Part shown: piece after piece, positions 1 to 33,219 of the stretch | Position numbering within the stretch: the first letter of the stretch is position 1 | Layout of the letters: each line of letters starts with the position of its first letter | Origin: Candidatus Vogelbacteria bacterium | Lineage (GTDB): Bacteria > Patescibacteriota > Minisyncoccia > Phycocordibacterales > JACOZG01 | Length of the DNA stretch: 33,219 nt | Reading direction: 5' to 3' | NCBI GenBank assembly: GCA_016181465.1 | Contig: JACOZG010000037.1 | Coordinates: forward strand, 1-33,219 | The notes under the pieces: generated by a model | The model's input: only the letters and a program-made list of their open reading frames with translations | Databases searched by the model: none | Told to the model about the DNA's origin: nothing | Translations under genes and position numbers: made by a program

Positions 1-62
1 TTCAAGTTTTTCTTTGGCGGCATTCAATCCAAGAATTCGTGAAGCGAATACAAAATATGAAA

Positions 63-588
63 TTAAAGTCCTTGATTCTTAGATTGACGGGCTCGCTGGA
101 TGAGTTCATCACGAATCTGTTCGGCGACCCCTCGCGATAAAGCGGGGAGACGCCCCTCTGCACCGATAACGGCCGCGCCATAGCGACCAACAACAGCACT
201 AGCCCCCGCTGTTTGTATGTTCAAATCCGAGGGACCAAGAATACGAGCCAGAATGCCACGATAGATGTCTACATTCTGAATGCGATCGTAAGGAATGGTT
301 GCATACTTTTTGTAGATAACCCCAAGCTCCTTGCGAAAACCAGCATCGGTGAGCTCATAGCGATAGAAGTGGTAGGTAAGTTTTGCCCAGATAAAGAAGA
401 AAATCAACAAAGCTGGAATCATAATCCAAAGCCAATTAAGAAATCCGAAAGATACATCACCAGTCTTGTCTGGAAGACCAGAAAGAAAAACGGTGAGATA
501 TACTCCTAAAATTATGAGAAGTATAAACCAACGGAGAACAAAACTGATAAAGAATACCCAAACTGACCTCGGGTCTAATTGTTTCATA
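63..588 (-). CDS. PH-domain (bPH2/YdbS-like) membrane protein
   Basis: Two hydrophobic helices, then YELTDAGFRKELGVIYKKYATIPYDRIQNVDIYRGILARILGPSDLNIQTAG, typical of bacterial PH_2 proteins; internal ATG at 588 preferred over the 662 start of the ORF track. Confidence 0.85.
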
Positions 589-701
589 TTATTTTTATTA
601 GATAATAAAAGGTTTAAAATCCAAGTAGAAAAGTCGACAGCTTTTCTTATGTGTATTATCACATATGATTAAAAAATTTTCTTTCCCCATTATACCCTTT
701 T

Positions 702-773
702 TGCCCCCGGCAGGAATCGGACCTGCATCACCGGCTTAGAAGTCCGAGGTTCTATCCATTGAACTACGGGGGC
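702..773 (-). tRNA. tRNA-Arg(TCT)
   Basis: Reverse complement gcccccgtagttcaatggatagaac...cttctaa...gcaggtccgattcctgccgggggca folds as a cloverleaf; anticodon TCT; no encoded CCA. Confidence 0.9.
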
Positions 774-824
774 CGATGGACGGTGGAGGGGTTGAACGGC
801 CGATGGACGGTGGAGGGGTTGAAC
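771..824. repeat. Perfect 27-bp tandem duplication covering the tRNA-Val 3' end
   Basis: ggccgatggacggtggaggggttgaac at 771-797 and again at 798-824. Confidence 0.95.
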
Positions 825-876
825 CTCCGACCTACGCAGTGTAAATGCGTCGCTCTGCCAACTGAGCTAACCGTCC
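805..876 (-). tRNA. tRNA-Val(TAC)
   Basis: Reverse complement ggacggttagctcagttggcagagcgacgcatttacactgcgtaggtcggaggttcaacccctccaccgtcc; anticodon TAC. Confidence 0.93.
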
Positions 877-919
877 CAATCTTAACCTTACGATAACTCG
901 TCTGACGCGGTTTTTCAAA

Positions 920-939
920 CCTGCCTGCCGGCAGGCAGG
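920..939. repeat. Perfect 20-bp palindrome in the acyP promoter region
   Basis: cctgcctgccggcaggcagg is its own reverse complement. Confidence 0.9.
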
Positions 940-958
940 TGTGCTAGGATAACTGGCG

Positions 959-1240
959 ATGCCGGCAGTCAAGGAAATTGAAGCCATTGTTTCTGGCCGA
1001 GTGACCGGCGTGCTCTTCCGGGATTTTGTCCGGCGCCGGGCGCGCCGGCTCGGACTCGTCGGCACGGTCGAGAATCAGCCCGACCAGACCGTGCGCGTGG
1101 TGGCTCAAGGCGGCGAGTCATCTTTACGGCCATTGATTAGTTATCTGGAGCGAGGGTCGCTGTGGTCAAAAGTGGAAAAGGTTGAAGTGATCTGGCGCGA
1201 ACCAACCGGAGAATTCGGCGGCTTTCGTATTATTTATTGA
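959..1240 (+). CDS. acyP: Acylphosphatase
   Basis: VSGRVTGVLFRDFVRRRARRLGLVGTVEN...; acylphosphatase signature. Confidence 0.9.
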   Translation: MPAVKEIEAIVSGRVTGVLFRDFVRRRARRLGLVGTVENQPDQTVRVVAQGGESSLRPLISYLERGSLWSKVEKVEVIWREPTGEFGGFRIIY

Positions 1241-1246
1241 TGATCA

Positions 1247-1936
1247 ATGATGAATAAGTTAAGTTGCCTCGGCATTATTATGGACGGCAACCGCCGCTTT
1301 GCTCGCGAGCGGGGTCTGCCCCTCGTTGAGGGTCATCGTCGGGGCTTGGCCAAGGTCAAAGAAGTTTTGGATTGGGTTTGGCAGGCGGACATTAAAACCG
1401 TTTTTCTTTATGCTTTCTCGACCGAGAATTGGCACCGGAGTAAAATTGAGGTCTCGGCGCTTCTGGTCTTGTTCCGTAAATTTTTAAAGACCGAGGTTAA
1501 AACTTTGCGTCAACGCGACATCCGTTTGGTCTGCCTCGGCGAGCTCGGCCGCTTTTCGCGCGGCCTGAAGAAATTGATTGATGAAGCGATGGCCGCGACC
1601 AAAGATTGCCGCACAGCCACTCTGGCAGTGGCGCTTTCCTACGGCGGCCGGGCGGAAATTGTGACCGCGGCAAAAATTTTCGCCGAGAAATATCGAACCA
1701 GCCTTAAAACCGCCGGGGAAAAAGAATTCAATCGATGCTTGTGGACTGCCGGGCTACCGGATCCGGATTTGATCATCCGCACCGGCGGTGAACAGCGGCT
1801 CTCCAACTTTCTGCCCTGGCAGTCGGTCTACAGCGAGCTCTATTTCACTAAAACTTATTGGCCGGCGCTGAAGCGGCAGGAATTTGAGGCGATCATCGCC
1901 GATTACCGATCCCGTCAGCGCCGTTTAGGCCGCTAG
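1247..1936 (+). CDS. uppS: Isoprenyl (undecaprenyl diphosphate) synthase
   Basis: LGIIMDGNRRFARERGLP, FSTENWHRS, DLIIRTGGEQRLSNFLPWQSVYSELYF. Confidence 0.95.
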   Translation: MMNKLSCLGIIMDGNRRFARERGLPLVEGHRRGLAKVKEVLDWVWQADIKTVFLYAFSTENWHRSKIEVSALLVLFRKFLKTEVKTLRQRDIRLVCLGELGRFSRGLKKLIDEAMAATKDCRTATLAVALSYGGRAEIVTAAKIFAEKYRTSLKTAGEKEFNRCLWTAGLPDPDLIIRTGGEQRLSNFLPWQSVYSELYFTKTYWPALKRQEFEAIIADYRSRQRRLGR

Positions 1937-1942
1937 CTCACT

Positions 1943-2662
1943 TTGATGGAGCCGAAAGTGATTTACGAAAATGAGCATTGGGTGATATTGGATAAACCGA
2001 CCGGCTGGCTGACTCACGCTGATGGCCGCACTGCCGGGCCGACAGTGGCTGATTGGCTTCTGGCGCGTTATCCTGGCCTCGGTGCGGTCGGCGAGCCGAT
2101 GCGGCTGGCGACTGGCAAGATTGTGGCTCGGCCCGGGATCGTCCACCGTCTGGATCGGGAGACGAGCGGCGTAATGGCGGCGGCCAAAAACGAAACGACT
2201 TACCGCGCGCTCCGGCAGGCCTTTGCCGCGCGGCGCGTCAGGAAAAGTTATCGCCTTCTAGTCATCGGCCAAATTAAATCAGACGAGGGGGTCATTGATT
2301 CGCCGATTGGCCGGAGTCAGCTTGATCCTCGACGTCGGACCGTGTTTCGTCGGGGTTTGATCCGGCGGGCCGTTACCGAATATCGCGTCCTCCATCGTTT
2401 TTCGGCTACCACTTATCTTGAGGCCTACCCCGAGACCGGCCGGACGCATCAGTTGCGCGTTCATTTCAAGTCCATCCAGCATCCGCTTATCGGCGATCAG
2501 CTTTACGGCAGTCCGGTTTCAACGGTCATCAGCCGGACGGCTTTGCATGCTTATTGTTTGGAATTGCCGCCGCTGGTCGCGTCCTCCGGGTCGGCGGCCA
2601 TTTTTCTCGCCCCCCTGCCGCTCGATTTTTTTACCGCCCTTGCTTTGCTCGGCGAGTTATGA
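1943..2662 (+). CDS. RluA-family pseudouridine synthase
   Basis: GIVHRLDRETSGVMAAAK, GRTHQLRVHFKSIQHPLIGDQLYG. Confidence 0.93.
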   Translation: MMEPKVIYENEHWVILDKPTGWLTHADGRTAGPTVADWLLARYPGLGAVGEPMRLATGKIVARPGIVHRLDRETSGVMAAAKNETTYRALRQAFAARRVRKSYRLLVIGQIKSDEGVIDSPIGRSQLDPRRRTVFRRGLIRRAVTEYRVLHRFSATTYLEAYPETGRTHQLRVHFKSIQHPLIGDQLYGSPVSTVISRTALHAYCLELPPLVASSGSAAIFLAPLPLDFFTALALLGEL

Positions 2663-2675
2663 TATCGTCGCTTGA

Positions 2676-3080
2676 ATGTCCCCGACTAATTTTATTATTT
2701 CGCCGGTTGATTTAGAGGCGCGGCGGGCTTGGGCCTTGGTTCCGGGCGCGACTATCCGCGTCTGGCAGAAAATTATTGAAGGCGGCAAAACCCGGCTCCA
2801 ACCATTTGACGGTTTGGTGATTGCTTGCCAGCACGGACGCGAACCGGGCGCCACCTTTACCGTCCGGCGCGTGGCGAGCGGCGTGGGTACGGAAAAAATC
2901 TTCCCGCTTTACTCGCCGCTGATTGACAAGGTGGAAATTCTTAAGTCGGCCAAGGTCCGACGGGCCAAACTTTATTATGTCCGAATCAAATCTCGCCGTG
3001 ATATTCGTCGAAAAGTGAAGCAAGTTGATCTCGCCGCCGCTCTTGACGAGACTTTGGATGAAGAAGCGCGGGTGGTGTAA
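2676..3080 (+). CDS. rplS: 50S ribosomal protein L19
   Basis: PGATIRVWQKIIEGGKTRLQPFDGLVIACQHGREPGATFTVRRVASGVGTEKIFPLYSPLIDKVEIL...KVRRAKLYYVR. Confidence 0.95.
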   Translation: MSPTNFIISPVDLEARRAWALVPGATIRVWQKIIEGGKTRLQPFDGLVIACQHGREPGATFTVRRVASGVGTEKIFPLYSPLIDKVEILKSAKVRRAKLYYVRIKSRRDIRRKVKQVDLAAALDETLDEEARVV

Positions 3081-3147
3081 CTGGTAGCCACGTACGTTTG
3101 AGGGGCGTATGCCGTAAGGCGTGGGAGTTCGAATCTCCCCCCGCGCA
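3066..3147 (+). tRNA. tRNA-Leu(GAG), type II with long variable arm
   Basis: Acceptor gcgcggg/cccgcgc, anticodon stem tacgt/gcgta with loop TTGAGGG, variable arm gcc-gtaa-ggc, T-arm gggag TTCGAAT ctccc. Confidence 0.9.
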
Positions 3148-3253
3148 TCATAACTTTGTTTTTGTCAATGATGACAATTTGGGTGGGGGCGGTATAATTA
3201 AAGAGTTACGGTCGAATTTGATTAAAAATAAGCATTAATTTCATTTTTTCACC

Positions 3254-3346
3254 ATGGCCGAAGAAACTAAGTGTCCAACCTGCATGCATGTTCACAATAA
3301 GCCCGACGGCACCTGTGGCCAGTGCGGTTGCACAATAAAGGGTTAG
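3254..3346 (+). CDS. Cys-rich 30-aa microprotein (zinc-ribbon-like)
   Basis: MAEETKCPTCMHVHNKPDGTCGQCGCTIKG*; CPTC and CGQCGC knuckles; upstream atgaca-N16-tataat; terminator follows; below the ORF-track size cutoff. Confidence 0.65.
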   Translation: MAEETKCPTCMHVHNKPDGTCGQCGCTIKG

Positions 3347-3367
3347 AGCGCCACTGCTTTGGCGTCA

Positions 3368-3400
3368 GCAAAACCCTCCGCCTCTGGCGGAGGGTTTTGC
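3368..3400 (+). terminator. Intrinsic terminator-like hairpin
   Basis: gcaaaaccctccgcc-tct-ggcggagggttttgc, perfect 15-bp stem. Confidence 0.8.
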
Positions 3401-3492
3401 GTTTCTCGGCTGTTTCTGGTATCATATCAGTTTAGTCGGTACGACGGGTTCGGCTTTGGTCTTTTGGGATCAGGAATTGAAAGGATTCAGTC

Positions 3493-3711
3493 ATGGTCGG
3501 GCGGCGAGAAGAAAGGGTTTTTGTTAAGGTCGGAGTGGAGGCAACAGAAGATGAGGTCAGGCGGCAAGCGGCGGCACTGCTCGGTGTTGACCCCGGCCGA
3601 TGCCGCTTTGAACCGGGTCAATGGTGCGGCCCCTCTACCTCTGCTGATCCAGAGCCATTTTCTGGAGACACCGGGTATCATATGATTGTGCACATTGAAG
3701 AGGGAGTTTGA
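3493..3711 (+). CDS. Hypothetical 72-aa protein
   Basis: ATG preceded by SD-like gaaagga; intrinsic terminator downstream; MVGRREERVFVKVGVEATEDEVRRQAAALLGVDPGRCRFEPGQW. Confidence 0.55.
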   Translation: MVGRREERVFVKVGVEATEDEVRRQAAALLGVDPGRCRFEPGQWCGPSTSADPEPFSGDTGYHMIVHIEEGV

Positions 3712-3745
3712 GACAATCCGAGTCTAGACTTTGTTCCATCGCTAT

Positions 3746-3774
3746 GTTCCGTCACCGCGACGGAACTTTTTTTA
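3746..3774 (+). terminator. Rho-independent terminator
   Basis: gttccgtc-accgc-gacggaac followed by ttttttt. Confidence 0.92.
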
Positions 3775-3801
3775 TCTGACGAATAGTCTATAATTAAATT
3801 G

Positions 3802-4929
3802 ATGACCGAAGCCGAATTGCGCGAAAAACAGGAACAGCTGAATGCCATTCTCTCCTCAATGGCCGAAGGGCTAATCGCCATTGATAACGAGCGCCGCGTC
3901 ATTTTGATGAATCAGGCCGCCGGCATCCTCCTCCGGACCGCGCCCCAGGAGGCGACCGGCCAAGATATTCGTCAGATTCTGCGCTCTTACCGTGACGGCG
4001 CCGAACTGCCGTACAAAGATTTGCCGATTGAGAAAGCGATGACCGAGCGCAATATCATCTCGGTTGGCCTCTTAGACAATCTTTCAGTTCGGGTCAAGAA
4101 TGGCCGTCTCTTCCCGGTGGCGCTGATGATCGCGCCCTTGTTAAATCGGGGCGAAGTCTCGGGCGCGATCATTCTGTTCCGCGACATCACTAAAGATAAG
4201 GAGATTGACCGCGCCAAAACCGAATTCGTGTCGCTGGCCTCGCATCAGTTGAAGACGCCGCTCTCGGCCATCAATTGGTATTCGGAAATGATGCTCGAAG
4301 AAGAAGTGGGGCCGTTGAATGACAAACAGAAAGAATATCTGAAAAATCTCTACGACGCCAATCGCCGAATGGTTGAACTCGTCAATTCTCTCCTCAATGT
4401 GTCGCGAATTGACCTCGGCGCTTTTGCGGTTGAGCCGACCCCGACTGATTTTGCCGCCGTGGCCGACGGCGTCTTGGCCGAACTCGCGCCCCAACTCGCG
4501 CTGAAGAGACTGCATCTGAACAAAGAGTATGATCCCAAGGTGCCGGCGATCAACGCCGACGGTAAACTTGTCCGCATTGTTTTCCAGAATCTTTTATCCA
4601 ACGCCGTTAAATATACGGCCCCGGGCGGCTCGGTCGGCCTCGCCATCAAGAAAGAAGGTGAGAATGTGCTGATTCGGGTGACCGACACCGGTTACGGCAT
4701 TCCAGCCGCGGACCAGGGGAAAATATTTACCAAACTTTTCCGGGCTGATAATATTAGGGATAAAGAAGCGGAAGGCACCGGTCTCGGTCTCTATATTGTC
4801 AAAGCAGTGGTGGAGGAGGCCGGCGGCAGGATTTGGTTCGATTCGCTCGAAGGCCGAGGTACCACCTTTTTTATCACTCTGCCTTTGGCCGGTATGCCAA
4901 AGAAAGATGGGGTCAAGGGTTTAACTTAA
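3802..4929 (+). CDS. Soluble PAS-domain sensor histidine kinase
   Basis: PAS region; H-box SLASHQLKTPLSAINWYSEMM; N-box QNLLSNAVKYTAPGG; DTGYGIP; GTGLGLYIVKAVVEEAGGRIW. Confidence 0.95.
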   Translation: MTEAELREKQEQLNAILSSMAEGLIAIDNERRVILMNQAAGILLRTAPQEATGQDIRQILRSYRDGAELPYKDLPIEKAMTERNIISVGLLDNLSVRVKNGRLFPVALMIAPLLNRGEVSGAIILFRDITKDKEIDRAKTEFVSLASHQLKTPLSAINWYSEMMLEEEVGPLNDKQKEYLKNLYDANRRMVELVNSLLNVSRIDLGAFAVEPTPTDFAAVADGVLAELAPQLALKRLHLNKEYDPKVPAINADGKLVRIVFQNLLSNAVKYTAPGGSVGLAIKKEGENVLIRVTDTGYGIPAADQGKIFTKLFRADNIRDKEAEGTGLGLYIVKAVVEEAGGRIWFDSLEGRGTTFFITLPLAGMPKKDGVKGLT

Positions 4930-4940
4930 ATAATTTAATT

Positions 4941-5339
4941 GTGGCCGAAGAAAAAACACGCGGTCGGATCCTGCTCGTTGAGGACGATAAATTTTTGTCA
5001 ACGGCGCTCGCTGATAAACTCGCGCGCGAGGGCTTTGCCGTGATCAAGGCGTCAAACGGCGAAGAGGCCTTGGCCAAAGTGCGGCTCGCCCGGCCCGATC
5101 TCGTGCTCTTGGATCTGATTATGCCGCAGAAAACAGGTTTTGAAGTGTTGGCTGACTTGAAACTGGAACCGAGCACCAAAAATATACCGGTCATTGTGCT
5201 GTCTAATCTCGGACAGGAAGCTGATATTAAAAAGGCCAAAGAGCTGGGCGCCCGCGATTACCTGGTCAAGTCCGATGTGGAAATGAAAACCGTGGTGGAA
5301 AAAATCAAAGCGGAATTAGCCAAAACGGTCCAGCCGTAA
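4941..5339 (+). CDS. Single-domain response regulator (REC)
   Basis: GTG start; RILLVEDDKFLSTALADKLAREGFAV...PDLVLLDLIMPQKTGFEVL...VIVLSNLG...LVKSDVEM. Confidence 0.93.
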   Translation: MAEEKTRGRILLVEDDKFLSTALADKLAREGFAVIKASNGEEALAKVRLARPDLVLLDLIMPQKTGFEVLADLKLEPSTKNIPVIVLSNLGQEADIKKAKELGARDYLVKSDVEMKTVVEKIKAELAKTVQP

Positions 5340-5340
5340 C

Positions 5341-7050
5341 GTGGAAATTTCCGCCGCCGAATTGAGGAAACTATTGGTCGAGCCCGGGCTCGTCTCGGCG
5401 GCGGATTTCGCCGCCGCCGCGGCGGAAAGCGAGGCCGAGAGACAGAATCTTTGGGCCGTGCTGGTGGATAAGGATTTGATTCGCGACGGTCAACTCGGCC
5501 AGCTCGTGGCCGAGGCCCACAACTTTCGTTGGCTTGATCTCCGGCGCGAGACGGTCGAGCCGGCGATTCTGACGCAAGTGCCGGAACTGGTCGCCCGGCG
5601 CCGCGGGGTGGTGGCTCTCTCGCGCGGACCCGCCGGGATCAAGGTCGGTCTCGCCGACCCGACCGATCTCGCCACCATCCATCTTCTGGAAAAACGTCTT
5701 GGCGATCGGATTCAGCCCTTCTTCATCACCCGGCGCGACCTCGCCGAAGCTCTGACCAATTACAAGGGCAGTTTGAAAGCCGAGTTTGAGGAAACATTAA
5801 GGCGCGTGTTCGATGAACGGGTGAGTCGCGAAGAGCGAGATAATCAAACGATTAAGCTGGTTGACCTGCTTTTGCGGTATGGCCATCAGAATAAGGCCTC
5901 GGATATTCACCTTGAGCCGTATCGCGATAAGGTTTTGGTCCGTTTTCGCATTGATGGCGTGCTGCACGATGTCCTGGAGGTGCCCAAGACTCTATCGGAC
6001 ATTATCCTGACCCGTCTGAAAATTCTGGCCCGGATGCGAACGGACGAACATCGTTCGGCTCAAGACGGCAAACTTCAATTTGCGCCGCCGCCGGGCGCGG
6101 CCGGGCGCGAGGAAACCGTTGATGTGCGCGTTTCCATCGTGCCGGTAACCGAGGGCGAGAACGCGGTCCTCCGTCTCTTGTCCGAACAAAGCCGTCAATT
6201 CAGTTTGACCGATCTCGGGCTCGGGGAGGCGGATCTCGTTAAGGTCAAACGGGCGATTGATAATCCCCACGGCATGATTTTGGTGACCGGCCCGACCGGT
6301 TCGGGCAAAACCACCACGGTCTACGCGCTGGTGAAAATTTTGAATACCCGCGATGTCCACATCTCGACCATTGAAGATCCGGTCGAGTATGATATTGAAG
6401 GCGTCAGTCAAATTCAGGTCAACCCGAAAACCAATCTGACTTTCGCTTCTGGCCTTCGGGCGATTGTCCGCCAAGATCCGGACATTATCGTCGTCGGGGA
6501 AATTCGCGACGAGGAGACGGCCGGCATCGCCGTCAATTCGGCGATGACTGGGCACTTAGTGCTTTCCACCCTCCACGCCAATGACGCGGCCACCACTCTG
6601 CCGCGGCTTCTCGATATGGGCATTGAGCCGTTTCTCGTGGCCTCGACCGTCAATGCGGTCGTGGCCCAACGTCTGGTTCGCAAGGTCTGCGATCGTTGCC
6701 GGATCTCGGCGGCGCCGACCCCGGAATCGGTGGCCCTGATCGGCCGCGAGCCGGAATTGAAACGGGCGTTCAAAGCGCGGGGTTACGGCCGCTTGAATAA
6801 ATTAACCTTTTATCGCGGCGCCGGCTGCGACCTCTGCAGTCAGACCGGCTATCAAGGCCGGATCGGGATTTTCGAGGCGATGACGATGAGCGATGGGGTT
6901 AAATCTTTGGTGGTGGCCCGAGCGTCGGCGAACGAAATCACAAAGCAGGCCCGGGCCGAAGGTATGTCCACCATGCTCGACGACGGACTCGACAAAGTGT
7001 TGATCGGTTTGACGACGCTCGATGAAGTCTTGCGGGTGACTAAAATTTAA
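5341..7050 (+). CDS. pilB: Type IV pilus assembly ATPase PilB / GspE
   Basis: ASDIHLEP, Walker A GPTGSGKTTTVYALV, DPVEYDIEGVSQIQVNPKTNLTFASGLRAIVRQDPDIIVVGEIRDEETA, CDRC/CDLC zinc motif. Confidence 0.97.
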   Translation: MEISAAELRKLLVEPGLVSAADFAAAAAESEAERQNLWAVLVDKDLIRDGQLGQLVAEAHNFRWLDLRRETVEPAILTQVPELVARRRGVVALSRGPAGIKVGLADPTDLATIHLLEKRLGDRIQPFFITRRDLAEALTNYKGSLKAEFEETLRRVFDERVSREERDNQTIKLVDLLLRYGHQNKASDIHLEPYRDKVLVRFRIDGVLHDVLEVPKTLSDIILTRLKILARMRTDEHRSAQDGKLQFAPPPGAAGREETVDVRVSIVPVTEGENAVLRLLSEQSRQFSLTDLGLGEADLVKVKRAIDNPHGMILVTGPTGSGKTTTVYALVKILNTRDVHISTIEDPVEYDIEGVSQIQVNPKTNLTFASGLRAIVRQDPDIIVVGEIRDEETAGIAVNSAMTGHLVLSTLHANDAATTLPRLLDMGIEPFLVASTVNAVVAQRLVRKVCDRCRISAAPTPESVALIGREPELKRAFKARGYGRLNKLTFYRGAGCDLCSQTGYQGRIGIFEAMTMSDGVKSLVVARASANEITKQARAEGMSTMLDDGLDKVLIGLTTLDEVLRVTKI

Positions 7051-7054
7051 AATT

Positions 7055-8098
7055 ATGAGAGTTAATTTGACCGAGAAGGCGATTCTGGCCAAGCATCTGG
7101 CGGTGATGCTGAATGCCGGGTTGACGCTCTCCGAAGCGCTCGCCGTGGCGATTGATTCCGCGGCGGCCGGAAACTTAAAAAGGGTGTTAAGGCGCGTGCG
7201 GCAATCGGTCGAGTCCGGCACCGCCTTCTCCCAGGCGCTCGGCGCTTATCCGAAAGTTTTTTCCGGCGTTTTCGTCAGCGCCGTTTACGCCGGCGAGCGT
7301 TCCGGCAACCTTGCCGTCAATCTCACCCAGCTCTCGCGGGCCCTAGAGAAAGAACGTACCCTGTTGGCTAAAGTCAAGGGGGCGATGATTTATCCGGCGA
7401 TCGTGCTTGCCGCCGCCGCGGTTCTAGGTCTCGGTATCGCCTTCTTTATTTTGCCTAAAATTACTCCACTCTTCCGCGGTTTGCGGATTGATTTGCCCTG
7501 GACCACTCGTTTTCTCATCTCGTTTGCCGACTTCATTGACGCTTACGGGGCAGCTTTTTTTCTGGGACTTGTCCTCGCCGCGATTTTTCTCCCCTGGCTT
7601 TTAAGACGGCGCTCGCTCGCGCCCTTGACTCATTGGTGCCTGCTTCATTTTCCGGCCGTCGGGAGAATCTCCGCCAATCTCAATCTGGCGCGTCTCGCCG
7701 GCACCGTCGGCCTCCTCTTAAAAAGCGGCGTCAACATTGACGAGACTCTGACCATCGCCGAAAAGACAACGGGCAATTTTTACTACCGTCGGGCCTTGCG
7801 ACGGGTCAGCGCCGATGTCGGCCGGGGCCTCAAGCTCTCCGAGAGTTTTGAGCAGTTTCCCGGACTTTTCCCGCTTCTCTTTAGCCGGCTGGCGCGGGTC
7901 GGCGAGGTCTCGGGCCGGTTTGAGGAAACCTTTTTTTATCTTGCCGATTTTTACGAAGACGAAGTGGATGCCGCGGCCAAGTCGCTCTCGACAGCGCTCG
8001 AGCCGATCCTGCTTTTGGTCATCGGTCTTGTCGTCGCCGGCTTGGCGCTCTCCATCATCACGCCGATCTATGAGATCACCGGCAACATCAGACGTTAG
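7055..8098 (+). CDS. pilC: Type II secretion F / PilC inner-membrane platform protein
   Basis: LTEKAILAKHLAVMLNAGLTLSEAL, repeated T2SSF domains, hydrophobic segments. Confidence 0.95.
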   Translation: MRVNLTEKAILAKHLAVMLNAGLTLSEALAVAIDSAAAGNLKRVLRRVRQSVESGTAFSQALGAYPKVFSGVFVSAVYAGERSGNLAVNLTQLSRALEKERTLLAKVKGAMIYPAIVLAAAAVLGLGIAFFILPKITPLFRGLRIDLPWTTRFLISFADFIDAYGAAFFLGLVLAAIFLPWLLRRRSLAPLTHWCLLHFPAVGRISANLNLARLAGTVGLLLKSGVNIDETLTIAEKTTGNFYYRRALRRVSADVGRGLKLSESFEQFPGLFPLLFSRLARVGEVSGRFEETFFYLADFYEDEVDAAAKSLSTALEPILLLVIGLVVAGLALSIITPIYEITGNIRR

Positions 8099-8150
8099 CT
8101 TTTCTTTCTATTCACACCGTGCTAGCTTGTTGAGCAGAAAGGAGAACAAC

Positions 8151-8363
8151 ATGTTCTTTGGGTGGAGAAAAAAGAAAACCCCGGATGAAGTTTTTGAAGC
8201 ACTTTGTGATTTTTTCGAAGCACATCAGAAGGAGGATGGTCTCGAGTTAGCCCTGAAAGACTTCTTGAACCGCTATCGGGCTAAACCTTATTTTAAGGAT
8301 CTCGTTGATAAGGCAAAGGTTTGGCTCCTACTTCTTCGAGCTAAAGACAAAAGATCAAAATGA
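8151..8363 (+). CDS. Small hypothetical protein (70 aa)
   Basis: MFFGWRKKKTPDEVFEALCDFFEAHQKEDGLELALKDFLNRYR; SD aaaggag upstream of ATG at 8151. Confidence 0.65.
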   Translation: MFFGWRKKKTPDEVFEALCDFFEAHQKEDGLELALKDFLNRYRAKPYFKDLVDKAKVWLLLLRAKDKRSK

Positions 8364-8387
8364 ATCCTCGACGGCGAACCAACCCAG

Positions 8388-8420
8388 GACCCGTTTCGCT
8401 TCGGCGCGCGGGTCTTTTTT
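8388..8420 (+). terminator. Rho-independent terminator
   Basis: gacccg tttcgcttcggcgcg cgggtc followed by tttttt. Confidence 0.85.
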
Positions 8421-8446
8421 GCGCCAATTTTTTGTTTCTTTTCTGT

Positions 8447-8836
8447 CTACACCCTAACGATGGAATGTTTTTTAATCCAAGCGGATATTTTAGACAAGTT
8501 ATATTTTTTGATCACCGCCGAGAGAACAAATTTTTCCAGTTTTTCGTTTGTCACCCTTAATTCAAATCCATTGAGATGCAGGAAGCGCGAGACCAGAGCG
8601 GCCGCCGCGCGTTTATTGCCGTCAATGAAGGAGTGGTGATAGGCGCACGACTCAAAATAAGCCGCCGCTTTATCGAAAATGGTTGGATAAAGATCACGGC
8701 CGGAGAATTGTAACTTCGGCCGCTCAATCATTGAAGCGATTTGATTAAGATCGCGAACCCCTTGAGACCCACCGATCTCGCTGATAATTCGAGCGTGGAT
8801 TATCAAAATCTCTTCTGGCTCGAGGTAGTTGATCAC
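8447..8836 (-). CDS. doc: Death-on-curing (Fic/Doc) family toxin
   Basis: YHHSFIDGNKRAAAALVSRFL matches the Doc HxFxDxNKR-type motif. Confidence 0.92.
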   Translation of the reverse strand: MINYLEPEEILIIHARIISEIGGSQGVRDLNQIASMIERPKLQFSGRDLYPTIFDKAAAYFESCAYHHSFIDGNKRAAAALVSRFLHLNGFELRVTNEKLEKFVLSAVIKKYNLSKISAWIKKHSIVRV

Positions 8837-9063
8837 TTTTTCGCTAACGCTTTTAAGGCCAGCCGATATTTCTCAATAAAGGAGTTAGCCCAATCGATAA
8901 TTTCAGCCGGTCTTTTTTTAGACGGACCAATAGTTACCCGTTCATTGGCGATATCGACGTCCACGGTCACTTCGTCGCCGATCTCCAGCCCCAACTCCTT
9001 TAGTGATTTCTTGGGGATGGTCACTGCTGCCGAGGAACCGACTTTTAGCAATTTTTGAATCAT
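8833..9063 (-). CDS. AbrB/MazE/SpoVT-type antitoxin
   Basis: MIQKLLKVGSSAAVTIPKKSLKELGLEIGDEVTVDVD; 4-bp ATGA overlap with doc. Confidence 0.9.
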   Translation of the reverse strand: MIQKLLKVGSSAAVTIPKKSLKELGLEIGDEVTVDVDIANERVTIGPSKKRPAEIIDWANSFIEKYRLALKALAKK

Positions 9064-9098
9064 AATTTTAATTATAGTTTTATTATAATTATTGTCAA
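9064..9098 (-). promoter_or_regulatory. Promoter and overlapping operator of the AbrB-Doc operon
   Basis: Minus strand TTGACA-N16-TATAAT-N7-ATG; inverted repeat taattata-N7-tataatta at 9069-9091 covers spacer and -10. Confidence 0.85.
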
Positions 9099-9163
9099 CC
9101 GTTTTGTGTTATCTCGCCGCGCGGGTCTTTTTTGTAGCGGGTTGGTATAATGATTGATCAGCA

Positions 9164-9610
9164 ATGCACGGTTTCACTTTAATTGAACTTTTGCTGGTGA
9201 TCGCGATTTTTCTGGTGGTCGGCGTCGTCGTTACTCCGCTTTACGGCAATTTGTCGGTCGCGACTCAATTGAATGAAGAAGCGAGCCAGCTGGTTCAGAC
9301 GATCCGGCTGGCCCGCGAGCGCGCCGTTTCCGGTTTTCACTCTAGCCGCCACGGCGTCTGTTTTGAATCCGCGGCCGGCGGCGGGCGCTATATTCTTTAC
9401 CAGGGCGCTGATTGCGCCACTCGGCTCGCGAGCGCGGATCGGGTCACTGATTTGCCGCCGGCCCTGACTTGGTCCACGACCCTGCCGCTTCCGGACATCA
9501 ACTTTGATGCTGTTGGCGCGCCGTCAAATATCGGCGTTATCACTTTGACTCACGCTGCCTACGGCACGCGGACGATCACCATCAATGAACTTGGCTTGGT
9601 TGAAGAATAA
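9164..9610 (+). CDS. GspH/FimT-like minor pseudopilin
   Basis: MHGFTLIELLLVIAIFLVVGVVVTPLYGNLSV; class III prepilin signal. Confidence 0.92.
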   Translation: MHGFTLIELLLVIAIFLVVGVVVTPLYGNLSVATQLNEEASQLVQTIRLARERAVSGFHSSRHGVCFESAAGGGRYILYQGADCATRLASADRVTDLPPALTWSTTLPLPDINFDAVGAPSNIGVITLTHAAYGTRTITINELGLVEE

Positions 9611-11336
9611 AGGGCAAAGTATTTTGGAGGTGATTTTGGCTTTGGCCATTTTCGCGCTCTTTGCCAGCGCGATGGTCTCGTTGATTCTCGGCAGTTTCGA
9701 GGCGCTCGGCCGCGGGAGCGACTACCTCGCCGCCGCGGCGCTCGCGGATGAAGGTCTGGAGGCCGCGCGCTCGATTCGCGACGGCGCCTGGAATGAGCTG
9801 ACCGTTAATCAGAGCGCGGTCACTTTCACTTCGGGCGAATGGCAATTGATCGGCGAGGGCACAGACGAACAGCTTGGCAAATTCCATCGGGTCTTAACTT
9901 TTTCTTCGGTTTGCCGCGACAGCAATTTGAACTTGACAACTTGTCCGTCCGGCACGACCGACCTCCACTCTCGAATCGTCAAAACCGTGGTTGATTGGAT
10001 GACTCCGGTCGGCACCGCGGCGGCGGTGGAACGTCAGACCATGATGACCAATTGGGACTCACGCGATTGGCTACAGACCGATTGGTCCGGCGGTCAGTAT
10101 GCATCGGTTGATCCCACGATAGATGTCAGCGTCGTCGGCCAAATTAGTTTGAAAGCGAAACCATCAGTATGGACCGCTCTTGCCAGCACCGGCACGCAAA
10201 CTTGGAACGATATTTGGATGTTTTCGGCCACCGACGGTTTTGTGGTTGGTTCCGGCGGTCAGATCCGGCGGTGGAATAACCCTGATCCTAATGTTTGGAA
10301 TGTTATCACTCCAGTCAATACCCAAAACTTAAATGCCGTTCATTGTTCCTCGGCGACTAATTGTTTCGCCGTGGGGGCAAGCGGAACGATTCTTAGGTGG
10401 AATGGATCGGTTTGGTCCTTACCATCGGGTTGGGATACTGGTAATCAAACTTGGAACGATGTTTGGGCCTTCGGCCCCACATCCGGTTTTGTGGTGGGCG
10501 CGGCCGGCGAGATCTGGCGACACAATGGTAGCGCCTGGGTTCGATCTCAAGACACCGGTAACCAAACTTGGAATGCTCTCTGGATGTTTTCTGCAACCGA
10601 TGGCGTTGTGGCCGGTTCGGCGGGAGAGATTCGACGCTACAATGGTAGTAGTTGGTCCTTACCATCGGGTTGGGATACTGGTAATCAAACTTGGAACGAT
10701 GTTTGGATGTTTAGCGCGACGGACGGCGTAGTGGTCGGGAGTAGTGGTTTGGCTCGTCGTTTTAACGGAGCAGATTGGAATACACCGGTGTCAACGGGCG
10801 TTACCATCAGCATCAACGCTGTCTATCTTTCTCTAACCAGCGGTTGGGCCGTAGGGAACAATACTCCAGGGGAGTTAATATTGTCTTGGGATGGTGCAAG
10901 TTTTAGTCGTGTCGGACCCTCGTCTTCTCTGCCCAACATAAATTTGTTCGGTTTGCATTGCGCTTCTATTAATGATTGTTTTGCGGTCGGCGCCAGCGGA
11001 AATATTTTCCGTCTCGCCGGCGGCGGGTATGAAATGGCTGGCTCTTTAATTTCTTCGGCGTTTGATCTGACCGATCCCTCGCCGGTGCAGATTATCGAGT
11101 GGGACGAGCAGGTGCCGGTGTGCGCTCCGGCCTGCACGATCCGTTTCCAGATTCGCGCCGCGGCGGACCAACCGGCGCTGGCCGCCGCGCCCTGGTCTTT
11201 GGATTTTACCGTTGCCGCCGGCGCCCTGATCAATCCGAGTTATAATGGTAACCGCTGGCTACAGTACCGCGTGTTACTAGACGGCGACGGTATAAGCACC
11301 CCGGTGCTTAATGAGGTTAGAATAAACTATAAATGA
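9585..11336 (+). CDS. Prepilin-like N-terminus fused to YCF48/beta-propeller-like repeats
   Basis: KGQSILEVILALAIFALFASAMVSLILGSFEALGRGSDYLAAAALADEGLEAARSIRDGAWNEL, then repeated TGNQTWNDVWxFxxTxGxVVGxxGxIxRxNGSxW units. Confidence 0.88.
   Translation: MNLAWLKNKGQSILEVILALAIFALFASAMVSLILGSFEALGRGSDYLAAAALADEGLEAARSIRDGAWNELTVNQSAVTFTSGEWQLIGEGTDEQLGKFHRVLTFSSVCRDSNLNLTTCPSGTTDLHSRIVKTVVDWMTPVGTAAAVERQTMMTNWDSRDWLQTDWSGGQYASVDPTIDVSVVGQISLKAKPSVWTALASTGTQTWNDIWMFSATDGFVVGSGGQIRRWNNPDPNVWNVITPVNTQNLNAVHCSSATNCFAVGASGTILRWNGSVWSLPSGWDTGNQTWNDVWAFGPTSGFVVGAAGEIWRHNGSAWVRSQDTGNQTWNALWMFSATDGVVAGSAGEIRRYNGSSWSLPSGWDTGNQTWNDVWMFSATDGVVVGSSGLARRFNGADWNTPVSTGVTISINAVYLSLTSGWAVGNNTPGELILSWDGASFSRVGPSSSLPNINLFGLHCASINDCFAVGASGNIFRLAGGGYEMAGSLISSAFDLTDPSPVQIIEWDEQVPVCAPACTIRFQIRAAADQPALAAAPWSLDFTVAAGALINPSYNGNRWLQYRVLLDGDGISTPVLNEVRINYK
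10412..10706 (+). repeat. 55-bp exact direct repeat in the propeller-coding region
   Basis: ttggtccttaccatcgggttgggatactggtaatcaaacttggaacgatgtttgg at 10412-10466 and 10652-10706. Confidence 0.9.
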
Positions 11337-11827
11337 AACGCGGTTTTACGCTCATTGAATTGCTGATTTATTTGGCGCTGGTCAGCGTGGTGGTCACCAG
11401 TTTGATTTTGTGGGTGCTCAATTTGTCCGGCGTGCGGAATAAAAATTTTGCCGCGGTCGAGGTGGCAGCGAACAGCCAATTTGTGATTTCCGAGATCACG
11501 CGCGAGATTAAACAGGCCGAAGCGATTGTCGCCCCGGCCGCCGGCGCCGCCGGGGCGACGTTGGAGCTTGATCGGCCCGGCGCCTTGCCCAATGCTGTTT
11601 TCCGCGCCGTGGCCGGCGCGCTTTATTTTGAAGTGGTCGGCAATCCGCCGGTCGCTGTTTCTAGCTCTCTGGTGGAGGTCGCAGATTTGGTGTTTAGAAA
11701 TCTCACTGGCGCTTTTGACGACCGCGCGAATGTGGCGGTGCAGGCGGTCGTCCGTTTCCGCGATTCAGCGTCAGGCGATTTCGCTTATGAGCGTGAAATT
11801 AACACTGCGGTCAGCAATCGCTTATGA
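11333..11827 (+). CDS. Minor pseudopilin (GspJ/PilW-like)
   Basis: MKRGFTLIELLIYLALVSVVVTSLILWVLNLS...ISEITREIKQAEAIV. Confidence 0.88.
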   Translation: MKRGFTLIELLIYLALVSVVVTSLILWVLNLSGVRNKNFAAVEVAANSQFVISEITREIKQAEAIVAPAAGAAGATLELDRPGALPNAVFRAVAGALYFEVVGNPPVAVSSSLVEVADLVFRNLTGAFDDRANVAVQAVVRFRDSASGDFAYEREINTAVSNRL

Positions 11828-12219
11828 TTAAACTAGAAACAGAAGCGCGCGGTTTTATGGCTCTAGTCACCGTCATCATTATTGCCGCCACCGCTCTGGT
11901 GATGTCTCTCAATTCCTCGCTTTTGGGTTTGGGCACGCTTGAATTTGGGACTCTCGTCGCCGGCGGGGGCGAGGCCGCCTCACTCGCCGATGCCTGTGTT
12001 GAAGAAGCGCTCCAGCGCTTGCGGGTCAATCAGAGCTACAGCGGCGATCCCGCCCTCTCGATCTTCGGCGGAACGTGTATAATAACTGTCACTGACCTTG
12101 GCGGCGGTGAGCGGCAAGCGACGGTCATCGCGACTCAGGGCGATTTTACCAAACGGGTGGAGGTGAATATGACTCTGGGCGTTCGAACCGTAACCGTCAG
12201 CCATTGGCAGGAACTTTAG
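11824..12219 (+). CDS. PilX-like pilus assembly protein
   Basis: EARGFMALVTVIIIAATALVMSLNSSLLGLG...GEAASLADACVEEALQRLR; position in pilus operon. Confidence 0.75.
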   Translation: MIKLETEARGFMALVTVIIIAATALVMSLNSSLLGLGTLEFGTLVAGGGEAASLADACVEEALQRLRVNQSYSGDPALSIFGGTCIITVTDLGGGERQATVIATQGDFTKRVEVNMTLGVRTVTVSHWQEL

Positions 12220-12222
12220 TTT

Positions 12223-13713
12223 ATGATTTCCAGATTATTTAATTTTTTTCGTCAACCGTCGGTCGGTCTCGACATCGCCGATCGGAGTATTGAGGCGGCC
12301 GAGTTAGTGCGCCGCGGCCGTAAATTAGTGGTGGCGGCGCTCGCCCGTCAGCCGCTCCCGGCCGGCGTGGTCGAGCGGGGCGAGATCAAAGACCAAGCTA
12401 AATTGGCCGGGGCCTTGAAGTCGGTTCTTAATCTTGCCAAACCCCGAGCCATTACCCCGAAACGGGTCTATTTTGGTCTGCCGGAATCGCAGGTCTATCT
12501 GCATTCGTTTGTTCTGCCTGTCTCGGCCGCTAAATCGGAGCTCGGCTCGCTCCTTCTTACGGAGGCGCGCGAGCATGTGCCGCTCGAGACCGATGATCTG
12601 GTCTTTGGTTATAAATCTCTCGGGGTCGGGTCGGAGGGAGAACACTATCTCATCGCCGCCGCCAGCCGGCGGGTGCTCAACGATTGGCGGGCTTTTTTCC
12701 ACTCGCTTGGTTATGCGGTGGAGTTTGATCTTGAGGCACTGGCTTTGTTCCGGAGTCTTGGTCCGCTTGCCGCGGCTCCCGCGGCCGTCGCTGATTTTGG
12801 CGCGGTTACGACCAATATCGCGGTTTTTGACCGCCGCGGCCTCCGCTATACCCGAACTCTCAATTTTGGCGCCGCGGCCTTGACCGATAACCTGATGAAA
12901 AGTCTTAAGTTGAAACTGGACGAAGCCGAAAAACAGAAACGGGAAATCGGCCTGATTGATCCGGACAGCAAAATCTTCACCATCCTTTTGAAAAGTTTGG
13001 TCCCCTTGCGGGATGAGCTCAAGATCACTCTTGATTACTACGAGCGCTGGTCGGGAGAGAAGGTCGGAGCGCTCTACCTCGCCGGCGGCGGCAGTGAGTT
13101 GCGGGGCTTAGCCGACTATTTGAAGTCTAATCTGGAAATTGACGTGACGGTCGCCCGCTCCGCTTTTTTGAATCAGCCGCTCGTCTACCTTGAAGCGCTG
13201 GGTTTGGCGCTCAAGGCCTTTGCCAGCCGGCGCGAACGGGAAGAATTAACCTTGCGGTTTGGAACGAGTTCGCAATCGGGCCATAAGTTGGCGCCCCATT
13301 GGTTCACGGTTAATCTTAAACTCACTGTCTTAATTATCCTGCTGGCGATCGGGGCTTTGGTTCTCGCCGGCGGCTATCTTGTCAGACAACGCGCGCGGGA
13401 AGCCGAGCGCGACCGTCGCCGTCTGGAAATCGAGTCTCGGCCGGTTGTTTCGCCGGAATTGATTTTCCCTGAACCTATAGCCAGGCCTAACGCCACTTCC
13501 ACTCCAGCTTCTGTTACGGTCAGAGAGACCCCGACCGGCTGGCTCAATGTCCGGTCCGGCCCGGGCACCAGTTTCGCTCCTGTTGGTCGGGTTAACCCGG
13601 GTGAAGTTTATCCACTCTTGTCCGAGGAGGGGGAATGGGCTAAAATTAAAATAGTTTTAGAAGTCGAAGAGATCAAGGGTTGGGTCAATAAACAGTACAT
13701 TATTAAAAACTAA
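12223..13713 (+). CDS. pilM: PilM-like actin-fold protein with C-terminal TM segment and SH3b domain
   Basis: VGLDIADRSIEAAELVRRG...VYFGLPESQVYLHSFVLP...LYLAGGGSELRGLADYL; TM; GWLNVRSGPGTSFAPVGRVNPGEVYPLLSEEGEWAKI. Confidence 0.88.
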   Translation: MISRLFNFFRQPSVGLDIADRSIEAAELVRRGRKLVVAALARQPLPAGVVERGEIKDQAKLAGALKSVLNLAKPRAITPKRVYFGLPESQVYLHSFVLPVSAAKSELGSLLLTEAREHVPLETDDLVFGYKSLGVGSEGEHYLIAAASRRVLNDWRAFFHSLGYAVEFDLEALALFRSLGPLAAAPAAVADFGAVTTNIAVFDRRGLRYTRTLNFGAAALTDNLMKSLKLKLDEAEKQKREIGLIDPDSKIFTILLKSLVPLRDELKITLDYYERWSGEKVGALYLAGGGSELRGLADYLKSNLEIDVTVARSAFLNQPLVYLEALGLALKAFASRREREELTLRFGTSSQSGHKLAPHWFTVNLKLTVLIILLAIGALVLAGGYLVRQRAREAERDRRRLEIESRPVVSPELIFPEPIARPNATSTPASVTVRETPTGWLNVRSGPGTSFAPVGRVNPGEVYPLLSEEGEWAKIKIVLEVEEIKGWVNKQYIIKN

Positions 13714-13723
13714 GTTTTTTAAC

Positions 13724-14257
13724 ATGAAGCTACGAGGTTTTACATTGATTGAGTTGTTAATCGTCATTGCCATCATCGCGATCTTAGCCGGGGTCGTGTT
13801 CGTCTCCCTTAATCCGTTGCAACGGTTCCAGGACGCGCGCAATGCCGCTCGCTGGACCGATGTCACGGCCGTGCTTTCGGCGATCAAAGTTGATCAGGTG
13901 GATAACGGCGGGCAGTATCTGGACGGTTCGGCGGGGTTTAGTATCGCTGATTTAACAGCCAATGAGTATTATATGATTAGTAACGATCCCACTACCGTGC
14001 CGAGTTCTGGTTGCAATACCTCTTGCTCGATTGTTAATGACGGTAATAATTGTGTGAGTCTGGATAATGGAACGGCTGGTTTGGTTAGCGAAGGTTATCT
14101 AGCCCGCATTCCAGTTAGTCCAGCCGGCGCCGCCACTTGGGATACAGGCAGTTTGAGTGATATGACCGGTTATTACATATCTCTAAGTAACCGTAAGTCT
14201 ATCACTATCGGTGCCTGCGATGCTGAAGGCGGGGAGACCATCACGGTTAACCGGTAA
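13724..14257 (+). CDS. Type IV major pilin-like protein
   Basis: MKLRGFTLIELLIVIAIIAILAGVVFVSLNPLQRFQDARNAARWTDV. Confidence 0.93.
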   Translation: MKLRGFTLIELLIVIAIIAILAGVVFVSLNPLQRFQDARNAARWTDVTAVLSAIKVDQVDNGGQYLDGSAGFSIADLTANEYYMISNDPTTVPSSGCNTSCSIVNDGNNCVSLDNGTAGLVSEGYLARIPVSPAGAATWDTGSLSDMTGYYISLSNRKSITIGACDAEGGETITVNR

Positions 14258-14865
14258 TGCTCTATACTCGCAAGGGTGATGGCGGCACGACTAAATTTTT
14301 CGGTTGCGATCAGCGATTCTCCAAAAGCTCGGCCGTGGCCGAGGCGCTCGGCGCGGTGGATGAACTGAACTCTTTGCTCGGTTTCGTTAAGGCCCAGTTT
14401 AACGTAACTGGTGGAAATCAGATATCCACGAGCCGTGGATATCTGATTTCCACCACTAGCGAAATCATTGATAAAATCCAGCATAATCTATTTATCGTTC
14501 AAGCCGAGCTTGCTGGCGCTAAGCCCCGCACCCAACGTGGTGCGGGGCGCGGCAAGGCCTTAACCATTTCTTCAACAAAAGTCACGGCTTTGGAAAAAAT
14601 TATTGACGGGATTGAAAAAGAATTGCCGCCGATCAAAACCTTTTTTGTCCCGGGCGGCGCGGCGCCGGCGGCCTTGCTGGATTACGCGCGAACAGTTTGT
14701 CGCCGGGCGGAAAGGCGAGTGATTGCCGCCCGTGAGAAAAATGAGGTTAAATTAAGTGATTCAACCGCCGCCTATCTTAATCGTCTCTCCTCGCTCCTTT
14801 ACGCGCTGGCTAGACTCGTTAATCATCTGTCTGGTATAAAAGAAGAGCCGCCGCATTATCAGTAG
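14257..14865 (+). CDS. PduO-type cob(I)alamin adenosyltransferase
   Basis: MLYTRKGDGGTTKFFG...GAVDELNSLLGFVKAQF...IQHNLFIVQAELA...FFVPGGAAPAALLDYARTVCRRAERRVIA...YLNRLSSLLYALARLVNH. Confidence 0.92.
   Translation: MLYTRKGDGGTTKFFGCDQRFSKSSAVAEALGAVDELNSLLGFVKAQFNVTGGNQISTSRGYLISTTSEIIDKIQHNLFIVQAELAGAKPRTQRGAGRGKALTISSTKVTALEKIIDGIEKELPPIKTFFVPGGAAPAALLDYARTVCRRAERRVIAAREKNEVKLSDSTAAYLNRLSSLLYALARLVNHLSGIKEEPPHYQ
14410..14454. repeat. Perfect in-frame hairpin element, 21-bp arms with AGC loop
   Basis: ggtggaaatcagatatccacg-agc-cgtggatatctgatttccacc inside the adenosyltransferase CDS; 45 bp = 15 codons. Confidence 0.95.
14523..14548. repeat. Second in-frame hairpin, 10-bp arms
   Basis: gccccgcacc-caacgt-ggtgcggggc inside the same CDS. 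Confidence 0.9.
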
Positions 14866-14870
14866 CGGAT

Positions 14871-14943
14871 GGAGGTATTAGTGTAATAGTAACACTACAG
14901 CCTGTGGAGCTGTCATTGTGGGTGCGAATCCCACATACCTCCC
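14871..14943 (+). tRNA. tRNA-His(GTG), atypical
   Basis: ggaggta...tacctcc acceptor; anticodon loop CTGTGGA; T-arm gtggg TGCGAAT cccac; C discriminator. Confidence 0.9.
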
Positions 14944-14954
14944 ACACTAAATTA

Positions 14955-14973
14955 CGGGAGGCGTTGCCTCCCG
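14955..14973 (+). repeat. Hairpin downstream of tRNA-His
   Basis: cgggaggc-gtt-gcctcccg, 8-bp perfect stem, no T tract. Confidence 0.6.
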
Positions 14974-15112
14974 ACACGACAGCGGAAATTATTACTGTAC
15001 CACAACTCCACGATCGGATTTTTGTGGTCAGGAGAGATGTCTGGCAGATTCGATATAATCGCGGCCGGCTCGATTTTTTTTGTTTACTCTGGATTTAAGA
15101 TATAATCTTATC

Positions 15113-15439
15113 ATGATCTGGTTGATTCCATTGGCGATTCTCATTTTTTTCGAACTGGCCGCGGATATTTTTGCGAAAGAGTGGTCGCTCAATAGTCGTT
15201 TTTATTTGCTCGCGGTTGTGGCCTTAATTTTTTATCTTCTGGCCAATACTTCTTGGCTTTTCGCTCTCAAGAATGGCTCCGGCCTCGCCCGTGGCGCGGC
15301 CGTTTTCTCTGTTACTTCAGCAATTTTGGCGGCCATGGTTGGTTTTTTCATTTACCATGAATCACTTGAGCGTGTGCAGGTCATTGGCATTGTAATTGGC
15401 CTAACTTCTCTTTTCTTCATTTTTTGGCCGGAGTTCTAA
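15113..15439 (+). CDS. SMR/EmrE-like small multidrug-type transporter
   Basis: About 108 aa, four hydrophobic helices; ANTSWLFALKNGSGLARGAAVFSVTSAILAAMVGFFIYHESLERVQVIGIVIGLTSLFFI. Confidence 0.75.
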   Translation: MIWLIPLAILIFFELAADIFAKEWSLNSRFYLLAVVALIFYLLANTSWLFALKNGSGLARGAAVFSVTSAILAAMVGFFIYHESLERVQVIGIVIGLTSLFFIFWPEF

Positions 15440-15442
15440 CTC

Positions 15443-16480
15443 ATGACCGACCAAGTTAAAAAACTGGCGCCGGAAATTTGGCGGGTGGTTCAGGCGGCCC
15501 GTCGAGTTTTGCTGATTTTGCATCCTAAACCCGATCCGGATTCAGTCGGATCGAACCTCGCTTTTTGCCATCTGCTCCGCGGGCTCGGCAAAGAAGCAAC
15601 GCTCCTCAAGGGCGATTCGCCAATGCCAGGGTATTTATCTTTTTTGCCCGGCTACGAAACAATCGTGCCGAAAAATTATTTAGAAATTTACCCCGCCAGC
15701 GGCGGGGTTGACCCGGCTGATTTTGATTTATTTTTAGTTTTAGATTTGGCCGAGCCGGGCCGGATTAGTCATCTTGGCGAGGTGAAATTTCCGTCCGGTC
15801 TGAAAACCGTTCTGATTGATCATCATAAAACCGCCACCCCGTTCTGTCAAATCAATCTGATCGCGCCAGATTACCCGGCCACGGCCCAAATTTTGTTTGA
15901 TTTGTTCAAACTTTGGTCAATCGCCCTGACGCCCGAGATTGCCGCCTGCCTCTTTGTCGGTTTATATACTGACACCGGCGGCTTCCAATACCCACGCACG
16001 ACGAGCGCCACTTTTCTGGCGGCGGCCAAATTGGCCGCCGCGGCGCCCAATTTCCCGGAGCTGATTTTTCAGCTGGAAAACAATAATTCGCCCGGGCTGA
16101 TTCGATTTCAGGGTTTGGCCTTGAGTTCCATTGAGTTGTTCGGCCGGGAAGAAAAAGTGGCTTTGGTGGCTTTGTCTTTGGATGATTTGCGCCGCCATAA
16201 TTTGCGAGTGGAAGACACCCAGGGCGTAAGTATTGCCAACATCTTAAAATCGGTTAAGGGCTGGGCCATCGGTGCGGAAATGATTGAACGGGAACCGGGC
16301 CTCGTCACTCTAAGTTTGCGAACGCGCGATCCGAAGCGATTCGATGTTTCGAGATTAGCCGTGGCGCTCGGCGGCGGCGGCCATCCGGCCGCCGCCGGGG
16401 CGGCGCTGAAGATGCCGTTCGCCGGCGCGAAAGAATTATTTTTGCAAAAACTCGGCGAGACCTACCCGGAATTTCAATAA
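15443..16480 (+). CDS. DHH-family phosphoesterase (NrnA/RecJ-like)
   Basis: LHPKPDPDSVGSNLAF, FDLFLVLDLAEPGR, VLIDHHKTATPF, LYTDTGGFQYPRTT, GGGGHPAAAGAAL. Confidence 0.93.
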   Translation: MTDQVKKLAPEIWRVVQAARRVLLILHPKPDPDSVGSNLAFCHLLRGLGKEATLLKGDSPMPGYLSFLPGYETIVPKNYLEIYPASGGVDPADFDLFLVLDLAEPGRISHLGEVKFPSGLKTVLIDHHKTATPFCQINLIAPDYPATAQILFDLFKLWSIALTPEIAACLFVGLYTDTGGFQYPRTTSATFLAAAKLAAAAPNFPELIFQLENNNSPGLIRFQGLALSSIELFGREEKVALVALSLDDLRRHNLRVEDTQGVSIANILKSVKGWAIGAEMIEREPGLVTLSLRTRDPKRFDVSRLAVALGGGGHPAAAGAALKMPFAGAKELFLQKLGETYPEFQ

Positions 16481-16487
16481 CAAAAAT

Positions 16488-16606
16488 GACCCCGTCAGAC
16501 AGAGGGCGTTGGTCTCTGTGACGGGGTCGGGCTTGAGCGTTCGGCCTGGTTTTGTCTGGCTTGGCGTGTTGCAGGTCGAACGCGACAAGGAGCCAGTGCC
16601 AAAAAG
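16488..16606 (+). ncRNA. Candidate structured RNA / 3'UTR element (two long hairpins)
   Basis: gaccccgtc (16488-16496) / gacggggtc (16520-16528) with inner acagag/ctctgt; gcgttcg (16537-16543) / cgaacgc (16577-16583) with inner cctg/cagg. Confidence 0.4.
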
Positions 16607-16780
16607 TCCTTATTCATCTTAGGATTTTAGCCTCCCGCTGTCCATATTGACAAATTTATCTGGATATGCTAACCTAATAATAGTCGTTTTGACCTTTGAT
16701 TTTGAGGCCGAACTCGCCGGCGCGTTGCCAGCAGGCCCTTAACCCAGCTCCTAGCGGAGCCCTACACAGGAGGATCTACG

Positions 16781-17341
16781 GTGTTTCAAGTCATGAATGG
16801 GATCGAGACAGAGTCGGCGGCGTTGTGCTTCTATGAGTGGTGGAACAGAAAACAAGAGAGGTTGGAACTTCAGGCCAAACGGTTTGACTCTCAAAGCGGC
16901 CTCACCCGCTACTACAAGCCGTTTGGCGGCGAAATCGTCAGGGCCGGCGAGATGTGGTTGTGCCGAGTGGGTGAGACGGTTTTCACCCGCCGGGAAGATG
17001 TTCATGTGGTGGAAGAGGTTGTCCGAGTGGCCCCGTTTCTCTTCTTGGGGTTCAAGCGCGGTCAGCCGATCAATCTGGAGCTGGAACGCGTTGACGGTCA
17101 GTGGCGTTCAATTACCCGCAACCGCAGCCGGTCCGGTTCCGTGATGATTGAAACAGATTTCGTGTTTGATCGTCAGAGTGAACTTCCGCCGACCACCGGT
17201 CTTGGCCGCTACTATGTCACCAAACTGGTGAACTGTCGGCAGGGGAATTTCGGTCGGGTGTCTGTGGTTGTCGCCGTTGACCTTGAACCGCCGGCGGTGA
17301 AGCGAGAGAAGGTCAATCCGCGACTGGCCGAGGTGGCTTGA
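16781..17341 (+). CDS. Hypothetical protein with its own leader and SD
   Basis: GTG start preceded by caggagg; candidate upstream ttgaca...tgctaacct promoter near 16648; strong terminator downstream. Confidence 0.7.
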   Translation: MFQVMNGIETESAALCFYEWWNRKQERLELQAKRFDSQSGLTRYYKPFGGEIVRAGEMWLCRVGETVFTRREDVHVVEEVVRVAPFLFLGFKRGQPINLELERVDGQWRSITRNRSRSGSVMIETDFVFDRQSELPPTTGLGRYYVTKLVNCRQGNFGRVSVVVAVDLEPPAVKREKVNPRLAEVA

Positions 17342-17364
17342 CTGACGTGGAGCCGTCGGTCTGA

Positions 17365-17403
17365 GGGGATCTTGCATCTTACGGTGCGAGGTCCCCTTTT
17401 TTA
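17365..17403 (+). terminator. Rho-independent terminator
   Basis: ggggatcttgca-tcttacgg-tgcgaggtcccc followed by tttttta. Confidence 0.93.
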
Positions 17404-17424
17404 TTTGCCCCGCCGCCGGCGGGT

Positions 17425-17433
17425 TTATCCACA
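17425..17433 (+). promoter_or_regulatory. Exact consensus DnaA box
   Basis: TTATCCACA, context gtttatccacagc. Confidence 0.6.
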
Positions 17434-17474
17434 GCTCCTCTTTACATCGCTAACAGCAGGTTTATACTAAAATT

Positions 17475-17552
17475 CAGCTAGATCTTTCTCCGGCTTCTTT
17501 CCCCTCCGGAAAGCACCGTTATCGCCTTAGGGTGAGCGGTGCTTTCTTTTTA
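17475..17552 (+). ncRNA. Candidate orphan small RNA (about 75 nt)
   Basis: TTTACA(17441-17446)-N16-TATACT(17463-17468), then terminator gaaagcaccg ... cggtgctttc ttttt (17509-17551); no ORF. Confidence 0.6.
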
Positions 17553-17586
17553 TATTTGCTTAAATTTATCGGCTTGCTAGAATACC

Positions 17587-18186
17587 ATTCCAACATCTAA
17601 AAGCAATACTTGGCTCATCGTCATTATTATCTTAGTCGTCGGCGCCATTCTCTGGCCCTTGCTTAGGCGCAGCGCCCCAGCCGAGACAGAAACGTCGGCA
17701 GACGGTGCCGTCGCTACTACTACGGTTTCCGTAGACGAATTGATAGTCGAAAAAGACAACCTGACTGCCTCGGTGGTGAACGTCGCTGATGCTGATACCA
17801 TAACTCTTCGCGTTTATTTCGGCAATCGCCGGTTTGACCCGCAAGGTTTGAAGTGCGCTACGGTTTACCCGGTGTCCCGGACCCTGCCGGCAACCACGGC
17901 CGTGGGCCGGGCGGCGCTCTTGGAATTATTGAAGGGCCCGACGCCGGTTGAAGCCGCCGCTGGCGCGGTAACCTCTATCAATCCCGGTGTCCGGTTGCAG
18001 AATCTGACTATCCTAAACGGCGTGGCTTATGCTGATTTCAGTTCGGCTCTGGCCGCCGAAGTCGGGGGTGCCTGTCTCGTAACCGCGATCCGCGCCCAGA
18101 TTACCGAGACCTTAAAGCAATTCCCAACGGTTAAATCCGTCTTGATCTCGATTAACGGCGTTTCCGTCGGTATCCTCCAGCCGTAA
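17587..18186 (+). CDS. GerMN-domain membrane-anchored protein, probable non-canonical start
   Basis: Frame open after stop TAG 17578-17580: (ATT)PTSKSNTWLIVIIILVVGAILWPLLRRSAPAE...ADTITLRVYFGNRRFDP...AALLELLKGPTPVEAAAGAVTSINPGVRLQNLTILNGVAYADFSSAL; the ORF-track TTG start (17659) would lose the TM. Confidence 0.75.
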   Translation: MPTSKSNTWLIVIIILVVGAILWPLLRRSAPAETETSADGAVATTTVSVDELIVEKDNLTASVVNVADADTITLRVYFGNRRFDPQGLKCATVYPVSRTLPATTAVGRAALLELLKGPTPVEAAAGAVTSINPGVRLQNLTILNGVAYADFSSALAAEVGGACLVTAIRAQITETLKQFPTVKSVLISINGVSVGILQP

Positions 18187-18190
18187 GAGT

Positions 18191-18199
18191 TTATCCACA
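18191..18199 (+). promoter_or_regulatory. Second exact consensus DnaA box
   Basis: TTATCCACA, same 13-bp context gtttatccacagc. Confidence 0.6.
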
Positions 18200-18241
18200 G
18201 CATATCAACAATCTATACAACAAAAAGGCCTTGACGGGGTG

Positions 18242-18269
18242 TTGACAGGGTTTTGATCCCAGCTAATAT
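18242..18269 (+). promoter_or_regulatory. Promoter of the SipW/TasA-like locus
   Basis: TTGACA-N16-TAATAT, 9 nt before ATG at 18279. Confidence 0.85.
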
Positions 18270-18278
18270 TACCGACAA

Positions 18279-19568
18279 ATGAGGAAGATATTTTTGGGCT
18301 TGCTGTTGTTAGTTGGGGCACTGGCGATTCTTCCGCTTTTTGCCGCCTTCGAAGTCCATGTCGTCAATGTCACGGCCAAGATTGAGAACGCTCTTTCGTT
18401 AACAGCTGAAGCGCTCGACTTCGGCACGGTGTTTCCGCAAGAACACCTGGCTCAACAACTCGACATCGCCCTGTCGAGTTCTTTTTTAGCCGAGCCGCGG
18501 GTGGATGATGTGAACTACTTCATCCGTCAGAAGCCCAAGTGCGCGATTACCAGTAACGATGGTACCAGTTTTGATCCGGAAAACACTGTTACCGGTCAGG
18601 TAATCGTCAATCGAGAAAATAACACCAGCAACAGTGTTACCCGTATTGATTGCGGCCCGCCGCCGCGCGACTTGCGAGAAGGTGAATCGTGGGGCGTTCT
18701 GCCATCACTCTGCGAATACTTGTCCAAGACCGGCGAAGAAAATGAACTGCTGTCATTTCATAAACCGTGGCAGGTAGAAAACAGTCAAGTAGTTTGGAAT
18801 GATACCAGAGGTTATCTGGCAAAATCAACGAATGACATTTCTGACACCTGGACGATTGACCTGGCCGTGCCGTGCTTTGGTGGTTATTGCGCTCAAGATT
18901 GGGAAGATTTTGTCAGACGAATCAATGCTGGTGCTCTACCAGCCGAGCAATGGGTTCAACCAGCCGAAAACGAGCATAAAATTTTCGGCTGCGACCTCTG
19001 GGTGGAGGTGACTGGCGTGAGCCAAGCCGGATGGGTTACCCCGCCACCCGCCGAGCCGGTGACTATTTTTTCTGATGACTTCGGAACGGGGGACACCGCC
19101 AATGACATTCCGGATTGGGATGAAGAAGGGGATGACAATGCTTCCTCCACGTTGGCCAGGGCCCCGACAGCAACCGGTAATAACACCGCGAGTCCGGACG
19201 GCGGCCGCTTTGCCAGAATTGGCTCCGGCGAGTGGATTTGCCGGCCAGTGAATGCTACGGGCTTTAACGTGTTGATGTTGCAGTATTATTGGAGGGGCGA
19301 TAATGATGCCGAAAATGACAGTGACCTCGGCCTCGTTGAATACGCGACTGGCGGTACCTGTGATAGTCCAACCGGATTGACCGCGCTGGTAGCCCATGAG
19401 TTGGATGATGACCCCGCCGCCGGCGAGGAGTGGAGTTCATGGCAATCCATTAACTTGCCGGACGCCATTGATGGAACGGCCTTCTTACTCCGATTCCGTA
19501 ATGCCGCCACTGCCAATGAAGAGGATTTCCGCGTGGATGATGTCGTGTTGATCGGTCTGGCGCCATGA
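18279..19568 (+). CDS. TasA/camelysin-like secreted protein with extra C-terminal beta-sandwich-like domain
   Basis: LPLFAAFEVHVVNVTAKIENALSLTAEALDFGTVFPQEHL shared with the next two genes; C-terminal IFSDDFGTGDTANDIPDWDEEGDD...FRVDDVVLIGLAP. Confidence 0.75.
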   Translation: MRKIFLGLLLLVGALAILPLFAAFEVHVVNVTAKIENALSLTAEALDFGTVFPQEHLAQQLDIALSSSFLAEPRVDDVNYFIRQKPKCAITSNDGTSFDPENTVTGQVIVNRENNTSNSVTRIDCGPPPRDLREGESWGVLPSLCEYLSKTGEENELLSFHKPWQVENSQVVWNDTRGYLAKSTNDISDTWTIDLAVPCFGGYCAQDWEDFVRRINAGALPAEQWVQPAENEHKIFGCDLWVEVTGVSQAGWVTPPPAEPVTIFSDDFGTGDTANDIPDWDEEGDDNASSTLARAPTATGNNTASPDGGRFARIGSGEWICRPVNATGFNVLMLQYYWRGDNDAENDSDLGLVEYATGGTCDSPTGLTALVAHELDDDPAAGEEWSSWQSINLPDAIDGTAFLLRFRNAATANEEDFRVDDVVLIGLAP

Positions 19569-19662
19569 TTTAAGTTTGACATCGAGCCTCCCGTCACCAC
19601 CTCGACGATGTTGGCGGGAGATGTAAAAATAAATTATCAGTTTATTAACCTAAGAAAAAGAT

Positions 19663-20412
19663 ATGAAGAAAATTTTTGTCGGACTGTTGACGCTCGGCGC
19701 GGCGCTCGTGGTCATCCCGATGTTCGCCGCCTTCGAAGCGCATGTGATTAACGTAACGGCCCAGATTGAGAATGCTTTGTCGGTAACGACCAATGCTTTG
19801 GACTTCGGCACCGTCTTCCCGCAAGAGCACTTGGATAAGACCGTTGATGTGGCTTTGTCGCAATCGTTTATTGATGAACCGCGAGTGGACGACGTATCCT
19901 ACTTTATCCGTCAAAAGCCCAAGTGCGCGATTACGAGCAATAACGGCGAATCGTTTGATTCGGAAAATACGGCCACTGGTCATGTAATCGTGGACGAGCA
20001 GGGTAATATTAGTATTGGTTGTGGTGAGCCACCGCGCACTCTCGTAACCGGTGAGTCTTGGGGTTCCCTACCGTCACTCTGCGAATATATCTCCAAAGAA
20101 GGCGATGATGAAAACGACGATACTACTCCTTCTTTCCACCAGCCGTGGACCATTGATGACGGTGAGATTGATTGGCTGGACACCTTTGGTTATCTAACTA
20201 AGGACGGTAATGATATTTCTGATACCTGGACCATTGATCTGGCGGTGCCTTGCTTCGGCGGTTACTGCGCCCAGGACTGGGCTGATTTCGTTAACGACAT
20301 CAACCCTGACGCCGGCGATCCGAATCAGTACACTCAACCGATTGAGAACGAACACAAGATTTTCGGCTGTGACTTGTGGGTGGAGGTGGATGGTGTTAGT
20401 GAGTCAGACTAG
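19663..20412 (+). CDS. TasA/camelysin-like secreted protein, paralogue 2
   Basis: IPMFAAFEAHVINVTAQIENALSVTTNALDFGTVFPQEHLDKTVDVALSQSF; conserved Cys pattern with 18279 CDS. Confidence 0.75.
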   Translation: MKKIFVGLLTLGAALVVIPMFAAFEAHVINVTAQIENALSVTTNALDFGTVFPQEHLDKTVDVALSQSFIDEPRVDDVSYFIRQKPKCAITSNNGESFDSENTATGHVIVDEQGNISIGCGEPPRTLVTGESWGSLPSLCEYISKEGDDENDDTTPSFHQPWTIDDGEIDWLDTFGYLTKDGNDISDTWTIDLAVPCFGGYCAQDWADFVNDINPDAGDPNQYTQPIENEHKIFGCDLWVEVDGVSESD

Positions 20413-20423
20413 GACACTAATAG

Positions 20424-21143
20424 ATGAAAAAATTATTAGTCGGTTTAGGTAGCGTCTTGTTAGTGCTGGTGGCGATGCCGCTCTTCGCCGCTTTTGAGGC
20501 CCATGTGGTGAATGTCTCGGCGACGATTGAGAACGCGCTGTATGTGCATCCGCAATCGCGAGAGTTTGGGACGGTGTTTCCGCAGGAATATCTTGAACAG
20601 GCGATATTCGTAACCTTCAGTGAATCGTTTTCCGCTACAGATCAGAGGCGTGTCGGCACGGTTGAGTATGCGATTAAGCAAAAACCAAAACCGCTTGCCG
20701 CCTACGAAGCCCAAGTGGGGATTGAACCAGCGAGAGCCTGGTGCCACGACAATTATCCGATCACGCCTTATAGTTCTACGGACTCAAGCTGGCAGAGTTA
20801 TCTGACTAACTGCATGCCGTCCTTGTGCCCCTATCTCTCCAAGACGCCGGACGGGTTTCCCTCACCGAGCAATGACACCGGGGTCTTGCCCTTCCACGAT
20901 CCGTTTGCCACTTCTTCGTTCGCGACTGGGAAAATCAACAAGTTCGGCACGGATGTGGGCGATAACTGGATCATTGATTTAGCCGTGCCTTGCTTCCGGG
21001 GTCAATGCGCTCAAGATTGGTCGGCTTTTGTCACGGGTAAAAATCCTTCGGTTACCGACCCGTCAATCTACGAGCTGTCGTCAGAATTGGAGCACGAAGT
21101 TTTCGGTTGCAATCTCTGGGTCGAAGTTACCGATATCTACTAA
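20424..21143 (+). CDS. TasA/camelysin-like secreted protein, paralogue 3 (divergent)
   Basis: MPLFAAFEAHVVNVSATIENALYVHPQSREFGTVFPQEYLEQAIFVTFSESF. Confidence 0.75.
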   Translation: MKKLLVGLGSVLLVLVAMPLFAAFEAHVVNVSATIENALYVHPQSREFGTVFPQEYLEQAIFVTFSESFSATDQRRVGTVEYAIKQKPKPLAAYEAQVGIEPARAWCHDNYPITPYSSTDSSWQSYLTNCMPSLCPYLSKTPDGFPSPSNDTGVLPFHDPFATSSFATGKINKFGTDVGDNWIIDLAVPCFRGQCAQDWSAFVTGKNPSVTDPSIYELSSELEHEVFGCNLWVEVTDIY

Positions 21144-21238
21144 CCCCATACCACGCGGGGTACGGGGCGAGCGATTCGATCGTTTCTTTCTCAACCTAGT
21201 GTTAAAATCATTAGGTTGGGAAGATAAGCGATTAAATT

Positions 21239-21676
21239 ATGGAGGAATTGATTCAACCAAAAAAGAAGTTGCGTTTAATTGACAAAATTGTCTTAGCGGT
21301 TTTGCTTCTGGTTTTTCTCTTTGCCTTTTATGTGACGCTTGACGCCAATAAATACCGCGCGCTGGTGCGCGTGGTCGCCGGCGAAGGCAAAGTCGGTGTC
21401 AATCCGACAGATCAGGCGCTTGATTTTGGCGATCTCTCCCGCGGCACTTCGGCCGTGCGCCGCGTGGCGATTGAGAACGGTTTGCCCTTGTCGCTTTATG
21501 TTTTTGCCGTCCGCACCGGCAGTATCCGAACGCTGGTTAAGCTCGATAAAAATTATTTCCGGATTCCGCCGCGCTCGTCGGACAAAATTGAATTCTCGGT
21601 CTATATGCCGGCCTCGGCCGAGATTGACCGAGTTTACGACGGCCGGGTCTATCTGTTTAAAATCCCAATGCCATGA
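21239..21676 (+). CDS. Membrane-anchored Ig/ASH-like partner protein
   Basis: One N-terminal TM; VGVNPTDQALDFGDLSRGTSAVRRVAIENGLPLSLYVFAVRTGSI. Confidence 0.6.
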   Translation: MEELIQPKKKLRLIDKIVLAVLLLVFLFAFYVTLDANKYRALVRVVAGEGKVGVNPTDQALDFGDLSRGTSAVRRVAIENGLPLSLYVFAVRTGSIRTLVKLDKNYFRIPPRSSDKIEFSVYMPASAEIDRVYDGRVYLFKIPMP

Positions 21677-22110
21677 GCCGCGCCGCGCGTTTTATCCTTA
21701 ATTTATTTGTCTATCTGGCGATTATCGGCGGTTTGATCTTCGGCCTGCCCCGTTTCCTAACTTGGGCGCTCGAAACGCCCTATCCCATGGCCGCCATCAC
21801 CTCGGGCTCGATGTGGCCCGTGCTTAACGAGGGCGATTTGGTCTTCATTCAAGGCGGCCGAAAACTGGAGGAGTTGAAAGTGGGCGACATCATTGTCTGG
21901 CGCGGGACAGAGGACAGGGGCTTTACCATTCACCGGGTGGCTAGAATTAACGGCAGTCAAATTATCACCAAAGGTGACGCCAATTTCAACGAGGATCAGC
22001 CGATTGAGTTTGATCAAGTAGTTGGCCGGGCGCTGACTTTCCGCGATCGTCCGGTGCACATCCCGCATCTCGGTTCAATCACGGTGCTGGCAAGCAATTG
22101 GAAAAAATGA
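21673..22110 (+). CDS. sipW: SipW/ER-type signal peptidase I
   Basis: AITSGSMWPVLNEGDLVFI (catalytic Ser) and FTIHRVARINGSQIITKGDANFNEDQ (His in place of the bacterial Lys). Confidence 0.88.
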   Translation: MSRAARFILNLFVYLAIIGGLIFGLPRFLTWALETPYPMAAITSGSMWPVLNEGDLVFIQGGRKLEELKVGDIIVWRGTEDRGFTIHRVARINGSQIITKGDANFNEDQPIEFDQVVGRALTFRDRPVHIPHLGSITVLASNWKK

Positions 22111-23123
22111 AAAAAAGTTTTGACGGCGTCATTAGAAAGCCGAAAATCGTGTTAAGGTCGGACCTTAAAAATTCTAAGTCTCAAGGTCCGACCTTGAGGA
22201 CCCAATGGCCGGTCGCCGCGGCGATTATTTTTGTCGCGATTTTGATTAACTCGGTTACCCTTCTTTCCGCCTTCGAAGCCCATGTCATCAATGTGACGGC
22301 GAAAATTGAGCGCCGGCCGAGCCAGTGCGACGCGCTCTCGCCGGGCTACTGGCGCAATCACGAGGGCTGTTCGGGCGGCGCCGGGGAGAGTATTTGGGCC
22401 TCGCCGATTGATGTTTTGAGCTCAACTTTTTCCGGCGTTTTTGCCGGTTACAGCGGCGCGGGCATTTGCGCCGCCGAATGGCAACCTAATTGTCCGTCGG
22501 CAGTAACGCGCGAGGGCCGGCTCTGCCGCGCCAAACTCCACACTTTGGCTGATGAGCTTAATTTAGTCGCTGGGCATCTCGATCTTAACACTTTGATTGC
22601 CGGCGCCGATCGCGGTGGCGGCTCTTTTGACCGTTTGGGACTCTCGCCGGCCTCCACCGTGGCCGAAGCGTTGACGGCCGTGGAAGCCGTGATCGCCCGG
22701 CATGAGGCCGATGCCACGCTTGACGGCCGCGAATGGCTCGTGGACGCGGCCCAAGTGGCCGAGCGGATTCACTCTTTCTACGAAGACGAGAATCCGATCG
22801 CGCCGCAGTGCATTTTTGATTTGGATCAAGTGAACTTGTCAGCGGTGGAACCGCTTGGCCCTGCTGCATCGCAGATTGAAGAGATTGAAGCGTCGCCCGT
22901 GACTGCTGTCGAGGTCGTTGAATTGACGGCTACGACTACGGCGCCGGTGGTTGAGGGGGCCACTTCCACTCCGCCGGCGGTGGTTGAAGAAACGACAACC
23001 ACCCCAATCGTTGAAGAAGTGGTTGTCGTTGAAGAAGCCGTTGAAGAAACCGTTGTTGAAGATCAGCCAGCGGAAATTGAATCAGCGCCGCCGGAACCAG
23101 TGCCAGAACCAGCCAATGAATAA
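22107..23123 (+). CDS. Fourth candidate SipW substrate with GYWRNH-motif domain and acidic Thr/Val/Glu-rich tail
   Basis: LLSAFEAHVINVTAKIERRPSQCDALSPGYWRNHEGCSGG...; tail TTTTPIVEEVVVVEEAVEETVVEDQPAE; ATGA overlap with sipW. Confidence 0.75.
   Translation: MKKSFDGVIRKPKIVLRSDLKNSKSQGPTLRTQWPVAAAIIFVAILINSVTLLSAFEAHVINVTAKIERRPSQCDALSPGYWRNHEGCSGGAGESIWASPIDVLSSTFSGVFAGYSGAGICAAEWQPNCPSAVTREGRLCRAKLHTLADELNLVAGHLDLNTLIAGADRGGGSFDRLGLSPASTVAEALTAVEAVIARHEADATLDGREWLVDAAQVAERIHSFYEDENPIAPQCIFDLDQVNLSAVEPLGPAASQIEEIEASPVTAVEVVELTATTTAPVVEGATSTPPAVVEETTTTPIVEEVVVVEEAVEETVVEDQPAEIESAPPEPVPEPANE
22154..22195. repeat. In-frame palindromic element in the CDS N-terminus
   Basis: aaggtcggacctt (22154-22166) and its reverse complement aaggtccgacctt (22183-22195); 42 bp = 14 codons. 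Confidence 0.9.
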
Positions 23124-23658
23124 GTTTTATATTTTATTCTTCATTCTCGCTCTGGCCGGCGCCGGCTGGTGGTTTGTCAAAGAGGTGAAGGAACGGATTC
23201 CGGCCAGCGCTGACCAGAGTGTGGCGTACCCCGAGTTGAATCGAGAACATATTGAGGTAGGAACAGCCCATGGCGATTATAACTCTAATCCGCCCTCGTC
23301 CGGTTGGCATTATGCCGAACCGGCCAAAGCGGGATTCTATGATGTTAATGAGCCTTTGATTCCGGACGAGAATGTCATTCACAATTTAGAACACGGCGAG
23401 ATTTGGTTTGCTTATCGGCCAACTATTCCTGAACCGATTAGGGATATACTGAAGAAATTCACGGCTGAACCGTTAGTGATAATTACTCCCAGATCAGCAA
23501 ACGACGCTGATATCGCCCTGGTCGCTTGGGGTCGAGTGGATAAATGGAATGTGCCAGAGGATGGCACGCTCGATACCACTCGGATTAGCGATTTCATCAC
23601 CCGCTGGCGCGATCGGGGGCCGGAGAAACTTTCGCCCTCGGCGCATCTTCGCCGTTGA
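23116..23658 (+). CDS. DUF3105-family membrane-anchored protein
   Basis: YNSNPPSSGWHYAEPAKAGFYDVNEPLIPDENVIHNLEHGEIWFAYRP. Confidence 0.85.
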   Translation: MNKFYILFFILALAGAGWWFVKEVKERIPASADQSVAYPELNREHIEVGTAHGDYNSNPPSSGWHYAEPAKAGFYDVNEPLIPDENVIHNLEHGEIWFAYRPTIPEPIRDILKKFTAEPLVIITPRSANDADIALVAWGRVDKWNVPEDGTLDTTRISDFITRWRDRGPEKLSPSAHLRR

Positions 23659-23682
23659 CAAACCGGTTTTAGTCGCTAAGAT
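23655..23682 (+). promoter_or_regulatory. secE promoter
   Basis: TTGACA-N16-TAAGAT, 7 nt before ATG at 23690. Confidence 0.75.
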
Positions 23683-23689
23683 ACTACCA

Positions 23690-23866
23690 ATGGATCTTGG
23701 CGGTTATCTTAAAGAGACGCGTCTAGAACTCAAGCAGGTGAATTGGCCGACGCGGAGCCAAACGGTTAATTTCACGATTCTGGTGATCGGTTTTTCGTTC
23801 CTCGTCGCCGCGCTCCTCGGGGCCTTTGATTTTATTTTTGTTTCGCTGTTGGAGTTAGCCATTTAA
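23690..23866 (+). CDS. secE: Preprotein translocase subunit SecE
   Basis: YLKETRLELKQVNWPTRSQTVNFTILVIGFSFLVAALLGAFDFIF. Confidence 0.93.
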   Translation: MDLGGYLKETRLELKQVNWPTRSQTVNFTILVIGFSFLVAALLGAFDFIFVSLLELAI

Positions 23867-23871
23867 TAATT

Positions 23872-24417
23872 ATGCCAAAACAAATCCTTCAGACGGAACG
23901 CAACTGGTATGCGGTCCATACTTACGCCGGTTATGAGAACACGGTGGCGCGCAATTTGCGTCAGCGGATCGAATCGCTGGGGATGGAGGACAAAATCTTC
24001 AATGTGATCGTGCCGGTGGAGAAAAAGGTGAAGATCAAAAGCGGCAAACGTCAGACCGTGGAAGAAAAAATTTACCCCGGCTATGTCTTGGTGGAAATGA
24101 TTGTCACGGACGATTCTTGGTATATTGTCCGCAACACGCCGCGGGTGACGGGTTTTGTTGGCGCCGGAGTCGTGCCGGTGCCGCTGGATAAAAAAGAGGT
24201 TGAAGGTTTGTTTAAACTGATGGGCGCCGAGACCGTCAAGCATAAGATTGACCTCGTGGCCGGCGACGCCATCCAGATTACCGACGGGCCGTTCAAGGAT
24301 TTTGAAGGCAAGGTGAACGAAGTGGACGAGAATCGCGGCAAGATCAAGGTGCTGGTTTCTATGTTCGGCCGCGAAACGCCGGTGGAATTGGATTTTCTGC
24401 AGGTGAAGCGAATTTGA
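23872..24417 (+). CDS. nusG: Transcription termination/antitermination protein NusG
   Basis: NWYAVHTYAGYENTVARNLRQRIES...KIYPGYVLVEMIVTDDSWYIVRNTPRVTGFVG; KOW FKDFEGKVNEVD. Confidence 0.97.
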   Translation: MPKQILQTERNWYAVHTYAGYENTVARNLRQRIESLGMEDKIFNVIVPVEKKVKIKSGKRQTVEEKIYPGYVLVEMIVTDDSWYIVRNTPRVTGFVGAGVVPVPLDKKEVEGLFKLMGAETVKHKIDLVAGDAIQITDGPFKDFEGKVNEVDENRGKIKVLVSMFGRETPVELDFLQVKRI

Positions 24418-24438
24418 TACGAATTATCCGAATGGGAG

Positions 24439-24708
24439 CGAATGATGCGAATAAAATCATCCACAAGGAAATCTCATACAAGATTAATGGGGTATTATTT
24501 AAGGAATTCTTAACCGAAGAACAAATATTGTTGATTTTGTGATCGAAGATAAAATTTTGCTTGATCTAAAAGCTAAACCGATCGTCAACCGCGAGGACTA
24601 CGATCAAATGCAGAGATATTTACAAGCCGGAGGCTATAAGTTAGGATTGATTATCAATTTCAGAAATAAATATCTAAGACCTATTCGTATCATTCGTTTT
24701 AATTCGTA
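24439..24708 (+). pseudogene. GxxExxY-family relic, with 15-bp inverted repeats (24439-24453 / 24682-24696)
   Basis: KIIHKEISYKINGVLFKEFLTEEQILLIL* then, frame-shifted, DFVIEDKILLDLKAKPIVNREDYDQMQRYLQAGGYKLGLIINFRNKYLRPIRIIRFNS*; central G-x-x-E-x-x-Y segment missing. Confidence 0.8.
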
Positions 24709-24721
24709 AATCATTAGTATC

Positions 24722-25147
24722 ATGGCCAAGAAAGTGGAGAAAAAAATTAAACTTCAGATTCCGGCTGGCAAGGCCACGCCGGCGCCACCGGTCGGCACGG
24801 TGCTCGGCCCGGCCGGCGTAAATATCGGCGACTTCGTCAGTAAGTTTAACGCCGCGACGAAAGATTTGGGCGACGATATTATTCCGGTTGAGTTATCGGT
24901 TTATTCGGATCGCAGTTTTGATTTTGTTTTGAAAACACCGCCGGCCTCGCGGCTCTTATTGAAGGCCGCGGGAGTGGAAAAGGGCTCGGGCAAGAATTTA
25001 GTTAGTAAGGCGGGTAAAGTCACCAAAGCGCAAATTCGCGAGATCGCCGAACGCAAACTGCCGGACTTAAACACCACCGACCTTGAAGCGGCCGTCTCTA
25101 TTATTGAGGGCACGGCGCGTTCAATGGGTCTTGAGGTGGCGGGGTAA
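24722..25147 (+). CDS. rplK: 50S ribosomal protein L11
   Basis: [37 protein letters not shown]. Confidence 0.97.
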
Positions 25148-25156
25148 ATTATTTTC

Positions 25157-25708
25157 ATGGTACTTTCTGATCGAGAAATCAAAGAATACTCCAAAAAATT
25201 TAGAATGATTGAGCCCTTTGTTTCTTCCCAAGTGAGAAAGGGCGTCATTTCTTACGGCGTTTCTTCTTATGGTTATGATATGCGGGTGACTAACGAGTTT
25301 AAAATCTTTACCAACATAAACAATGCAATTGTTGATCCGAAAAATTTTGTCGCCCATTCCCTCGTCGATTTTCAGGGTCAGGTGTGTATTATTCCGCCTA
25401 ATTCTTTCGCCCTGGCGCGAAGCCTGGAATATTTTAGAATACCCAGAGAAGTTCTAGCGATCTGCGTCGGAAAATCAACCTATGCCAGATGCGGCATAAT
25501 CATTAATGTCACCCCGCTTGAGCCGGAATGGGAGGGTTTTGTGACGATTGAAATTTCCAACACCACGCCTCTGCCAGCCAAAATTTACGCCAATGAGGGT
25601 ATCGCTCAAGTTATTTTTATTTGCGGTCGCGAAATTTGCCATATCTCGTATAAAGATAAAAAGGGAAAATATCAAGCCCAGAAAAAACTTACTTTGCCAA
25701 AAATTTAG
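25157..25708 (+). CDS. dcd: dCTP deaminase
   Basis: [50 protein letters not shown]. Confidence 0.93.
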
Positions 25709-27001
25709 ATGAAAATCTTCATCTACGACGAGTTTAATCCCGAGGATACGGCGATGTTGCAGGCCCTATATTCCCGTTCAGCGGCCTCGGTCACCGAGCA
25801 TGTGGCGAAAGTGCGTCAGTCCGGCTCCGGCAAGTTTATGGAGAAATATTATGTCGGCTACGGCCACGCCTCGATCGCCGATTGCGGCTCGGCCACCATT
25901 TTTCTTGAAGGTGTGTCCATGCTCGTGGCCAAGGCGGTCCAAGATTGGCCGCTTTACTCCGGTCAGGAGACGAGCTCCCGCTACATGGATCTGTCGCGCC
26001 AGCCGATTATCGACCCGGTCGGTACGCCAGCATCAAGGACTATCCTTGATGGTTGGATGGAATTTTATACGAATAATCAAACGACAGTGGCGGAACATTT
26101 GAAAATTAAATATTCAAAACGCGCCGACGAAGATGAAGCGGTTTATGAACGGGCGATCAAGGCGCGCACCTTTGACATTCTTCGCGGTTTCCTGCCGGCC
26201 GGTGTGACAACCCAACTCTCTTGGCACACCAACTTGCGTCAAGCCTGGGACAAATTGGCTCTGCTCCGTTATTGGCCCTTGCCCGAGGTGCAGGCGGTGG
26301 CTCGGGAAGTTCACCAAAAATTGCGGGGAAAATATCAATCCAGTTTCAGCCACCAGTTATCGGCGGAGCAAGAAAGGTACTGGAAATTTTTAGGCGCCAA
26401 ACACACTTTTTATCTGGAGAAAAAATACCGTGGCAATTTTACCGCCAAGACAAATATCAAACCAGCTGAACTTAATCGTTACCGCGGCATTTTGCGCCGC
26501 CGGCCGCCGAAAACCAATTTGCCTCACTTTCTTTCTCGCCTCGGTCATTGCACTTTTGATTTTCTTTTGGATTTTGGTTCTTTCCGCGACATTCACCGGC
26601 ATCGGAACGGCGTTTGCCGGATGCCGTTTCTCACCACGCGCTTTGGTTTTAATCAGTGGTATCTGGAGCAACTGCCGGAGGCATTGCGACTGAAGGCTAA
26701 GAAATTAATTGCTGAACAAAAAATCGCCATCGCCAAACTAAAAGTGCCGCACGAACTAACGCAGTATTATATCGCGATGGGCTTTAATGTTACCTGCCAA
26801 GTCAGTTACGGTCTGCCAGCGACGGTTTATGTGGTTGAGCTTCGGTCTGGAAAAATGGTCCACCCGACGCTCCGGCGGGTGGCGCATAAAATGGACGCGT
26901 TTTTGCGCCGCAAATTTCCGGCGCTCAAACTTTACTCTGATCTTGATCCGGATGATTGGGACATCCGCCGCGGTCGGCAGGATATTAAGGAGAAACCCTA
27001 A
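25709..27001 (+). CDS. ThyX-like (FAD-dependent thymidylate synthase family) protein
   Basis: YVGYGHASIADCG, SGQETSSRYMDLSRQPIIDPVG, FRDIHRHRNGVCRMPFLTTRFGF. Confidence 0.8.
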   Translation: MKIFIYDEFNPEDTAMLQALYSRSAASVTEHVAKVRQSGSGKFMEKYYVGYGHASIADCGSATIFLEGVSMLVAKAVQDWPLYSGQETSSRYMDLSRQPIIDPVGTPASRTILDGWMEFYTNNQTTVAEHLKIKYSKRADEDEAVYERAIKARTFDILRGFLPAGVTTQLSWHTNLRQAWDKLALLRYWPLPEVQAVAREVHQKLRGKYQSSFSHQLSAEQERYWKFLGAKHTFYLEKKYRGNFTAKTNIKPAELNRYRGILRRRPPKTNLPHFLSRLGHCTFDFLLDFGSFRDIHRHRNGVCRMPFLTTRFGFNQWYLEQLPEALRLKAKKLIAEQKIAIAKLKVPHELTQYYIAMGFNVTCQVSYGLPATVYVVELRSGKMVHPTLRRVAHKMDAFLRRKFPALKLYSDLDPDDWDIRRGRQDIKEKP

Positions 27002-27111
27002 ATGTGCGACATCTGATGTCTAACATTTGCTGCTTGACTCTTTGTTTATGTTTAGGTTAGTTTAATGATTGGACGACCGATCTTGAATGTTAAACCGAAA
27101 GGGGTGATCGA

Positions 27112-27534
27112 ATGAGGAAAATCGTTGATGCCGCTCTTTGTTGTGACGGCAAGATGTTGTTATGTTTGAAGGAAGTTTCTCATAGTCCGGGCGAATTGTT
27201 CTGGATTCCTCCGGGTGGCAAAGCAGAACCCGGCGAGAGTGATTTTCTTGCGATCCAGCGAGAACTCAAAGAGGAGTTGGGAATAACCCCCCGCCTGTTC
27301 GCCACCCGCGGCATTATCCTGCGGCGCTACTCCAAGCATCAGGGAGATTGGTTTGGAGATCAGATAGAGGTTCAGCATTTTGTCGCCGAACTCGATGAAC
27401 CGGTCCCATTTCAATTGCTGGCTGATCAACAGAGAACTATTTGGGCCCCGGTGCCGCCGGCCGGCGGCTTGGTCCTTTCAATCACTGAAGCCTTGATGAT
27501 TAGTTTACGTCTCGGTGGTTATCTTCATTCCTAA
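27112..27534 (+). CDS. Nudix hydrolase
   Basis: PPGGKAEPGESDFLAIQRELKEELGI Nudix box (GX5EX7REUXEEXGU); SD aaaggggtg. Confidence 0.92.
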   Translation: MRKIVDAALCCDGKMLLCLKEVSHSPGELFWIPPGGKAEPGESDFLAIQRELKEELGITPRLFATRGIILRRYSKHQGDWFGDQIEVQHFVAELDEPVPFQLLADQQRTIWAPVPPAGGLVLSITEALMISLRLGGYLHS

Positions 27535-27563
27535 CTTTTGACTTGGAAGCTTCGCTTCCACCG

Positions 27564-27594
27564 CCTGGCACTCTCTTATGGTGCCGGGCTTTTT
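27564..27594 (+). terminator. Rho-independent terminator
   Basis: cctggcac-tctcttatg-gtgccggg cttttt, preceded by a second hairpin tggaagc-ttc-gcttcca at 27544-27560. Confidence 0.85.
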
Positions 27595-27627
27595 CCTTTT
27601 CCGGTTTTTTCTGCTAATCTTTAGCCG

Positions 27628-28800
27628 ATGAAAGACCGACAGGTGGAGCGATTAATTAAGGCCGAGCGCGCCCGGCAAAAGCGGGTGATTAATCTGATCG
27701 CCTCGGAGAATTATGTCTCGCCTGATGTGCTCGCGGCGCTCGGCTCGGAACTAACGAATAAATACGCCGAGGGCTACGCCAAGTATCGTTACTACGGCGG
27801 CAATGAGATCTTGGACAAAATTGAGGATTTGTGCCAGCAACGCGCCCTAAAACTTTACAAGCTACAAGCTAAAAACTGGAGCGTGAATGTTCAGCCGCTG
27901 TCCGGTTCGCCGGCCAACCTCGCGGTCTATTTCGCTCTCATGCCGCTCGGCGGGAAAATTATGGGGCTGGCGCTTGATCACGGTGGCCACTTGACGCACG
28001 GGCACAAGGTTTCCATCACCGGTAAGTTTTGGACGCCGGTTTACTACGGCGTCTCGCGCCAGACCGAACGATTGGATTATGATGAAATCGCGGCGATCGC
28101 GCGGCGCGAGCAACCGCAAATTATCGTTACCGGTTACACGGCTTATTCGCGGATTATTGATTGGCAAAAGTTCCGTCAGGTCGCCGATAGCGTTGGCGCT
28201 TACTTGATGGTGGATATGTCGCATCTGGCCGGACTTATCGCCGGCGGGGTTTATCCCTCGCCATTTCTGTACGCCGATGTGGTCACAACCACGGCGCATA
28301 AAACTTTGCGCGGCCCGCGCGCGGCGCTGATTTTTTCAAAAATTGATCAGCGTGAGTTGGGCAAGAAAATCGACCGGGCGATCTTTCCCGGTCTCCAAGG
28401 CGGTCCACATTTGAATCAAATTGCCGCGGCCGCCGTCGCGCTCGGCGAGGCGGCCCGGCCCGAATTTAAAAAATACGCCCGGCAGGTGGTGAAAAACGCC
28501 AGAGCTTTAGCCGGTGAGTTTACTCGCTTAGGTTGGCGTCTGGTTTCCGGCGGCACTGATTCTCATTTGTTTTTGATTGATGTTTGGCAAAATGGTCATG
28601 GCATTTCCGGCAAAACCGCGAGCGAGCGGTTGGAGAAAGAAGGGATCATTGTTAACAAAAACACGATCCCGTTTGACACCCGTTCGCCGTCTGATCCTTC
28701 CGGCATCCGGCTGGGGACCGCCGCCGAGACCACGTGCGGGAAAAAGGAGGAGGACTTCATCCTCATCGCGCGGAGGATTGATAAAATTCTGCGTTCTTAA
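27628..28800 (+). CDS. glyA: Serine hydroxymethyltransferase
   Basis: NLIASENYVSPDVLAALGSELTNKYAEGYAKYRYYGGNEILDKIEDLCQQRA...VTTTAHKTLRGPRAALIF. Confidence 0.97.
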   Translation: MKDRQVERLIKAERARQKRVINLIASENYVSPDVLAALGSELTNKYAEGYAKYRYYGGNEILDKIEDLCQQRALKLYKLQAKNWSVNVQPLSGSPANLAVYFALMPLGGKIMGLALDHGGHLTHGHKVSITGKFWTPVYYGVSRQTERLDYDEIAAIARREQPQIIVTGYTAYSRIIDWQKFRQVADSVGAYLMVDMSHLAGLIAGGVYPSPFLYADVVTTTAHKTLRGPRAALIFSKIDQRELGKKIDRAIFPGLQGGPHLNQIAAAAVALGEAARPEFKKYARQVVKNARALAGEFTRLGWRLVSGGTDSHLFLIDVWQNGHGISGKTASERLEKEGIIVNKNTIPFDTRSPSDPSGIRLGTAAETTCGKKEEDFILIARRIDKILRS

Positions 28801-28806
28801 TTATCT

Positions 28807-29076
28807 TTATTCGTATGTTTCTCGGCGATGCTTGACGCGCAAGATTATCAATATCGTTAAGCTATTTTTTGTTCCCAGTTCAAATATGGCTCGGTAATCG
28901 CCAATGCGGAAACGGTACAAATTTTCAAACGGCGGCTTCAACGGTTTAGCGAATTTCAGCGGCTCGTCTTGACCGGCAAACCACTCTAGTTTTTTGGTAA
29001 TGCGGTCAGCTATCTTTTTGTCTAGTCCGGCCAGATCATCAATCGCCCGGCGACTGTAGAGTAACCCACTTTTCAC
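28807..29076 (-). CDS. RelE/ParE-family toxin
   Basis: YSRRAIDDLAGLDKKIADRITKKLEWF...LKPPFENLYRFRIGDYRAIFEL...ILRVKHRRETYE. Confidence 0.9.
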   Translation of the reverse strand: MKSGLLYSRRAIDDLAGLDKKIADRITKKLEWFAGQDEPLKFAKPLKPPFENLYRFRIGDYRAIFELGTKNSLTILIILRVKHRRETYE

Positions 29077-29321
29077 AAGCCCAGCATTTGCCGTGCCTCT
29101 TTTTGGGTATAGAGACGCCCGGCCCGGACATCGGCGTGTGCTTCTTCCATATCGCGACGGAAGGTTTCGATTAAAGCGTTTTGATCAGACAGAGGCCGGA
29201 GTTCAAACAACGGCTCATTTTTGCGCAAAACAATCAGTCGCTCTCGGCGCTTTCTCGCGGCGGAGCTGATCTTGGCCATATTTTGGCGCAGTTCTTTTAT
29301 CCCGATAAATTTTATTGCCAT
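29073..29321 (-). CDS. Phd/YefM-family antitoxin
   Basis: MAIKFIGIKELRQNMAKISSAARKRRERLIVLRKNEPLFELRPL; 4-bp ATGA overlap with relE-like gene. Confidence 0.85.
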   Translation of the reverse strand: MAIKFIGIKELRQNMAKISSAARKRRERLIVLRKNEPLFELRPLSDQNALIETFRRDMEEAHADVRAGRLYTQKEARQMLGL

Positions 29322-29338
29322 GGTGTACCTTAAGTATA
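29322..29338 (-). promoter_or_regulatory. Imperfect palindromic operator candidate of the Phd-RelE operon
   Basis: gtgtaccttaagtatac immediately upstream of the antitoxin ATG, overlapping minus-strand TATACT. Confidence 0.5.
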
Positions 29339-29385
29339 CCCCCTCCGAATTAGTCGTCAAGGGCATTTTATGATAATCTTTTTTT

Positions 29386-30081
29386 ATGACTAAACGCGGC
29401 AAACTGATCGTCATTGACGGCATTGACGGCTCGGGCAAGGCCACGCAGGTGAAGTTGTTGGCGGAGAAGTTAAGGCAGCTCAAGATCAGAGTTAAAACTA
29501 TTGATTTTCCTCGTTACTACGACAACTTTTTCGGCCGGCTGATCGGCGAATATTTGTCCGGCGCTTACGGCGATTTCATCAAGACCGATCCGCGGGTGGC
29601 TTCGGTGCTTTACGCCGCGGATCGGTTTGAATCCAGTCAGCAGATCAGAAAGTGGTTGGCTGATGATTTGATCGTGATTGCCGACCGTTATGTCAGCGCC
29701 AATCAGATTCACCAGGGAGGAAAAATTTCAGACAAGAAAGAGCGGCGGAATTTTATGCAATGGCTGGAAGCGATGGAATACGGGATTTTCCAAATTCCCA
29801 AACCGGATTTGGTGATTTTCCTGGATGTGCCGTACGAGGTTAGTCGTGCTTGGCTCCAAAAAAAGATTACGCAACGTCAGAAAAAATATCTTGCCGGGCG
29901 TAAAGATGTGGCCGAGGACAATCTCTTGCATTTGAAAAATTCCCGTCAATGCGCTTTGAATTTAGCCAAACAAAATAAAAATTGGGCGCGCCTAGAATGT
30001 TGCCGGGGGCAGATATGCTTGTTGCCGGATGAAGTTAATCAGAAAGTGTTCACTATAATTAAAAAACGTCTCGGGCTATAA
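29386..30081 (+). CDS. tmk: Thymidylate kinase
   Basis: GKLIVIDGIDGSGKATQVKLLAEKL, VIADRYVSANQIHQGGK. Confidence 0.95.
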   Translation: MTKRGKLIVIDGIDGSGKATQVKLLAEKLRQLKIRVKTIDFPRYYDNFFGRLIGEYLSGAYGDFIKTDPRVASVLYAADRFESSQQIRKWLADDLIVIADRYVSANQIHQGGKISDKKERRNFMQWLEAMEYGIFQIPKPDLVIFLDVPYEVSRAWLQKKITQRQKKYLAGRKDVAEDNLLHLKNSRQCALNLAKQNKNWARLECCRGQICLLPDEVNQKVFTIIKKRLGL

Positions 30082-30088
30082 TTGAAAA

Positions 30089-31753
30089 ATGCTGGAAGAT
30101 TTAACGGCTTGGTTGAATGCGGCGGCCCGCGAGTTGGCGCCGTCTGGAGCCGGCGCCGCCGAATGGGATTACCCTGATCTTGGCCGCGGCGACTATGCGA
30201 CGGCCTGGCCCTTAAAAGCGGCGCGTCAGCTCGGCCAGCCGCCGCTCGTTCTGGCTCGGTCGCTCGCGGCCAAATTAGAGACCGCGCGGCCGGCCTCCGT
30301 TCGCGGGCTCGAGGCGGTGCCACCCGGCTTTGTCAATTTCTGGCTGACGGCTGATTTTTTTCAGCAAAATCTGGAACAAATTCTCAAGACCCCGAGCGAT
30401 TACGGCCGCGGCAATCTTTACGCCGGGCGAAAAGTGCTGATTGAATACACCGACCCCAATCCGTTTAAGGAGTTTCATCTTGGGCATTTGATGTCCAACG
30501 CGATCGGCGAATCTGTTTCTAGGTTGATTGAGTCGCAGGGCGCCGAGGTTCGGCGCGCCTGCTATCAGGGCGATGTCGGTCTCCACGCGGCTAAGGCGAT
30601 TTACGGTAAATCAAAAGTCAAAGGCCAAAAGGCCGAGGCTTGGGGTCAGGCCTATGTCCTGGGAACGCAGGCTTACGACAATGACGAAAGGGCCAAACAA
30701 GAGATCATTAAGCTTAATCGCAAAATTTACGACCGGAGCGATCCAGCCATCAATCAGCTTTATGATCAAGGTCGGCAGGCGAGTCTGGATTATTTTGAAA
30801 CCATTTACCGCCGGCTCGGCACCAAGTTTGATTTTTATTTTTTTGAAAGCGAGAGCGGTCCGGTCGGCCAAGAATTAGTAACGCAAAATACCGGCCGGGT
30901 TTTTGAAGCGAGCACCGGCGCTCTTGTTTTCCGCGGCGAGCAGCGCGGCAGCTCTTTACACACGCGGGTGTTTGTCACCAAAGAGGGATTGCCAACCTAC
31001 GAGGCTAAGGAACTTGGATTAGTTAAACTCAAACAGGAAAAGTGGCCCCACGATCTCTCCGTGGTTATTACCGGTAATGAAGTGGTTGAATATTTCAAGG
31101 TGGTGTTAGCGGCGATGCAGGAAGTTTTACCGGCCGCGGCGGCGAAAATCAATCATCTCGCGCACGGGATGTTGCGGTTGCCCGAGGGCAAAATGTCTTC
31201 GCGCACCGGCGAGGTGATTACCGCCGAGCGCCTGATCGAAGAGGTAAAAAGCAAACTCGTAAGTAAAATCGGCGATAGAAATTATGCTGTCGAAGCAGTA
31301 GCGCTTGGGGCAATCAAGTACGCAATTTTGAAACAAGCGCCCGGCCGGGACATTATTTTTGATTTGGATAAATCTTTGTCGCTTGAAGGCGATTCCGGAC
31401 CCTATCTTCAATACGCGGTGGTTCGGGCGCGCGCGGTTTTGGCCAAGGCCGCGGCCGCTAATTTGGTTCCGGATTCAGCTCAACCAGAATCAGGAGATTT
31501 CAGACTGGAACGGTCGCTCTATCGTTTTCCAGATGCGGTCCGGCGCGCGGCTGAACGCGACGCGCCGAATTTGCTCGTGACTTATCTGACTGAACTGGCC
31601 GCCGCCTTCAATCATTTCTATGCCGAGAAAATAATTATTGATCCGGCGGCGCCCATCGTTTCCAAGTATCGGTTGGCGCTGACCGCCGCCGCCGCCGCGG
31701 TCCTCGCCAACGGTTTGGGTCTCTTGGCGATCCCTATTCCTGATCGCATGTAG
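30089..31753 (+). CDS. argS: Arginyl-tRNA synthetase
   Basis: EYTDPNPFKEFHLGHLMSNAIGESVSRLIESQGAEVRRACYQGDVGLHAAKAI...HGMLRLPEGKMSSRTGEVI. Confidence 0.97.
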   Translation: MLEDLTAWLNAAARELAPSGAGAAEWDYPDLGRGDYATAWPLKAARQLGQPPLVLARSLAAKLETARPASVRGLEAVPPGFVNFWLTADFFQQNLEQILKTPSDYGRGNLYAGRKVLIEYTDPNPFKEFHLGHLMSNAIGESVSRLIESQGAEVRRACYQGDVGLHAAKAIYGKSKVKGQKAEAWGQAYVLGTQAYDNDERAKQEIIKLNRKIYDRSDPAINQLYDQGRQASLDYFETIYRRLGTKFDFYFFESESGPVGQELVTQNTGRVFEASTGALVFRGEQRGSSLHTRVFVTKEGLPTYEAKELGLVKLKQEKWPHDLSVVITGNEVVEYFKVVLAAMQEVLPAAAAKINHLAHGMLRLPEGKMSSRTGEVITAERLIEEVKSKLVSKIGDRNYAVEAVALGAIKYAILKQAPGRDIIFDLDKSLSLEGDSGPYLQYAVVRARAVLAKAAAANLVPDSAQPESGDFRLERSLYRFPDAVRRAAERDAPNLLVTYLTELAAAFNHFYAEKIIIDPAAPIVSKYRLALTAAAAAVLANGLGLLAIPIPDRM

Positions 31754-31798
31754 CATTACTAGTGATATTTTTCGTGTCCACCATCCTTTCATCCCTTG

Positions 31799-31835
31799 TC
31801 TTAAACAACTTCCGATCGTACACTATTTAAGATAT
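31799..31835 (+). promoter_or_regulatory. 37-bp dyad promoter element copy R1
   Basis: TCTTAAACAACTTCCGATCGTACACTATTTAAGATAT; arms TCTTAAA/TTTAAGA around CGATCG. Confidence 0.75.
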
Positions 31836-31843
31836 TGAAACTT

Positions 31844-32407
31844 ATGACCAAGGATCGGCGGACAAAAGTTAAACAGGCAATTCTGTCAGTTCTGGCGGTT
31901 GGTGGTGTTTTGGTTTTTGCCGCCCTTGCTCCTAACTGCGTTCAGTTATTGAAGTATGTCATTAAAACTCCGCGTCAACGCTCAAACCGTTTTTATTACC
32001 TAAAATCAATAGTCGGGAAGATGACCGACGATGGTTTAGTCATTTTTGGTAAAAATAGTCAGGGGCAGACCGTGATTCGTCTGACAGAAAAAGGAAAGGA
32101 AGAGTTACAGCGATACGAGCTCGGCGTGCAGAAAATCGTTAAACCGCGACGGTGGGATGGAAAGTATCGGCTGATCATTTTCGATATCAAAGAATGGAAG
32201 CGGGGAGTACGCGACGAGTTACGCCATTGGTTGAAACGTTTGGGATTCTTGCCGCTTCAGCGGAGTGTCTGGGTTTATCCTTATGAATGTCGCAAGGTCA
32301 TAGTTCTATTAAAATCCCATTTCAAGATCGGCCGCGAAGTGCTTTATATTACAGCTGACGAAATCGAGAACGACCACTGGCTCCGACGCGAGTTCGGTTT
32401 AACCTAG
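31844..32407 (+). CDS. PaaX-C / Cas2-like fold protein with N-terminal TM and wHTH-like region
   Basis: Internal ATG 31844; hydrophobic N-term, YYLKSIVGKMTDDGLVIFG...VIRLTEKGKEEL; WDGKYRLIIFDIKEWKRGVRDELRHWLKRLGFLPLQRSVWVYPYECRKVIVLLKSHF. Confidence 0.8.
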   Translation: MTKDRRTKVKQAILSVLAVGGVLVFAALAPNCVQLLKYVIKTPRQRSNRFYYLKSIVGKMTDDGLVIFGKNSQGQTVIRLTEKGKEELQRYELGVQKIVKPRRWDGKYRLIIFDIKEWKRGVRDELRHWLKRLGFLPLQRSVWVYPYECRKVIVLLKSHFKIGREVLYITADEIENDHWLRREFGLT

Positions 32408-32417
32408 TTTGTTATCA

Positions 32418-32454
32418 TCTTAAACAATTTACGATCGTGGATTATTTAAGATAT
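32418..32454 (+). promoter_or_regulatory. 37-bp dyad promoter element copy R2
   Basis: TCTTAAACAATTTACGATCGTGGATTATTTAAGATAT; 32/37 identical to R1. Confidence 0.75.
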
Positions 32455-32500
32455 GAAGTAAATGTAGACACCGAGAATATTATTAAGCTAAAATGCGGGC

Positions 32501-33219
32501 ATGGACGCCTTTATTTTTCGGGAAATCGAAGGGAATGAATCCTTTGGCAAAAAAATTTAGGCCGTAAGATCTGGCGATTCACTGTTTCAAGAGAGAGAGA
32601 GAGTAACATCGCTTATTTTCAATTGGTGAAATATCCATTTTGGCGAGGTCGAAGTTATTTGTATTTGCCCTATGGTCCAGTAGTCAGAGAGTACTCCAAC
32701 AGTTTTTTGTTCAGTCTCAAAAAGCACTTAGCTCGTCTGGCCAGGATTGAAAACTCGATTTTTGTCCGGGTTGATTTTACGCCGCCCGTACCGAATGAAA
32801 TGCTGTCAAAATTTTTCACCCCGGCGCCGCTTTACACCTATCACTCGGCATATTTTCAGCCGCGCGCCGAATGGTTTTTAAGTTTGGGGAAAACCGAAAA
32901 TGAACTGTTCGCGGCCTTGCACAGCAAAACTCGTTATTCAGTGAGACTGGCCGAGAAAAGGGGGATAACGGCGGAAATAATCACCCGAGATTTGAAACAA
33001 TACTTTCCGGTTTTTTACGAGTTACTGGCAGACAGCAAAAAGAAACGATTTCAGCCTTTCTATCAGTGGCTAAATACGGTCAAAAAATTTTGGCCGCCGA
33101 TTTGATTCTCGTTTTTGGAAAAGTCGCCAATTTTAGGAAACGGATCAAGAAAATCAGCCTATCCTGAAAGTCTCACTCCCAACTTTCAAATTCAATGAGC
33201 TATGGCAAGGCCTCGCCTT
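32501..33219 (+). pseudogene. Broken FemAB/lipid II aminoacyltransferase-like gene (runs to or past the window edge)
   Basis: Fragments in different frames: DAFIFREIEGNESFGKKI*; NLGRKIWRFTVSRERESNIAYFQLVKYPFWRGRSYLYLPYGPVV...KTRYSVRLAEKRGI; ILAADLILVFGKVANF; LKVSLPTFKFNELWQGLA. Confidence 0.7.

Follow-up and report, generated by a model that had tools for sequence, protein, structure and literature searches.

Since the work on Rickettsia, palindromes located in frame within essential genes have been regarded as a curiosity. To our knowledge, no mover of palindromes of this (CGTC) type is known. Classical Rickettsia palindromic elements (RPEs) have a length of about 150 bp (PMC10969869). According to PMC3733652, CGTC stands at one of their ends, and CGTC repeats apparently have no dedicated transposase. 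REPs are short palindromes with a GT[AG]G foot which flank their own Y1 transposase, the RAYT; TnpAY1 subclass 2.4 features 'double foot' REPs and insertions which lie in frame within the transposase gene (PMC6006769). In vitro cleavage of single-stranded REPs is published for RAYTs, with work on proteins from E. coli, Stenotrophomonas and Marinomonas (PMC8266576). Di Nocera et al. (2013) gave a list of REPs which are in frame within genes for repair proteins and tRNA synthetases; in recB of two Xanthomonas species different REPs occupy about the same site (PMC3733652). A literature search in open-licence papers yielded nothing relevant on RAYTs or palindromic inserts in CPR/Patescibacteria.

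The DNA analysed here, a stretch of 33,219 nucleotides (the window), is contig C17 of the 644-kb draft genome of an ultra-small bacterium (91% complete, 48 contigs). A preliminary description had pointed to a perfect hairpin with 21-bp arms at 14410-14454, 45 bp or 15 codons long and beginning on a codon boundary. Sequence, repeat search and folding against shuffles bear this out, as does the reading frame of the 202-aa ORF at 14257-14865. The features are:

14257..14865, + strand: gene for a PduO-type cob(I)yrinic acid a,c-diamide adenosyltransferase, 202 aa (Pfam PF01923, TIGR00636, homologue alignment)
14409..14455, no strand: whole palindromic element, a perfect inverted dimer with 22-nt arms and a 3-nt spacer; core 45-mer at 14410-14454; identical 47-mer in recJ
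14411..14429, + strand: left REP-like unit GTGGAAATCAGATATCCAC, double foot GTGG...CCAC, core ATCAGAT; the unit also flanks the transposase gene on contig C36
14435..14453, - strand: right REP-like unit, inverted copy (pattern search)
14524..14547, no strand: second in-frame palindrome in pduO, CCCCGCACC-CAACGT-GGTGCGGGG, perfect, unrelated to the 45-mer (homologue alignment)

The sequence of the core is as first described. The arms (14409-14430 and 14434-14455) are 100% complementary over 22 nt, a count which includes a flanking T/A; without it they measure 21 bp. No perfect inverted repeat in the repeat list of the window is longer; the entries which exceed it in length are only 72-82% complementary. 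Folded as DNA the hairpin reached -23.3 kcal/mol (z = -11; 0 of 200 shuffles were as good) and as RNA -35.7 kcal/mol (z = -11). Base counting gives a chance expectation of about 1e-7 for a perfect 21-bp arm at 3-nt spacing in 0.64 Mb. The 21-bp arms are near-palindromes in their own right (GTGGAAATC-A-GATATCCAC). Thus, the unit has about 19 bp and the whole element is an inverted dimer. The consensus of the double-foot unit is GTGGAWATC-W-GATWTCCAC (19 bp).

A pattern search for the 19-bp unit yielded nine matches in the own genome, located at six loci, and none in the reversed control. The copies away from the transposase are all in frame within genes (4 of 4: pduO, recJ, uvrB and a membrane protein). 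In recJ on contig C11 the 47-mer is identical to that in pduO, the asymmetric spacer included, and has the same orientation to the gene. It is read in another frame, giving WWKSDIHEPWISDFH in recJ vs GGNQISTSRGYLIST in pduO, and the outer flanks of both 47-mers are unrelated. Identical DNA in two unrelated genes, frames and surroundings indicates that DNA was moved, not a peptide; it is the clearest sign of DNA movement in these sequences, which would have been recent. Diverged in-frame copies are present in uvrB (contig C7, peptide SGNQISTEKS) and on contig C43 in the gene of a 234-aa membrane-type protein without a Pfam family (peptide GNLISGGNQISS). Every host gene with a named family keeps its reading frame. 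The open reading frames and the recognisable families of PduO, UvrB and RecJ suggest that the inserts leave the proteins active.

With at most one mismatch the unit was found in 9 of 397 genomes of the order, i.e. the own genome and eight others; among them are named Paceibacteria/Parcubacteria records. Relatives have in-frame copies in cysS (LWKSDIH), pheT (LWISDFHKMWKSDIH) and in tsaD and a glycosyltransferase gene (VDIRYPQ). All three reading frames of the unit are in use, which argues against selection for one peptide; the peptide as the selected unit was rejected because several frames are used. In Taylorbacteria and relatives the unit occurs both between and within genes, and the dimer arrangement was also found in independently assembled genomes. 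Single, unpaired 19-mer matches in Citrobacter, Pectobacterium, Phycicoccus and others are probably due to chance. Copies in frame are thus present in the own genome and in relatives, and no homologues were encountered which carry the same residues on DNA devoid of the palindrome. To judge from its distribution, the 45-bp hairpin is a dispersed repeat, very probably a tiny mobile element which in this genome resides within proteins, not between genes.

Contig C36 carries a gene for a 233-aa Y1/IS200-like transposase between copies of the unit (PF01797, 34.4 bits, cut-off 23). GTGGAWATCWGATWTCCAC is located on both sides, as a dimer upstream (8256-8304) and as a single unit downstream (7490-7508). 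There are four Y1 (RAYT-like) transposase genes in the genome; every one has flanking palindromes, and the palindrome family differs from gene to gene (GTGGAWATC..., TGTTAGACATC..., TGTTAGACACTCGG... and TCAAGGTTTAACCTTGC...). The closest relative of the C36 transposase, 61% identical, is from Taylorbacteria (MHSF01000012) and has GTGGATATCAGATATCCAC on both sides, the downstream copy with one change. In that organism a 43%-identical transposase is bordered upstream and downstream by GTTGAAATCAGATATCAAC dimers. As a test, 30 homologous loci, from as many genomes of the order (Paceibacteria), were searched for an exact palindrome of at least 13 nt common to both 260-bp flanks. It was present in 20 of 30 loci, whereas none of 26 far flanks and none of 600 shuffles had one; by eye, most of the remaining loci have imperfect palindrome pairs. 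The centre [AG]TC[AT]GA[CT] was found at 21 of 30 loci vs 1 of 26 controls, and the foot GT[AG]G...C[CT]AC at 10 of 30, mostly the closest ones, vs none of 26. The outer stems differ among the loci. Thus, the stem sequence varies with the transposase, as expected if the palindromes are its substrates. What can be read directly from the genomes comprises the repeats with their in-frame positions, the uvrB and recJ empty sites detailed below and the pairing of transposases with their own palindromes.

As sequence motifs, NHxH (HUH) and the Y motif with the catalytic Tyr are conserved in all 30 homologues. The Y motif of this clade is Y[IV]x[VILMC]KN throughout (30 of 30), and LFQG/IFQG is present. 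The C36 transposase scored 19.3 bits against the NCBI RAYT equivalog model NF047646, below the cut-off of 80; therefore we call the group a divergent RAYT-like clade, not canonical RAYT. A PDB search with this transposase yielded no relative. A palindrome of the family which belongs to the C45 transposase, TGTGCGACATCTGATGTCTAACA, is located in the window at 27003-27025, right after the stop of the ORF 25709-27001. Copies of the CAAGGTTTAACCTTG family are in frame in genes which, by sequence inspection, code for EF-G (L147, C25:34101), MurB (L155, C45:2446), NusA (L144, C11:21487) and a glycosyltransferase (L168, C30:4648) of the own genome; the one in EF-G directly precedes the NIIDTPGHIDF motif.

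How does this locus compare with the described systems? It shares with the REP/RAYT system (REPtron) a short dispersed palindrome with a GT[AG]G/C[CT]AC foot on both sides of a Y1 HUH transposase, transposase-specific families, several per genome, and in-frame copies within genes. Like subclass 2.4 TnpAREP (PMC6006769), the transposases on contigs C11 (L029) and C45 (L027) carry their own flanking palindrome inside the ORF, read as FVKHRVFNI and FVKHQMFNI. However, the Y motif Y[IV]x[VILMC]KN differs from the YIxNNP of this subclass, LFQG/IFQG does not conform to its W-Q motif, and none of the Y motifs given in the accessible part of PMC6006769 matches that of the C36 clade. The conserved [AG]TC[AT]GA[CT] centre and the CPR (Paceibacteria) host also set the palindromes apart from the double-foot REPs of subclass 2.4. 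Classical REPs are mostly extragenic, whereas here the copy number is low (six loci) and the four dispersed copies are all intragenic. In-frame insertion in repair and tRNA-synthetase genes, often as dimers, is shared with the intragenic GTAG and CGTC REPs of Di Nocera et al.; in the accessible part of PMC3733652 we found no CPR genome, nor did it contain the present sequence family with its transposase. Two inverted REP units also form one large hairpin in REPINs (Bertels and Rainey, 2011; PMC3116915), yet those have spacers of tens of nucleotides instead of a few, are not limited to few copies and are extragenic rather than in genes.

We consider it very probable that the hairpin, built as an inverted dimer of the double-foot unit, represents a mobile element of REP type and belongs to the RAYT-like Y1 transposase on contig C36. 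Against this count the low copy number in the own genome, the position of all four dispersed copies within genes (unlike classical REPs), the low score of the transposase with the NCBI RAYT model, its unusual Y motif and the palindromes adjoining the C36 gene, which differ from the pduO copy (another spacer). By extrapolation from the E. coli, Stenotrophomonas and Marinomonas proteins (PMC8266576), the C36 transposase most likely recognises the single-stranded hairpin form of the unit, with the GTGG foot and the ATCWGAT centre probably serving in recognition. Most likely it then cuts the unit and helps a copy to join a new site; mobilisation of the element by this transposase is what we infer. 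One copy would have landed in the PduO loop between helices 1 and 2. The insertion would have been tolerated with PduO at full length because it consists of 45 bp (15 codons) and is stop-free in two of the three frames on either strand; accordingly PduO presumably continues to function with the insert.

The preliminary description had likened the hairpin in concept to Rickettsia palindromic elements. If it were such an intragenic palindrome with another mobiliser, the transposase flanks would be coincidental or just landing sites. The palindromes are indeed in frame within conserved protein-coding genes, as are RPEs (PMC10969869), and like these presumably tolerated in surface loops. This reading is improbable because the relatives of the transposase have two-sided palindromes of their own (the 20 of 30 loci vs 0 of 26 and 0 of 600), and in another genome the 61%-identical transposase is flanked by the palindrome of the C36 gene. 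The CGTC tag is absent; the ends are GTGG/CCAC, the element is shorter than classical RPE-1 and a transposase is linked. Accordingly, by sequence criteria the 45-bp hairpin is not an RPE but a REP-like element which goes with a divergent RAYT clade. What stands of the original comparison is a mobile in-frame palindrome in a CPR gene, supported by the other copies and the empty sites in recJ and uvrB. It had also been called unexpected in a CPR-like genome. This is less unprecedented than it seemed since in-frame REPs are known in other bacteria (PMC6006769, PMC3733652). Publications on other phyla already describe in-frame intragenic REPs; the novelty lies in the host group, in the RAYT clade with the Y motif Y[IV]xxKN and in the gene bias of this genome.

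The product of 14257-14865 is, by its profile scores, a genuine PduO-type adenosyltransferase, a vitamin B12 enzyme (PF01923, 160.7 bits; TIGR00636, 148.4 bits, cut-off 108.45), as had been assigned beforehand. The insert is located between helix 1 (DELNSLLGFV) and helix 2 (EIIDKIQHNLF). Most PduO homologues of the order have a loop of 10-15 residues at this position; consequently, the net excess against most of them is less than 15 residues. Stripped of the 15 insert codons, PduO matches the short-loop homologues alone (L109, L106 and PDB 1wvt). The earlier statement that PduO proteins normally have a short loop here does not fit most homologues of the order, and the notion that all are shorter in the loop was rejected. 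The case for an empty site in pduO is softer than in uvrB and recJ, because most relatives have 10-15 other residues there. An AlphaFold prediction without alignment gave a weak model (mean pLDDT 55.6) with the insert between two helices and residues 55-64 below 50, from which we draw no conclusion on fold or trimer.

Could the 15 residues be a selected functional loop of PduO, with the DNA palindrome as a by-product? The loop is variable in the family and most relatives of the order have 10-15 residues there, but identical DNA is read in another frame in recJ and a third frame is used elsewhere (VDIRYPQ in TsaD and the glycosyltransferase), in host proteins which are unrelated. This makes a selected loop very unlikely. 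Equally unlikely is an RNA or DNA structural element, such as an attenuator, a translational pause or a supercoiling site, retained in the coding region for regulation. The RNA hairpin is very stable at -35.7 kcal/mol, and REPs elsewhere influence transcript stability and termination (PMC6006769). However, the hairpin was absent from all 29 aligned pduO homologues, no T run follows it on its 3' side, and copies are in unrelated genes at different positions. An assembly or library artefact (fold-back), or a quasi-palindrome from template switching, is the least credible explanation: the draft has 48 contigs and fold-back synthesis can yield perfect inverted repeats, yet the same 47-mer is present in another contig and gene, independently assembled genomes have the same dimer arrangement and the frame is kept in every host of a named family.

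The REP-type reading is assisted by the empty sites. UvrB of the sister genome G001 reads YFPE directly followed by DFLTII, vs YFAAASGNQISTEKSDFLTII in the present gene, and the solved UvrB structure 2fdc has an 11-residue gap at the place of the insert. Similarly, the recJ insert is absent in G001. In the second sister genome, G002, the other member of the family, the uvrB loop contains a different hairpin with 13-bp arms, GACACCGAGTGTT...AACACTCGGTGTC, the core of which is that of another palindrome family of the present genome. The recJ loop of G002 has CAACTGAAGAATTTTCG...CGAAAATTTTTCAGTTG. Each of these two hairpins surpassed all 100 shuffles. None of the other uvrB (28) and recJ (11) loops had a significant stem. 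TCAAGGCGTTGCCTTGCC is part of the pduO loop of G002; this unit has about 20 matches in G002 vs 1 in the control, but the loop does not form a significant long hairpin (p 0.16). Two other pduO loops (L104, L125) have a nominally significant short stem. The corresponding loop of L107, the pduO homologue from G072, is CPEPVEGGG, encoded by TGTCCTGAGCCTGTCGAAGG, which is probably a repeat widespread among unrelated genomes.

Different palindromes in the same uvrB, recJ and pduO loops could reflect simple tolerance or a targeting preference. Different palindromes in the same uvrB and recJ loops in two genera of one family, and another unit in pduO, fit sites which attract a single-stranded transposition complex. 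They fit as well with new palindromes landing in, or replacing, older ones. A comparable case is recB of two Xanthomonas, with different palindromes at about the same site (PMC3733652); here it is the uvrB and recJ loops of sister genomes which have different palindromes, with another unit in pduO. That Paceibacteria have a RAYT clade of their own, the palindromes of which enter genes at preferred sites, is a speculative proposition which we regard as rather doubtful. If true, recurrent REP insertion in such compact genomes would be a steady supply of new protein loops.

The second palindrome in pduO (14524-14547) is part of an insertion of about 12 residues which is absent from all 29 aligned PduO homologues. 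That it belongs to one of the four transposases was rejected, because a pairing was not seen. Palindromes similar to it are located at C6:22404 and C37:7798; these look non-coding or like terminators.

Here an intragenic palindrome built as an inverted dimer comes together with a transposase linked to it, with a second gene which has an identical copy and with a sister genome in which sites are empty. With palindrome, transposase and empty sites available, the mover and the choice of sites within genes become directly testable, and about 30 transposase/palindrome pairs are usable for work on specificity. Odd loops in CPR proteins such as GNQIST, WKSDIH, VDIRYPQ or QGLTL can be mobile DNA, not adaptations. 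Elsewhere in the window, the gene of a 583-aa pilin-type protein has four copies of a coding repeat of about 91 bp (TGNQTWNDVWMFSATDG...) at 10187-10766. At 18279-21143, three related genes in a row (FAAFEAHVINVTAKIENAL...) precede a signal-peptidase-like gene and a fourth related protein; this looks like a cell-surface protein cluster.

Follow-up and report, generated by a model that had tools for sequence, protein, structure and literature searches.

A recurrent Patescibacteria locus joining an ER-type signal peptidase to tagged proteins: a candidate donor-strand fibre or adhesin system

The closest described systems to the locus considered here are the SipW/TasA operons of Bacillus, tapA-sipW-tasA and sipW-calY, in which a dedicated signal peptidase adjoins its substrates, and the main and accessory substrates share an N-terminal segment. 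Mature TasA begins with AFNDI and mature TapA with AFHDI, and TapA donates a strand to start the filament and cannot accept one (PMC10151520); in TasA the mature chain opens with the donor strand, residues 28-38 (PMC9674648). Donor-strand fibres outside the chaperone-usher systems also include the archaeal bundling pili of Pyrobaculum (AbpA), which are reported, as cited in PMC9674648, to be structurally related to TasA. Chaperone-usher pili (FimC/PapD with FimA/FimG) employ an N-terminal extension as the donor strand, together with a PapD-like Ig partner.

The locus lies in a 33,219-nucleotide stretch of DNA (the window; contig C17) from a genome of 643,941 bases (about 0.64 Mb, 91% complete), where six open reading frames, SUB1-SUB2-SUB3-ANCH-SIPW-TAIL, run head to tail from 18279 to 23123:

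18242..18269, + strand: sigma-70-like promoter, TTGACA-N16-TAATAT, a consensus match only
18279..19568, + strand: SUB1, with signal peptide, tag, SUB domain and C-terminal passenger region
19663..20412, + strand: SUB2, with signal peptide, tag and SUB domain, without passenger; the modelled member
20424..21143, + strand: SUB3, without passenger, of the paralogue class that adjoins ANCH (clade of 8, support 0.90)
21239..21676, + strand: ANCH, with an uncleaved N-terminal TM helix (residues 13-34) and a PapD/MSP/ASH-like Ig domain
21673..22110, + strand: SIPW, an ER/archaeal-type signal peptidase, Ser46/His87
22107..23123, + strand: TAIL, with signal peptide, tag, "SPGYWRNH" domain and Pro/Glu-rich C-terminus, and no SUB domain

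The elements that an initial annotation had listed here (promoter, three paralogues, membrane partner, peptidase and fourth protein) are thus all in place, with the start of TAIL taken as the ATG at 22107 and not the TTG at 22098. Promoter-like matches are about twice as frequent in the region as in shuffled sequence (11 versus 5.6 expected), and the listed site ends 9 nt 5' of the SUB1 ATG, so that a transcript begun there would be nearly leaderless. ATGA overlaps are shared at the ANCH/SIPW and SIPW/TAIL junctions, which suggests translational coupling across both. The flanking genes encode a protein with a GerMN domain (Germane, PF10646, E 1e-17; 17659-18186) just 5' of SUB1, and a DUF3105 protein (23116-23658) whose start overlaps the end of TAIL; the latter was considered as a component and left out of the system because no similar ORF was matched in the related loci.

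As in the Bacillus operons, a dedicated signal peptidase appears to adjoin its substrates, the main (SUB) and accessory (TAIL) substrates share an N-terminal segment, mature substrates are predicted to start with A-F (AFEAH being the counterpart of AFNDI and AFHDI), and the peptidase gene overlaps that of the accessory substrate, by the SIPW stop and TAIL start here and by the tapA stop and sipW start in Bacillus. Unlike those operons, the locus has an extra PapD-like membrane protein in ANCH, at least three SUB paralogues, C-terminal passengers and six shared Cys; SUB is without PF12389 sequence or profile similarity, and the donor strand, described for TasA, is here a candidate. TAIL shows no apparent relation to Bacillus TapA. 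The locus would work like the SipW/TasA type without demonstrable membership of it, and what is new relative to that type is the PapD-like anchor and the putative end-piece classes described below.

The segment common to SUB1-3 and TAIL, AFEAHVxNVTAxI, stands just after the signal peptide and its hydrophobic core and is referred to as the tag:

18345..18389, + strand: tag of SUB1, AFEVHVVNVTAKIEN, candidate donor strand
19729..19773, + strand: tag of SUB2, AFEAHVINVTAQIEN; in the mature SUB2 model, residues 1-5 and 8-13 fall below a pLDDT of 50
20490..20534, + strand: tag of SUB3, AFEAHVVNVSATIEN
22269..22310, + strand: tag of TAIL, AFEAHVINVTAKIE

Beyond these four, the 643,941 bases of this 91% complete genome hold no further perfect match, and the single match with three mismatches lies on contig C11. 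Across 24 SUB domains the tag is the most conserved window (entropy of 0.37 bits over 17 positions versus 1.74 elsewhere), with a pairwise identity of 86% against 45% for the rest of SUB. Recent gene duplication was rejected as the cause of this identity, as the synonymous sites of the tag codons in the window have diverged while the residues are mostly unchanged (pS 0.62 versus pN 0.10), which points to selection and not to recent copying. In 19 TAIL proteins, tag positions 1-13 are conserved, with the exception of position 12, and conservation drops from position 14 on; the conserved stretch of 13 residues is approximately the length of one beta-strand, and the residues preceding it are conserved only as hydrophobic. 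A viral origin was also considered and discarded, two search patterns derived from the tag having found no relative in 2.9 million viral contigs.

The gene set recurs well beyond the window. A scan of a genome collection yielded 11 loci, all from Patescibacteria, the named relatives being Patescibacteria/Parcubacteria records, on which grounds the present genome probably belongs there too; one of the six seed patterns used was identical with the tag and so biased the scan towards tagged relatives, and the TAIL result depends less on that pattern, as it rests on position after SIPW. In profile searches, SUB was found in 19 of 384 genomes of the class and in 7 of 380 genomes of the phylum (the present genome included in each), and a search with SUB2 found no match in 59 relatives, which makes for a patchy distribution. 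All 20 SIPW-containing loci, the window included, keep the order SUB(n)-ANCH-SIPW-tagged TAIL (in L006, L051, L052, L053 and L056 the order was checked by position); these represent 19 genomes, since L007 and L065 belong to one. SIPW, counted at E<=1e-30, is present in 17 of the 384 class genomes, SUB in 19 and both in 15 (P about 1.5e-21). The proposal of a conserved SipW-type locus with tagged substrates is borne out by these counts, and homologues of the substrates, far from never co-occurring with an ER-type signal peptidase, clearly do so. In the two genomes with SIPW and without SUB, SIPW stands at a contig edge and is followed by a tagged TAIL; among the four with SUB but no SIPW, SUB lies at contig ends in three, the fourth being G075. 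In five of the six SUB genomes from other classes, SIPW lies within a few kb of SUB. The locus in G075 (L064, 3662-8021) is diverged, with a SUB starting AVGSRAVSVQATIENAL, an ANCH, a TAIL bearing AFEGHGVTLTA and an untagged SUB-like gene, and has no adjacent SIPW. A literature search, conducted largely outside the subscription journals, turned up no account of a locus of this kind in Patescibacteria, and the gene set, recurring in many distant members of the phylum, seems undescribed.

The peptidase itself is best described by TIGR02228, the ER/archaeal-type signal peptidase I family (81.2 bits versus a cut-off of 51.85, E 7e-23), and its catalytic Ser46/His87 pair is invariant in 9 of 9 homologues; against the SipW equivalog NF046067 it scores 39.3 bits, below the cut-off of 190. 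Since further Peptidase_S26 genes, distinct from SIPW, occur on contigs C44 and C47 of the genome, SIPW looks like a peptidase dedicated to the locus.

These observations allow a model to be proposed by which the locus would build an undescribed donor-strand surface fibre or adhesin, a reading to which we assign a probability of roughly 60%. SUB1-3 and TAIL would be exported via their signal peptides, and SIPW would cut at the start of the tag, thereby freeing the 13-residue N-terminal segment, which may then supply the strand missing from the beta-sandwich of a neighbouring SUB (donor-strand complementation). TAIL, with a donor strand and without a SUB domain, might initiate the fibre or cap it at one end, in the manner of TapA with TasA, whereas SUB1-3, as donor and acceptor, would polymerise into the chain, and the opposite end would in some relatives be closed by an untagged SUB. 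The Ig domain of ANCH, held on the membrane by its uncleaved helix, would provide the base of the fibre or act as a chaperone at the membrane, and the SUB passengers (VWA, SpaA, ice-binding and others) may confer the binding function of the fibre, perhaps in attachment to hosts or surfaces. Strand-exchange fibres are favoured because the logic lies close to that of Bacillus, where TapA and TasA share an N-terminus and TapA donates but cannot accept. Whether the locus defines a whole undescribed class of Patescibacteria donor-strand fibres, in which TAIL would only donate, untagged SUB only accept and the remaining SUBs do both while bearing exchangeable adhesive passengers, with a PapD-like base anchored in the membrane and assembly licensed when a dedicated ER-type peptidase frees the strand, is a more tentative matter, for which the odds seem a little short of even.

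The domain content of the proteins is consistent with such a division of labour. TAIL carries the tag and lacks the SUB domain, and its remainder differs among variants (GYW-like, LTD, SdrD_B and extensin-like regions), the C-terminal regions including LTD, SdrD_B, SpaA and Pro/Glu-rich tails; thus the tag is not limited to fibre-domain proteins, although the initial annotation had placed TAIL among four like substrates. Genes of the SUB3 type, all without passengers, group in a clade of 8 (support 0.90), of which the SUB3 of the window and most other members lie directly 5' of ANCH. Untagged SUBs form a clade of 4 (support 0.98) that is always 3' of TAIL, and L008, L016, L062 and L064 have additional untagged, weaker SUB matches after TAIL; the window itself has no untagged SUB. 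Judged by domain content, putative donor-only (TAIL), donor-plus-acceptor (SUB1-3) and acceptor-only (untagged SUB, in relatives) classes would therefore all be present. Passengers vary among SUBs, with VWA on 13 of 37 and SpaA-like, ice-binding or RTX domains on others, SdrD_B and LTD also being among the passenger families, and the passenger region of SUB1 (about residues 255-429) has no Pfam match, residues 1-248 being 69% identical to SUB2.

The SUB domain is described by no Pfam or NCBIfam model in profile searches, and a profile search of PDB sequences found no solved homologue up to E 10. The AlphaFold model of mature SUB2 is beta-rich and confident (mean pLDDT 90.8, pTM 0.85), and the only segments with pLDDT below 50 are residues 1-5 and 8-13, both in the tag, although low N-terminal pLDDT is common for other reasons as well. 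The strand that follows the TM helix of ANCH was placed by AlphaFold (block means about 81-89) despite a shallower alignment than that of SUB2, which shows that the method can place such a strand from fewer sequences when it is part of its own domain. Conserved, unplaced in the SUB2 model and losing its conservation in TAIL after residue 13, the tag behaves as a donor strand should, as had been suggested from the sequence, and strand exchange would be compatible with this behaviour. Six Cys positions are common to most SUB members (five of them in 22-23 of 24), and disulphides may complete the SUB fold without a donor strand.

The main rival explanation gives the tag a role in recognition or sorting, by SIPW or in a subsequent attachment step, and has the locus display separate monomeric adhesins. 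The tag is common to proteins with unrelated remainders, as the TAIL variants are, it directly follows the signal peptide, and it strictly co-occurs with SIPW, all of which such a signal would explain. However, signal peptidases chiefly recognise positions -3 to +1, whereas here the fixed residues are the 13 that follow the site, those before it being only hydrophobic; the loss of the TAIL pattern at about one strand length and the unplaced tag of the SUB model also speak against a recognition signal, and this explanation is considered unlikely.

A second alternative concerns descent and is compatible with the donor-strand reading, namely that SUB belongs remotely to the TasA/camelysin family and has diverged past sequence detection. 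The layout is alike, from the signal peptide, predicted A-F start and strand of the substrates to the SipW-type peptidase in the same operon, and a P-x-(D/E) turn stands at mature residue 31 in SUB and 35 in TasA (PMC10151520). However, PF12389 matched 0 of 24 SUB sequences and gave nothing over cut-off in 25 genomes, whereas B. subtilis, the control for the genome search, was positive and B. subtilis TasA itself, in a sequence identical to 8AUR, scored E 8.7e-24; hhalign put the probability of SUB against the TasA family at 0.3 out of 100. As to a jelly-roll fold like that of 5OF1 or 8AUR, a Foldseek search of the beta-rich SUB2 model against the PDB listed nothing at E<=0.001 and no TasA among the top 50 matches, though TasA entries are present in the PDB sequence set; AbpA was likewise missing among the PDB sequence and fold matches listed. 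By sequence, the substrates cannot be counted as TasA/camelysin family members, the initial annotation having listed them as TasA/camelysin-like candidates, and a hidden common descent appears unlikely.

That ANCH is a true chaperone of a chaperone-usher-like route, with the SUBs as fimbrial subunits of that superfamily, is very unlikely: ANCH matches PapD-like chaperones (SfaE, FimC, Caf1M) and MSP and SPD-2 domains by fold with probability of about 1.0, and AggA and FimG are among the weak Foldseek matches of SUB (the best probabilities being 0.72 for an ASH/PapD-like domain and 0.69 for the AggA fimbrial subunit, both non-significant), but the ANCH matches are superfamily-level (E 2e-3 to 2e-2), ANCH has one domain and not two, is membrane-bound and accompanies a dedicated signal peptidase, unlike chaperone-usher partners, and no outer-membrane usher gene was seen at the locus. 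Patescibacteria cells are not known to have an outer membrane, which also counts against that route. By sequence, ANCH matches FAP47 and Hydin, and its resemblance to PapD, MSP and ASH is at the level of the superfamily; it was also considered as a TasA paralogue and rejected as such, its domain being PapD/MSP/ASH-like instead. Under the donor-strand reading, ANCH would act as chaperone or base.

If the donor-strand reading is true, signal-peptidase-licensed strand exchange reaches a lineage and a protein family without sequence relation to TasA, and the acceptor-only and donor-only end pieces make fibre polarity directly testable. To our knowledge, little is known of how Patescibacteria attach to hosts or surfaces beyond type IV pili, and a putative fibre locus that is compact and conserved, and whose adhesive domains can be exchanged, is a concrete candidate for such attachment. 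Two further observations concern neighbouring or related sequences. An undescribed TAIL domain, whose motif resembles GY(W/Y)-x-N-(H/N), lies at about 22320-22810 of the window and is also found in L007, L008, L010, L011, L012, L058 and L065, and at L010:2-1438 it occurs in one untagged protein away from the locus. The window also carries type IV pilus genes (3799-13713), with a T2SSE ATPase (5341-7050), T2SSF (7055-8098) and PilM (12223-13713), and in the same region a PAS/histidine kinase (3799-4929) and a protein of 583 aa whose N-methylation motif is weak (9585-11336).
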